Shown in pieces: positions 1-64,000 of a stretch of DNA of 64,000 nucleotides. A program made the position numbers and the translations under genes. The notes beneath the pieces were generated by a model that was not told where the DNA came from, did not search any database, and saw only the letters and a program-made list of their open reading frames with translations. The stretch is from Thermoleophilia bacterium (GTDB lineage Bacteria; Actinomycetota; Thermoleophilia; Gaiellales; Gaiellaceae): contig JAHDVS010000001.1 in the NCBI GenBank assembly GCA_023382435.1, positions 62,001-126,000 of the forward strand, in the 5' to 3' direction. How positions within the stretch are numbered: position 1 is the stretch's first letter; each line of letters begins with the position of its first letter.

Positions 1-2
1 GC

Positions 3-416
3 CTCGGGGCGCGCGTGTTCGCCGGCCCGAAGCCCGAGGTGGGCGTGCTGCCCGTCACGCTGACCGACGCGGCGCTCGCCGACCCCGTCTTCGCGAGCCT
101 GCCCGCCGAGCTCGTGACGTTCCAGTGGCACGGCGACACGTTCGAGCTCCCGGACGGCGCCGTGCTCCTCGCGTCTTCGCCCGCGTACCCTGCGCAGGCG
201 TTCCGCTTCGGCAAGCGTGCCTACGGCATCCAGTTCCACCTCGAGCTGACGAGCGACCTCGCGGACGAGTGGGCTGCCGTGCCCGCCTACGGCGAGGCGC
301 TCGACCGGGTGCTCGGGCCCGGCTCGCTGCCGCGCCTCGTCGCCGAGCTCGACGCCGCCTCGGGCTCGATGCGCTCGCACGCCCGCGGCCTGCTCGAGCG
401 CTGGCTCGACCTGTAG
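3..416 (+). CDS. Glutamine amidotransferase, class I (C-terminal part)
   Basis: This is the C-terminal part of a class I glutamine amidotransferase; the beginning lies left of the window and the frame is open from base 3. The visible part matches the end of a GMP-synthase-like GATase: FQWHGDTFELPDGA carries the core seen before the catalytic His, and YGIQFHLE holds the His and Glu of the Cys-His-Glu triad. The nucleophile Cys would lie upstream. Such stand-alone domains hydrolyse gamma-glutamyl compounds or supply ammonia to a partner; the substrate cannot be told here. The TAG stop (414-416) is part of a 15-bp palindrome shared with the convergent sirtuin gene. Confidence 0.8.
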   Translation, partial: LGARVFAGPKPEVGVLPVTLTDAALADPVFASLPAELVTFQWHGDTFELPDGAVLLASSPAYPAQAFRFGKRAYGIQFHLELTSDLADEWAAVPAYGEALDRVLGPGSLPRLVAELDAASGSMRSHARGLLERWLDL

Positions 417-442
417 GGGCCGGACAGGTCCGGCCCCTACAG
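411..442. repeat. GTAGGGGC palindrome P1 between convergent genes
   Basis: Perfect inverted repeat with 15-bp arms (CTGTAGGGGCCGGAC at 411-425, its complement at 428-442) and a 2-nt AG loop. It holds the TAG stop of the amidotransferase (414-416) and, on the other strand, the TAG stop of the sirtuin (437-439). No T-run follows either arm. It belongs to the family also seen near 17.8, 32.2, 37.7, 48.6, 51.1 and 56.7 kb, and its core is the same as that of the nusG-rplK copy. Confidence 0.85.
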
Positions 443-1177
443 CGCCTCGAGCACGCTCTCGAGCACGTCGCCCGCGGGCGCGTCGAGGACGAGCGCGGCG
501 GCCCGGTCGTAGCGGGTCGCGCCGAGGTTGACGATCGCGAGCTGCCCTCCGGCCGCGAGCGTCTCGTCTGGCAGGCCGGCGACCGGGTAGACCTCGAGCG
601 ACGAGCCGACCACGAGCAGCAGCGGCGCCTCGCGCGCCAGCTCGAAGGCTCGCTCGATCGCCGCCGCCGGAAGCTGCTCCTCGAAGAAGACGACGTCCGG
701 CTTCAGCACCGTGTCGCAGGCATCGCAGCGCGGCGCCCCCGTCGAGCGGGCGAGCCGCTCGAGCACGTCCTCGAGCCGATAGGAACGGGCGCAGCGGCGG
801 CAGCTCGAGGTACGGATCGAGCCGTGCACCTCGACGACGTCCCGGCTGCCCGCCCGCCCGTGCAGGAGGTCGATGTTCTGCGTGACGACGGCGCGCACGA
901 GGCCGCGGCGCTCCAGCTTCTCGAGAGCCAGGTGCGCACGGTTCGGGCGGGCCGCGGCCAGCAACTCGACACGGAGGCGGTAGAAGCTCCAGACCCGCTC
1001 CGGATCGCGGCGAAACGCCGACAGCGACGCGTACTCCATCGGGTCGACCGTCGCCCAGATCCCGGTCGGCGAGCGGAAGTCGGGGAGACCGCTCTCGGTC
1101 GAGATCCCCGCGCCCGTGAGCACGACCGCGCCGCCCGCGTCGCGGAGCATCCCGGCGAGTCGCGCTGCGCCCTGCAT
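437..1177 (-). CDS. Sir2 family NAD-dependent protein deacylase
   Basis: Sirtuin of 246 aa, the usual size for a bacterial class III or U enzyme. It removes acyl groups from lysine using NAD+, in the cytoplasm. Visible motifs: GAG at 22-24 (NAD binding), TQNID at 99-103, catalytic His118 in VHGS, zinc cysteines C126, C129, C151 and C154, and GSS at 191-193. The frame is open for about 260 codons upstream, but homology begins at ATG 1177, where a -10 box TACGAT (1185-1190) lies 7 nt away, so the mRNA is probably leaderless. It is divergent from the thioesterase and shares a 3' palindrome with the amidotransferase. Confidence 0.93.
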   Translation of the reverse strand: MQGAARLAGMLRDAGGAVVLTGAGISTESGLPDFRSPTGIWATVDPMEYASLSAFRRDPERVWSFYRLRVELLAAARPNRAHLALEKLERRGLVRAVVTQNIDLLHGRAGSRDVVEVHGSIRTSSCRRCARSYRLEDVLERLARSTGAPRCDACDTVLKPDVVFFEEQLPAAAIERAFELAREAPLLLVVGSSLEVYPVAGLPDETLAAGGQLAIVNLGATRYDRAAALVLDAPAGDVLESVLEAL

Positions 1178-1184
1178 CCCGGGA

Positions 1185-1194
1185 ATCGTACGAT
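1185..1194. promoter_or_regulatory. Symmetric bidirectional -10 element
   Basis: The 10-bp palindrome ATCGTACGAT contains TACGAT on both strands. It ends 7 nt before the sirtuin ATG (1177, minus) and 7 nt before the thioesterase GTG (1202, plus). Each half is a TANNNT -10 box at the spacing expected for a leaderless start. No clear -35 is seen on either side. Simultaneous occupancy by two polymerases looks sterically impossible, so the two genes may compete for transcription. Confidence 0.55.
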
Positions 1195-1201
1195 GCCGCC
1201 C

Positions 1202-1624
1202 GTGGACGGCTTTCGCTTCTCGACCGATCTGCGCGTGCGCTTCAACGAGACCGACGCGCAGGGGGTCGTGCACAACTCCGCGTACCTGATCTGGCTCGAG
1301 ATCGCCCGGATCGACTACCTCGACCGCTTCCCGGGCGGCTACCGGGGCATGGTCTCTGAACACGGGATCGACGTGACGACCGTCGAGGCGCACGTCCGCT
1401 ACCTCGCGGGGTGCCGCTTCGACGACCGCCTGCGGATCTGGGCACGCACCGCCGACCTGCGCGGCGCCCGCTTTCGCTTCGAGTACGCACTCGAGCGGGT
1501 GAGCGACCCCCCGGGCCTCGTCGCCGACGGCTGGACGCAGCACGCGTGCGTCTCCGCGGACACGCTGCGCCCGACCCGGATGCCGGGCTGGCTCGCCGAG
1601 ACGCTGGGCTCGCTCGAGGGCTAG
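1202..1624 (+). CDS. Hotdog-fold acyl-CoA thioesterase
   Basis: Acyl-CoA thioesterase of the 4-hydroxybenzoyl-CoA thioesterase/YbgC family (about 140 aa). It hydrolyses an acyl-CoA thioester; the substrate is not predictable. The family signature FNETDAQGVVHNSAYLIWLE near residues 15-34 includes the catalytic Asp in TDAQG and the conserved Tyr/Trp helix. I prefer GTG 1202 over in-frame ATG 1193 because the -10 box TACGAT (1189-1194) overlaps that ATG and sits 7 nt before the GTG. Its TAG stop (1622-1624) overlaps the stop of the convergent VanW gene in a CTAG tetranucleotide. Confidence 0.85.
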   Translation: MDGFRFSTDLRVRFNETDAQGVVHNSAYLIWLEIARIDYLDRFPGGYRGMVSEHGIDVTTVEAHVRYLAGCRFDDRLRIWARTADLRGARFRFEYALERVSDPPGLVADGWTQHACVSADTLRPTRMPGWLAETLGSLEG

Positions 1625-3606
1625 GCCGGTGGAGAGGGCGGATCGCCGCCGGTCGTCGCCGGGGGCGGCTGCGTCTCCGCCGGCGGCTGCGTCTCCGGCG
1701 GCTGCGTCGAGCCGCCGCTCTGCGAGCCACCGCCCTGCGAACCGCCGCCCTGCGAGCCGCCGCCCTGCGAGCCGCCGCCCTCGGTCGGCTTCGGCTCCTG
1801 CGGCTTGGGCTTCGTCCCGACGTGGACGATCTTCGGCTCGGCGCGGTAGCCCGAGTACCAGACGGTGTCGTAGAGGACGTTGCCGTTCGCGGCATAGACG
1901 ATCCGGCGCACCGAGACCGACCGCGCCGGCTCGCCGGGATCCTCGACCCACTTCTCGCCGACGTAGCGGTCGGGCTCGCCCACCTTGTCGACGGGCGGCT
2001 TGCCCGTGACCTCGAGCGGGGAGGTCTCGACGACGACCTCCCGGTCGACCGGCGTCCCGTACAGGTTGATCGTGAGCGACGAGGAGTCGACGAACGCACG
2101 CAGCCAGAGCCAGTGACCGGTGTCGTTCTTGAACACGAGGTCGGTGTCGGGATAGTTGACGGTGGCGTCCCGCCCGAGCGGGTAGTGGCTGATGTAGAGC
2201 GCGTGGTTCGTGCGCGCCTCGATCGAGAGCCCCGCCTCGAACGCTGCGTTGAACACGGTCGTGGAGACCTGGCAGACGCCGCCGCCGAGCCCGGTCTGGA
2301 GCTCGCCGTTGATGATCACCGGCGCCTCCAGGAACCCCTTGTCGGCGTTGCGCTCGCCGGTCGTCTCGTTGAACGAGAACAGCGCGCCGGGCGGGATCAG
2401 GTGGTCGTCGATCAGCTTCGAGACGAGCTGGACGTTGTGGATCCGGTTCGGATCTCCCCCGTACGTCGTCGTGTACGAGCCGACGACGCCGACGATTCCC
2501 ATCGCTTTCGCCTCCTCGGTCGTCCGTTTCGGCTGGGCGGTCTCGACGGCGAGCGGCGCGGTGCGGCCCCCTGGCGCCGCGACGAGCGCGGCGGCGAGCA
2601 GCTCTGTCCTGGTGGCGTCGATGTCGAGCGTGCGCCCCTCGCGGGCCGCCACGACCCTGGGCCGACCGCTCGCCGTGAGCGTGAAGCCGGCGTCGAGAGG
2701 AGGCCGGTCGATCGCCTTCGCGAGGCCTGAGAGGTAGCGCTCCGCCGCCTCGCCGCCGATCCCGAGCTCCTTCGAGCCGCCGCTGGGCAGGAGCAGCAGT
2801 TTCGCCAGCTTGGCGGGGCCGATCGAGAGCCGGGTCTTGCCGTGGGTGAGCGAGACCGGCGCCGACAGCACCGTCCGCACCTGCGCCGCCACGGGCTGGA
2901 GGGCGGCCGCGGTGACCTCGGGCTCCGCGACCGCGACCGGAAGCGGAACGGAGCCGGTGCGCTCGAGAGCGGCCAGCGCGGCCACGATCACGACGGCGGC
3001 CCGGTCGCGGTCGAGCAGGCGGCCTGTCCGGGCCGGGCTCACGACAGGCTCGAGCCCGTCGAGCGTGATCGCCGCCTCGGCCGCCTCCAGGTCGATCGCC
3101 CTCGCCAGCCGGCGCACCCGTTGCTCGACCGTCGCCGCGTCGGCTACTCCGGACGGCTGGACGTCCGCCCCGCTGACGCGCAGGCCGAGCCGCTTGAAGC
3201 CCCGGAACAGGATGAAGCCGTCGCCCCGCTCGAGCGCCTGCTCGACGGCAGCGTCCCAGTCCGCGGTCACGCCAAGCTGGGCGGCCGTCAGGAGGAAGCG
3301 CTGCTCGCCGCCCGTGAACGCGACCGGCTGCGCCGCGAGAGCGGCGGCCCTGCGCTCGAGCGTGCGCGTCGCCTCCTCGACGGTCATGCCGCCGACGTCG
3401 ACGCCCGCGACGGACACGCCGGCCGCGATCCGGTCGGATGACCCCGCGAAGCCGACACCGGTGCCGAGCGCGGCGACCGCCACGGCCGCGGCGGCTCCGA
3501 TCAGCGCGCGCCGGCGCAGGCGCGCGCGGCGCGTCCGCTTGTGCCGGCGCTCCTCGTAGAAGGCCCGGTCACGGCGGGCCGGCGTGACCCCGACGTCTGC
3601 CCGCAT
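1621..3606 (-). CDS. VanW family protein with peptidoglycan-binding-like domains
   Basis: A 661-aa cell-wall protein of the VanW/YoaR type. A basic N-terminus (about 1-32) is followed by one membrane segment (about 33-55), so the rest is probably extracytoplasmic. Residues about 57-360 look like repeated PG_binding_4 domains. The VanW domain follows (about 375-510), with the landmarks FSFNETTGERNADKGF, GGGVCQVSTTVFNAA and NHALYISHYPLGRD. The C-terminus is a linker with four GGGSQ-type repeats and a Pro/Thr-rich tail. The biochemical role of VanW is not established. ATG 3606 has a TAGACT -10 box 9 nt upstream. Confidence 0.9.
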   Translation of the reverse strand: MRADVGVTPARRDRAFYEERRHKRTRRARLRRRALIGAAAAVAVAALGTGVGFAGSSDRIAAGVSVAGVDVGGMTVEEATRTLERRAAALAAQPVAFTGGEQRFLLTAAQLGVTADWDAAVEQALERGDGFILFRGFKRLGLRVSGADVQPSGVADAATVEQRVRRLARAIDLEAAEAAITLDGLEPVVSPARTGRLLDRDRAAVVIVAALAALERTGSVPLPVAVAEPEVTAAALQPVAAQVRTVLSAPVSLTHGKTRLSIGPAKLAKLLLLPSGGSKELGIGGEAAERYLSGLAKAIDRPPLDAGFTLTASGRPRVVAAREGRTLDIDATRTELLAAALVAAPGGRTAPLAVETAQPKRTTEEAKAMGIVGVVGSYTTTYGGDPNRIHNVQLVSKLIDDHLIPPGALFSFNETTGERNADKGFLEAPVIINGELQTGLGGGVCQVSTTVFNAAFEAGLSIEARTNHALYISHYPLGRDATVNYPDTDLVFKNDTGHWLWLRAFVDSSSLTINLYGTPVDREVVVETSPLEVTGKPPVDKVGEPDRYVGEKWVEDPGEPARSVSVRRIVYAANGNVLYDTVWYSGYRAEPKIVHVGTKPKPQEPKPTEGGGSQGGGSQGGGSQGGGSQSGGSTQPPETQPPAETQPPPATTGGDPPSPPA

Positions 3607-3615
3607 CCTGATCTG

Positions 3616-3621
3616 AGTCTA
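3616..3621 (-). promoter_or_regulatory. -10 box, VanW gene (leaderless type)
   Basis: TAGACT on the minus strand, 9 nt before ATG 3606. No convincing -35 or Shine-Dalgarno sequence is seen. Confidence 0.45.
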
Positions 3622-3657
3622 GCAACGGCGTCTCGGCCCGCCTTCTCGACCGCGGCG

Positions 3658-3663
3658 TACACT
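3658..3663 (+). promoter_or_regulatory. -10 box, secreted protein gene (leaderless type)
   Basis: TACACT 9 nt before GTG 3673. The divergent VanW -10 box lies 36 bp away on the other strand. Confidence 0.45.
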
Positions 3664-3672
3664 TCGGACGCC

Positions 3673-4212
3673 GTGGCCTTCTCCCTCGCCGGGCGCTTCG
3701 GGTGCCGGCTCCTTCGCGGCCGGCTCGCGCTCGTGGCGCTACTGGCGCTCGCTCTCTCGAGCCCCGCAGCCGCGTCGGCGGCGCTGCCCGACCCGGGGCG
3801 GCTCGTTGCCGGGCAGAGCCTCGGCGGCGTGCGGCTGGGCATGACGAAGGCCGGAGTCAGGAAGGCGTGGGGCAAGGTGTTCGGCCGCTGCCGCAGCTGC
3901 CAGCGCGAGACGTGGTATTTCACGTATCGGCCGTTCGAGCCCCAGGGCGCGGGTGTCGTCTTCTCCGGGCGCGTTGTCGCACAGGCGTTCACGCTGTGGC
4001 AGCCGGACGGGTGGCGCGACGACGCGGGGCTGTCGCTCGGGGTAGCGGAGAGCGAGTTGACGCGCCTGCGCGGCTCCCTGCCGCGGCGCGAGTGCTCCGG
4101 CTACACGGCGCTCGTCCTGCGCGGGCAGCGGGCGGACAGCGTCTTCTACCTCGACGGCGGGAAGCTGTGGGGCTTCGGGCTCACACGGCCGGGCTCGTCT
4201 CCGTGCGCGTAG
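3673..4212 (+). CDS. Secreted protein of unknown function
   Basis: I do not recognise a family. From GTG 3673 the product is 179 aa with a typical signal peptide: Arg residues, a hydrophobic stretch (RLALVALLALALSS near 15-28) and an Ala-rich cleavage region ending ASAA. The mature part contains QSLGGVRLGMTKAGVRKAWG, reminiscent of small extracellular proteins with a SmpA/OmlA-like GM-x-K-x-x-V pattern. It has Cys pairs (GRCRSCQ, and RREC with SPC near the end) that could form disulfides. The frame continues upstream to 3541, but this start has a -10 box 9 nt away and begins the signal peptide. The last 32 nt overlap the convergent permease gene. Confidence 0.7.
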   Translation: MAFSLAGRFGCRLLRGRLALVALLALALSSPAAASAALPDPGRLVAGQSLGGVRLGMTKAGVRKAWGKVFGRCRSCQRETWYFTYRPFEPQGAGVVFSGRVVAQAFTLWQPDGWRDDAGLSLGVAESELTRLRGSLPRRECSGYTALVLRGQRADSVFYLDGGKLWGFGLTRPGSSPCA

Positions 4213-5491
4213 CGCTCTTCGCCTCCGCCTCGATGAGCAGCACCACGATCGGGACGACGAGGAGCACGGGGATCCCGACGGCGGGCCACATGGCCGCGTA
4301 GCCGTCGGTGGAGCGCAGGAGCGGGTGGAAGATATCGATCACCGCTCCGACGGCGAGCGGGCCCAGCAGGAGGCCGATGCCCTTGGTCATGATCGCGAGG
4401 CCCGAAATGGCCCCGCGCTCCCGCGCCGGCATCAGCTTGAACAGGAGCCCCCACGAGAGAGTCATGACCATGCCCCCGGCGACCGCGACGGGCGCGATCA
4501 GCGGGTAGTACCACCAGTGCCACTGCCGTGCGAGCACCGACAGGGTGAGCCCGAGCCCGTAGACGATCGACGCGCCGAGGATCACGCGGGCGATCCCGAA
4601 CTTGTCACCGAGGCGCCCGGAGGCGAACGCGGCGAAGACGTAGCCGATCGCGACGACGGAGAGCACCGCGGACGACACGTACAGCGGCTGGCCGAGGCCG
4701 TCGACGATGTAGAGGACGACGAATGTCCGCATGCCCGCGAACGTGGCCTCCCAGGCCGTGTTGCAGATGAGGAACAGCCGCACCTCGCGCTCCTTGCGCA
4801 CGATCCGCCACGGCGAGGCGAGGTACGAGCGAAAGCGTTTGTGGTCGCGATCGCCCGGGGTGTCCTCCCGCGTGAGCGCGATCACGAGCGAGCACGCGAC
4901 CGCGGTCACGCCCGCGGCGAGGACGAACGGGAACGGCTCCCAGACCCCGAGCAGGACGCCGCCGCCGACGAGCGCGGCGCCGAGGGCGACTCCGCGCATC
5001 ACGTGTTGGGCCCCCTGCGCCCGCCCGAACACCGACGCCGGCAGCAGATCCGGGTAGAGCCCGCGGTAGGGCGGCTCGTAGATGTAGTAGGCGAAGAAGA
5101 ACGCGAACAGCGCGAACGCGGTCGAGGCGAGGTTGGGCATGAACGCGACCATCGCGAGCGCGAGCGTCATCGGGGCGATCGCGAACGCGAGGTAGGGCCG
5201 GCGACGGCCGAACGGCGTCCGGGTCGCGTCGGACAGGGGCCCGACGACCAGCGGCAGGAAGATCGCGAACACGCCCTCCGCCGCAAGCACCATCCCGATC
5301 AGGGTGGCCGAGGATGTGAACTGCCCCAGAACCGGCGGCAGGTAGGCCGCCACCGTCGTGATCGACCAGGCCAGGCCGAGCGCGCCGATCCCGAGCACCC
5401 AGATCAGGCGCGTCACCTCGGCCCCGCCGGGAGTGCCCGCGGGTGCGCCCGCGGCGGCGACCGCTCGCTTCAGCGTCCCCTTCGCGAGCAC
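4181..5491 (-). CDS. MFS permease (GPH/SLC45-like)
   Basis: Major facilitator of 436 aa with about 12 predicted membrane segments. The loop DATRTPFGRRRPYLA after the second helix matches the glycoside-pentoside-hexuronide:cation and SLC45-like branch (D-x-T-R-T-P-x-G-R-R-R-P), so a sugar or related solute symporter is likely; the substrate is unknown. GTG 5491 was chosen because TACACT (5498-5503) ends 6 nt upstream and earlier codons run into the upstream HAD gene. Its 3' end overlaps the convergent secreted-protein gene by 32 nt. Confidence 0.85.
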   Translation of the reverse strand: MLAKGTLKRAVAAAGAPAGTPGGAEVTRLIWVLGIGALGLAWSITTVAAYLPPVLGQFTSSATLIGMVLAAEGVFAIFLPLVVGPLSDATRTPFGRRRPYLAFAIAPMTLALAMVAFMPNLASTAFALFAFFFAYYIYEPPYRGLYPDLLPASVFGRAQGAQHVMRGVALGAALVGGGVLLGVWEPFPFVLAAGVTAVACSLVIALTREDTPGDRDHKRFRSYLASPWRIVRKEREVRLFLICNTAWEATFAGMRTFVVLYIVDGLGQPLYVSSAVLSVVAIGYVFAAFASGRLGDKFGIARVILGASIVYGLGLTLSVLARQWHWWYYPLIAPVAVAGGMVMTLSWGLLFKLMPARERGAISGLAIMTKGIGLLLGPLAVGAVIDIFHPLLRSTDGYAAMWPAVGIPVLLVVPIVVLLIEAEAKSATRTETSPAV

Positions 5492-5497
5492 CGAGCG

Positions 5498-5503
5498 AGT
5501 GTA
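5498..5503 (-). promoter_or_regulatory. -10 box, MFS permease gene (leaderless type)
   Basis: TACACT on the minus strand, 6 nt before GTG 5491 and inside the 34-bp gap after the HAD gene. It suggests a separate transcript for the permease. Confidence 0.45.
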
Positions 5504-5525
5504 GTCAGAGCCCCGGCCGGGCCGC

Positions 5526-6206
5526 TCAGGGAAGTCCGAGCGCGGCCGGAAGCGCGTAGAGGTCGCGCAGGATCCCCGGCCCGTCCGGGTGGCGGCCCTC
5601 CCGATCGAGCAGGAAGGCACGCATCCCGATCGAGCGGGCTCCGGCGACGTCGTCGGTGAGCGAGTCCCCCACCATCACGGCCTCCTGCTCCCCGACCCCG
5701 AGCAGGAACAACGCCGCCCGGAAGATGCTCGGATCGGGCTTGACCTTGCCGTGCGCGCCGGAGCTGACGACCGCGTCGACGTCGAGCGAGAACGTGTCGA
5801 CGAAGCGGTCGAGATCGCGGCTCGTGTTCGAGACCAGGCCGAGCCAGAGCCCCCGACGCCGCAGCTCGCGCAGCACGGGCGGGGCGTCCTCGTACAGCTC
5901 GAAGTTGGTCGACTGCTCCCAGGCGCGGACGATCTCGATCGCGAGCCCGCTGACGGTGTCGCCCCGGCCGCCCATCCCCCGGATGATGTCCTCGGTGAAG
6001 CGGATCCAGATCGCCTCGTCGTGCTCGAGCTCGGGGTGGTGCGCGAGATCGTCGATCGCCGCGGCCCGCGCCGGCTCGTAGAGGGCCGGGTCGAGGTCGA
6101 GCCCGCGGCGCGCGCCCGCCCGCCGGTAGCCCCCCGGACCGAGGAGCGGGCCGGGCTTCGCGAGCGTGAAATCGACGTCGAAGAGAACGGCGCGCAGGCG
6201 GCTCAC
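5526..6206 (-). CDS. HAD family hydrolase
   Basis: Haloacid dehalogenase-like phosphatase, 226 aa. HAD motif I is altered: FDVDFTLAKP has DVDFT where DxDGT is usual, but both Asp remain. Motif II is SNTSRD, motif III is the Lys of GKVKPDPSIF, and motif IV is GDSLTDDVAGA. The substrate is unknown. GTG 6206 overlaps the nitrilase stop as GTGA (6203-6206), so the two genes are translationally coupled and probably form one operon. Confidence 0.88.
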   Translation of the reverse strand: MSRLRAVLFDVDFTLAKPGPLLGPGGYRRAGARRGLDLDPALYEPARAAAIDDLAHHPELEHDEAIWIRFTEDIIRGMGGRGDTVSGLAIEIVRAWEQSTNFELYEDAPPVLRELRRRGLWLGLVSNTSRDLDRFVDTFSLDVDAVVSSGAHGKVKPDPSIFRAALFLLGVGEQEAVMVGDSLTDDVAGARSIGMRAFLLDREGRHPDGPGILRDLYALPAALGLP

Positions 6207-7051
6207 GCCGGGGGCTGCGCGACCGCCGGCCAGCGGTAGGCGGAGGGGCGGCGGTTCGCGAGCGACGGAACCTCCTCCCGCACCCGCCGCAGGCGCTCGC
6301 GGTCGAGCTCCGCCGTGATCACCGTATCCTCGTCCGGCGCAACCGCGAGCACGACCCCCCACGGGTCGGCGATCAGCGAGCGCCCGTAGCTCGCACGCCC
6401 CGGCTCGTGCGTCCCCCACTGGTTCGCGGCCACGACGTAGAGCTGGTTCTCGACCGCGCGGGCGCGCACGAGCAGCTCCCAGTGATCCTTCCCGGTGAAG
6501 AGCGTGAACGCGGCCGGAACGGTGATCAGCTCCGCACCGTCGAGCGCGAGGATCCGGTACAGCTCCGGGAAGCGCAGGTCGTAGCAGATCGTCAGCCCGA
6601 TCCGCCAGCCCTCGACGTCACGGGCGACGACCTCGTCGCCGGGCTCCTGGATCTCCGACTCGCGGTACTCGAGGCCGGCGACGTCGACGTCGAACATGTG
6701 GATCTTGCGATAGACGGCGGCCAGCTCCCCGTCGGGGTCGTAGACGGCGCACGTGTTCGAGCAGCGGTCACGCCCGTCGCGAAGCTCCGTCACGGAGCCC
6801 CCGATCAGCGTGATCCCGTGGCGCCTGGCCCACGCGCTCATGGCCGCGAAGCTCTCTCCGCCCTCGAGCGGCTCGGCGGCGGCGCGGACCACGTCGGCGG
6901 AGCCCCAGGCGTTCCAGACCTCCGGCAGCAGAACGACGTCCGCGCCCGTGGAGGCGGCGCGGGCGACGAGACGCTCCGCGAGCGCGAGGTTGTCGGCCTT
7001 GACGCCCCGCGCGTTGAGCTGTACGCACGCCACGCGGAGACGGTCGGCCAT
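6203..7051 (-). CDS. Carbon-nitrogen hydrolase (nitrilase superfamily)
   Basis: C-N hydrolase of 282 aa with the complete Glu-Lys-Cys triad: E44 in LLPEVWNAW, K116 in YRKIHMFD and C156 in TICYDLRFPEL. This pattern is typical of the Nit1/Nit2 and deaminated-glutathione or omega-amidase branch. It cleaves an amide C-N bond in the cytoplasm. ATG 7051 has a TATTCT -10 box 6 nt upstream, and the frame above it would run into the tRNA. It is coupled to the downstream HAD gene through a GTGA overlap. Confidence 0.88.
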   Translation of the reverse strand: MADRLRVACVQLNARGVKADNLALAERLVARAASTGADVVLLPEVWNAWGSADVVRAAAEPLEGGESFAAMSAWARRHGITLIGGSVTELRDGRDRCSNTCAVYDPDGELAAVYRKIHMFDVDVAGLEYRESEIQEPGDEVVARDVEGWRIGLTICYDLRFPELYRILALDGAELITVPAAFTLFTGKDHWELLVRARAVENQLYVVAANQWGTHEPGRASYGRSLIADPWGVVLAVAPDEDTVITAELDRERLRRVREEVPSLANRRPSAYRWPAVAQPPA

Positions 7052-7057
7052 CCCGTG

Positions 7058-7063
7058 AGAATA
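7058..7063 (-). promoter_or_regulatory. -10 box, nitrilase gene (leaderless type)
   Basis: TATTCT on the minus strand, 6 nt before ATG 7051, between the gene and tRNA-Pro. Confidence 0.45.
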
Positions 7064-7127
7064 CCCGCCGCACGCGGGCAGGGCGGGCGGCGGGACGGCA
7101 CGCGCCGGTCCCGTCCCCCGTGCCCAG

Positions 7128-7201
7128 TCGGGGTGCCCGGATTCGAACCGGGGACCTCGCCGACCCGAACGGCGCGCGCTACCAGGCTGCGCTACACCCC
7201 G
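7128..7201 (-). tRNA. tRNA-Pro (CGG)
   Basis: A 74-nt cloverleaf. Acceptor CGGGGTG pairs with CACCCCG, discriminator A. D-stem GCGC/GCGC, anticodon stem CGCCG/CGGCG with loop TTCGGGT giving anticodon CGG, T-stem CCCGG/CCGGG with loop TTCGAAT. CCA is not encoded. Confidence 0.95.
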
Positions 7202-7227
7202 AACGGGAGAAGGGTACCGGAACGCGG

Positions 7228-7233
7228 TATCGT
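7228..7233 (+). promoter_or_regulatory. -10 box, NIF3 gene (leaderless type)
   Basis: TATCGT 6 nt before GTG 7240, directly after the tRNA gene. Confidence 0.45.
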
Positions 7234-7239
7234 CGGGAC

Positions 7240-7983
7240 GTGGCATCCCGCGAGGAGCTGATCGCGTTCGCGAACGGGTACCTCGATCTCGAGGCGTACC
7301 CGGACTACGGCCCGATGGGCCTCCAGGTCGTTGGCGCCGAGCGGGTGTCGAAGCTCGCCTGCGGCGTGTCCGCCTCGCTCGAGCTGTTCACCCGTGCGGC
7401 CGCGTGCGGAGCGCAGCTCCTCCTGGTGCATCACGGCCTGTTCTGGGATCGGGATCCGCGCATCGTCGACCGCGCGCTGAGAGCCCGCCTCGAGGCCCTG
7501 TTCGCGGCCGACATGTCGCTCGCCGCCTACCACCTCGCCCTCGACGCGCACCCCGGGATCGGTAACAACGCGCTGCTTGCCCGCGAGCTCGGGATCGCGC
7601 CCGAGCGGAGGTTCGCGGGCGTCGGCTTCGGCGGGCCGCTCGAATCTCCGTGCACGATCGAGGAGCTCGCGGCGCGCATCGAGCGTCGCCTCGACCGGCC
7701 GCCGCTCGTCTTCGCGTCGGGGCCCGAGACGATCCGGCGGGTCGCGGTCTGCTCGGGCTCCGCCGCCCGCTATCTGGCAGACGCCGCCGGCGAGGGCTAC
7801 GACTGCTACGTGACCGGGGAGCCGGGGGAGCCTTCGCTGATGACGGCGCGGGAGGCGAGAACTCACTTCGTGGCCGCCGGCCACTACGCGACGGAGACGC
7901 TCGGCGTACGGGCACTCGCGCGGCTCCTGGCGGAGCGGTTCGAGCTCGAGTGGGAGTTCGTTGACCTGCCGAACCCCGTCTGA
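7240..7983 (+). CDS. NIF3/DUF34 family metal-binding protein
   Basis: NIF3-like protein of 247 aa, historically annotated GTP cyclohydrolase I type 2. The family forms dinuclear-metal toroids and its physiological role is unsettled. Visible metal motifs: VHHGLFWD with tandem His, AYHLALDAHPGIGNN, YVTGEPGE, and the C-terminal AAGHYATETLG with the last His and Glu. Length matches short family members without the inserted domain. GTG 7240 fits homology and the -10 box 6 nt away; codons further upstream lie inside the tRNA. Confidence 0.88.
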   Translation: MASREELIAFANGYLDLEAYPDYGPMGLQVVGAERVSKLACGVSASLELFTRAAACGAQLLLVHHGLFWDRDPRIVDRALRARLEALFAADMSLAAYHLALDAHPGIGNNALLARELGIAPERRFAGVGFGGPLESPCTIEELAARIERRLDRPPLVFASGPETIRRVAVCSGSAARYLADAAGEGYDCYVTGEPGEPSLMTAREARTHFVAAGHYATETLGVRALARLLAERFELEWEFVDLPNPV

Positions 7984-8017
7984 CCGGATCGGCGTTGCCC
8001 CTGGCGCGACGAGACCG

Positions 8018-8152
8018 TATCCTTACGTCATGACTCGCAGGACGGAGCGGCCCGCGGGATGAGCGCGGCCGCCGTACGGATTCGGGGGAATCGGCCCGCC
8101 GGTTGCAGTGACGGCGGGCTTCGTCGTCTCAGGGGACCGAAAGGAGCACGAG
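8018..8152 (+). promoter_or_regulatory. -10 box and structured leader of the 56-aa gene
   Basis: TATCCT at 8018-8023 is a candidate -10, giving a leader of about 120 nt. The leader can fold into successive hairpins: GCGGCC/GGCCGC (8047-8052 with 8067-8072), GATTC/GAATC around GGGG (8079-8083 with 8088-8092), and an 8-bp stem GCCCGCCG/CGGCGGGC (8094-8101 with 8112-8119). The Shine-Dalgarno AAGGAG is at 8141-8146. It matches no riboswitch class I recognise. Confidence 0.35.
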
Positions 8153-8323
8153 ATGGCCAACCACCTCACGCCTGAGGAGCTCTCCAAGGAGTTCGGCATC
8201 GACCGGCAGGAGGTGATCCAGCTCTGCATCGAGGAGTCGATCCCGATCTACCACGGCAAGATCGACAAGACGCTGTTCCAGGCGCACCTCGCGGCGACCC
8301 GCGCCGGCGAGGCCGCGGCGTGA
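8153..8323 (+). CDS. Small protein, 56 aa, helical DNA-binding-like
   Basis: Unrecognised small protein. ATG 8153 has a strong Shine-Dalgarno AAGGAG 6 nt upstream. The sequence LTPEELSKEFGIDRQEVIQL followed by CIEESIPIYHGKIDKTLF looks like a compact helix-turn-helix or excisionase (MerR-like) fold: a helix that chooses a module, then a short beta wing (IPIYHGKID). It could bind DNA but is too short for an effector domain. It differs from its neighbours in having a long, structured leader. It lies before the Ku gene, which is on the other strand. Confidence 0.6.
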   Translation: MANHLTPEELSKEFGIDRQEVIQLCIEESIPIYHGKIDKTLFQAHLAATRAGEAAA

Positions 8324-8333
8324 GCCGGGCAGC

Positions 8334-9155
8334 CTAGCGCGAGGTCCGCGACGAGCGGCGCGAGCGAGCGGGCTCTCCGGCCGGCTTCGCCACCGCGAGC
8401 GACTGGCGCAGCGCCTCCATCAGGTCGAGAACCGGGGCTTCTGGCTCGGGCTCGGGCCAGGCGATCTCCTGCCCGGCCGCCTTCGCCTCGAGCAGGGCCC
8501 GCAGCTGCGCCCGGTGCTCGTTGCGGTAGTCCGCCGGATCGAACGCCCCGGCGAGGCTCTGCACGAGCTGCCGGGCCATGTCGAGCTCCGCGTCGGTCAC
8601 CTCGACTCCTGCGACGGCCTCGCCGATCTCGGCGCGGGAGCGGATGTCCTCGGCGTAGAAGAGGGTCTCGAGCACGAGCGCGTCGTCGAGCGCCCGTACG
8701 AGGCAGAGGTGTTCCTTGCCCCAGAGCACGAACGTGCCGACGGCCGCCATCCCCGCCTCGCACAGGGCGCGGACGAGGAGGGCGTACGGGCGCCGCGCGA
8801 CCGGGTCGGCGGTTGGCGCGAGATAGTAGGCGCGGTCGAAGTAGAGCGGGTCGACGTCGTCGAGCGGGACGAAGCGCAGAAGCCGGACCGCCCGCGAGCG
8901 GGCGAGCTCGACCGCCTCGAGGTCGGACTCCTCGACCGGGACGAACGTGCCCTTCACGACCTCCCAGCCCTTGACGAGCTCGTCGGCCTCGACGTCGCGC
9001 TCGTGCAGGGGGCAGTAGCGCTTCTGCTTGATCGGGGTGCCACACTCGCGGTGGAGCGTGCGAAAGCTGACGTCCTGGCGTTGCTGGGCGACGGCGAGGC
9101 CGACCGGAATGGTCACGAGGCCGAAGCTGAGCGATCCGTTCCAGATTGTGCGCAT
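8334..9155 (-). CDS. ku: Ku protein, non-homologous end joining
   Basis: Bacterial Ku, 273 aa. It forms a ring-shaped homodimer that binds DNA ends and recruits ligase LigD. The start MRTIWNGSLSFGLVTIPVGL is the canonical Ku N-terminus; the core beta-barrel continues to about residue 230 (GTFVLWGKEHL, YAEDIRSRAEI). The Arg/Ser-rich tail (RSRRSSRTSR) resembles the basic C-terminal extension that contacts DNA or LigD in actinobacteria. No ligD is nearby; the LigA at 12.3-14.3 kb is the replicative NAD ligase, not the partner. Confidence 0.95.
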   Translation of the reverse strand: MRTIWNGSLSFGLVTIPVGLAVAQQRQDVSFRTLHRECGTPIKQKRYCPLHERDVEADELVKGWEVVKGTFVPVEESDLEAVELARSRAVRLLRFVPLDDVDPLYFDRAYYLAPTADPVARRPYALLVRALCEAGMAAVGTFVLWGKEHLCLVRALDDALVLETLFYAEDIRSRAEIGEAVAGVEVTDAELDMARQLVQSLAGAFDPADYRNEHRAQLRALLEAKAAGQEIAWPEPEPEAPVLDLMEALRQSLAVAKPAGEPARSRRSSRTSR

Positions 9156-9248
9156 GTCCCCGGGGGCCGGGTGCGACCGGCCCGTTCAGAGTACCGGCCG
9201 GGACAGGCTCCGCGGCGGGCGCCGCTTCCCTCCGTGCAGCAGCCGCGA

Positions 9249-9254
9249 TAGCGT
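9249..9254 (+). promoter_or_regulatory. -10 box, acyl-CoA synthetase gene (leaderless type)
   Basis: TAGCGT 6 nt before GTG 9261. Confidence 0.4.
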
Positions 9255-9260
9255 CTCGCC

Positions 9261-11012
9261 GTGGGAACGATCGCGGGGCTCTGGCGCGAGGCGGTGGCGG
9301 CGGAACATGCCGGGCCCGCCTACCTCGTGCAGACCGGGGAAGGCTGGCAGCCGGTCTCGTGGGCCGGCGCGGGGCGCGCGGTCGAGGAGGTGGCGGCCGG
9401 GCTGCTGGCGCTCGGCGTCGAGCCCGGCGACCGGGTGGCGCTGCTCTCGCGCACCCGGCTCGAGTGGCTGCTCTCGGATCTCGCGCTCGCCTCGATCGGC
9501 GCCGTCAGCGTGCCGATCTACCCGACCAGCTCGGCGGTCGAGTGCGCCTACGTGCTCGGGAACGCGGGCGCGACCGCCGTGGTCTGCGAGAACCCGGAGC
9601 AGTACGCGAAGATCGCCCCGCTGCGCGCCGAGCTCGAGGCGCTCGAGCGCGTCGTCGTGTTCGACGGGGCTCCCGGCAGCGCCGTCACGCTCGCCGAGCT
9701 GCGCGAGCGCGGACGCGCGGCGCTCGAGCGCGACGCGGATGCGGTGCTCGGAGCGTCGGCCCGGGTCGCGGACGGCGATCTGCTGACGATCATCTACACC
9801 TCGGGCACGACCGGCCCCCCGAAGGGCTGCGTGCTCACTCACCGCCACTACCGGACGATGACCGACGTGGTCACGGCCGTTCCCGGGCTCTTCGAGAGCG
9901 GCGACCGGGTACTCCTCTACCTGCCGCTCGCGCACAACTTCGCGCGGCTCGTCGGCTACCTCGGAGCCGGCGCGGGGTTCACGCTGGCGTTCTGCCCGGA
10001 GGTGAGCGACGTGCCGAAGGCGCTCCTCGACGTCCGCCCCACCATCCTCCCGACGGTGCCGCGCCTGCTCGAGAAGGCATACGCGACGATCCAGTCATCC
10101 GTCGGGGAGATGGCGGGTGCGAAGGGGCGACTCGCTCGCTGGGCGCTCGACACGGGCCGGCAGGCCAGCCGGGCCCGGCAGCGGGGCTCGCGGCTCCCGC
10201 CGGCGCTGGCAGCGAGGCTGGCGGTCGCCGACCGGCTCGTGCTGCGGAAGGTGCGCGCCCGCTTCGGCGGCGAGCTGCGGCTCGCGGTCTCCGGGGGAGC
10301 GCCGCTTGCCGCCGAGGTGGCCGAGCTCTTCCACGCGGTCGGGATCCCCGTGCTCGAGGGATACGGCCTGACCGAGTGCACGACCGCCTCGCACATGAAC
10401 GTCCCGGGGAGCTACCGGTTCGGCACGGTCGGGCTGCCGCTCGGCGGGATCGAGGCCCGGCTCGCGGGCGACGGCGAGGTGCTGCTCCGCGGCGAGACCG
10501 TGTTCGCCGGCTACTGGCAGGACGAGAAGGCGACCCGGGAGGCCGTGACCGCGGACGGCTGGCTCCTGACCGGCGACGTCGGCTCGCTCGACGAGGACGG
10601 GTTCCTGACGATCGTCGATCGCAAGAAGGACATCATCATCACCGCCGGCGGCAAGAACGTCTCGCCGCAGAACATCGAGAACGCGCTGAAGGCCGCCCCG
10701 CTCGTGTCGCAGGCGCTCGTGATCGGCGACCGGCGGCCGTACCTGGCAGCGCTGCTCACGATCGACCCGGACGAGGCCGCGCGGGTCGCCGCCACGGGCA
10801 CCGAGGCACGTGTCGTCGTCGAGCAGGCCGTCGCGGAGGTCAACCGCCACCTCGGCAGGGTCGAGCAGGTAAAGCGCTTCGCGATCCTCGACCGCGACTT
10901 CCTACGCGAGCTAGGGGAGCTGACGCCGACCTTGAAGCTGCGCCGGCGGGTTTGCGAGGAGCACTTCCGCGACGTGATCGAGACGCTCTACGCCGCCGAG
11001 GACACGGTCTAG
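9261..11012 (+). CDS. Long-chain fatty acid--CoA ligase (AMP-forming)
   Basis: ANL-superfamily acyl-CoA synthetase of 583 aa, which activates a fatty acid through an acyl-AMP. Motifs in order: the P-loop IIYTSGTTGPPKGC (near 175), YLPLAHNFAR, GYGLTECTTASHMN (A5), GWLLTGDVG (A7), and DRKKDIIITAGGKNVSPQNI (A8 hinge with the conserved Lys). The overall pattern matches FadD15-like long-chain ligases. GTG 9261 follows a -10 box by 6 nt. The PBP4-like gene starts 30 bp downstream on the same strand. Confidence 0.92.
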   Translation: MGTIAGLWREAVAAEHAGPAYLVQTGEGWQPVSWAGAGRAVEEVAAGLLALGVEPGDRVALLSRTRLEWLLSDLALASIGAVSVPIYPTSSAVECAYVLGNAGATAVVCENPEQYAKIAPLRAELEALERVVVFDGAPGSAVTLAELRERGRAALERDADAVLGASARVADGDLLTIIYTSGTTGPPKGCVLTHRHYRTMTDVVTAVPGLFESGDRVLLYLPLAHNFARLVGYLGAGAGFTLAFCPEVSDVPKALLDVRPTILPTVPRLLEKAYATIQSSVGEMAGAKGRLARWALDTGRQASRARQRGSRLPPALAARLAVADRLVLRKVRARFGGELRLAVSGGAPLAAEVAELFHAVGIPVLEGYGLTECTTASHMNVPGSYRFGTVGLPLGGIEARLAGDGEVLLRGETVFAGYWQDEKATREAVTADGWLLTGDVGSLDEDGFLTIVDRKKDIIITAGGKNVSPQNIENALKAAPLVSQALVIGDRRPYLAALLTIDPDEAARVAATGTEARVVVEQAVAEVNRHLGRVEQVKRFAILDRDFLRELGELTPTLKLRRRVCEEHFRDVIETLYAAEDTV

Positions 11013-11026
11013 GTCGGCGGCTCTGC

Positions 11027-11032
11027 TACCGT
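11027..11032 (+). promoter_or_regulatory. -10 box, PBP4-like gene
   Basis: TACCGT 9 nt before GTG 11042, in the short gap after the ligase gene. A GGAGG (11034-11038) also lies 9 nt before the alternative GTG 11048, so either a leaderless or an SD-led start is possible. Confidence 0.35.
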
Positions 11033-11041
11033 CGGAGGCCC

Positions 11042-14911
<3,870 letters not shown>

Positions 14912-14918
14912 GGGGTTG

Positions 14919-14924
14919 ATCCTA
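14919..14924 (-). promoter_or_regulatory. -10 box, HAD-ligA operon (leaderless type)
   Basis: TAGGAT on the minus strand, 7 nt before GTG 14911, just after the PIN toxin gene. Confidence 0.45.
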
Positions 14925-14943
14925 GCTACCAGGGTCGCGCGCG

Positions 14944-15351
14944 CTACGCCCGCAGCTCGACGAACCCGGCCGCCGCGAAGTCGCCGTCGAACGCGAGCAC
15001 CTCGCGAAGCCGCAGCCGGCGCATCAGAGCGAAACTCGTCGCGTCGACGAACGAGTAGACACGCTCGTCGTGGACGCCGAGCCAGGCCCACGCCTCGTCT
15101 TCGAGCTCGGGCGCGATTCGCTCCAGCTTCATGCTCGGAGCCGACCGCACACGGTTGAGCCAGTCGATTGCGTGCCCGTGGCCGTCCCGGCGGCGCAGAA
15201 GCGTCCAGGTCTCCCCGACGACGAGGTTCGAGGTAACGAGCCGCGCGCTCCTGAAGGCCCCCGCCAGGTCGAGCGCTCGCTCGTGGTTCGTGTCGCGCCG
15301 CTGCTGCAGTGCGACCCAGAACGATGTGTCGACGAAGACCGGGTCACTCAT
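14944..15351 (-). CDS. PIN domain ribonuclease toxin (VapC-like)
   Basis: Type II toxin candidate of 135 aa. PIN-domain acidic residues are visible: Asp8 in VFVDTSFW, Glu in VVGETWTLL, Asp in YSFVDATSFALM and Asp in AFDGDF. Such proteins cut tRNA or rRNA when not bound by antitoxin. ATG 15351 overlaps the upstream antitoxin by 8 nt, the usual coupling of this class. Confidence 0.88.
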   Translation of the reverse strand: MSDPVFVDTSFWVALQQRRDTNHERALDLAGAFRSARLVTSNLVVGETWTLLRRRDGHGHAIDWLNRVRSAPSMKLERIAPELEDEAWAWLGVHDERVYSFVDATSFALMRRLRLREVLAFDGDFAAAGFVELRA

Positions 15352-15586
15352 AGCCCCACTCGTAGATGACTTCGTCATGGCGAACCGAGTCCATCGGCTC
15401 GCCCTCCCCAAGCCCGGCGAGCGCGAGCGCGAGCAGACCGTTGTCGAACGGCTCGCTCTCGAGCCCGTCCCGGACGCAGGCGCGGACGAGGGCGCTCTTC
15501 GAGACGCCTCGCGCCGCCGCTTCCCGCTCGAGGCGGTCGTCGAGCTCGGGCTCGAGCAGGATCTGGATTCTACGCATGCGGGCCAT
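15344..15586 (-). CDS. Ribbon-helix-helix antitoxin (VapB/CopG-like)
   Basis: 80-aa antitoxin candidate. The N-terminal strand and two helices (RRIQILLEPELDDRLEREAA, then GVSKSALVRACVRDGL) match RHH_1. The acidic, aromatic tail (DEVIYEWGYE) probably wraps the toxin active site. ATG 15586 is used here; ATG 15577 is possible. An 11-bp inverted repeat lies directly upstream and is the likely autoregulatory operator. Confidence 0.85.
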   Translation of the reverse strand: MARMRRIQILLEPELDDRLEREAAARGVSKSALVRACVRDGLESEPFDNGLLALALAGLGEGEPMDSVRHDEVIYEWGYE

Positions 15587-15587
15587 A

Positions 15588-15617
15588 GTTACACATCCAA
15601 TGTAGAGGATGTGTAAC
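15588..15617 (-). promoter_or_regulatory. Operator and -10 of the toxin-antitoxin operon
   Basis: Perfect 11-bp inverted repeat GTTACACATCC (15588-15598) and GGATGTGTAAC (15607-15617) with an 8-nt spacer. The spacer contains TACATT on the minus strand (15599-15604), a good -10 box 12 nt before the antitoxin ATG. Antitoxin binding to the arms would cover the -10. No T-run follows, so it is not a typical terminator of truA. Confidence 0.7.
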
Positions 15618-15626
15618 GACTTCGGC

Positions 15627-16388
15627 TCAGTATTCGACGCGAATCAGGTAGAGGCCCCAGGGCGGGGCGGTCGTGCCCGCCTCGGCGCGCGGGCGCCCCT
15701 CGAGCAGGCGGGCGAGCTCGACCGGGTCGCGCTCGAGCATCGTGCCGACGAGCGTCCGCACCATGTGGCGCAGGAAGCCGTCGGCGCTGATCGTGAGCGC
15801 GAGCACGTCCCCCTCGCGCTCCCACGAGCACGCCGAGACCGTGCGGACGAATACGTCGTGCTGCGTGTCGGTCGGCGTGAACGCGCGGAAGTCGTGCTCG
15901 CCGGCGAGGAGGGCCGCCGCCTCCGCGAGCCGCTCCTCGTCGAGCGGGCGCGGCCAGAAGAGCGAGCGGCGCCGCTCGAACGGGCACGGTGTCTGCCGCC
16001 GCCAGATCCGGTAGCGGTACGTGCGCGAGCGGGCGGAGAAGCGGGCGTGGAAGCCCGGGGGAGCCGCCCCGGCACCGATGACGGACACGTCCTCGGGAAG
16101 CTGGCCGTTGAGCGCCCCGACCGCGCGCTCTAGCGGCGGTCCGCCCGCGACCTCGACACTCGCGACCTGCCCGAGCGCGTGCACGCCCGCGTCGGTCCGA
16201 CCCGCTACCGTCAGCCCGCCCCAACGCGGGAAGACGCCGTCCAGGGCCGAGCGAAGCGTCCCCTCGACGGTGCGCAACGCCGGCTGGGCTGCCCAGCCGG
16301 CGAAACCGGTGCCGTCGTACTCGAGCTCGAGCCGAAGCAGCGTCCGCTCGCCGTACACGTCCGGTGCCGGCTCCCCGTCCCGGCGCAC
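15627..16388 (-). CDS. truA: tRNA pseudouridine synthase A
   Basis: TruA, 253 aa, converts U38-U40 of tRNA anticodon arms to pseudouridine. Catalytic Asp66 is in [30 protein letters not shown] and [13 protein letters not shown] are the other family blocks. GTG 16388 is the longest start and lies 11 bp after rplQ; GTG 16358 is also possible. It is the last gene of the ribosomal superoperon, as in many actinobacteria. Confidence 0.95.
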
Positions 16389-16399
16389 TGGAAGCGACG

Positions 16400-16822
16400 C
16401 TAGGAGGCGGTGGCCTGAGCGACGCGCTCGGTCGTGGCGACCGCCACCGGAGCCTTCGCCTGCGGCTGGTAGTCGACGAGCTCGAGGTACGCCATCGGTG
16501 CGGCGTCGCCCTGGCGGGGGCCGATCTTGACGATCCGCGTGTAGCCGCCCGGTCGGTCCGCGAACCGCGGCGCGACCTCGGAGAAGAGGATGTGGGCGAT
16601 CGACTTCGAGCGCAGAAACGCCACCGCCTGGCGGTGGGCGTGGACGTCGCCGCGCTTGCCGAGCGTGATCATCTGCTCGACGATCGGGCGCACCTCCTTC
16701 GCCTTCGCCTCCGTCGTCCTGATCCGGCCATGCTCGATCAGGGAGGACGCCAGGTTCGCGTACAACGCCTTGCGGTGCGCCGAGTCGCGGCCGAGCTTCC
16801 TACCGGTCTTGTGGTGCCTCAT
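16400..16822 (-). CDS. rplQ: 50S ribosomal protein L17
   Basis: L17 of 140 aa. The start [20 protein letters not shown] is canonical, and [20 protein letters not shown] closes the core; a tail of about 25 residues follows. Binds 23S rRNA near the exit tunnel. The ATG overlaps the rpoA stop as ATGA (16819-16822). Confidence 0.97.
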
Positions 16823-17778
16823 TCGTCTCTCAGCGTGAGTCCGTGGGCGGCCAGGGTCTCCTTGACCTCCTCGATCGACTTCTTGCCGAAGTTCGGGATC
16901 GCGGCCAGCTCCGTCTCCGACTTCGACACGAGGTCGCCGATCGTCTCGATGCCGACGCGCTTCAGGCAGTTGTAGCTGCGCACCCCGAGCTCGAGCTCCT
17001 CGATCGGGAAGTTCTCCATCCCGCGCGCGTGCGGGATCTCCGTCTCGTCCTCCGTCGCCTCGCCGAGCCCCTCGATCGTCTCGACGCTCGTGAAGATCAT
17101 GAGCTGCATGATCAGGATCTCGGCGGCGTGCGCGAGCGCGTCGCGCGGGTCGACCGAGCCGTCGGTCGTGACGTCGATGATCAGCTTGTCGTAATCGGTG
17201 CGCTGGCCGACGCGCGCGGCCTCCACCTCGTAGGAGACGCGCCTGACCGGGGAGAAGATCGAGTCGACCGGAATCACGCCGATCGTGTGCTCCGGCCCGC
17301 GGTTCAGCTCCGCCGGAACGTACCCGCGGCCGCGGCCGATCGTGAGCGTCAGCTCGAGTCGCCCCTTGTCCGAGAGGTGCGCGATCTCGAGCTCCGGGTT
17401 GAGGACCTCGAGGTCGGCGGGCGCCTCGATGTCGGCCGCCGTCACCGGACCGGGGCCCCGCTTCTCGAGCCGCACCTCGATCTCGGGGGACTCACCGTGA
17501 AGCCGGCACGTCAGATTCTTGAGCGCCAGGATGATGTCGATCACGTCCTCGCGGACACCCGGCAGCGTCGTGAACTCGTGGGCGATCCCCTCGATCTTGA
17601 CCGAGGTGACGGCGGCGCCCTCCAGCGAGGACAGCAGCACGCGCCGCAGCGAGTTCCCGAACGTGTACCCGAAGCCCCGGTCGAGGGGCTCGATCACGAA
17701 CCGCCCGCGGCTCTCGTCCACCTCTTCGCGCGCGATCCGCGGCACCTGGAACTCCATGAGGCTCGTTCTCGTGGCCAA
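16819..17778 (-). CDS. rpoA: RNA polymerase subunit alpha
   Basis: Alpha subunit, about 319 aa, assembles beta and beta' and contacts activators and UP elements. N-terminal domain blocks: [20 protein letters not shown] and [12 protein letters not shown]-terminal domain: [16 protein letters not shown] and [13 protein letters not shown]. The start is taken as TTG 17778 because GGGAAGGGAA lies just upstream of it, whereas ATG 17757, seven codons later, has no Shine-Dalgarno sequence. Its last 4 nt overlap rplQ. Confidence 0.93.
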
Positions 17779-17816
17779 TTCGTTCCCTTCCCTTAACCGG
17801 GCGAAATGTCTCCGCC

Positions 17817-17868
17817 CGGGCGGTCGTGCCGCCCGCCCTACCTCGGGCGGGTCATGACCCGCCCCTAC
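17817..17868. repeat. GTAGGGGC palindromes P2 between rpsD and rpoA
   Basis: Two adjacent inverted repeats. The first has arms CGGGCGG (17817-17823) and CCGCCCG (17829-17835). The second has GGGCGGGTC (17845-17853) and GACCCGCCC (17856-17864) with an AT loop. The following CTAC supplies the rpsD TAG stop (17865-17867). They separate two genes that are usually adjacent. Confidence 0.75.
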
Positions 17869-18485
17869 TTGGAATAGAGCTCGACGATCAGTTGCTCCTG
17901 GACGGGCGCGTCGATCTCGCCGCGCTCCGGCACCTTGAGGATCTTTCCGGACAGGTTGTCGTGGTCGGCCTGGAGCCATGCCGGCACGGATGCGGTCAGG
18001 TCGGTCGCGTCGCGCGCGACCTGCTCGACGGGGCTCGCGGTCTTCAGCTGCACGACGTCGCCCACACGCACCTGGAAGCTCGGGATATTGACGCGCCTGC
18101 CGTTCACGAGGAAGTGACCGTGGCGGATCGTCTGCCGCGCCTGCGCGCGCGAGGCGGCGAAGCCGAGCCGGTAGACGACGTTGTCGAGGCGCAGCTCGAG
18201 CATCCGCAAGAGCTCCTCGCCGGTGATGCCCGACCGCCGCGACGCCTTCGCGTAGTAGATCCTGAACTGCTTCTCGAGGATCCCGTAGAAGCGGCGCGCA
18301 CGCTGCTTCTCGCGCAGCTGGAGCAGGTATTCCGACTGCTTGATCCGGCCGCGGCCGTGCTCGCCCGGCGGGTAGCTGCGGCGCTCGATCGCGCACCGCT
18401 CCGTCAGGCAGCGCTCGCCCTTCAGGAAGAGCTTCATCCCCTCCCGGCGGCATTGCTTGCACTTGGGGCTGCGATCGCGGGCCAT
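17865..18485 (-). CDS. rpsD: 30S ribosomal protein S4
   Basis: S4 of 206 aa, primary 16S rRNA binder. It is the zinc form: C9, C12, C26 and C31. The S4 RNA-binding domain is near 95-160 ([28 protein letters not shown]). S4 is a translational regulator of the alpha operon in other bacteria; nothing here shows that directly. The ATG overlaps the rpsK stop by 1 nt (TAATG), and the stop codon lies in palindrome P2. Confidence 0.97.
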
Positions 18486-18889
18486 TAGACGCGCCTCCGC
18501 TTCTTCTGGCGCACGCCGTTGTGGGCCTGGGGCGTGACGTCCTTGACCCCGAGGATCTCGAGCCCGGCCGCCTGGAGCGACCGGATCGCGGTCTCGCGAC
18601 CGGAGCCCGGGCCCTTGACGAACACCTCGACTTTCTGGAGCCCGTTCTCCATGCCCTTGCGCGCGCAGGAGTCGGCCGTCACCTGGGCGGCGAACGGCGT
18701 CGACTTGCGGGAGCCCTTGAACCCGGCCGAGCCCGCGCTCTCCCAGCAGATCACGGCGCCGTCCTTGTCGGTGAGCGTGACGATCGTGTTGTTGAACGAC
18801 GTCTTGATGTGCGCCTGCCCGATCGCGATGTTCTTCTTGACGCGGCGGCGCGCCCGGGTCTTGCCGGCGGTTCGGCGAGGAGGGGCCAT
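18485..18889 (-). CDS. rpsK: 30S ribosomal protein S11
   Basis: S11 of 134 aa, platform protein. Blocks: [36 protein letters not shown] and the C-terminal [16 protein letters not shown]. It overlaps rpsM upstream and rpsD downstream by 1 nt each (TAATG). Confidence 0.97.
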
Positions 18890-19260
18890 TACTTCTTCTT
18901 CCCGCGGCCGACGGTCTTCTTGGGGCCCTTGCGCGTGCGCGCGTTCGTCTTCGTCCGCTGACCCTGGACGGGAAGCCCGCGCCTGTGGCGCACGCCGCGG
19001 TAGCAGCCGATCTCCATCAGCCGCTTGATCGCCTGCGAGCGGTCACGACGCAGATCGCCCTCGACCTCGAGGTTCGCGTCGATGTAGCCCCGGAGCTTCG
19101 TGATCTCCTCGTCCGTGAGATCGCGCACCTTCTCGTCGGGGGACAGGCCCAGCTCAGCGCAGACCGTCCGCGCGGTCGAGCCGCCGATCCCGAAGATGTA
19201 CGTGAGCGCGACCTCGAGCCGCTTCTCGCGCGGGAGGTTGACGCCGGCGATACGTGCCAT
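18889..19260 (-). CDS. rpsM: 30S ribosomal protein S13
   Basis: S13 of 123 aa, forms intersubunit bridges and contacts P-site t[23 protein letters not shown] and [20 protein letters not shown] are canonical, followed by a Lys-rich tail ending GRGKKK. It lies 7 bp after rpmJ and overlaps rpsK by 1 nt. Confidence 0.97.
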
Positions 19261-19267
19261 CAGCGGC

Positions 19268-19381
19268 TCACCCCTGCCGCTGCTTGTGCCGCGGGTTGCT
19301 GCAGATGACCATGGTCGTGCCGTGCCGCTTGATGATGCGACAACGCTCGCACATGGGCTTCACGGATGCTCTCACCTTCAC
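19268..19381 (-). CDS. rpmJ: 50S ribosomal protein L36
   Basis: L36 of 37 aa, starting at GTG 19381 with AGAGGAGAG just upstream. It is the zinc form: C11, C14, C27 and the terminal His ([16 protein letters not shown]). It follows map directly, without infA between them. Confidence 0.95.
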
Positions 19382-19475
19382 TTGACTCTCCTCTTGCAGC
19401 GGGCCCTCACTGAAACCGCGCCCTGGCGAGCGCGGTTCCCGAGACACGGCTCGGCACGGCCGAAACCGCGGCTCG
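19382..19475 (-). other. map-rpmJ gap with hairpin; infA missing
   Basis: 94 bp where infA usually sits. It contains one stem, AACCGCGC/GCGCGGTT (19414-19421 with 19430-19437), and the rpmJ Shine-Dalgarno. It is too short for IF-1 (about 72 codons), and no frame resembles it. Confidence 0.6.
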
Positions 19476-20264
19476 TCATGGTAGCAAAGAACCGACCCGC
19501 GAGCCTGCCGCGAGCCGGGTAGAAGCCGTCAGGACACGCGGGTCGCCGTCGGTGACGGCGACCGTGTGCTCGAAATGGGCAGAGAGCGAGCCGTCGGCGG
19601 TCGAGATCGACCAGCCATCGTCGGCGAGCGCGACCGCCGCGCTTCCGGCGGTGATCATCGGCTCGATCGCGAGCGTGAGGCCCGGCGCGAGCTCCGGCCC
19701 CCGGCCGGGCTCCCCGAAGTTCGGGATCTGCGGCTCCTCGTGCATCGACCGGCCGACACCGTGCCCGACGAGCGAGCGCACGACCGAGAAGCCCGCCTCC
19801 TCGGTCACCCGCTGGACCGCCGCGGAGATGTCACCGACCCGGTTACCGGGCCGGGCATTCGCGATTCCGGCCTCGAGGGCAGCCTGGCACACGTCGAGCA
19901 GGCGCTGCGCCTCCGGCCCGATCTCGCCGACCGCGAACGTGTAGGCGCTGTCACCGACGAGTCCGCCGAGCGTGACCCCGACGTCGACCGAGAGCACCTC
20001 GCCCTCCTCGAGCCGGTATGGCCCCGGGATGCCGTGGACGACCATCGGGCCGGGCGAGGCGCAGATCGACGCCGGGAAGCCGCGGTAGCCCTTGAACGTC
20101 GGGACACCGCCGCGAGCGCGGATGTGCTCCTCCGCGATCCTGTCCAGCTCAGCGGTCGTAATCCCCGGCCGGATGTTCTCCCCCACCAGCTCGAGCGTCT
20201 CCGCTACCACCTGGCCGGCCCGTGCCATCGCCTCGACCTCCCGCGGCGACTTGCGGACGATCAT
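19476..20264 (-). CDS. map: Methionine aminopeptidase, type I
   Basis: MetAP of 262 aa, removes N-terminal Met from nascent proteins. The five metal ligands are visible: D94, D105, H168, E201 and E232. [20 protein letters not shown] and [18 protein letters not shown] are family blocks. It lacks the N-terminal SH3-binding extension of type Ic. The ATG overlaps the adk stop as ATGA (20261-20264). Confidence 0.96.
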
Positions 20265-20854
20265 GATCCGCCCTCGCGAGCGCGCACGCGCTCCAGCACG
20301 TCCTCGATCGCGGCGTGGACCTCGCCGATCTGGCCGCCGGCGTCGACGCCGACGAGGATGCTTCGCGCCAGGTAGTACGCGCTCAGCGGCTCCGTCTGCT
20401 CGCGGTAGACCTCCATCCGGCGGCGGATCGTCTCGGGGGTGTCGTCGGTACGCCCCTCCTGCTCCGCCCTGCCGAGCAGTCGGCGGACGGCCTCCTCCTC
20501 GGTGAGCTGGAGCTCGACGACGACCGCGAGACGCCGGTCGATCCCTGCCAGCATCTCGTCGAGCGCCTCGGCCTGCGCGATCGTGCGCGGGAAGCCGTCG
20601 AGGATGCAGCCGGAGGCCGTGTCGCGCTCGCCGAGCCGCTCGCGGATCAGCGCCACGATCAGGGCGTCGGGGACGAGCTCGCCGGCGGCGAGGATCGGCT
20701 CGACCCGCAGGCCGAGCTCCGTCCGGGCCGCGATCGCGGCCCGGAGCATGTCGCCCGTCGAGATCTGCGGGATGCCGTACTCACCGGCGATCCGCTTCGC
20801 CTGCGTGCCCTTGCCGGCCCCGGGCGGGCCCAGGAGTAGGAGGTCGAGCGGCAC
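20261..20854 (-). CDS. adk: Adenylate kinase
   Basis: Adk of 197 aa, interconverts ATP, ADP and AMP. P-loop GPPGAGKGT at 9-17, AMP-site ISTGDMLR, and DGFPRTIAQAEAL. The LID is short (GRAEQEGRTDDTPETIRRR) and lacks the four-Cys zinc site, like mycobacterial Adk. GTG 20854 lies 6 bp after secY. Confidence 0.96.
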   Translation of the reverse strand: MPLDLLLLGPPGAGKGTQAKRIAGEYGIPQISTGDMLRAAIAARTELGLRVEPILAAGELVPDALIVALIRERLGERDTASGCILDGFPRTIAQAEALDEMLAGIDRRLAVVVELQLTEEEAVRRLLGRAEQEGRTDDTPETIRRRMEVYREQTEPLSAYYLARSILVGVDAGGQIGEVHAAIEDVLERVRAREGGS

Positions 20855-20860
20855 GACCTG

Positions 20861-22114
20861 CTAGCGGAGGAAGCCCTCGTAGTGGCGCATCATCATCTGC
20901 GACTCCATCTGCCGCATCGTGTCGAGCGCCACGCCGACCACGATCAGGATCGAAGTGCCGCCGAAGGCGGCCGCGGTCGCCTGCGAGAAACCTCCGTAGC
21001 GGATCGCGATCGTCGGGATCGTCGCGACGAGTGCGAGCCAGAGCGCCCCGGGCAGGGTCAGGCGGCTGAGCACGCGATCCAGGTACTGGGCGGTCGGAGG
21101 TCCGGGCCTGATGCCCGGGATGTAGCCGCCGTGCTTGCGCAGGTTGTCGGCCTGATCGACGGGATTGAACTGCACCGCCGTGTAGAAGTAGGTGAAGACG
21201 ACGATCAGGAAGCCCTGCATGAAGATGTAGAGCAGGCTGCTCGGCAGGAAGTGCTCGTTGATGAACCCCTGCGTCGCCGGGAAGAACTGGCCGACCGTGG
21301 GCGGGAACGCCATGATCGCCGCCGCGAAGATGATCGGGATCACCCCCGCCATGTTCACGCGCAACGGCATGTAGGTCGACCCGCCGCTCGTCATCCGCCG
21401 GCCGACGACCCGCTTCGCGTACTGGATCGGGATCCGCCGCTGTCCCTCCTGCACGAAGACGACCGCGACGATGATCGCGAGCGAGATGATCGGCAGGAAC
21501 AGCCGCTCCGTCGGGCCGCCGGACCACCAGGCGCGGATACCGCCGGGGAGCGCGGCGAGGATGGAGGCGAAGATGAGCAGCGAGATGCCGTTGCCGATCC
21601 CCCGCTTGGTGATCAACTCGCCCATCCACATGAGCAGCGTCGTGCCCGCGGTCAGGGAGACGACGATCAGGACGACGCGGCCGGCGTCGAGCGGGAGCGC
21701 GCCCTGGCGGTTGAAGAGGTAGGAGTAGCCGAGCGCCTGGAGCGCGGCGAGGACGACGGTGAAGTACCGCGTGTACTGGTTGATCTTCGTGTACCCGGCC
21801 TCACCCTCCTTCTGGAGCTGCTCGAGGCGGGGAATCACCACGGTCAGAAGCTGCATGATGATCGACGCGGTGACGTAGGGCATGATCCCGAGCGCGAACA
21901 GGGCGAACTGCGAGAGCGCCCCGCCCGAGAAGATGTTCAGGAGCGACAGGATCGTGCCGCTCTGCTGCGACAGGTACTCCTTGATCTGGTCGGGGTCGAC
22001 GCCGGGAGCGGGGATCCAGCTCCCCAGCCGGTAGAGCGCGAGGATCATGGCCGTGAAGAGCACGCGCCGCCGGAGCTCCGGGACGCGCCAGGCGTTCGTC
22101 AGCCAGGACAGCAC
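20861..22114 (-). CDS. secY: Preprotein translocase subunit SecY
   Basis: SecY of 417 aa, ten membrane helices, the protein-conducting channel. Blocks: ALGIMPYVTASIIMQLLTVV, YTKINQYTRYFT, ITKRGIGNGISLLIFASI and GGYIPGIRPGPPT. GTG 22114 follows the rplO TAG with no gap. Its partner SecE is encoded 30 kb upstream in the same superoperon. Confidence 0.96.
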   Translation of the reverse strand: MLSWLTNAWRVPELRRRVLFTAMILALYRLGSWIPAPGVDPDQIKEYLSQQSGTILSLLNIFSGGALSQFALFALGIMPYVTASIIMQLLTVVIPRLEQLQKEGEAGYTKINQYTRYFTVVLAALQALGYSYLFNRQGALPLDAGRVVLIVVSLTAGTTLLMWMGELITKRGIGNGISLLIFASILAALPGGIRAWWSGGPTERLFLPIISLAIIVAVVFVQEGQRRIPIQYAKRVVGRRMTSGGSTYMPLRVNMAGVIPIIFAAAIMAFPPTVGQFFPATQGFINEHFLPSSLLYIFMQGFLIVVFTYFYTAVQFNPVDQADNLRKHGGYIPGIRPGPPTAQYLDRVLSRLTLPGALWLALVATIPTIAIRYGGFSQATAAAFGGTSILIVVGVALDTMRQMESQMMMRHYEGFLR

Positions 22115-22738
22115 CTAGCTCGCGGCTCCCTCTTCCTCGCCGCTCGCGGTCTCGACGTCCGGGCCTTCCGGCTCGCTCGCCGCAACCGGCGCCTGCCCGG
22201 TGGCGGCCCTGCGCGCGGCGGCCTTGCGGGCCTTGCGCGACGGCCGCGAGGACGGCTCGCGCAGCGCGGTCGCACTGCCGCCAGCCGCCTCGATCTTATC
22301 GCGCGCGGGCCCGGAGAACAGGTGCGCGGTCACGTTCAGGCGCTTCGTCAGCTCGCCTTCGCCGAGGATCTTGACGTCGACGCGGAGGTTCTTGACGAGG
22401 CCCTTCTCGACGAGAGACTCGGGGGTCACGTCGGCGCCGGCGTCGAACACCCGCTCGAGATCGCGCACGTTCACGGGCTGCGTCGAGGTGCGGTGCGGCC
22501 CCACCGGCATGGCGTCTGCGGAGGTGTTGCCGCGCAGCTTGGGCAGCCGCATCGCGATCGGCATCTGGCCTCCCTCGAAGCCGGGACGCATCCGGTGCGA
22601 CCCGGCCCGCGACTTCTGGCCCTTGATCCCGCGGCCGGAGTAGCGGCCCTTGCCGGAGCCGAGACCGCGGCCGATCCGCTTGCGCGCCCTGCGCTTCTGG
22701 GCCGGTCCGAGCGTCGAGAGGTTGAGCTCATCGGTCAC
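22115..22738 (-). CDS. rplO: 50S ribosomal protein L15
   Basis: L15 of 207 aa, longer than the usual 145-150. The core has GRGLGSGKGRYSGRGIKGQK and FEGGQMPIAMRLPKLRG. The last 45 or so residues form a low-complexity tail, first Arg/Lys/Ala-rich, then acidic (GEEEGAAS). GTG 22738 overlaps rpmD as GTGA. Confidence 0.95.
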   Translation of the reverse strand: MTDELNLSTLGPAQKRRARKRIGRGLGSGKGRYSGRGIKGQKSRAGSHRMRPGFEGGQMPIAMRLPKLRGNTSADAMPVGPHRTSTQPVNVRDLERVFDAGADVTPESLVEKGLVKNLRVDVKILGEGELTKRLNVTAHLFSGPARDKIEAAGGSATALREPSSRPSRKARKAAARRAATGQAPVAASEPEGPDVETASGEEEGAAS

Positions 22739-22923
22739 GACTGAACCTCCTCGATCCGCACGAGGTGGCGGACCTTGCGCAGCATCCCGGCCAGCTCCGG
22801 CGACTCGGGCCGCTCGACCGACCGACCGATCCGCCCGAGCCCGAGTGCTCGCAGCGTGCCGCGATGCTTCTCGGTCTGGCCGATCTGGCTACGCGTCTGC
22901 GTGATCTTCAGCATCGTGTGCAT
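22735..22923 (-). CDS. rpmD: 50S ribosomal protein L30
   Basis: L30 of 62 aa: [20 protein letters not shown] and the GLGRIGRSV block are typical. ATG 22923 overlaps the end of rpsE by 35 nt; ATG 22914 would overlap by 26 nt. Out-of-frame overlap of this length is unusual for r-protein genes and includes the acidic S5 tail. It overlaps rplO by 4 nt. Confidence 0.94.
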
Positions 22924-23440
22924 CGTCCCGCCTCTTCGTGATCAGGACCTCGTGGATTGCCTTGCCGCGCGCCCGCGCGACCTCCTCCGGGCGCTTCAGC
23001 GACTTCAGCGCCTCCACCGTGGCCTTGAGCATGTTGATCGGAGTCGTTGTGCCGAGGCTCTTCGCGAGGATGTCGCGGATCCCGGCCAGCTCGAGCACGG
23101 CGCGCACCCCGCCACCCGCGATCACGCCCGTGCCCGGGCTCGCGGGACGCAGCAGCACGCGAGCCGCGTCGAAGCGGCCGAGCACCTCGTGGGTGATCGT
23201 CTGCCCGTGCTTCGGCACGGAGAAGAGGTTCTTCTTTGCGTCGTCGACGGCCTTCGAGATCGCGAGCGGCACCTCTCGAGCCTTGCCGTAGCCGACGCCG
23301 ACGCGGTCGACCTCGTCCCCGATCACCACGAGTGCGGTGAACGAGAAGCGCCGCCCGCCCTTCACGACCTTGGCGACACGGTTGATCTCGACCACGCGTT
23401 CCTTCAGCTCACGTTCGCCCGCAAAGTCCATGGCGGCCAT
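22889..23440 (-). CDS. rpsE: 30S ribosomal protein S5
   Basis: S5 of 183 aa, decoding-site accuracy protein. Blocks: [34 protein letters not shown] and [19 protein letters not shown]. The C-terminus ends in a His/Asp-rich tail ([14 protein letters not shown]) encoded in the overlap with rpmD. TGATG overlap with rplR. Confidence 0.97.
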
Positions 23441-23796
23441 CAGAACTCGAGCCCTCCTTCCCGGGCAGCGTCGGCGAGCGCCTTGACGCGCCCGTGGTAG
23501 AGGAAGCCTCCCCGGTCGAACACGACCCGCTGGACGCCGGCCGCGCGGGCCCGCTCCGCGAGCAGCGCGCCGACCGCAGCCGCCTGCTTCGTCTTCGTTC
23601 CCTCGAAGCTCGCGCGCACGCCGATCCAGTCGGCGGACGCGAGCGTGCGCCCGGCGTCGTCATCCACGAGCTGGGCGAAAATACCGCGGTTCGAGCGGAA
23701 CACGACCAGGCGCGGCCGCTCCGCGGTACCGGCAACCTTCCTGCGCACCCGCCGGTGGCGGCGCCTGCGCAGATCGTTCCCCGTCATCGTCGCCAT
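23440..23796 (-). CDS. rplR: 50S ribosomal protein L18
   Basis: L18 of 118 aa, binds 5S r[23 protein letters not shown] and [20 protein letters not shown] are canonical blocks. ATG 23796 lies 3 bp after rplF; the stop overlaps rpsE by 1 nt. Confidence 0.97.
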
Positions 23797-23799
23797 CGC

Positions 23800-24333
23800 C
23801 TAGGCCCTCTTTCCGATCTTGCGGCGCACGTGCTCGCCCGAGTAGCGGATCCCCTTGCCCTTGTAGGGCTCGGGCGGTCGGAGCGAGCGGATCTCGGCCG
23901 CGACCTGACCGACCTGCTGCTTGTCGATCCCCTTCACGACGACGACCGTCGGCTGAGGCACCTCGAAGTCGATCCCCTGCGGAGCCTTGACGGCCACCGG
24001 GTGGGAGAAGCCGAGCGCGAGCTCGAGGTCGCTGCCTTTGAGCTGGGCACGGTATCCGACCCCCTGGATCTCGAGGCGGCGCTCGAAGCCCTTCGTGACG
24101 CCCTCGACCATGTTCGCGACAAGCGTCCTGGTGAGCCCGTGCAGCGCCCGATCGCCGCCGCGGTCGGTCGGCCGCGTGACGACGATCTCGCCGTCGGCCT
24201 GCTCGACGCTGATGCGGTGCGGGACGGCCTGCTCGAGCGCGCCGAGCGGGCCGCTCACGGCGACACGGCCCGGGGCGATCGAGACGTCGACGCCCGACGG
24301 GACCGGGATCGGTTTCCTGCCGATTCTGCTCAT
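23800..24333 (-). CDS. rplF: 50S ribosomal protein L6
   Basis: L6 of 177 aa. The start [20 protein letters not shown] and the C-terminal [20 protein letters not shown] with KIGKR are canonical. It lies 39 bp after rpsH, one of the wider gaps in this operon. Confidence 0.97.
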
Positions 24334-24372
24334 GCGCTCACGTGGGTTGCGTTGGTGATTCGACTCATGGGA

Positions 24373-24768
24373 TTACCAGACGAAGCAGATGACCTCGCCG
24401 CCGATGCCGAGCTCCTGGGCCTGGCGGCTCGTGACGATTCCCCGCGACGTGGAGAGGATCGCGGTGCCCATCCCCCCGAGGACGCGCGGAAGGCGCTCCT
24501 TACGGGCGTAGATGCGGCGCCCGGGCTTGGAGATCCGCTTGAGGTCGGTGATCACCCGCTCGCGGTTCCGCCCGAACTTGAGCTCGACCACCAGCGTATC
24601 GAAGCTCTCGCCCTTCTTGACGTGGTAGTCCTTGATGTAGCCCTCCTCCTGGAGCAGGCGGGCGATCTCGACCTTCAGCCTCGAGCTCGGCATCTCGGTC
24701 GCGTCGTGCAGCGCGCGGTTCGCGTTGCGAATCCGCGTCAGCATGTCGGCAATCGGGTCGGTCAGCAC
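24373..24768 (-). CDS. rpsH: 30S ribosomal protein S8
   Basis: S8 of 131 aa. It starts MLTDPIADMLTRIRNANRAL and ends with STSRGIVTSRQAQELGIGGE. Binds the central domain of 16S rRNA. 16 bp after rpsZ. Confidence 0.97.
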   Translation of the reverse strand: MLTDPIADMLTRIRNANRALHDATEMPSSRLKVEIARLLQEEGYIKDYHVKKGESFDTLVVELKFGRNRERVITDLKRISKPGRRIYARKERLPRVLGGMGTAILSTSRGIVTSRQAQELGIGGEVICFVW

Positions 24769-24784
24769 GTCTGCGCCCCCTCGA

Positions 24785-24970
24785 CTACCACGACGACTTC
24801 GTCATGCCGGGGATCATGCCCCTGTGCGCGAGCTGCCTCAGGCAGATCCGGCACAGGCCGAACTTCCGGTACACGGCACGCGGCCGCCCGCAGCGGTTGC
24901 AGCGCGTGTACTGACGCGTCTTGAACTTCTGCGGTCTCGCGGCCTTCACGACCAGGCTCGTCTTCGCCAT
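24785..24970 (-). CDS. rpsZ: 30S ribosomal protein S14, zinc (type Z) form
   Basis: S14 of 61 aa with [20 protein letters not shown], a four-Cys zinc site. It is the short zinc form, so the cell needs zinc for this operon copy; a zinc-free paralogue would have to lie elsewhere. Confidence 0.97.
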
Positions 24971-24982
24971 ACTCCTCGTCTC

Positions 24983-25552
24983 CTATTCGGACCGGAACGG
25001 GAGGCCCAGCTCGCGCAAGAGCGCGAGCGCCTGCTCGTCCGTCTTCGCTGTCGTGGTGATGGTCACGTCGAGGCCGCGGATCGCGTCCACGGAGTCGTAG
25101 TCGATCTCCGGGAAGATGATCTGCTCGCGGATGCCGAGCGAATAGTTCCCCCGCCCGTCGAACGAGCGCGGCGACAGGCCGCGGAAGTCGCGGATACGCG
25201 GCAGCGCGATCGAGACGAGCCGGTCGAGGAACTCGTACATACGGGCCCCGCGAAGCGTCACCTTGGTGCCGATCGGCATGCCCTCGCGCAGCTTGAAGGC
25301 GGCGATCGACTTCCGTGCCCGCCTGATCTGCGCCCTCTGGCCGGCGATCAGGGTGAGCTGCTCGGCGGCGCTCTCGAGCGCCTTGGCATTGGTCTTCGCC
25401 TCGCCGACACCCATGTTCAGCGTGATCTTCGCGACGCGCGGGACCTCCATGATCGAGCCGAGGCCGAGCGTCTCCTTGAGGCCCGAACGCAGCTCGGAGT
25501 CGTAGCGCTCCTTGAGGCGTGGAACGTACCCGTTTCCGTTCTCGGCAGCCAT
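24983..25552 (-). CDS. rplE: 50S ribosomal protein L5
   Basis: L5 of 189 aa, binds 5S rRNA. Blocks: [40 protein letters not shown] and [23 protein letters not shown] 25552 overlaps the rplX stop (TGATG); the open frame above it belongs to rplX. Confidence 0.97.
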
Positions 25553-25914
25553 CAGCGATCCACCACCTCGCCGCAGTCGGCGCGCTTGCAGATGCGCACC
25601 TTCGTGGTCGCGCCTTCCTTCGTCTCGCGCACCGAGTAGCCGACCCGCGTCGCCCGTTGGCAGACGGGGCACACGAGCATCACGTTCGAGACGGGCACCG
25701 CTGCCGCCAGGTCGAAGATCCCGCCCGGCTGCACCTGCGCCTGCCCCATCCTGCTCGGGTTCTTCATCGGCCGCGGGCGCCGGTGGTCCTTGACGATGTT
25801 CAGGTTCTCGACGATCACGCGGCGCTCGCCCGGCCTCGCCTCGAGGACGCTGCCGCGCTTCCCCCGGTCCTTGCCCGAGGCCATCTGGACGGTGTCGCCC
25901 TTGCGGATCTTCAT
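25552..25914 (-). CDS. rplX: 50S ribosomal protein L24
   Basis: L24 of 120 aa. KOW motif near the start ([20 protein letters not shown]). The C-terminal third carries extra cysteines (CPVC and CKRADC), so this L24 probably binds zinc, a form seen in several actinobacterial lineages. ATG 25914 overlaps rplN as ATGA. Confidence 0.96.
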
Positions 25915-26279
25915 AGGACCTCCGGAGCAAGAGAGACGATCTTCATGAAGTTCTTCTCCCGCAGCTCGCGGGCAACGGGCCCGAAGATGCGCGTGCCTCG
26001 CGGGTTGCGCTGGTTGTCGATCAGCACGGCGGCGTTCTCGTCGAAGGCGATCGAGGTTCCGTCGTCGCGGGAGAACGGCTTCTTCGTCCGGACGACCACC
26101 GCCTTGACAACCTCGCCCTTCTTGACCGCGCCGTGCGGCGTCGCAACCTTGACCGTGCCGACGATCACGTCGCCGACGCGGGCGTAGCGTCGCCGCGAGC
26201 CGCCGAGGACGCGGATGCAGAGCAGCTCGCGGGCGCCGGTGTTGTCGGCGACGCGCAGGCGAGACTCCTGCTGGATCAC
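25911..26279 (-). CDS. rplN: 50S ribosomal protein L14
   Basis: L14 of 122 aa, canonical length: [20 protein letters not shown] and [23 protein letters not shown] 26279 overlaps the rpsQ stop as GTGA; the longer frame upstream is non-homologous. Confidence 0.97.
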
Positions 26280-26848
26280 TTCGCCACCTCGAGGATCTCG
26301 GCAAGCCGCCAGGACTTCGTCTTGGAGAGCGGTCGGCTCTCGACGATCCGCACGACGTCGCCGATGTTCGCGTCGTTGCGCTCGTCGTGCGCGTGGTACC
26401 TCCGCGAGCGGCGAACGACTTTCTTGTACTTGCGATCCGGACGCGCCGTGTCGACGCGCACGACGATCGTCTTCTCCATCGCGCTCGAGACGACGACGCC
26501 GCGCCGCTCCCGCACCTGGCCGCGAGCGTGCTCGGGCTTCGCGAGCCTGACGATCGGCGCGCGCTCGCGCTTCGCGCTCGAGCGGGCCTTCGGCTTCGCC
26601 GGCTTCTTCTCCGCCTTCTTCGCCTTCGGCGCGGGCTTCTTCGCCTTCGGCGCGGGTGCGGGCTCGGGCGTGGCGGGCTCGTCCGCCGCCGGCTCCTCCG
26701 TGGCGGGCTCCTCGACCGCCTCCACGCTCGCCGCCACGTCGTCTGCGGCAGCCGTGGGCTCGGCGCCTCCGGGCGCCTGCTCGGACGCGTCCACGGCCTC
26801 GGCCTCGCCGACCGCCTGCTCCTCGGGCTCTTTCCTCGCTCGTGCCAT
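26276..26848 (-). CDS. rpsQ: 30S ribosomal protein S17 with long N-terminal extension
   Basis: 190 aa, about twice the usual 80-90. The S17 domain begins near residue 108 ([20 protein letters not shown]) and ends with [20 protein letters not shown]. The first 100 or so residues are low complexity: acidic and Ala/Pro-rich, then Lys-rich ([18 protein letters not shown]). ATG 26848 overlaps the rpmC stop as TGATG, which supports translation from there, so the extension is probably real. Its role is unknown; it may reach across the subunit surface. Confidence 0.93.
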
Positions 26849-27051
26849 CAGATTCTCCCCAGACTGCTTGCCCGCTCATGCTGAAGGGTCAGGATGCGGG
26901 CGATCCGTCTCTTGGTCTGCGCCAGTCGCGCCGTGTTGTCGAGCGCGCCGGTCGCGGCCTGAAAGCGCAGGTTGAACAACTCCTCGCGCACTTCAGTCAG
27001 CTTCTTCGCGAGATCGTCGTCGGACAGGCTGCGCAGCTCCCTCGCCCTCAC
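26848..27051 (-). CDS. rpmC: 50S ribosomal protein L29
   Basis: L29 of 67 aa: [20 protein letters not shown] and [18 protein letters not shown] 27051 overlaps the rplP stop (GTGA). Sits at the tunnel exit and helps bind SRP and trigger factor. Confidence 0.95.
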
Positions 27052-27464
27052 AGCTCGACCTCCCGCGTGACGAACTTCGTCTTGATCGGCAGCTTGCGCC
27101 CGGCCAGCCGCATCGCGTCGCGCGCGAGCTCCTCCGATACGCCCGAGAGCTCGAACATGACGCGGCCGGGCTTGACCACGGCCACCCAGTGCTCGGGCGA
27201 CCCCTTCCCGGAGCCCATCCGCGTCTCGGCCGGCTTCTGGCTGACAGGCTTGTCCGGGAACACGTTGATCCAGACCTTCCCGCCACGCTTGATGTGCCGT
27301 GTCATCGCGATCCGCGCCGCCTCGATCTGACGGTTCGTGATCCAGCCGCACTCGAGCGCCTTCAGCCCGTAGTCGCCGAAGTGGACGCGCTGCTGTCCCT
27401 TGGCGAAGCCGCGCCTGCGGCCGCGCTGCTGCTTGCGGAACTTGGTTCTCCTCGGAAGCAGCAT
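27048..27464 (-). CDS. rplP: 50S ribosomal protein L16
   Basis: L16 of 138 aa: [20 protein letters not shown] and [20 protein letters not shown]. Organises the A-site region of 23S rRNA. TGATG overlap with rpsC. Confidence 0.97.
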
Positions 27465-28441
27465 CAGGCCTCACCCTCCTTGGCGGCCTCGGGCGCAGGC
27501 GTCTCCGGCGGCGTCGCGTCGGAGACCGGCGTCTCCGGCGGCGTCGCGTCGGAGACCGGCGGTGCCGTATCCTCCCGCGGCCTCGGCTGCGGTGCTCCGC
27601 CGCCGGGCCGGCCACCCGCGCGGGCTCCGGGCCGCCCGCCACCCCGACGCCGCTGGCGCACGGGGCCGAGACCCTCGCGGTCCGCCGCGCCTCGCCGGCT
27701 GCTCTCGCGGGCGGCGCCGAGCCCCTCGCGGTCGCGGCCGAGCCGGCGCGCCTGGTCCTGCTCGCCGAGCCGGCCCGCGGCGCCCTCGCGCTCCGGCGCG
27801 CCCTCGTAGCCGGCCGGCATGATCTCGCCCTTGTTGATCCAGACCTTCACGCCGATTCGCCCGAATGTCGTCTTCGCCTCGGCAAACCCGTAGTCGATGT
27901 CGGCCCTGAGCGTGTGGAGCGGCACGCGGCCCTCCGAATACGTCTCCGAGCGCGACATCTCGCCGCCGCCGAGGCGCCCACCGCAGGTGATCTTGACCCC
28001 GTGAGCCCCCGACCGCATCGCCGAGGCCAGCGATCGCTTCATCGCCCGGCGGAAGCTGACCCGGTTCTGGAGCTGCTCCCCAACCGACTGGGCAACCAGC
28101 TTGGCGTCGAGCTCGGGGCGCTTGATCTCGTTGATGTTGATCTGGACGCTCTTCTTGGTGAGCGCATGCACCTCGCGGCGCAGCGCGTCGACCTCAGACC
28201 CCGACTTCCCGATCACGATTCCCGGCCTCGCCGTGTAGATGTCGATCTTGATCCGCTGTTTGTCCTTCTCGATCAGGATGTCCGAGAGGCCGGCATGGGA
28301 GAGCTTCCGCTCGATGTGATCGCGGATCTGCACGTCCTCCATCAGGTAGCGCGGGAACTCCTTCGCGCTCGTGTACCAGTTCGACTTCCAGTCGTGGATG
28401 ATCCCGACGCGAAGACCGCCCGGGTGAACTTTCTGTCCCAC
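27464..28441 (-). CDS. rpsC: 30S ribosomal protein S3 with long C-terminal tail
   Basis: 325 aa; S3 is usually 210-275. The core is typical: [22 protein letters not shown] domain with [20 protein letters not shown], and [17 protein letters not shown]. After residue 215 comes a basic, Arg/Gly-rich then Pro/Thr-rich tail. The tail holds a perfect 10-residue duplication ([10 protein letters not shown] twice) caused by a 30-bp tandem repeat. GTG 28441 overlaps the rplV TAG by 1 nt. Confidence 0.94.
27501..27560. repeat. 30-bp perfect tandem duplication in the rpsC tail
   Basis: Two identical 30-bp units (27501-27530 and 27531-27560) keep the reading frame and duplicate [10 protein letters not shown] in the S3 tail. 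Likely a slippage-prone site. Confidence 0.85.
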
Positions 28442-29121
28442 TAGCTCTCCTCCTCGGGCTTCGACTCGGCCTTCTTGCGGGGTGCCCGCTTCGGCTTCTC
28501 CGCCGCCGGCGCTGCCTCGGCAGCCGGCTTGGTGCGGGGGCGGGCGGGCTTCGGCGTCGTCTCGGCCTCCGCCCCGGGGCCCGCTGCCGGCCCAGCAGGC
28601 TTCTTGCGAGGAGCCCGCTTCGGCTTCTCCTCGGGCGCCGGCTCATCGGCCGCGGGCGGTGGAGCCTCCGGCGTCGTGACCGTGGCCTCGGCCTTCGGCC
28701 GGCGCGCGCGGCTCTGGGCCCTGGGCTTCTCCTCGACCGCCGGGGCGCGTGGCGCCGGGGCGGCCTCCTCGACCGGCGCGAGGCGGATCGTGATGTGGCA
28801 GGTGCGCTTCTTGATCCGCCCGACACGTCCGCGCGCGCGGGCGCGCCAGCGCTTCAGTGTGGGACCGGAGCCGATCTCCGCGGCGGACACGTAGAGCTCG
28901 TCTCCCGAGAGACCGTGGTTGGCCTCGGCGTTCGCGATCGCGGACGCGAGCACCTTGTCGACGTCGCGCGCGGCGTCCCGCGTCATGAAGGCGAGGATCT
29001 GCCGCGCCTCGACGGCCCGGCGGCCACGGATCTCCGCTGCGACGAGCTGGGCCTTCCGCGGCGCCGTGCGCACGTACTTCGCGGTCGCACGCACCTCGGT
29101 GGGTGTCTCGACGTCGGCCAT
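28441..29121 (-). CDS. rplV: 50S ribosomal protein L22 with long C-terminal tail
   Basis: 226 aa against the usual 110-120. The L22 core ([40 protein letters not shown]) ends near residue 116. The remaining 110 residues are Ala/Pro/Lys/Glu-rich and repeat [10 protein letters not shown] twice. Its frame overlaps rpsS (TGATG) and rpsC (TAGTG) by 1 nt each. Confidence 0.94.
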
Positions 29122-29405
29122 CAGCGCTTCTTCACCTGCGTCTTGCGATCGCCCGCGTGCCCGCGGAACGTGCGCGTGGGGGCGAACTCGCCGAGCTTGT
29201 GGCCGACCATCGATTCGCTGACGAACACCGGCACGTGCTTGCGGCCGTCGTGCACGGCGATCGTGTGGCCGACCATCTCCGGAAAGACGGTGGAGGTGCG
29301 CGACCAGGTACGGATGATCCGCTTCTCGCCGGTCGCGTTCATCGACTCGACACGCGCCAGCAGGCGCGGCTCGATGAAAGGCCCTTTCTTGCTGGATCTG
29401 GACAC
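29121..29405 (-). CDS. rpsS: 30S ribosomal protein S19
   Basis: S19 of 94 aa: [20 protein letters not shown] and [23 protein letters not shown] 29405 lies 2 bp after the rplB TAA. The long open frame above it is a shadow of rplB. Confidence 0.96.
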
Positions 29406-29407
29406 GA

Positions 29408-30250
29408 TTACCTGCGCTCCTTGCCGCGGCGGCGGCCGCGGACGATCAGCCGGTCGGATTCCTTGTGCTTGCGACGCGTGCGCTTCCCGAGCGTGGGGAC
29501 TCCCCACGGCGTCACGGGATGACGGCCGCCCTTCGACTTGCCCTCGCCGCCGCCGTGCGGATGGTCGACCGGGTTCATGGCCGACCCGCGCACGGAGGGA
29601 CGTTTCCCGAGCCAGCGGCTGCGGCCGGCCTTGCCGCTCGAGATGTTCTCGTGGTCGACGTTGCCGACCTGCCCAACGGTCGCCCGGCAGACGAGCGGCA
29701 CCCGGCGCATCTCGCCCGAAGGGAGACGCAAGATCGCGTAGTCGTCGTCCTTGCCGACGAGCTGGACGCCGGAGCCGGCGCTCCGCGCGATCTGGCCGCC
29801 ACGCCCCGGCTTCAGCTCGACGTTGTGGACGAGCGTGCCGGTGGGGATGTTCGCGAGCGGCAGCGCGTTCCCGGGGCGGATGTCCGCCGCGGGCCCGGAC
29901 TCGACGACCTGCCCGACCTGGAGGCGGGCCGGCGCCAGGATGTACGCCTTGGCACCGTCCACGTAGTGCAGCAGAGCGATCCGTGCCGAGCGGTTCGGGT
30001 CGTACTCGATCGCGGCCACCTTCGCAGGGACGCCGTCCTTCTGCCGCTTGAAGTCGATCACGCGATAGCGTCGCTTGTGCCCGCCGCCCTGGTGGCGGGT
30101 CGTGATGCGGCCGTGCACGTTCCGGCCCCCGGTTCGCGTCAGCGGCTCGACGAGGCTCCGCTCGGGCTTCGCCTTCGTGACCTCCTCGAACGTCGAGACG
30201 GAGCGGAAGCGCCGGCCCGGGCTCGTCGGCTTGTACTTGCGAAGAGCCAC
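29408..30250 (-). CDS. rplB: 50S ribosomal protein L2
   Basis: L2 of 280 aa, needed for peptidyl transferase assembly. [37 protein letters not shown]-type block (here [20 protein letters not shown]) and a basic tail. 3 bp after rplW. Confidence 0.97.
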
Positions 30251-30253
30251 GGC

Positions 30254-30553
30254 CTAGACCACCCCCGCTCCCTCGAAGATCTCGATCCGGTCGCCCTCGC
30301 GCAGCTGCACGATCGCCTTCTTCCAGCCCGGCTTCGTCCCGCGGGAGATCCCGCGCCGCTTCGGCTTCGGCTGCACCTTGATCACGTTCACGCTCAGCAC
30401 CTTGACGTCGAAAAGCTCCTCGACCGCCTGGCGGATCTGCGTCTTGTGCGCCCGCGGGTGCACCTTGAACGAGTACTTGCTCGCCTCGATCAGGCTGTAG
30501 CTCTTCTCGGAAACCACCGGGGCGATCAAGATCTGGCGGGCGTCGATGCTCAT
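30254..30553 (-). CDS. rplW: 50S ribosomal protein L23
   Basis: L23 of 99 aa: [20 protein letters not shown] and [20 protein letters not shown]. Tunnel-exit protein that docks trigger factor and SRP. ATG 30553 overlaps the rplD stop as ATGA. Confidence 0.96.
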
Positions 30554-31173
30554 CGGGCGCGCTCCAGCACACGCGCGAGCGCGGCCTCGCTCACGAGCAG
30601 CGAGCGTGCCCAGACGAGAGCGCCGACCTCGACCGTGGAGGGGTCGAGAACGAGCACCCGCGGGAGGTTGCGAAAGGACTTCGCGAGCACCGCCTCCTCG
30701 TCGTCGGCGACGACGACCAGCGGAACGCGCTGCCCCCACTCGGCGAGGAATGCGGCGGCCGCCCTCGTGGACGGCACCTCTCCGAAAACCGACCCCTCGA
30801 CGACCGCGAGCGTGCCGCCCACGGCGTGGCTCGAGAGCGCCGCCCGCAGCGCCGCCTTGCGAGCCTTGCGGTTGACCTTGAGCTTGAAATTGCGCTGGCC
30901 GGGCGGGAAGGCGACGCCGCCGCCTGTCCACTGGGGCGCCCTGATCGTTCCCTGCCTCGCCCTGCCGGTGCCCTTCTGGCGCCACGGCTTGGCGGAGCCG
31001 CCGGCGACCATGCCGCGGCTCTTCGCCGCACGCGTTCCGGCACGTGCCGCCGCCTGCTCGGCCCGCACGGCCTCGTGCACGAGATGTCGCTTCACGTCGA
31101 CGTCGAAGACCCCCGCCTCGAGCTCGAGCTGGCGCGCGGCCTTGCCGACGGCGTCGAGAACCGGTGCCGTCAT
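30550..31173 (-). CDS. rplD: 50S ribosomal protein L4
   Basis: L4 of 207 aa: [20 protein letters not shown] is the tunnel loop, and [18 protein letters not shown] the C-terminus. Regulates the S10 operon in some bacteria; no evidence either way here. TGATG overlap with rplC. Confidence 0.96.
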
Positions 31174-31790
31174 CACGAATCCTCCCTGATCACGACGACG
31201 CCGTTCTTGGGCCCCGGCACGGCGCCACGGACGAGCAGCAGGTTGCGCTCGGGGTCGCGCTCGACGACCTCGAGCCCCCGCTGCGTGACCGTGCGCCCGC
31301 CCATCCGGCCCGCCATCCGCACGCCCTTGAACACGCGCGAGGGATAGGCGGAGGCGCCGATCGAGCCGGGCTTGCGGACGTTGTGGGAGCCGTGGGTGAC
31401 GGGACCGCGGCTGAAGTTGTGCCGCTTGATCGTGCCCTGGAAGCCCTTTCCGATCGACACGCCCGAGACCTTGACCCGGTCGCCCGGGGCGAACGCCTCC
31501 ACGGTCACGGTCGCACCCTGCTCGATGCCCTGCACCCCCCGCACCTCGACGAGTCGGCGGTGCGGGGTGACCCCGTGCTTCTTCAGGTGACCGCGCTGCG
31601 GCTTCGTCAGCTTCCGCTCCGGCACCTCGTCGAAGGCGAGCTGCACCGCGTCGTACCCGTCGACCGCCTGCGTGCGGACGCAGACGACCGGGCACGGGCC
31701 AGCCTCGATCACCGTCACGGGCGTCAGCGCCCCGGTCTCCTGGTCGAAGAGCTGCGTCATCCCCAGCTTCCTGCCGACGATCCCCTTCAT
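31173..31790 (-). CDS. rplC: 50S ribosomal protein L3
   Basis: L3 of 205 aa: [20 protein letters not shown] and [20 protein letters not shown]. The conserved Gln/His-rich tip reaches the peptidyl transferase centre. ATG 31790 overlaps rpsJ (TGATG). Confidence 0.97.
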
Positions 31791-32098
31791 CAGAGCTTGA
31801 TCTCGATGTCGACGCCGGCCGGCAGGTCGAGCCGCATGAGGCTGTCGACCGTCTTCGGGGTCGGCGCGTGGATATCGATCAGGCGCTTGTGCGTGCGCAC
31901 CTCGAAGTGCTCGCGGGAGTCCTTGTCCTTGAAGGGGCTTCGGATCACCGTGTACACGTTCTTCTCCGTGGGCAGCGGCACGGGACCGGTCACGGTCGCG
32001 CCGGTTCGCTGAGCCGTCTCGACAATCGACTGAGCCGACTTGTCGAGCTGGTTGTGGTCGTAGCCCTTCAGGCGGATGCGGATTTTCTGCTGTGCCAT
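31790..32098 (-). CDS. rpsJ: 30S ribosomal protein S10 (NusE)
   Basis: S10 of 102 aa: [20 protein letters not shown] and [20 protein letters not shown]. Also acts as NusE, linking ribosome and NusG. First gene of the S10 cluster, separated from tuf by 112 bp that contain repeats and palindrome P3. Confidence 0.97.
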
Positions 32099-32153
32099 TC
32101 GGCGGCAATCGCTCCTATCGATCCCGTTCGCTGTCGCTCTGGTTCGGTGTCAC

Positions 32154-32210
32154 TGGTCGGACGGACGAGTGGTCGGGCGAGTGGTCGGACGGGCGAGGCA
32201 TGCCTCGCCC

Positions 32211-32213
<3 letters not shown>
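32154..32213. repeat. GTAGGGGC palindrome P3 with TGGTCGG direct repeats, rpsJ-tuf gap
   Basis: GGGCGAGGCATGCCTCGCCC (32191-32210) is a perfect 20-bp palindrome without loop; the following CTAC supplies the tuf TAG stop (32211-32213). Beside it are three copies of TGGTCGGRCG (starting 32154, 32170 and 32183). The hairpin may end or stabilise the tuf transcript before rpsJ. Confidence 0.75.
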
Positions 32214-33401
<1,188 letters not shown>

Positions 33402-33420
33402 CCCTTATTACCTCCGGTAC

Positions 33421-33438
33421 AAAAGGTTCGGAGAACCT
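33421..33438 (-). terminator. Weak terminator or attenuator between fusA and tuf
   Basis: On the minus strand a 6-bp stem AGGTTC/GAACCT (arms 33433-33438 and 33424-33429, 3-nt loop) is followed directly by TTTT. The stem is short, so partial read-through into tuf is likely. Confidence 0.4.
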
Positions 33439-33451
33439 AGCCAGGTTGCCT

Positions 33452-35569
33452 TCATGCCCTACTAGCCACGATCTCGCTCGAGATCGTCGCTGGTACTTCC
33501 TCATACCGGTCGAACTGCATCGTGAACGTGGCGCGCCCCTGGGTCATCGAACGCAGGTCGGTCGCGTAGCCGAACATGGTCGCAAGTGGCACGCGCGCGC
33601 GAATTGCCTGAGCGTTCCCGCGCGGCTCGAGCCCCTCCACCCGGCCGCGACGGGAGCTGAGATCGCCCATGACGTCGCCGAGGTAGTCCTCGGGAGTCAC
33701 GACCTCGACCGCCATCACGGGCTCGAGCAGCTTGGGCTTGGCGCGCTGCATGGCGGCCTTGAACGCCATCGAGCCGGCGATCTTGAACGCCATCTCGCTC
33801 GAGTCCACGTCGTGGTAGGAGCCCTCGACGAGCTCGGCGCGAACATCCACGACCGGGAAGCCCGCGAGCGTGCCCGACTCCATCGCCTCCTGGATGCCGA
33901 GATCGACCGCCGGGATGTACTCCCTCGGGATCTTGCCGCCGACGATCTTGTCCAGGAACTCGTACCCGTCACCCGGGGCGGCCGGCTCGAGATTGATGAT
34001 CGCGTGGCCGTACTGGCCGCGGCCACCGGTCTGGCGGACGAACCTGCCCTCGACCTTCTCGACGCGCTTTCCGATCGTCTCCCGGTAGGCGACCTGCGGG
34101 CGACCGACGTTGGCGTCGACCGAGAACTCGCGGACGAGCCGGTCGACGATGATCTCGAGGTGGAGCTCGCCCATGCCGGCGATCAGCGTCTGGCCGGTCT
34201 CCTCGTCGGTGCGCACCCGGAACGTCGGGTCCTCCTCCGCCAGCCTCTGGAGGGCCGTGGAAAGCTTGTCCTGATCTGCCTTCGTCTTCGGCTCGATCGC
34301 GACTGCGATCACCGGGTCCGGGAAAGTCATCGACTCGAGCTGGATCGGCGCCGAGTCCGCAGCGAGCGTGTCCCCGGTCGTCGTGTGCTTCAGGCCGACC
34401 GCGGCGACGATCTCGCCGGCGCCGATCTCCGGCCGCTCCTCACGGTGGTTCGCGTGCATCTGGAGCAGCCGCCCGATCCGCTCGGTCTTTCCGTCCGACG
34501 TGTTCACGACCCGGTCGCCGGCGCGAACCGTCCCCGAGTAGACGCGGAAATACGTGAGCTTGCCGACGTACGGGTCGGTCATCACCTTGAACGCGAGCGC
34601 GGCGAACGGCTCGTCCTCGGCCGCGCGGCGCGAAAGCTCCTTGCCGGTGCGCGGGTCGAGGCCGTGCACGGGAGGGACGTCGAGGGGGCTCGGCAGGTAG
34701 TCGACGACCGCATCGAGCAGCGGCTGCACGCCCTTGTTCTTGAACGCCGTGCCGCAGAAGACCGGCGTCACGGACGCGCTGACCGTCGCCGCGCGCAGCG
34801 CGCGGCGGATCAGATCGGGCGTCACGGCCGCCTCGTCGAGGAGGTACGTCTCGAGCAGCTCCTCGTCGTGCTCGGCGACCCTGTCGATCAGCTGGTGGTG
34901 GTACTCGTCCGCCTGCTCGCGCAGCTCGGCGGGGATCTCGACGATGTCGAAGTTGGTGCCGAGCTCGTCGAGCCACTCGATCGCCCGCATCTCGACCAGG
35001 TCGATCACGCCCCGGAACTGTTCCTCGCGCCCGAGCGGGAGCTGGGCGGGAACCGGGATCGCGCCGAGCCGATCGACCATCGACTGCACCGAGCCGAAGA
35101 AGTCGGCGCCGACCCTGTCCATCTTGTTGATGAACGCGATCCGGGGAACGCGATACTTGTCCGCCTGACGCCAGACCGTCTCGGACTGCGGCTCGACGCC
35201 GGCGACGGCGTCGAAGACGGCCACGGCGCCATCGAGCACGCGCAGGCTGCGCTCCACCTCGACGGTGAAGTCCACGTGCCCGGGCGTATCGATGATGTTG
35301 ATGCGAAAATCGCGCCAGATCGCCGTCGTCGCAGCGGACGTGATCGTGATGCCGCGCTCCTGCTCCTGCGCCATCCAGTCCATGACGGCCGCGCCCTCGT
35401 GGACCTCGCCCATCTTGTGCGTGCGGCCCGTGTAGTAGAGGATCCGCTCGGTCGTCGTGGTCTTGCCCGCATCGATGTGAGCCATGATCCCGATGTTGCG
35501 CACGTTGGCGAGCCCGGCCCGGCCCGACGGGGCGCTCTTTCCCCGCATCTTTTCAGCCACCTTGCTCAC
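33452..35569 (-). CDS. fusA: Elongation factor G
   Basis: EF-G of 705 aa, translocation and, with RRF, ribosome recycling. G1 [14 protein letters not shown]2 RGITI, G3 DTPGHVDF, G4 NKMDRVGA; domain [19 protein letters not shown] 35569 follows the rpsG TAA with no gap. Confidence 0.98.
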
Positions 35570-36040
35570 TTACCACCTGTAGTGGGCGAAGGCCTTGTTG
35601 GCCTGCGCCATGCGGTAGAGGTCGTCCTTGCGCTTGAACGCGCCACCCTGCTGGTTGAGCGCGTCGAGGATCTCGCTGGCAAGCCGGTCGGCCATCGACT
35701 TCTCGCGGCGATCCCGCGCGTAGTTGACGAGCCAGCGCACAGCGAGGGTGCGCGCGCGCCGCTGCGGCACCTCGACGGGAACCTGGTAGTTGGCGCCGCC
35801 GACGCGGCGCGACCGAACCTCGAGCACCGGCGTGACGGTCTTCACGGCCTGCTCGAGCGCCTCGGCCGGGGAACGACCGGACTTCTCGCCGACCCGCTCG
35901 AGCGCGGCATAGACGATCTGCTCCGCGGTCGACTTCTTGCCCGCGAGCATGACCTTGTTCACGACCTGCGTGACGAGCTTCGAGCTGTAGACGGGGTCCG
36001 GATCGAGCTCGCGAACCGGGATCTCTGCACGACGTGGCAT
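35570..36040 (-). CDS. rpsG: 30S ribosomal protein S7
   Basis: S7 of 156 aa: [20 protein letters not shown] and AFAHYRW at the C-terminus. Head-domain assembly initiator. 10 bp after rpsL. Confidence 0.97.
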
Positions 36041-36050
36041 CGTCCGCTGC

Positions 36051-36419
36051 CTAGCCCTTCTTCGCTCCGTACTTGGAGCGTGCCTGCCGGCGGTCGGGCA
36101 CGCCGGCGGTATCGAGAGCCGCGCGGATCACCTTGTAGCGGATGCCGGGGAGGTCCTTGACGCGCCCGCCGCGGATCAGGACGACCGAATGCTCCTGGAG
36201 GTTGTGCCCCTCACCGGGGATGTACGACGTGACCTCCATCCCGTTGACGAGCCGCACGCGCGCGACCTTGCGCAGCGCCGAGTTCGGCTTCTTCGGGGTG
36301 GTCGTGTACACGCGCGTGCAGACGCCCCGCTTCTGCGGCGCCCCCCGGAGAGCCGGGGTCTTCGTCTTCTCCGGCTTGGGCCGGCGCCCCTTGCGGACGA
36401 GTTGGTTGACGGTCGGCAC
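36051..36419 (-). CDS. rpsL: 30S ribosomal protein S12
   Basis: S12 of 122 aa: [39 protein letters not shown] (Lys at the streptomycin-resistance position is wild type) and [12 protein letters not shown]. First gene of the str part, with its own promoter about 90 bp upstream. Confidence 0.97.
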
Positions 36420-36470
36420 GCGATAACCTCGCTCGGGTTCGATCGGTTCCTACATACGGACGCAACAAAA

Positions 36471-36498
36471 GGCCGGCTGGGCGCGGGCCCAGCCAAGG
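36471..36498 (-). terminator. 5'-terminal hairpin of the str transcript (attenuator candidate)
   Basis: On the minus strand GGCTGGGC/GCCCAGCC form an 8-bp stem around CCGC, extended by GGCC/GGCC with a TT bulge, and followed by TTTTGTT (36464-36470). This is a terminator-like fold lying between the rpsL promoter and the rpsL start, within about 35 nt of the predicted transcript start. It could attenuate the operon or protect its 5' end. Confidence 0.5.
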
Positions 36499-36508
36499 CC
36501 CGACCGGC

Positions 36509-36536
36509 ATCGTAGCAGCTTGCACCCGCATGTCAA
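36509..36536 (-). promoter_or_regulatory. Sigma-70-type promoter of the str-S10 operon
   Basis: Minus strand: perfect -35 TTGACA (36531-36536), 16-bp spacer, -10 TACGAT (36509-36514). Predicted start near 36502, giving a leader of about 83 nt to rpsL. It is one of the few promoters here with a consensus -35. It overlaps the upstream region of the divergent diguanylate cyclase gene. Confidence 0.65.
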
Positions 36537-36576
36537 CGCGCTATTGTCAGTGGGCGGCCTCAAGCACGTTCCCGGG

Positions 36577-37725
36577 ATGCTCCACACTGCCGACAGCCTC
36601 AGCTGGACCACCTTCGGCATCGCCGTTGGCGGCGCCGGGCTGGCCGTGCTCGTGCTGCTGCTCGTCCTCGCGCGGCGCCGCCCGCCCTCGACGGAGATCG
36701 AGACCATGCTGCGGGAGTCGTCGACGCGCGTCGAGGCGATGATCTCGGATCTCTCCACCCAGCTCGACCAGGCGCACGAGCAGAACGCCCGCTCGCAGCA
36801 GCTGGCGGAGATCGGCACGACGATCGACCTCGACGAGGTGCTGGCACGAACGCTCGAGGCCGCAGGCGCGCTGCTCGGCGTGGACGGGGCCATGATCTCG
36901 CTCGAGAACGGGAACGAGTCGGTCCCGCTCGTGGCGACGGTCGGACTGTCCGACCAGGAGGCGTCGGCGCAGATCGCCGCTCGCGACTGGGGCCGCCGCC
37001 GCGCCGCCGCGGTCTCCTACCTCTACCCGAGCGAGACCGACCTCGGCGAGCCCGTACGCGGCTCCGTGCACGTCCCGATCCGCGCCGACGGCGAGGAAGC
37101 CGTCGGGACGCTGTCGGTGTTCTGGCGTGCGGCCGGCCGCACGCCAGAGGCGGATCAGATCGACCTGCTCGAGGAACTCGCGCTGCGAGCCGGGCCGGCG
37201 ATCGGCAATGCGCGTCGTTTCCAGGAGGCGCGCCAGCTCGCCGACCTGGACGCACTCACCGGCCTGCACAACTACCGCTACTTCCACGAGACGCTCGCAC
37301 GCGAGGTCGCGCGCGCCCATCGCTACAACCGCAATCTCGCCCTCGTCGTCTTCGACATCGACGACTTCAAGGCCGTGAACGACCGGATCGGGCATCTCGC
37401 GGGAGACTCCGTCCTCGCCGAGGCGGCCCACCGCGTGCGCAGCGTGGTCCGCGGCGCCGATGTCGCGTGCCGGGTCGGCGGCGACGAGTTCGCCGTGATC
37501 CTCCCGGAGGCGACCACCGCGGACGCCGACAGCCTCTACCGCCGGCTCCAGGCAGCAATGGCGAACTGGCGCCCCGACAGCGAGCATCTGCGTCTATCGG
37601 CGGGGATCGCCGAGCTCGAGCCCGAGGACGACGCGGTCTCGCTGTTCAAGCGCGCCGACGAGGCCCTGTACCGGGCCAAGGCCGGCGGCAAGGGGCAGGC
37701 CATCGCCGCCCCGGCCGAGCTCTGA
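36577..37725 (+). CDS. Membrane-anchored GAF-GGDEF diguanylate cyclase
   Basis: Makes cyclic di-GMP from two GTP. ATG 36577 gives 382 aa; in-frame TTG 36520/36544 and GTG 36550 are alternatives. One membrane helix (13-32), a coiled-coil (about 40-78), a GAF sensor domain (about 78-215) and a GGDEF domain. The catalytic loop GGDEF is intact at 301-305, and the inhibitory-site motif RxxD (R292, D295) stands five residues before it, so product feedback is expected. No EAL domain. It is inserted on the opposite strand between rpoC and rpsL. Confidence 0.92.
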   Translation: MLHTADSLSWTTFGIAVGGAGLAVLVLLLVLARRRPPSTEIETMLRESSTRVEAMISDLSTQLDQAHEQNARSQQLAEIGTTIDLDEVLARTLEAAGALLGVDGAMISLENGNESVPLVATVGLSDQEASAQIAARDWGRRRAAAVSYLYPSETDLGEPVRGSVHVPIRADGEEAVGTLSVFWRAAGRTPEADQIDLLEELALRAGPAIGNARRFQEARQLADLDALTGLHNYRYFHETLAREVARAHRYNRNLALVVFDIDDFKAVNDRIGHLAGDSVLAEAAHRVRSVVRGADVACRVGGDEFAVILPEATTADADSLYRRLQAAMANWRPDSEHLRLSAGIAELEPEDDAVSLFKRADEALYRAKAGGKGQAIAAPAEL

Positions 37726-37744
37726 CGGCGCGACATCGATCGGC

Positions 37745-37772
37745 GTAGGGGCGGGTCAGGACCCGCCCCTAC
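37745..37772. repeat. GTAGGGGC palindrome P4, convergent cyclase/rpoC junction
   Basis: 13-bp arms GTAGGGGCGGGTC (37745-37757) and its complement (37760-37772) with an AG loop. It stands 19 bp after the cyclase stop and 5 bp from the rpoC TAA. Likely a two-way hairpin terminator or mRNA 3' stabiliser; no T-run. Confidence 0.85.
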
Positions 37773-37777
37773 AGGGC

Positions 37778-42349
<4,572 letters not shown>

Positions 42350-42449
42350 CTCGCCCTCCTGCCTCGGCGGGCGGCGGTGGTGAGTCTACGCGGCAAGGGC
42401 CGTTCCTTTCCCGGGACGTTGACCATCGTTCGGCGAGCCTCGGCGGCGG

Positions 42450-46058
<3,609 letters not shown>

Positions 46059-46134
46059 AAGCGGCGACCTCCCTCCGGGCAGGGTCAAACGAACAACGGG
46101 CGTGCAGACACGCGAAACGGCGGCGCGACTAGCA

Positions 46135-46164
46135 AGCGTATCAGACGCGTCGGCACGCTCGCAA
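46135..46164 (-). promoter_or_regulatory. rpoBC promoter candidate
   Basis: Minus strand: -35 TTGCGA (46159-46164), 18-bp spacer, -10 TACGCT (46135-46140). Leader about 70 nt to TTG 46058, including the Shine-Dalgarno GGAGGGAGG. Confidence 0.45.
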
Positions 46165-46190
46165 GCGCGGCCCTTGCGGGCCCGCACGCG

Positions 46191-46222
46191 TTCCACAGGA
46201 CTGTAGTCCCACCTGTGGAAAA
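46191..46222. promoter_or_regulatory. Dyad TTCCACAGG-N12-CCTGTGGAA in the rpoB/oxidase divergent region
   Basis: Perfect 9-bp arms (46191-46199 and 46212-46220) with a nested dyad GGACT-GT-AGTCC (46198-46209). Position 46214-46222 read on the minus strand is TTTTCCACA, which fits the DnaA-box pattern TTWTNCACA. It lies about 27 bp upstream of the rpoB -35 and 104 bp before the oxidase ATG. Regulator unknown. Confidence 0.5.
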
Positions 46223-46302
46223 ACGCAAGGGCGGGCCCTGATCCGCCCGCCCCCGCCCTGACGTCGCCGGGGCGACAGCTTTCCCCCACGAGTTCTTCGA
46301 GG

Positions 46303-46308
46303 TACACT
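46303..46308 (+). promoter_or_regulatory. -10 box, multicopper oxidase-ZIP operon
   Basis: TACACT 17 nt before ATG 46326; the -35 region (TTTCCC) is poor, so an activator may be needed. Confidence 0.4.
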
Positions 46309-46325
46309 CAAACCGACGATTAGTC

Positions 46326-47339
46326 ATGCCTAAATTGACGCGGAAGCAGTTGCTCGCCCTGGGTACGCCGCTCGCCGTGGTACCGGTGGCCGGGAAGGTC
46401 GTCCTCGCCCTCGACGACGAGACAGCGGATCGCGTCACGCACCGGCACGCCGTGTCCTCGGCACCCGCAGCGGGGGCAGCGGCAGGTCACGCCGCGATGA
46501 TCGGGGAGGGCACGCCCGCGGTGGGCGGCCCGAACGACCTCGACGGGCTGCTGTATCCGCCGCCGGCGCTGCCGCACGAGCCGGGACGGGTGCGCGAGTA
46601 CACGCTCGTCGCGACGGACACGGAGATCGAGATCGCGCCGGGCGTGTTCTTCCCGGCGTGGACGTACAACGGGACCGTGCCCGGCCCGGTGATCCGGGCG
46701 ACCGAGGACGATCTGCTGCGGGTGCGCTTTGCGAACGCCGGTGCGCATCCGCACACGATCCATTTCCACGGCATCCATCCGGCGAACATGGACGGGGTGT
46801 TCGAGATCGTCGGGCCGGGCGAGGAGCTCACCTACGAGTTCCCCGCTCGGCCGGCCGGCTTCCACGTCTACCACTGCCACACGGCCCCGCTGAAGAAACA
46901 CATCCACAAGGGGCTGTACGGGGCATTCATCATCGACCCGAAGCTGCCGCGCGAGCCTGCGCGCGAGCTCGTGATGGTGATGAGCGGCTACGACACCGAC
47001 GGCGACGGTGAGAACAACTTCTACACCGTCAACGGTCGCACGTTCTACTACGCGCGCCACCCGATCCAGGTGAAGCGCGGCGGGCTCGTACGCGTGTACC
47101 TGGCGAATCTGACCGAGTTCGACCTGATCAACTCGTTCCACCTGCACGGCGACTTCTTCCGCTACCAGCCCACCGGCACGGGCGAGCAGTGGGAGTACAC
47201 CGACACGGTGATGCAGTGCCAGGGGCAGCGTGGCGTGCTCGAGATCCGGTTCTCGAACACCGGCGCGTTCATGTTCCACGCCCATCAGTCGGAGTTCGCC
47301 GAGCTCGGCTGGATGGGGTTCTTCCAGGTCATCGACTGA
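46326..47339 (+). CDS. Multicopper oxidase, two-cupredoxin type
   Basis: 337 aa with an N-terminal hydrophobic signal or anchor (about 8-29) and two cupredoxin domains. Copper motifs: HPHTIHFHGIH (141-151), VYHCHTAPLKKHIHKG (181-196; type 1 Cys184), FHLHG (271-275) and FHAHQSEF (317-324). This arrangement fits small laccase-like or nitrite reductase-like oxidases; the substrate is unknown, but metal ions or phenols are possible. Its TGA overlaps the ATG of the ZIP gene (TGATG), so the two proteins are made together. Confidence 0.88.
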   Translation: MPKLTRKQLLALGTPLAVVPVAGKVVLALDDETADRVTHRHAVSSAPAAGAAAGHAAMIGEGTPAVGGPNDLDGLLYPPPALPHEPGRVREYTLVATDTEIEIAPGVFFPAWTYNGTVPGPVIRATEDDLLRVRFANAGAHPHTIHFHGIHPANMDGVFEIVGPGEELTYEFPARPAGFHVYHCHTAPLKKHIHKGLYGAFIIDPKLPREPARELVMVMSGYDTDGDGENNFYTVNGRTFYYARHPIQVKRGGLVRVYLANLTEFDLINSFHLHGDFFRYQPTGTGEQWEYTDTVMQCQGQRGVLEIRFSNTGAFMFHAHQSEFAELGWMGFFQVID

Positions 47340-48520
47340 TGGCGAGCGGCACGACCACGGCCGGGACGCTCGGCTGGCGCCTGTGGGCGCTCGTCCCGAT
47401 CTTGCTGCTTGCGCTCGTCGTCGGCGCGTTCGTCTCCGGCGGCTCCTCGCTCGTCGACCTCGTCGGCCGCAACCCTCCGCCCGCCGACGAGCTCGACATC
47501 CGCCGGGTCACGTTCGTACCGGGCGAGATCCGCGTCCTCGTCCGCAACCCGCAGTCCGACGAGATCACGATCGCGTCGGTCGCCGTCGACGACGCGATCA
47601 CCCCGTTCACCGTCGAGGGGGACACCACGCTCTCGCGACTGCGATCGAGCACGATCGTCATCCTCTACGACTGGGTCGAAGACGACCCGATCACGCTCGG
47701 TGTCACGAGCTCGAGCGGAATCGAGACGGTTGCCGGGATTCCCGCTGCGGTCGAGACCCCCGCTCCGTCGGCGCGTGGGTTCCTCGGCTACGGGCTGATC
47801 GGGTTCCTCGTCGGCGTCGTCCCCGTCGCGCTCGGCCTGCTCTGGCTGCCCTCGCTACGCCGCGCCGGAGTCCGCTGGCTGTCTGCATTCATGGCGCTCA
47901 CCGCCGGACTGCTCACTTTCCTCGGCATTGACGCGCTCTTCGAGGCGTTCGAGCTGCAAGCAGCGCTGCCGGGCGCGCTCGGCGGATCCGGGCTGGTCCT
48001 GCTCGGCGTCGCGCTCAGCGCCCTCGGGATGACCTTCCTCTCCACCCGGCTCGGCCGCCGCAGCGGCGCCACCGGCAGCACTCTCGCCCTGCTGGTCGCG
48101 ATCGGGATCGGCCTCCACAACCTCGGCGAAGGGCTCGCGATCGGGGCCTCGTTCGCGTTCGGCGAGCTCCAGCTCGGCACCTTCCTGATCGTCGGCTTCA
48201 TGATCCACAACGTCACCGAGGGCCTCGGCATCGCCTCCCCCATCGCCCGCGAACGTGTCACGATCGCCGTCGTCGCGGGGCTCGCGCTGATCGCCGGCGT
48301 CCCGGCGATCTTCGGCACCTGGCTCGGCGGCTACGTCACGAACGACGTCCTCGGCGTCCTCTTCTTCGGGCTTGCCGCCGGCGCCGCCCTCCAGGTCGTC
48401 GTCGAGGTCGGCCGCTACGTGCGGCGAAACGCCCCCGGCGGCCTCCAGTCCGGCTGGGCAATCGGCGGCTACCTCGCCGGGATCGCGATCATGTACCTCA
48501 CGGGGCTCCTCGCCGGCTGA
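47339..48520 (+). CDS. ZIP family metal transporter with extracytoplasmic domain
   Basis: 393 aa. One N-terminal membrane helix (about 13-33), a beta-rich extracytoplasmic domain of about 100 residues (VTFVPGEIRVLVRNPQSDEI), then a ZIP core of about eight helices. The two metal-site motifs are present: HNLGEGLAIG and HNVTEGLGIA. ZIP proteins move Zn, Fe or Mn into the cytoplasm. Cotranslation with the multicopper oxidase suggests oxidation and uptake of the same metal, as in Fet3/Ftr1-like logic, though this pairing with ZIP is inferred. Confidence 0.85.
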   Translation: MASGTTTAGTLGWRLWALVPILLLALVVGAFVSGGSSLVDLVGRNPPPADELDIRRVTFVPGEIRVLVRNPQSDEITIASVAVDDAITPFTVEGDTTLSRLRSSTIVILYDWVEDDPITLGVTSSSGIETVAGIPAAVETPAPSARGFLGYGLIGFLVGVVPVALGLLWLPSLRRAGVRWLSAFMALTAGLLTFLGIDALFEAFELQAALPGALGGSGLVLLGVALSALGMTFLSTRLGRRSGATGSTLALLVAIGIGLHNLGEGLAIGASFAFGELQLGTFLIVGFMIHNVTEGLGIASPIARERVTIAVVAGLALIAGVPAIFGTWLGGYVTNDVLGVLFFGLAAGAALQVVVEVGRYVRRNAPGGLQSGWAIGGYLAGIAIMYLTGLLAG

Positions 48521-48558
48521 GCGAGGCGTCGCCGGCTCGGCGCGTGCCCCGACAACGC

Positions 48559-48690
48559 GTAGGGGCGGGTCATGACCCGCCCCTACAGCAGGAGCGGCGC
48601 GGGTCGCGGCCCGCCCCTACAGCAGGAGCGGCGCGGGTCCGCCGCGGGACGGGACAGATCCCGCGGGGGCGGGACAAGACCCGCCCCTAC
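48559..48690. repeat. Cluster of GTAGGGGC palindromes P5, convergent ZIP/rplL junction
   Basis: Three copies in 132 bp. The first has full 13-bp arms (48559-48571 and 48574-48586, AT loop). A perfect 29-bp direct repeat (48577-48605 and 48611-48639, period 34) carries the second. The last has GGGGCGGG/CCCGCCCC arms (48666-48673 and 48680-48687), and its CTAC supplies the rplL TAG stop (48687-48689). Confidence 0.85.
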
Positions 48691-49067
48691 TTGAGCTCGA
48701 CGCTGGCGCCGGCCTCCTCGAGCTGGGCCTTGACCGAGTCGGCTTCGTCCCTGGCGATGCCTTCCTTGACCGCCTTGGGGGCCGCGTCGACGAGGTCCTT
48801 CGCCTCCTTCAGACCGAGACCCGTGACGGCCCGAACGACTTTGATCACCTGGATCTTCTTGTCACCCGCAGCCGTGAGGACGACGTCGAAGTCCGACTTC
48901 TCCTCGGCCTCGGCTGCGCCGCCGCCGCCGGCGGCGGCGGGCGCCGCAACGGCGATCGGGGCTGCGGCGGTGATGCCCCACTCGTCCTCGATCTTCTTCT
49001 TCAGCTCGACGAGCTCGAGAACGGTCATGCTCCCGAGCTGCTCGAACACGGTGTCGACTGCGCTCAT
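48687..49067 (-). CDS. rplL: 50S ribosomal protein L7/L12
   Basis: L12 of 126 aa, stalk protein that recruits GTPase factors. N-terminal dimer domain, Ala/Gly hinge ([16 protein letters not shown]), C-terminal domain with [23 protein letters not shown] 49067 overlaps rplJ as ATGA. rpoB does not follow directly; two opposite-strand genes intervene. Confidence 0.97.
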
Positions 49068-49714
49068 TCCTCGTCCTTTCCCTCCGGCTCCTCTGTCGCC
49101 GGAGCCTCGTTCTCGTCCTGGGTTCCCTCATCCGACTCGCTCGCTTCCGCCTCTGGCTCCGCGGCCTCGGCCGCCACGGGCTCGATCGCCACACCGGGAC
49201 CGAGCTGCTCGACCCGGGCGTCGATCAGCCCGACGAGATCCGTGAGCGGGGCGCTCACGATTCCGAGCAGCCCCGTCAACGGGGCAACGATCGCTCCGAG
49301 CACCTGGCCTCTCAGCACGTCGACCGGCGGTAGCGAGGCGAGCTGCTTGACATCGTCCTGACCAACCGGCCGACCGTCCAGCACACCGCCCTTCAGCTCG
49401 AGACGCCGGGTCTGCTTCGCGGTCTCGTCGAGCGCCTTGGCGGCGGCCACCATGTCGCCGTCGTGAACGAACGCGATCGCGGTCGGCCCGGTCAGGAGCT
49501 CGAGTAGTGCCTCGACCCCCGCCGCCTCCGCCGCCCGGCGCGTGAGCGTGTTCTTGACGACGGTGAGCCGCGCGCCGCTCTCGAGCAGCCGGGTGCGCAG
49601 GTCGTCAAGCTCCTTGTGGGTAAGGCCGCGGTAGTCGGCGACGATCAGCGTCTCGGCCACGCGCAGGCGCTCGGTCAGCTCGGCAACGATGCGCTCCTTG
49701 TTCTCCCTCAGCAT
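49064..49714 (-). CDS. rplJ: 50S ribosomal protein L10
   Basis: L10 of 216 aa, base of the stalk. [20 protein letters not shown] and [20 protein letters not shown] are typical; the last 45 residues are an acidic tail. ATG 49714 has no well-spaced Shine-Dalgarno of its own; a 12-codon upstream ORF with an excellent one ends across this ATG, so translation is probably by reinitiation. Confidence 0.93.
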
Positions 49715-49746
49715 CTCCGGCCCCCGGCCCCGAACCTCTCGTCCAT
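49708..49746 (-). CDS. Leader peptide ORF overlapping the rplJ start
   Basis: Twelve codons, [12 protein letters not shown], with Shine-Dalgarno AGGAG (49755-49759) exactly 8 nt before its ATG. Its stop TGA (49708-49710) lies just past the rplJ ATG (49712-49714). Not homologous to L10 and in another frame. Probably a coupling device. Confidence 0.45.
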   Translation of the reverse strand: MDERFGAGGRRC

Positions 49747-49754
49747 CGCGTTGT

Positions 49755-49885
49755 CTCCTCTCTCGACACGAAACCCGCCGTGAGGCGGGCAGAGGCGGGG
49801 GTCGCGATCCCCGTGTCCACCGCCTCGACCGGACTTCCGCCCTCGCGGGCTGCCGGTGGTCTTCGGCGAGAGTGTGGTGTCGTTG
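49755..49885 (-). ncRNA. Ribosomal protein L10 leader
   Basis: The leader before rplJ shows the actinobacterial L10-leader pattern on the minus strand: TCGCCGAAGACCACCGGCAG, then CGGAAGTCCGGTCGAGGCGG. A hairpin CCCGCC-TCAC-GGCGGG (49774-49789) followed by TTT resembles the attenuator of this leader. In other bacteria L10(L12)4 binds this RNA and represses its own operon. Boundaries are approximate. Confidence 0.6.
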
Positions 49886-49909
49886 CTGCTCGCAGCCTAG
49901 CGGTCCCGC

Positions 49910-50641
49910 TCAGGCGGGTACCGGCGCCCCCTCGAGCTCGGCCGTGATGTCGCGTGTGCGGCCCGGGTCGACTTTCACACCCGGGCCCATCGACGTCGTC
50001 ACCGTGATCGACCGGATGTAGCGGCCTTTCGCCACGGCCGGCTTGGCACGAACGATCTCCTCGACCACGACCGCGTAGTTCTCGAGCAGCGCACGCTCGT
50101 CGAAGCTCTTCTTGCCGATCGGCAGGTGGACGTTCGCGCCGCGATCGGTGCGGTACTCGAGCTTGCCCGCCTTCGCGTCGCGAACGGCCTTCTCGACATC
50201 GAACGTGACGGTGCCGGTCTTCGGGTTCGGCATCTTGCCGCGAGGGCCGAGGATCCGCCCGAGCTTGCCGACGACACCCATCAGGTCGGGCGTCGCGATC
50301 GCGATGTCGAAGTCGTCGAAACCGGCCTCGATGTTCGTCGCCAGGTCGGCCGAGCCGACTACGTCGGCACCCGCGTCCTCCGCCTCCTTCGCCTTCTCGC
50401 CCTCTGCGAAGACGGCGACCCGCATCTCGCGGCCGGTCCCGTGCGGGAGCATCAGCGTGCCGCGGAGCTGCTGGTCGGCGTGCCGCACGTTGAGCCCGAG
50501 GTTGAAGTGGGTCTCCACGGTCTCGTCGAACTTCGCCGCCCCGAGCGACTTGAGCAGCCGGATCGCCTCGAGCGGCGTGTAGGCGCGCTCCCGGTCGACC
50601 TGCCCTCGCGCGTTCCGGTAGCGCTTCCCGCGATCTGCCAT
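49910..50641 (-). CDS. rplA: 50S ribosomal protein L1
   Basis: L1 of 243 aa, uL1 stalk. Blocks: LPHGTGREMRVAVFAEGEKA, LGRILGPRGKMPNPKTGTV and RYIRSITVTTSMGPGVKVDP. ATG 50641 overlaps rplK as TGATG. Confidence 0.97.
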   Translation of the reverse strand: MADRGKRYRNARGQVDRERAYTPLEAIRLLKSLGAAKFDETVETHFNLGLNVRHADQQLRGTLMLPHGTGREMRVAVFAEGEKAKEAEDAGADVVGSADLATNIEAGFDDFDIAIATPDLMGVVGKLGRILGPRGKMPNPKTGTVTFDVEKAVRDAKAGKLEYRTDRGANVHLPIGKKSFDERALLENYAVVVEEIVRAKPAVAKGRYIRSITVTTSMGPGVKVDPGRTRDITAELEGAPVPA

Positions 50642-51066
50642 CAGTCCTCCACCTCCACTCCCATCGACCGGGCCGTTCCCGCGATCACGAGCATGGCCTG
50701 GTCGACGTCCCGCGCGTTCAGGTCGACGAGCTTCGCCTCCGCGATGCTCCTGAGCTGCGCGCGGGTCAGGCGCCCGACCTTCTCCCGGTTGGGCTCGGCC
50801 GAGCCCTTCTCGACGCCGAGCGCCTCCCTGATCAGGACGGCGGCAGGCGGCGTCTTCGTGATGAACGTGAACGAGCGATCCTCGAACACGGTGATCTCGA
50901 CGGGCGTGATGCGCCCATTCTGGTCGGTCGTCTGGGCGTTGAACGCCTTGCAGAACTCCATGATGTTGACCCCGTGCTGGCCGAGCGCGGGGCCGACCGG
51001 CGGAGCGGGGTTCGCCTGTCCGCCCGGGATCTGGAGCTTGATCATGGTGAGTACTTTTTTTGCCAT
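50641..51066 (-). CDS. rplK: 50S ribosomal protein L11
   Basis: L11 of 141 aa, GTPase centre: [20 protein letters not shown] and [18 protein letters not shown]. The start contains a run of seven A (51055-51061 as T on the plus strand), a potential slippage point. Palindrome P6 separates it from nusG. Confidence 0.97.
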
Positions 51067-51079
51067 TCTGTGCGTCCTC

Positions 51080-51103
51080 GGGCCGGACAGGTCCGGCCCC
51101 TAC
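51080..51103. repeat. GTAGGGGC palindrome P6 in the nusG-rplK gap
   Basis: Arms GGGCCGGAC (51080-51088) and GTCCGGCCC (51091-51099), AG loop, then CTAC. It lies 4 bp from the nusG TGA and 13 bp from the rplK ATG. Core identical to P1. Confidence 0.8.
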
Positions 51104-51107
51104 GGGG

Positions 51108-51641
51108 TCAATCGATCTTCTTCACCTGGTCGAACGACAGCTCGACCGGTACCTGCCGCTCGAAGATGTTCACGAGAACCTTGAGCTTATGCTGGTCCGG
51201 GTTCACGTCGACGATCTCGCCGTCGAAGTCGGACAGCGGGCCCGATGTTACCTTCACCGACTCGCCGAGCTCGAATTGAGCGACCGCGCGCGGCCGCTCT
51301 GCGGCCGTGGCGGTGTGCAGGATCCGGTCGATCTCGGGCTTCGACAGCGGCACCGGCGTCGCCCCGGAGCCGACGAAACCCGTGACGCCCGGGGTGTTCT
51401 TCACGACCGACCAGGAGTCGTCCGTCATCTCCATGTTCACGAGGACGTAGCCGGGGAGCACGCGCTTCTCCGTCTGCACCTTCTGGCCGTCTTTCGTCTC
51501 GACGACCTGCTCCGTCGGCACGACGACACGGCGAAATGACGGCTGCTGGTTCATCGAGACGATCCGATGCTCGAGATTGGCCTTCACCTTGTTCTCGTGA
51601 CCCGAGTAGGTGTTGATGACATACCACTGGAACATGGGCAA
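51108..51641 (-). CDS. nusG: Transcription termination/antitermination factor NusG
   Basis: NusG of 177 aa. NGN domain (WYVINTYSGHENKVKANLEH, LPGYVLVNMEM) and KOW domain (GESVKVTSGPLSDFDGEIVD). Couples polymerase to the ribosome through S10, encoded 20 kb downstream. ATG 51641 or the Met two codons later. Confidence 0.97.
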   Translation of the reverse strand: MPMFQWYVINTYSGHENKVKANLEHRIVSMNQQPSFRRVVVPTEQVVETKDGQKVQTEKRVLPGYVLVNMEMTDDSWSVVKNTPGVTGFVGSGATPVPLSKPEIDRILHTATAAERPRAVAQFELGESVKVTSGPLSDFDGEIVDVNPDQHKLKVLVNIFERQVPVELSFDQVKKID

Positions 51642-51650
51642 CCCTGCTGG

Positions 51651-51977
51651 CTAGCGGAGGAGGACGTCGCGAACGAGCCTGCTCAGCGCCTCGTCCGCGG
51701 CCCAGAGGAAGACGCCGACGACGGCGATCGCGATCAGGACGACTACGGTAGCGGAGACCAACTGGCGCTGGCCGGGCCATTCGACCTTCTTCAGTTCGGC
51801 CGCGGACTCGCCGGCGAAGGCCCGGACGCCGCCGCGGCGTTCCCGCTTCTGCCCGGTCTGCGCCTTTGTCTCGCCGCTCGGCCGCACCTGCTGGCGGCGC
51901 GCGCGGGCACGCTCGGCGGCCGACCCGGTCGCCGGCGCCTGGTAGTCCTTGTTGCGGCGCGTGCGGGAGCGAGCCAC
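51651..51977 (-). CDS. secE: Preprotein translocase subunit SecE
   Basis: SecE of 108 aa. A basic N-terminal half (Arg/Gln-rich), then ELKKVEWPGQRQLVSATVVV, the amphipathic and membrane helix that clamps SecY. 9 bp before nusG. Confidence 0.95.
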   Translation of the reverse strand: MARSRTRRNKDYQAPATGSAAERARARRQQVRPSGETKAQTGQKRERRGGVRAFAGESAAELKKVEWPGQRQLVSATVVVLIAIAVVGVFLWAADEALSRLVRDVLLR

Positions 51978-51987
51978 AGCAGGGTCC

Positions 51988-52152
51988 CTAGCGGGTCTCC
52001 CGGTGGGGCGTGTGGCGTCCGCACCAACGGCAGTACTTCGAGAACTCGACCCGGTCGGGCGTGTTGCGCTTGGACTTCATCGTCTGGTAATTCCGCCGCT
52101 TGCACTCCGTGCAGGCGAGCGTGATCGCGACTCGGACTCCGGTTTTCGCCAC
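51988..52152 (-). CDS. rpmG: 50S ribosomal protein L33, zinc form
   Basis: L33 of 54 aa from GTG 52152. Two Cys pairs (CTEC, CRWC) make it the zinc form; [20 protein letters not shown] is typical. It lies 10 bp before secE and 34 bp after tRNA-Met. Confidence 0.95.
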
Positions 52153-52186
52153 TGTGCTCTCTCTCTCGGATTGACGGGCGGTGCAG

Positions 52187-52260
52187 TAGCGGCGGGAGGA
52201 CTCGAACCTCCGACACGCGGATTATGATTCCGCTGCTCTAACCAACTGAGCTACGCCGCC
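52187..52260 (-). tRNA. tRNA-Met (CAT)
   Basis: 74-nt cloverleaf: acceptor GGCGGCG/CGCCGCT, D-stem GCTC/GAGC, anticodon arm GCGGA-ATCATAA-TCCGC (CAT), T-arm GGAGG/CCTCC, discriminator A. The sequence resembles elongator Met rather than tRNA-Ile2, but CAT alone cannot prove it. Same strand as rpmG-secE; in many bacteria tRNA-Trp takes this place. Confidence 0.92.
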
Positions 52261-52271
52261 GCGCCGCGCGC

Positions 52272-52277
52272 AGTGTA
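52272..52277 (-). promoter_or_regulatory. -10 box, tRNA-Met-rpmG-secE-nusG
   Basis: TACACT on the minus strand, 11 nt before the tRNA 5' end. No convincing -35. A 7-bp hairpin CGACCCG/CGGGTCG (52289-52295 with 52301-52307) lies just upstream. Confidence 0.35.
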
Positions 52278-52336
52278 GCAAGCGACCCCGACCCGTAGCA
52301 CGGGTCGCGTGGCGGTCAACCGCGGCGTTCCGGCAC

Positions 52337-52342
52337 TATGAT
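52337..52342 (+). promoter_or_regulatory. -10 box, cNMP-binding gene (leaderless type)
   Basis: TATGAT, near consensus, 6 nt before ATG 52349, so transcription would start at or next to the start codon. Confidence 0.5.
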
Positions 52343-52348
52343 CCGCTC

Positions 52349-52756
52349 ATGCCTGTCGACGGTACCGACGTGCTCGCGCGCACACCGCTCCTCGCCGGGC
52401 TCGAGCGCGGCGACCTCGAGCAGCTCGCGCGCTCGTTTCGCGAGCGGGCGTTTCCAGCGGGCGCAACCGTCACCCGCGAGGGCGAGACCGGCGTCGGCTT
52501 CTTCGTGATCGTCGAGGGAACGGCGGATGTCTCGGTCGGCGGAGAGCCGCGAGGGGCGCTCGGTCCGGGCGACTCGTTCGGGGAGCTGGCGCTGATCGAC
52601 GAGGGCCCGCGCGCCGCGACGATCACGGCGACCTCCGATCTGCGCTGCATGGCGCTGTCCGCCTGGGAGTTCCGGCCGTTCGTGCAGGAGCACCCGACCG
52701 TGGCCTGGACGCTCCTGCGGACGCTCGTTCGGCTGGTGCGCGACACGGGCGCGTAG
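52349..52756 (+). CDS. Stand-alone cyclic nucleotide-binding domain protein
   Basis: 135 aa consisting of one cNMP-binding (Crp sensor-like) domain and no HTH. TPLLAGLERGDLEQLARSFR, then the phosphate-binding cassette region GDSFGELALIDEGPRAATIT, which keeps the Glu of GELA and the Arg-Ala that contact cAMP in Crp. It may act as a cAMP-responsive subunit of a partner protein; the partner is unknown. Confidence 0.85.
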   Translation: MPVDGTDVLARTPLLAGLERGDLEQLARSFRERAFPAGATVTREGETGVGFFVIVEGTADVSVGGEPRGALGPGDSFGELALIDEGPRAATITATSDLRCMALSAWEFRPFVQEHPTVAWTLLRTLVRLVRDTGA

Positions 52757-52767
52757 GGACCGGGAGC

Positions 52768-53880
52768 TCAGATCACGTTCAGCTCTGCCCGCTCCGCCCC
52801 TTCGGCGAAGCGCTCGACCGCGAACGGCGAGAGGTCGAACAGAGTGGGTCGCCCGAGCGCGAGGTCGGCGACGTGCTCCCCGATCACGGGCCCCTGCTGG
52901 AAGCCGTGGCCGGAGAAGCCGGTCGCGTACACGAGGCCGGCCGGCCCGGCCGCCGCCCCCACGATCGCGTTGTGGTCGGGGCTCATCTCGTAGTAGCCCC
53001 ACCAGCCGCCGCGCACCTCGAGCTCGGCGACCAGGGGCAGCCGGGCGGCCGCGACCGACGCGAGCTCTTCCAGGCTGCGCTCGCGACCGCCGAGAAGCAG
53101 GCCCCGACCCTCCCGGTGCAGGTAGAAGCCGGTCGCGAAGTCGATCGTGAGCGGGAGCTCGTGCGGGAGCGGGTCACCGGGGCCGGTGAAGAAGACGTGG
53201 CGCGCCTCGGGGCGCACCGGGAGGTCGAGACCGGCCGTCGCCGCGAGCTCGCGGGACCAGACGCCTGCCGCGACGATCACCCGCTCCGTCGCGATCGTCC
53301 CGCCGGCGGTCTCGACACCGGTGACGCGGCCGCCCTCGACGGCGATCCGCACGGCCGCGCAGCCCTGAACGATCGTGGCACCGAGCCCGGCCGCCGCGGC
53401 CGCATAGCCCTGGACGGCGGCCTCCGGGGTTGCGTACCCGTCCAGGGGGCAGAACGTCGCCGCCAGCAGATCGTCGACGACGAGCCCGGGAACGATCTCC
53501 GCAGCCTCCGCGGGCTCGAGCCGCCGCGACGGGACGCCGAGACGCTGCTGGAGCGCGAGCGAGCGGTCGAACGAGGCAACGTCTTCGTCCCGGGAGAGCA
53601 GGAACAGGTAGCCCCACTGCTTGAAGTCGATCTCGCCACCCGGCTCCTCGGCGAAGCGCTCGAACCGGCGGACGCACTCGAGCGCGATGCGGACGTTGAG
53701 CTCGTCGGAGAACTGGGCGCGGATCCCGCCCGCGGCCTTGCTCGTCGAGCCCGCACCGAGCGTGTCGCGCTCGAGCAGCACCGCATCCGCGCAGCCGGCC
53801 TTCGCCAGGTGGTAGAGCGCGCTCGCCCCCGTGATCCCGCCGCCGATGACGACGACTGTGGCGCTTCCGGGCGGTTGCAT
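52768..53880 (-). CDS. FAD-dependent oxidoreductase (DAO family, sarcosine oxidase beta-like)
   Basis: 370 aa. N-terminal dinucleotide fold VVVIGGGITGASALYHLAKA (9-28), then GAGSTSKAAGGIRAQFSDEL, where the SxKAxGG pattern matches sarcosine and dimethylglycine oxidases. GWWGYYEMSPDHNAIVG and TGFSGHGFQQGPVIGE are C-terminal family blocks. Oxidises a secondary or tertiary amino acid; substrate unknown. ATG 53880 overlaps the zincin stop (TGATG); about 190 open codons above it are non-homologous. Confidence 0.9.
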   Translation of the reverse strand: MQPPGSATVVVIGGGITGASALYHLAKAGCADAVLLERDTLGAGSTSKAAGGIRAQFSDELNVRIALECVRRFERFAEEPGGEIDFKQWGYLFLLSRDEDVASFDRSLALQQRLGVPSRRLEPAEAAEIVPGLVVDDLLAATFCPLDGYATPEAAVQGYAAAAAGLGATIVQGCAAVRIAVEGGRVTGVETAGGTIATERVIVAAGVWSRELAATAGLDLPVRPEARHVFFTGPGDPLPHELPLTIDFATGFYLHREGRGLLLGGRERSLEELASVAAARLPLVAELEVRGGWWGYYEMSPDHNAIVGAAAGPAGLVYATGFSGHGFQQGPVIGEHVADLALGRPTLFDLSPFAVERFAEGAERAELNVI

Positions 53881-54233
53881 CAGTAGCGGCCGATCTCCCG
53901 CAGGCGCTCGTCGGAGATCCCGAAGTGGTGGGCGAGCTCGTGCAGGACGACGTGCTGAACCTTCGCACGAAGCCGCTCGGGGTCGCGACCGTAGAGCCGC
54001 TCGAGAGGCCTGCGGTAGATCGTTATCTGGTCGGGAACCGCCAGCACGTAGCGATGCGTGCGCCGGGTCAGCGGGATGCCCCGGTAGAGGCCAAGCAGCC
54101 CGGGGCGACCCGGCTCCTCGTCCGCGACGACGATGCCGACGTTGTCCACGCGCTGCGCGAGCTCGGGCGGTAGGGAGCGGAGCGCCTCCTCGACCCAGGC
54201 GACGAGCTCGTCCTCGGTGACGCCCTCGGTCAT
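53880..54233 (-). CDS. Minimal zinc metallopeptidase (zincin, PF06262-like)
   Basis: 117 aa. VVLHELAHHFGISDERLREI holds HExxH at 98-102 (His98, Glu99, His102) followed by Asp108, the MPN/zincin-1 pattern. Similar small proteins are common in actinobacteria and uncharacterised. TATCCT lies 9 nt before ATG 54233. Coupled to the FAD oxidoreductase. Confidence 0.8.
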   Translation of the reverse strand: MTEGVTEDELVAWVEEALRSLPPELAQRVDNVGIVVADEEPGRPGLLGLYRGIPLTRRTHRYVLAVPDQITIYRRPLERLYGRDPERLRAKVQHVVLHELAHHFGISDERLREIGRY

Positions 54234-54242
54234 CCCGGTCCG

Positions 54243-54248
54243 AGGATA
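54243..54248 (-). promoter_or_regulatory. -10 box, zincin-oxidoreductase operon (leaderless type)
   Basis: TATCCT on the minus strand, 9 nt before ATG 54233, in a 31-bp divergent gap shared with the glycosyltransferase. Confidence 0.4.
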
Positions 54249-54264
54249 ACCGAGAGAATCGCGG

Positions 54265-55437
54265 GTGCCGTTGAGCCCGCTCGCCCTCGCAGCCCTCGCC
54301 GCCGAAACCGCCGCACTGGCCGGCTGGCTGGTCGTGCTGCTCGCGCGCGCACGCGCGTGGGACCTGCGGCCGATCGGCGACGACGCGCCCGCGCCCCCGG
54401 GCCCGCCGGCCTGGCCCCGCGTGCACGTGCTCGTACCCGCGCACGACGAGGCGGGCTCGCTACCGGGGACGTTGCCCGCGCTGCTCGCACAGGACTACCC
54501 GGGGCCGTGGCGGGTGATCCTGATCGATGACCGTTCCCGCGACGGGACCGCCGCGGTCGCGCGACGGCTCGCCGCTGGCGACGACCGCCTGACCGTGGTG
54601 GAGGGGCTGCCGCTCCCCGCCGGCTGGGTCGGCAAGGTGTGGGCGCTCGAGCAGGGGGCCGCCGAGAGCGCGCGCGACCCGGAGCCGCCCTCGTACCTGC
54701 TGCTGACCGACGCGGACATCCGCCACGCGCCGGGCTCGCTGGCCCGGCTGGTCGCCGAGAGCGAGGCGGATGGCCTGGCCCTGAACAGCCGCCTGGCGAG
54801 GCTGCGCTGCGAGTCCGGGCCGGAGCGGCTCCTGATCCCGCCGTTCGTCTTCTTCTTCAACCTCCTCTACCCGCAGCGGCGCGTCAACGACCCGGCGAGC
54901 CGGGTGGCTGCGGCAGCGGGGGGATGCGTGCTCGTACGGCGAGACACGCTCGAGCGCGCCGGCGGCCTCGCGGCGATCCGCGGCGAGCCGATCGACGACG
55001 TCAACCTCGCCGGGCACGTGAAAGGGCTCGGGGAGTCCATCCGCCTGTCCGTCAGCCGCTCCGAGGTGGTCAGCGTGCGCGAGTACGGCTCGGTCGCCGC
55101 GGTGTGGCGAATGGTGCGACGAACCGCGTTCGACGAGCTGCGCTACTCGTGGGCGCTGCTCGCCGGTACCCTCGTCGCCCTGGGCGTGCTGTTCGTCGCT
55201 CCCCCGGCCGGGATCGTCGGGGCGGCGATCGCCGCCTGGCTCGACGCTCCTGAGTGGATCGCCACGACGGTCGGCGCGATTGCCTTTGCCGCCTGGGCGT
55301 CGGCCACCGCGGCGTTCGTGCCGACGATCCGCTACTTCGCGCTCCACCAGGCGTGGGCGCTGACGTTGCCGCTCGCGGGAGTGCTCTACGGCGGGATGAC
55401 GCTCGACTCGGCGCTGCGCTCGAGGCCGCCGCCCTGA
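54265..55437 (+). CDS. Family 2 glycosyltransferase, HpnB-like
   Basis: 390 aa membrane glycosyltransferase. N-terminal helix (about 6-28), GT-A domain with HVLVPAHDEAGSLPGTLPAL (54-73), IDDRSRDGT (87-95) and the DxD motif TDAD (148-151), acceptor-side GEPIDDVNLAG, then RRTAFDELRYSWALLAGTLV and two or three C-terminal helices. This layout matches the hopanoid-associated glycosyltransferase HpnB. No other hopanoid genes are in the window, so the lipid acceptor is uncertain. Its last 52 nt overlap the convergent permease gene. Confidence 0.85.
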   Translation: MPLSPLALAALAAETAALAGWLVVLLARARAWDLRPIGDDAPAPPGPPAWPRVHVLVPAHDEAGSLPGTLPALLAQDYPGPWRVILIDDRSRDGTAAVARRLAAGDDRLTVVEGLPLPAGWVGKVWALEQGAAESARDPEPPSYLLLTDADIRHAPGSLARLVAESEADGLALNSRLARLRCESGPERLLIPPFVFFFNLLYPQRRVNDPASRVAAAAGGCVLVRRDTLERAGGLAAIRGEPIDDVNLAGHVKGLGESIRLSVSRSEVVSVREYGSVAAVWRMVRRTAFDELRYSWALLAGTLVALGVLFVAPPAGIVGAAIAAWLDAPEWIATTVGAIAFAAWASATAAFVPTIRYFALHQAWALTLPLAGVLYGGMTLDSALRSRPPP

Positions 55438-56606
55438 GCACGTAGCAGCCAGACGGTGACGACGAAGCAGACGCTGCAGAACGCGAGCAGGCCCACGAAG
55501 CCGAGCGTGTAGCTGCCGAAGAGGTCGTTGACGAGACCCATGAGCAGCGGCGGGAAGAAGCCGCCGAGGCCGCCGGCAGCGCCGATGATGCCGCTCGCGG
55601 CGCCGGTGTCGTCGGGGAACTCCGCCGGGACGAGCTTGAACACGGCGCCGCTGCCGAGCCCGAAGAAGGCTGCGAGCGACAGGCACGCGATCGTCACCGG
55701 GACGATCCGGGGAGTCGGCGAGATCGTCGCGAGCGCCGCCGCATCCACCGCGATCCCGGCGAAGGCGATCACGAGCATCGAGTAGGCGCCGAACCGATCG
55801 GAGAGCCAGCCGCCCAGGGGGCGGGTGATGGTGGCGACGGCCGTGAACCCGGCCGCCCTGAGACCGGCATCGACGAGCGAGAAGTCGAACCAGTCGACGA
55901 GCAGCTTCGGCGTGAAGATAGCCATGGCGATGAAGCCGCCGAAAGTGACGAAGTAGAAGAGCGAGAGCCGGTAGAGGGGCATGCCGGCGCGCAGGACCTG
56001 CCGGTAGCCGCTCGGCGCCGGCCGGCCCGGAGCGTCGCGCGCGAGCCCCCACCACGCGAGCGCGCCCGCGGCGAGCAGGGCGGCCACGCCGAAGCCGAGC
56101 ACCCGCCGGCCGCCGAGGTGATCGACGACGAACGGCGCGCTGAACGCCGCAATCGCCGTTCCCGCGTTGCCCATCCCGTAGATGCCGAGGGCGAAGCCCT
56201 GGCGCTCCCTCCCGAACCAGCCGGCGACGAACGGCACCCCGACGGCGAACGAGGAGCCCGCGATCCCGAGCAAAAGCGCGGTACCGACGAGCGCCCAGTA
56301 GCTGTCGACGACGCCGAGCAGGATGCAGGGGGGGACGGAGGCGAGCAGCAGCCCGGCGAACACGCGCCTGCCGCCGAACCGGTCGGTGAGCGCACCCATC
56401 GGTATTCGAAGCAACGAGCCGAGAATGATCGGGACGGCGATCAGGACCGACGTCTCGAAGCTCGAGAGGCTCCAGTCGTCTTCGAACTTGCGCGCGAGCG
56501 GCGCGACGAGGCCCATGGCCGTGAAGCAGAGCCCGAACGCGAGCGTCGCCAGCAGGAGGCCCCGCAGGGCCTCGCGACTGACGGTTGCCGAGGCCGGCTC
56601 CTCCAT
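55386..56606 (-). CDS. MFS nitrate/nitrite transporter, NarK-like
   Basis: 406 aa, 12 predicted helices. The family signatures are visible: RIPMGALTDRFGGRRVF after helix 2, IYGMGNAGTAIAAFSAP in helix 5 and ASGIIGAAGGLGGFFPPLLM near helix 11, both Gly-rich nitrate-signature-like segments. Probably imports nitrate or exports nitrite; no nitrate reductase is in the window. TACCGT lies 7 nt before ATG 56606. Confidence 0.8.
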   Translation of the reverse strand: MEEPASATVSREALRGLLLATLAFGLCFTAMGLVAPLARKFEDDWSLSSFETSVLIAVPIILGSLLRIPMGALTDRFGGRRVFAGLLLASVPPCILLGVVDSYWALVGTALLLGIAGSSFAVGVPFVAGWFGRERQGFALGIYGMGNAGTAIAAFSAPFVVDHLGGRRVLGFGVAALLAAGALAWWGLARDAPGRPAPSGYRQVLRAGMPLYRLSLFYFVTFGGFIAMAIFTPKLLVDWFDFSLVDAGLRAAGFTAVATITRPLGGWLSDRFGAYSMLVIAFAGIAVDAAALATISPTPRIVPVTIACLSLAAFFGLGSGAVFKLVPAEFPDDTGAASGIIGAAGGLGGFFPPLLMGLVNDLFGSYTLGFVGLLAFCSVCFVVTVWLLRAQGGGLERSAESSVIPP

Positions 56607-56613
56607 CGTCGGC

Positions 56614-56619
56614 ACGGTA
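56614..56619 (-). promoter_or_regulatory. -10 box, NarK-like gene (leaderless type)
   Basis: TACCGT on the minus strand, 7 nt before ATG 56606. Confidence 0.4.
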
Positions 56620-56674
56620 CACCCGGGGGGTGCGGCGGGCGGGGCTCGATCGCACAAACCCCTGCAAGCACGTC

Positions 56675-56696
56675 GGGGCGGGGTCTGACCCGCCCC
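56675..56696. repeat. Degenerate GTAGGGGC palindrome P7
   Basis: Arms GGGGCGGG (56675-56682) and CCCGCCCC (56689-56696) around GTCTGA. It lies 16 bp past the ABC-FHA stop and has lost the flanking GTA/TAC. Confidence 0.6.
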
Positions 56697-56712
56697 TCGC
56701 CGGGCGGACCCG

Positions 56713-59004
56713 TCAGACGGGGTCGAAGCGCCGCAGCGCGAAGCCGGCGAGCACCAGGCAGACGAGCGTGATCGCGCCGAGCGCTGCCAGGTTGCGCAGC
56801 CACGCGCCCGGCTCGTGGTTCCAGAGCCGCTCGCCGCGGTTCTCCTCTCCCAGAACCTCGACGAGCTTCTCCGGCTTGCTCAGGTCGATCGTCGGGAGCT
56901 TGCGGCCGATCGCGTCGATCGCCTGGAGGCGATTCAGCTCGGAGGTCGAGGCGCCCGCACCGAACCCCCAGGTGAGGCTGGAGGCGTACGAGAGCTCACG
57001 TAGGACAGGCTTCTCCTCGGCGGAGGGAAAGACACCGCCGGAGCCGAGCAAGAGCTGGATCGTGAGCAGCGCGGGCAGAACGGCGACGGCCACGTTGACC
57101 GACGAGGAAAGCGAGGAGACGAGCAGGCCGAGCGCGACCGCGGCGATCCCAGTGGCGGCGCCGGCCACGATCAGCTCCCCGAGCGGCCAGCCGAGCAGGA
57201 CCGCGTCGCGCGGCCCGTTCTGGGCGGCAACGGCAATCGGGACCGCGACAGCGGCCTGGAGCGTCACGATCGCACTGAGGACGAGCAGCTTCGAGAGCAC
57301 GTAGGCGGGGATCGAGAGCCCGATCGCCCGTTCGCGGCGAAACAGCGGCTGCTCCTTGACGATCTCGCGGATCGCGTTCGTCAGGCCGAGCAGCGTGAGG
57401 CTCAGCATCAGGACGAAGAGGACGAGCGATGCCTGCGAGACGAGCCGGATCTCGGGCAGCGGGGGTGGCGACAGCTCGCTGCCCGGCAGGCGCCAGAGCG
57501 CGATCAGCCCGAGCACGGGCGCCGAGAGCCCGAGCATGACCAGGTTGCCGCGGTCGCTCGCGAGCACCCGCCCGTAACGCCGCGTCAGCATCCAGAGCTG
57601 CCGCCACCAGCTCAGCCGCCCCGGTGGCGATCCCACGGCGGCCGGCCGCCGCGACCCTGCCGTGTAGCCGGTGAGCGGCTCGTCCAGGTAGCGGCGGCCG
57701 AGTTCGTGTGCGGAGAAGCGCTCCCGCCACTCGCGGGGATCGCCGCCCGAGAGGCTCTGGAACACCCCCTGGTAGTCGGCGCGGTCGAAGTAGGCGAGCG
57801 CGAGCTGCGGCGGCCCGAAGAACGCGGTGCGCCCGCCCGGCGCGAGGAAGAGCACGCGGTCGCAGAGGGCGAGGCTCTCGACGCTGTGGGTGACGACGAC
57901 GACGGTCCGCCCCGCGTCGGCGAGCCGGCGCAGGAGCTGCATCAGGCTGCGCTCGAGCCCGGGATCGAGCCCCGAGGTGGGCTCGTCGAGGAAGAGCAGG
58001 GCCGGTCTCGTGAGTAGCTCGAGCGCGACGCTGACCCGCTTTCGCTGCCCGCCGGAGAGCCTGCGGACCGGCAGGTCGCGCCGCGCGGCCAGGTCGAGCT
58101 CCTCGAGGACTTCCTCGACCCGTGCCCGCCGCTCGGCAGCCGTGACGTCCGGCGGGAACCGCAGCTCGGCCGCGTACTCGAGCGACTGGGCGACGGTCAG
58201 GCCCGCGTGAACGACGTCGTCCTGGGGCACGTAGCCGATCCGCTGGCGGAGCGCGTCGTAGTCGGCGTAGAGGTCGTGGCCGCCGAAATAGACGCTTCCC
58301 CGGGCCGCTTGCTTCAGTCCGGACAGTGCCCCGAGCAGCGTCGACTTGCCCGCGCCCGACGGGCCGACGACGGCGAGGAGCGTGCCCTCGTCGACGGCGA
58401 AGCCGACGTCGTCGACGAGCAGCGAGCCCGCGCGCGTCTCGACCGAGATCCCCGCCGCGGCGAGCGCGACCGCGCCTTCCTCCGCCTGGAGCTCGAGCCG
58501 GGAGCCGGTCAGGCGAAGCTGCGAGCGGCCGATCCCGACGAGGTCGCCCTCGGTCAGGACCACCTCGTCGATCTGCCTCCCGTTCACGAACGTGCCGTTG
58601 AAGCTGCCGAGGTCGACGAGCGTGTGGCGACCATCCGGGAGCCGGCGCAGCTCGGCGTGGTGACGCGAGACGAGCAGGTCGTCGAGCACGAAGTCGTTGG
58701 CCGAGCCACGCCCGATCCGGACGGTGGCCCCTTCGGCGCCGGCCGGCAGCCCGGACGCGCCCGGGGCGGGAGTCCCGTCGAGCGGTGTCAGCCGAAGCCA
58801 CGGCCCCAGCTCGGGATCGCCGAGCCGCACGGTCGTCTCCTCGACGATGGCGAAGCGGTCGAGCCGCTGCCCGTTGACGTAGACGCCGTAGCTCGAGCCG
58901 GCGTCCTCGGCGACCCAGCTGCCGCCCACCACGAGCAGACGTAGATGCTGGCGCGAGACGCGCGGGTCGTCGATGCGAAGCCCCGCGGTCGAGTGCCGGC
59001 CCAC
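56713..59004 (-). CDS. ABC exporter with two FHA domains (Rv1747-like)
   Basis: 763 aa from GTG 59004. FHA1 (about 1-70; GRHSTAGLRIDDPRVSRQH), FHA2 (about 92-165; IGRGSANDFVLDDLLVSRHH and GSFNGTFVNG), ABC ATPase with Walker A GPSGAGKST (214-222), signature LSGGQRKR, Walker B LLFLDEPTSGLDP and H-loop VVVTHS, then an ABC-2 membrane domain of about six helices. The order equals mycobacterial Rv1747, which is controlled by kinase PknF; here a kinase gene is divergent. FHA1 seems to begin earlier: the frame is open to 59130 and LDIVSAEQRLTAEAGKAVIV looks like the missing strand, but only CTG 59076 could start it. Confidence 0.92.
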   Translation of the reverse strand: MGRHSTAGLRIDDPRVSRQHLRLLVVGGSWVAEDAGSSYGVYVNGQRLDRFAIVEETTVRLGDPELGPWLRLTPLDGTPAPGASGLPAGAEGATVRIGRGSANDFVLDDLLVSRHHAELRRLPDGRHTLVDLGSFNGTFVNGRQIDEVVLTEGDLVGIGRSQLRLTGSRLELQAEEGAVALAAAGISVETRAGSLLVDDVGFAVDEGTLLAVVGPSGAGKSTLLGALSGLKQAARGSVYFGGHDLYADYDALRQRIGYVPQDDVVHAGLTVAQSLEYAAELRFPPDVTAAERRARVEEVLEELDLAARRDLPVRRLSGGQRKRVSVALELLTRPALLFLDEPTSGLDPGLERSLMQLLRRLADAGRTVVVVTHSVESLALCDRVLFLAPGGRTAFFGPPQLALAYFDRADYQGVFQSLSGGDPREWRERFSAHELGRRYLDEPLTGYTAGSRRPAAVGSPPGRLSWWRQLWMLTRRYGRVLASDRGNLVMLGLSAPVLGLIALWRLPGSELSPPPLPEIRLVSQASLVLFVLMLSLTLLGLTNAIREIVKEQPLFRRERAIGLSIPAYVLSKLLVLSAIVTLQAAVAVPIAVAAQNGPRDAVLLGWPLGELIVAGAATGIAAVALGLLVSSLSSSVNVAVAVLPALLTIQLLLGSGGVFPSAEEKPVLRELSYASSLTWGFGAGASTSELNRLQAIDAIGRKLPTIDLSKPEKLVEVLGEENRGERLWNHEPGAWLRNLAALGAITLVCLVLAGFALRRFDPV

Positions 59005-59159
59005 GATGACAGCCTTGCCCGCCTCGGCCGTGAGGCGCTGCTCCGCGCTGACGATGTCGAGACGTGGGCCTGCCAGTTCGGGTGCCCTGCCCTTTGCTTT
59101 CGCCGAGGGGGGAAGTGTAGGGTGAGCCTACGCGATCCTCTCCGGCGGGGCCAGACGGC

Positions 59160-61586
59160 GTGACTCAGTACATAGGGCGATATCGGGCCGAGAAAGTCGT
59201 CGGTTCCGGAGCGTTTGCGACGGTCTGGCTCGCACTGGACGAGACGCTGGGAGCCGAGGTCGCGATCAAGGTGCTGGCGGAGAACTGGGCGCACGACGAG
59301 GAGGTGCGCCGCCGCTTCATGGAGGAGGCGCGCATCCTCTGGCGCGCCGACTCCGATCACATCGTCAGGATCCACAACGTCGACGAGTTGCCGGACGGGC
59401 GGCCGTATTTCGTCATGGACTACGCCGATCGGGGCACGCTCGAGCGGCGGATGGCCGGTCGGGCCGGGGCGAGCCGCCCCTGGGCGGTCGAGGAGGTCGT
59501 GGAGCTGTCGCTCGCGATCGCCGACGGGCTGAAGGTCGCGCACGCGCTCGGGATCGTCCACCGCGACCTGAAGCCGGCGAACGTGATGTTCCAGTCCGTG
59601 CCCGCCCACCACGGCCAGCCGCGCGACGAGCGGCTCGTGCTCACGGACTTCGGGATCGCCAAATCGCTCGCGCGCTCGCGCGGGACGACGATCGCGACGG
59701 GCACCCCGCACTACATGGCCCCGGAGCAGACGGAGGGCAAGGCCGACGAGCGCAGCGACGTCTACGCGGCAGCGGTGATCGCCTACGAGTTGCTCGCCGG
59801 CCGTGTTCCCTACCCGTACGACTCGCTGCGGGAGCTGCTCGTGGCACACCAGGCGAGCCCTCCCCAGCCGATCGCGGCACTGCGGCCGGACGTGCCTGCC
59901 GGGCTCGCCGCGGCGATCCACCGGGGCCTGTCGATGCGGCCCGACGACCGCTGGCCCGACGCCACGGCCTGGGCCGCGGCGATCGCCGGCGTCGGCGCCG
60001 CTCCACCTCCGCCCGCGGCCGCCGCGTTCCCGTCGGACTTCCAGGCGACCGTCGGCCCGAGCGCGCTCGCGGCCGCCGCCGCCGCGAGCGGGACCGAGCC
60101 GCCGCCTCCACCTCCGCCTCCTCCACCGGCGGCGCCACCGCCGGCCGAGCCCGCCTACGCAGCCGCTGCGCCCCCGCCACCGCCGCCACCCCCCGCCGGG
60201 CCTCCGCCTCCCGCTCCGCCGGGCGACGACGGGCGCAGGCGCCGGCGCTGGTGGCGGATCGCGGTTCCCGCGCTGGCCGCGCTCGCGGTGGCCGGAGCGG
60301 TCGTCGGCGTCCTCGTCGCGGTCGGCGGCGGGGAGGGCGACGCGCCGGACGTGACCGAGATCCTGCTCGAGCCGGTCGCCTCGGTCGGCCAGGATCCGTT
60401 CGCACCGTCGATCGTCCCGAAGCCCGGCGACGACGTCGAGATCCCCGCGGACGCCGAGCTCCCCGAGGGGATCGCCGAGCAGATCGCCGCGGGAGGAGAG
60501 GCGGCCGGCGAGATCGTCGACGAGATCCTCACCGGCCTCAACCCCGAGCCCGGCAGAAGCCCGGGTATCGATCTGCCCGAGCTCAACATCCCCCAGGCCT
60601 CGCCCGGGCGGGTCACCAGCGTCTCCGGCGCCGCACCCGGCCTCTACGGCGGCACGCAGGTCGTCAATGTCTGCGACATCGAGCAGCTGATCCGCTTCCT
60701 GGCCGAGAACGCCGACAAGGCCCGCGCCTGGGCGAAGGTGCAGGGCATCGATCCGAGCGAGATCCCCGCCTACCTGCGCGGCCTCACCGACGTGATCCTG
60801 CAGGCGGACACGCGGGTCACGAACCACGGCTTCACGAACGGCGTCGCCAACGCGATCGACTCGGTCCTCCAGGCCGGCACCGCCGTCCTCGTCGACGCGT
60901 TCGGCGTGCCCCGCGTCCGCTGCTACTGCGGCAATCCGCTGCTGCCGCCGCGGGTCACCGCCGGCACGCCCACGATCAAGGGGACGCCGTGGCCCGGCTT
61001 CACGATCGACGCGACCGTCGTGATCACCCAGACCGTCGTCGTGCCCGAGTTCTCGATCGACGACATCCTCACCGACGACTTCATCTTCCGCCCGCCGGGA
61101 ACGCCCGCCGCGGAGGCGACGCTCGAGCCAACCGTGCTCGAGGTGCCGCCGGCCGCGACCGAAACCGAGCCGCCCACGACCACCGAGGCCCCGCCCCCGA
61201 CCACCGAGGCCCCGCCGACGACGGAGGCGCCCCCGACCACGGAGGCACCGCCCGCGACGGTGACCGAGGAGCCGGAGGTGCTGTCGTCCCGGGACTACTG
61301 CACGGCGCTCAAGGAATACCTCAAGATCGACAGGCAGTACGAAGGCGGCTCGGACTCGCCCGAGTACCGGGCGTTCGTGCGCGGCGCGCTGCGCGATCTC
61401 GCGAACATCGCGCCGCCGCCGGTCAAGGAATCGTGGAGCTGGTGGCGTGACATCTACGAGCGCGACCCCGACGGCTACTGGGAGGGCAACGCCTGGACGG
61501 ACGCGGATTCGGCCGCGGCAGAGCGCCACCTCACGACCATCACCACGCACGCGAAGAACGCGTGCGGCATCGAGGACTGGGGGTAG
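59160..61586 (+). CDS. Receptor-type Ser/Thr protein kinase with DUF6777-like ectodomain
   Basis: 808 aa, starting GTG 59160. Kinase domain 1-275: Gly-loop GSGAFA, Lys37, HRDLKPAN (134-141), DFG (163-165), APEQ (187-190). An Ala/Pro linker with long Pro runs follows, then RRRRRWW and one membrane helix (about 367-390), so the rest is outside. The ectodomain contains GLYGGTQVVNVCDIEQLIRF, QADTRVTNHGFTNGVANAID and RVRCYCGNPLLPP, which resemble the uncharacterised DUF6777. A PTTTEAPP-type spacer and a Cys-containing C-terminal domain end the protein. Likely phosphorylates the divergent FHA transporter; its ligand is unknown. Confidence 0.9.
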   Translation: MTQYIGRYRAEKVVGSGAFATVWLALDETLGAEVAIKVLAENWAHDEEVRRRFMEEARILWRADSDHIVRIHNVDELPDGRPYFVMDYADRGTLERRMAGRAGASRPWAVEEVVELSLAIADGLKVAHALGIVHRDLKPANVMFQSVPAHHGQPRDERLVLTDFGIAKSLARSRGTTIATGTPHYMAPEQTEGKADERSDVYAAAVIAYELLAGRVPYPYDSLRELLVAHQASPPQPIAALRPDVPAGLAAAIHRGLSMRPDDRWPDATAWAAAIAGVGAAPPPPAAAAFPSDFQATVGPSALAAAAAASGTEPPPPPPPPPPAAPPPAEPAYAAAAPPPPPPPPAGPPPPAPPGDDGRRRRRWWRIAVPALAALAVAGAVVGVLVAVGGGEGDAPDVTEILLEPVASVGQDPFAPSIVPKPGDDVEIPADAELPEGIAEQIAAGGEAAGEIVDEILTGLNPEPGRSPGIDLPELNIPQASPGRVTSVSGAAPGLYGGTQVVNVCDIEQLIRFLAENADKARAWAKVQGIDPSEIPAYLRGLTDVILQADTRVTNHGFTNGVANAIDSVLQAGTAVLVDAFGVPRVRCYCGNPLLPPRVTAGTPTIKGTPWPGFTIDATVVITQTVVVPEFSIDDILTDDFIFRPPGTPAAEATLEPTVLEVPPAATETEPPTTTEAPPPTTEAPPTTEAPPTTEAPPATVTEEPEVLSSRDYCTALKEYLKIDRQYEGGSDSPEYRAFVRGALRDLANIAPPPVKESWSWWRDIYERDPDGYWEGNAWTDADSAAAERHLTTITTHAKNACGIEDWG

Positions 61587-61604
61587 CGGCAGCTGGCCGC
61601 CCGG

Positions 61605-61763
61605 CTACGCCTCCTCGGACATCCCGAGGACGTCCTCGCGCGTGAGCTTGCCGACGAGCTCCGGGTGGTGAGCCTCGACGTGGGCCTGGGCGGCGGCGAC
61701 GAGCTCGTCGTCGGTGTCGCCGCGGACGACCTCGCCACACTCGCAGTTGATCAGCCTCGCCAT
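61605..61763 (-). CDS. DUF1059 family small protein
   Basis: 52 aa. CECGEVVRGDTDDELVAAAQ and HVEAHHPEL match DUF1059, small Cys/His proteins of unknown function. Possible metal site: Cys7, Cys9 and the His residues near 28-33. GGAGGAG lies just upstream of ATG 61763. Divergent from the BTAD regulator by 78 bp. Confidence 0.85.
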   Translation of the reverse strand: MARLINCECGEVVRGDTDDELVAAAQAHVEAHHPELVGKLTREDVLGMSEEA

Positions 61764-61792
61764 CGTCTCCTCCTTCGTAGCCTGCCCCCGCA

Positions 61793-61821
61793 TTGTCACC
61801 GGCGCGAGTTGCGGATACCTT
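61793..61821 (+). promoter_or_regulatory. Promoter of the BTAD regulator
   Basis: -35 TTGTCA (61793-61798), 17-bp spacer, -10 TACCTT (61816-61821). Predicted start near 61828, about 14 nt before TTG 61842; this rules out the in-frame TTG 61809. Confidence 0.5.
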
Positions 61822-61841
61822 GCCGGACGGTTGGTGAAACC

Positions 61842-62618
61842 TTGGCGGCTGCGCCCGACACCCGGATCCAGCTCTGCGGCCACCTCGTGGCGCTGCTCGA
61901 GGGCCGCCGGGTCGAGGAGGCGCTGCCCGGGCGCCAGGGACGCCTCCTCTTCGCCTACCTCGTGCTCAACCGCCTGCGGCCGAGCCCTCGCGCCGAGCTC
62001 GTCGCGGCGCTCTGGGCGCAGGCTCCGCCCGCGGGCGCAGACAGCGCGCTCAGCGCCCTGCTCTCGAAGCTCCGCGTCGCTCTCGGCGCGGAGCGCCTCG
62101 AGGGGCGCGGCGAGCTGCGGCTCGTGCTCCCCCCAGACGCCCGGGTCGACGTCGAGGCGGCGGCCGAGGCGCTCCACCGGGCCGAGTCCTGCGTCGCCCG
62201 GGCCGCCTGGGCGGAGGCCTGGGGGCCAGCCCGCGTCGCCCTGCACGTCACGACTCGCGTCTTTCTCGCCGGCCACGAGGCCCCCTGGGTGGAGGAGGAG
62301 CGCCGCCGGCTCGCCGGCCTGCGCCTGCGCGCGCTCGAGTGCGTCGCCGCCTCGAGCCTCGGACTCCGCGGCTCCGAGCTCGCGGCCGCGGAGAGAGCGG
62401 CCAGGGCGCTCGTCGAGGCGGCCCCGTTTCGCGACAGCGGTCACCGCTACCTGATGCGAGCGCTCGCGGCCGGCGGCAACGCAGCGGAAGCGCTCGTCGT
62501 CTACGAGCGCTTCCGCACGCTCTTGCGCGACGAGCTCGGCGTCACTCCCGACGCCACGACCCGGGAGCTGCACCGGGCGCTGCTCGCAGCCACCGCAGGA
62601 GGCCCCGGCGAGATCTGA
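61842..62618 (+). CDS. SARP-like transcriptional regulator (winged helix + BTAD)
   Basis: 258 aa from TTG 61842. N-terminal OmpR-type DNA-binding domain (about 8-95; LPGRQGRLLFAYLVLNRLRP, ALWAQAPPAGADSALSALLS), then the bacterial transcriptional activator domain (about 100-250; GHRYLMRALAAGGNAAEALV, ELGVTPDATTRELHRALL). This is the length of small SARPs, which activate nearby genes in actinobacteria. The target is unknown; the hydrolase and DUF1059 gene are the nearest candidates. Confidence 0.85.
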   Translation: MAAAPDTRIQLCGHLVALLEGRRVEEALPGRQGRLLFAYLVLNRLRPSPRAELVAALWAQAPPAGADSALSALLSKLRVALGAERLEGRGELRLVLPPDARVDVEAAAEALHRAESCVARAAWAEAWGPARVALHVTTRVFLAGHEAPWVEEERRRLAGLRLRALECVAASSLGLRGSELAAAERAARALVEAAPFRDSGHRYLMRALAAGGNAAEALVVYERFRTLLRDELGVTPDATTRELHRALLAATAGGPGEI

Positions 62619-62626
62619 GCTCGCGC

Positions 62627-62791
62627 TCAGCGGGAGGCCGTCACGCGGGCGGCGAGGCGAGCGATCCGGCGCGCGCCGACGCCGCTCGGGCGGAAGCCGT
62701 CGAGCGGGGTCACGGCGACGTCCTCCTCCTCCTCGAGCGGCCGCAGCGCGAACGCCTCGCCGCCAAGACCGGTGGCGGAGCCCCGCGCCGC
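62627..62791 (-). other. Open frame continuing past the hydrolase TGA
   Basis: 55 sense-coding positions lie directly after, and in frame with, the alpha/beta hydrolase stop (62792-62794), ending at TGA 62627-62629. The predicted residues (PLEEEEDVAVTPLDGFRPSG, then Arg/Ala-rich) look protein-like but I recognise no family. No ATG exists in it; GTG codons in the second half could start at most a short peptide. It may be a degraded gene end, a separate peptide or a read-through tail. Confidence 0.3.
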
Positions 62792-63595
62792 TCAGGGAAG
62801 CGCAGCGATCCACTCCCCGACCACCTGGTTGAAGCGGTCGGCCTCCTCGAGGAAGGGGCAGTGATTCGAGTCCTCGAAGATCACGAGCGTCGCGTCGGGC
62901 ATCCGGTCGCGCATGTACTCGCCGGCAGCGATCGTGACGAGCCCCTCGACCCGCCCGATGCAGAGAAGCGCGGGCACGGTCACGTTCGGCAGGAGCTCGC
63001 GGTAGTCGACGACCGACTGGTCGAACAGGATCGGTGCTGCGACGCCGGGCGGCACCTGCGCGACCTCGCCTGCCATCCAGGCAAGCTCGGCTTCGGCCGG
63101 CACGTCCTTGAAGAGCATCCGGATGAAGGCCGCCGGGAGCTCCGGGGCACGATCCTGGACAGCGGAGTGGAAGTGGTGCAACGCGTGGAGGTCGAGCGGC
63201 CCCTCCGGCCAGTCGGGCCACTTGAAGTCGGACGGGGACTGGTCGATCACGACCATCCCGCGAAGGCCGTCCGCGCCGAACTGGCGGATCAGCTCCCAGA
63301 TCACGAGCGACCCCATCGACCACCCGGCCATGACGGGGTCGCGCAGCTCGAGCGCCGCGCAGAAGGCCCGGATGTCCCTGGCATGCTGGGCGACGGTGTG
63401 ACCCGCATCGGTGGGCTCCGAGCGGCCGTGGCCACGCAGGTCGACCGCGACGGTGCGGTGGTGTCGCGCGAAGTACGGAAGCTGCAGATGGAAGAACCGG
63501 CTCGAGAGCCAGAGCCCGTGGATGAACAGCACCGGCGGGCCCTGCCCCTGCTCCTCGTAGTAGAGGTCGCAGTCGTTGACGCGGACGTGCGGCAT
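62792..63595 (-). CDS. Alpha/beta hydrolase
   Basis: 267 aa. Oxyanion segment FIHGLWLSS, nucleophile Ser93 in GWSMG (91-95), catalytic His in SNHCPFLEEADRFN near 245, acid probably in the CIGRVEGLVT region, where the usual Asp is not obvious. VDLRGHGRSEPT is typical of esterases, haloperoxidases and haloalkane dehalogenases. AAGGAG lies 8 nt before ATG 63595, and TATCGT (63623-63628, minus strand) is a likely -10, so this gene has a conventional SD leader. Confidence 0.88.
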   Translation of the reverse strand: MPHVRVNDCDLYYEEQGQGPPVLFIHGLWLSSRFFHLQLPYFARHHRTVAVDLRGHGRSEPTDAGHTVAQHARDIRAFCAALELRDPVMAGWSMGSLVIWELIRQFGADGLRGMVVIDQSPSDFKWPDWPEGPLDLHALHHFHSAVQDRAPELPAAFIRMLFKDVPAEAELAWMAGEVAQVPPGVAAPILFDQSVVDYRELLPNVTVPALLCIGRVEGLVTIAAGEYMRDRMPDATLVIFEDSNHCPFLEEADRFNQVVGEWIAALP

Positions 63596-63795
63596 GCGCG
63601 CTCTCCTTGCTCGGGTCCGCCTACGATATGCGCCCCCGCGACGTCAACTGATCGATCCGGGCAGTTCAATCGGCCGTTCGACGGCTGAGGCGCGTCAGCG
63701 CCGGTGACCGTGGAAGCGTTCCGGAGCCGGCCCGGCACGGCCGCGCCACGTCAAGCGGCAGAATCTCGCAGACTCATCGTGGACGCTTCAGCCCG

Positions 63796-64000
63796 CTACT
63801 TGATCAGCGTCAGCAGCTTGAACATCGGCAGGTACATGCTGATGATGATCACGCCGACCATGACGCCGACTCCGATCATCATCAGCGGCTCGATGATCGA
63901 GGTCAGCGACTGGATCGAGGCGTCGACCTCGTCCTCGTAGAAGTCGGCGATCTTCCCCAGCATCTTCTCGAGCTCGCCCGTCTCCTCGCCGACGCGCACC
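63796..64000 (-). CDS. Type II secretion / type IV pilus assembly protein GspF/PilC (C-terminal part)
   Basis: The visible 68 codons are the C-terminus of an inner-membrane F protein; the gene continues past the right edge. VGEETGELEKMLGKIADFYE and EVDASIQSLTSIIEPLMMIG are the conserved T2SSF block, followed by the last membrane helix (VGVMVGVIIISMYLPMF). Platform protein for pilin or pseudopilin assembly. The 200 bp between it and the hydrolase gene hold only the hydrolase promoter; I see no other feature there. Confidence 0.9.
   Translation of the reverse strand, partial: VRVGEETGELEKMLGKIADFYEDEVDASIQSLTSIIEPLMMIGVGVMVGVIIISMYLPMFKLLTLIK

Follow-up and report, generated by a model that had tools for sequence, protein, structure and literature searches.

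A kinase-DUF6777 fusion divergent from a tandem-FHA ABC exporter in a Thermoleophilia bacterium: a probable phospho-regulated export module

Results

Organization of the locus

The window, i.e. the whole stretch of 64,000 nucleotides analysed here, harbours an ABC exporter gene and a Ser/Thr kinase gene with the following features:

56713..59076, minus strand: ABC exporter, FHA1-FHA2-ATPase-ABC2 permease (Pfam, in-frame codon walk and motifs; putative start at CTG 59076)
58775..59061 (approximate bounds), minus strand: FHA1, with G, R, S and H kept and the peptide-contacting Asn changed to Tyr (SSYGVY); best PDB match 6ccd
58528..58722, minus strand: FHA2, with five of five phosphothreonine-site residues kept (Pfam, alignment); best PDB match 6cah
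57973..58413, minus strand: ATPase domain (ABC_tran, Pfam)
56956..57600, minus strand: ABC-2 permease domain (ABC2_membrane, Pfam)
59077..59159, no strand: intergenic region between the divergent exporter and kinase genes (promoter scan)
59160..61586, plus strand: Ser/Thr kinase, Pro-rich linker, transmembrane helix, DUF6777 and C-terminal tip in one protein of 808 aa, GTG start
59160..59984, plus strand: Hanks-type kinase domain with complete catalytic motifs (Pfam, motifs, PDB relatives)
60048..60050, plus strand: Thr297 in the juxtamembrane linker, candidate phospho-docking site (fused-kinase alignment)
60258..60323, plus strand: single transmembrane helix, residues ~367-388, following RRRRRWWR (positive inside; read from sequence)
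60618..61097, plus strand: DUF6777 ectodomain with conserved C505, C588 and C590 (Pfam, alignment, AlphaFold2 model)
61296..61583, plus strand: C-terminal tip after a Thr/Pro-rich spacer, with two Cys and no Pfam family (domain search)

The two genes diverge from a gap of around 83 bp, in which the promoter scan found no sigma-70-like consensus. The listed ORF of the exporter begins at GTG 59004, i.e. inside FHA1, and walking the codons from there up to the in-frame TAG at 59130 yielded no in-frame ATG, GTG or TTG. Our best guess for the start is CTG 59076, which has AGGG upstream and adds around 24 residues to the default ORF call. Beside the exporter, the window also carries glycosyltransferase family 2 and MFS transporter genes (54265-55437 and 55386-56657) that overlap tail-to-tail; neither was seen beside the exporter of locus L075, which belongs to the same taxonomic family.

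The exporter and its FHA sites

The exporter matched, in order, FHA twice (4.6e-34, over two stretches), ABC_tran (7e-32) and ABC2_membrane (1.7e-15; 57.6 bits with a cut-off of 26.9). Walker A and B, LSGGQ and the H-loop are complete, and the ATPase precedes an ABC2 permease half in the same chain, the layout of ABCG-type transporters, a subfamily label that we borrow from the Rv1747 literature (PMC3908365). The earlier note had likened this domain order to that of mycobacterial Rv1747, and the likeness holds, as the closest PDB structures to FHA2 and FHA1 are the FHA-2 and FHA-1 domains of Rv1747, respectively.

Judged by the residues of the phosphothreonine site (Gly, Arg, Ser, His and Asn; PMC5549992), FHA2 is intact, whereas in FHA1 the Asn that touches the peptide backbone has been replaced. 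The supposition that the FHA domains keep these binding residues thus survives for one domain and only in part for the other. Since L227, a related exporter of the same order, shows the identical Asn to Tyr change, a sequencing error in the window is less likely, and the change suggests a real specialised FHA1 subtype.

The two FHA domains lie close together, with a GR-to-GR spacing of 96 aa versus 194-228 aa in the Rv1747 orthologs of L221, L240 and L241. Almost no residues separate FHA2 from the ATPase, which leaves hardly any sequence for the phosphosites that the earlier note proposed to look for there.

The fused kinase

Residues 8-222 of the second protein match Pkinase (4e-38), and the motifs GSGAFATV, VAIK, HRDLKPAN, DFG and APE are all present, which makes it a Hanks-type Ser/Thr kinase; StkP, PknE, PknA and PknB are its nearest solved relatives. 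In the juxtamembrane linker, Thr297 (A/R-T-[MVL]) is invariant in eight of eight aligned fused kinases while the surrounding linker drifts, and its motif does not fit pTxx[V/I/L/D]. Because the stretch between FHA2 and the ATPase is too short for phosphosites, Thr297 appears to be the better phosphosite candidate.

The outermost tips differ among the DUF6777 kinases: that of L081 is discoidin-like (F5_F8_type_C, E 5e-6, just under the cut-off), as by similarity is that of L075, those of L080-L085 contain an unassigned domain, and the window has its small Cys-containing tip. Related exporters that lack DUF6777 are often found near another kinase (L222, L225-L229, L231-L234, L238 and L239), and these kinases carry other ectodomains; the genome of L080 holds a second such pair (L222). 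Kinase ectodomains thus seem interchangeable, and so, one level further out, do the tips of the DUF6777 kinases.

The DUF6777 domain

What the earlier note called a DUF6777-like sensor domain is a genuine DUF6777 (PF20568) located outside the membrane: residues 487-646 of the kinase protein match positions 2-162 of the 163-position model (E 1.7e-59, 200.7 bits; curated cut-off 27 bits), and a second search gave 205.2 bits. At 201-205 bits over its full length, the domain shows no difference from the family. DUF6777 comprises 160-170 residues, i.e. three helices followed by a beta-rich part, with the signature DTRVTNHG...GVPRVRCxCGNPL.

The cysteines described earlier as paired are indeed conserved, but they number three rather than two: C25 in 72 of 79 alignment rows, C108 in 79 of 79 and C110 in 78 of 79. 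All seven rows without C25 carry a Cys at position 45 instead, and C25 and C108 are both present in the sole row without C110; this pattern points to a pairing of the helical Cys with C108, with C110 possibly free.

The AlphaFold2 model of the domain is confident (pLDDT 93.4). Solved relatives were not found by sequence (best E 0.27), and Foldseek against the PDB returned no convincing match for the model (best E 0.19, prob 0.13); VIA-align reached a Z of 2.2 at best, and a viral structure library gave no match. The absence of a structural match does not make the fold new. In the open-licence literature we found no paper on DUF6777, a family without a described function.

A scan of named genomes places DUF6777 in hundreds of actinobacterial loci, and in the genome search FHA-ABC was missing from the vicinity of 19 of 25 DUF6777 loci retrieved with 7 kb flanks. 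DUF6777 is therefore not specific to export. In Mycolicibacterium austroafricanum, a DUF6777 protein carries an N-terminal zinc ribbon (L121:9611-11239), and the Rv1747-like exporter of this species (L221) sits away from it, without an adjacent kinase gene.

Distribution and conserved neighbourhood

Among the relatives of the window DUF6777 is rare, occurring in 17 of 296 genomes of the phylum and 16 of 399 of the class. Within the taxonomic family, the exporter occurs in two of 103 genomes, and only these same two carry DUF6777; the probability of such a coincidence between two rare genes is 1 in 5253, assuming, as the unchanged genome identifiers indicate, that the DUF6777 searches covered all 103. 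Across the class sample the genome-wide overlap is weak, as three genomes share both, of 16 with DUF6777 and 27 with the exporter. The link between DUF6777 and the exporter is thus one of loci in particular lineages, not genome-wide.

At the locus level, the adjacency that the earlier note had made one of its points of refutation is conserved. Each of the seven further fused-kinase genomes that have sufficient flanking sequence carries an FHA-FHA-ABC gene next to the kinase-DUF6777 fusion, its centre 1.6-2.9 kb from that of DUF6777; the two genes run in the same direction in four of these genomes and diverge in the other three, L075, L081 and L086. L075 has the same divergent pair as the window, with kinase and ATPase at 73-77 % identity. 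L081 and L086 are metagenome-assembled genomes (MAGs), and the fused gene of L086 is broken by an apparent frameshift. The Acidimicrobiia MAGs L080, L082, L083 and L085 have the fusion gene, the exporter gene and a small gene for an SH3-like protein all oriented alike. Immediately behind the SH3-like gene, such operons have a fourth conserved gene, whose secreted product has a hydrophobic stretch at its C-terminus (L080:6290-6952, L083 ~8180-8968, L085 ~13422-14192).

A split version was found at 38 Streptomyces/Kitasatospora loci, a few genomes of which may be counted twice. Here the same parts are encoded by separate neighbouring genes together with the SH3-like protein, in the order exporter, SH3-like gene, kinase and DUF6777 membrane protein, the last usually past one opposite-strand gene; in S. 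humicola (L113), no gene lies between the kinase and DUF6777 genes. S. noursei (L105), S. anulatus (L101) and S. viridochromogenes (L156) are among the species with the split cluster. The intervening gene of L043 (8057-9502, Streptomyces) encodes a multi-helix membrane protein that could be another component, and the kinase-DUF6777 spacing of L043 recurs in most other Streptomyces loci. A two-gene version of the association is seen at L127:8636-11029, where the SH3-like gene adjoins the DUF6777 membrane protein and neither FHA exporter nor kinase was detected nearby. The genome of the window yielded no SH3-like partner, a weak negative.

The SH3-like protein and its docking-type motifs

The SH3-like protein scores slightly below the cut-off for bacterial SH3, and Foldseek relates its predicted fold to SH3 with prob 1.00 and a best E of 2.6e-3, from a model whose pLDDT is only 75. 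The tails of the Streptomyces SH3 proteins contain 89 Thr-x-[VIL]-[VIL] motifs versus 3.2 +/- 1.7 expected from shuffles, which ignore relatedness, and most of the motifs were counted in a single bacterial family. The control motifs are scarce, with one hit for the Ser version, none for the reversed motif and five for the Ala version. The repeats cluster in certain species, and 26 of 39 tails have at least one. As FHA-1 of Rv1747 recognises a pTxxV site of its partner Rv2623 (PMC5549992), these repeats are the right kind of motif for an FHA ligand. The tails of the split kinases of Streptomyces carry T-x-V-D in 25 of 38 cases.

Phylogenetic relationship of the fused and split loci

The exporter tree places the fused-type exporters, together with L224, in one starred set and the split-type exporters of Streptomyces in another; the latter set falls in the same half of the tree as the mycobacterial Rv1747 ortholog. 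A single clade of all DUF6777-linked exporters was rejected (AU p 3.5e-5), as was a single clade of all DUF6777-linked kinases (AU p 1.9e-4); the trees were quick ones and their branch details are provisional. Since fused and split systems have neither sister exporters nor sister kinases, differing partners have been gathered around one set of three functions: DUF6777 joined a kinase and such an exporter on two or more occasions, or the partners were swapped while the association stayed. A further kinase-DUF6777 fusion is present at L052:1528-3879, its kinase only ~36 % identical to that of the window; a tree test with p 0.34 speaks neither for nor against an independent fusion.

Discussion

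Comparison with known systems

The nearest described system is PknF/Rv1747 of M. tuberculosis, a two-gene operon in which PknF positively modulates the transporter (PMC3908365) and in which loss of the exporter lowers the levels of PIM glycolipids (PMC5549992). As in that system, a kinase gene adjoins an FHA-FHA-ATPase-ABC2 half-transporter, and no solved structures are closer to our FHA domains than those of Rv1747. The likeness drawn in the earlier note stands as far as the kinase neighbour is concerned; the two genes do not form an operon, and orthology of the exporter with Rv1747 is not supported: the genes are divergent here, and the Rv1747-like exporters L221, L240 and L241 fall into another starred set of the quick tree. 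There are further differences, i.e. the Asn missing from FHA1, DUF6777 as the ectodomain of the kinase, and the distance between the FHA domains. Rv1747 has a long disordered linker between its FHA domains, and its FHA region undergoes phosphorylation-dependent condensation (PMC9312465); because the window exporter has almost no such linker, a condensate mechanism is unlikely here. FHA2 also matches regulators of the GarA/OdhI type (E 1e-14 to 1e-11), which likewise read out kinase-made phosphothreonine by an FHA domain but act as soluble regulators of metabolism rather than as transporters. Open-licence papers yielded nothing on FHA-ABC/kinase clusters beyond the mycobacteria.

A probable phospho-regulated export module

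We consider it probable, at roughly 60 %, that the fused receptor kinase and the FHA exporter form a phospho-regulated export module. The evidence lies in the sequence: the parts themselves, the fused topology, the catalytic residues, the adjacency, the pairing in two lineages and the docking-type motifs of Streptomyces. Whichever way it arose, the repeated pairing argues more strongly for a functional link than neighbouring genes in a single lineage would. Speaking against the module are the many DUF6777 loci that lack an FHA exporter, the lost Asn of FHA1, the missing SH3-like partner in the genome of the window, the poor fit of the Thr297 motif to pTxx[V/I/L/D], and the narrow sampling and uncorrected relatedness behind the motif counts.

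The likeliest mechanism is that the kinase senses the envelope and gates export by way of FHA binding. DUF6777 and the variable tip lie outside the membrane, where occupancy or clustering would alter the kinase activity inside. The kinase would then phosphorylate its own threonines, with Thr297 as a candidate, and perhaps threonines of the exporter too. The exporter FHA domains, mainly the intact FHA2, would bind the phosphothreonine and so bring kinase and exporter together, and this docking would turn on or gate a dimer of the ABCG-type half-transporter, which would move an envelope component outward, probably a lipid or glycolipid. We infer this chain, including control running from kinase to exporter, by analogy with PknF-Rv1747.

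In Streptomyces, a phylum-level relative of the window organism, the same logic may operate through separate proteins, with docking by the PT[RQ]VD of the kinase tail and the PT[RQ]VV repeats of the SH3 protein, and with DUF6777 on its own membrane anchor. DUF6777 probably helps to switch the exporter via protein phosphorylation. The module may sense an envelope signal directly, as supposed in the earlier note; since DUF6777 sits on a membrane protein of its own in Streptomyces, the domain does not have to feed the kinase directly.

More tentatively, and rather less probable than otherwise, these loci may belong to an undescribed actinobacterial signalling-export system made of a DUF6777 membrane sensor, a Ser/Thr kinase, an SH3-like adaptor and a tandem-FHA exporter. 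Its two FHA domains would read two phosphothreonine codes, i.e. pTxxD in the kinase tail and pTxxV in the adaptor repeats, and thereby integrate inputs; the window would then hold a streamlined form in which sensor and kinase are fused and the adaptor is lost.

The main rival to a sensing role is that DUF6777 serves as an outer accessory of the exporter, receiving, holding or placing the exported compound, or anchoring it to the wall via the variable tip, with the kinase merely happening to carry it when fused. Such a role would suit the separate, membrane-anchored DUF6777 protein near the exporter in Streptomyces, the discoidin-like domain among the tips, a fold that often binds carbohydrates, and the wide occurrence of DUF6777 on its own. 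Fusion to a kinase across one bilayer is, however, the classic layout of a receptor kinase, and DUF6777 often occurs without any FHA-ABC nearby, where one would hardly look for an exporter accessory; we regard an accessory role as unlikely.

An ordinary PknF/Rv1747 module working as in Mycobacterium, its ectodomain a replaceable structural element, is less probable still. The shared domain order, the Rv1747 structures as nearest FHA relatives and the unrelated ectodomains on kinases adjoining related exporters speak for it, but the exporter is not orthologous, lacks the long phospho-linker and is encoded divergently, and a neutral ectodomain would leave the pairing with DUF6777 in two separate lineages unexplained. 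That the pair merely hitch-hikes, as a mobile or linked piece of DNA whose genes do not interact functionally, we hold to be very improbable: the patchy spread (two of 103 genomes in the family) fits horizontal transfer, yet the same partners recur in varied order and orientation, fused and unfused, with kinases and exporters that are not sisters.

Returning to the phospho-regulated module, it bears on which signals bacterial Ser/Thr receptor kinases respond to and on how ABC exporters are switched by phosphorylation, both studied mainly in one pathogen through PknF/Rv1747. The threonine-specific repeats (the Ser version counted 1 versus 89) would offer a directly testable phosphothreonine docking code, and DUF6777, with its confident model and no convincing PDB match, is a structure to solve. 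For the family itself, being tied twice to an FHA exporter, also in culturable Streptomyces, provides a first functional context.
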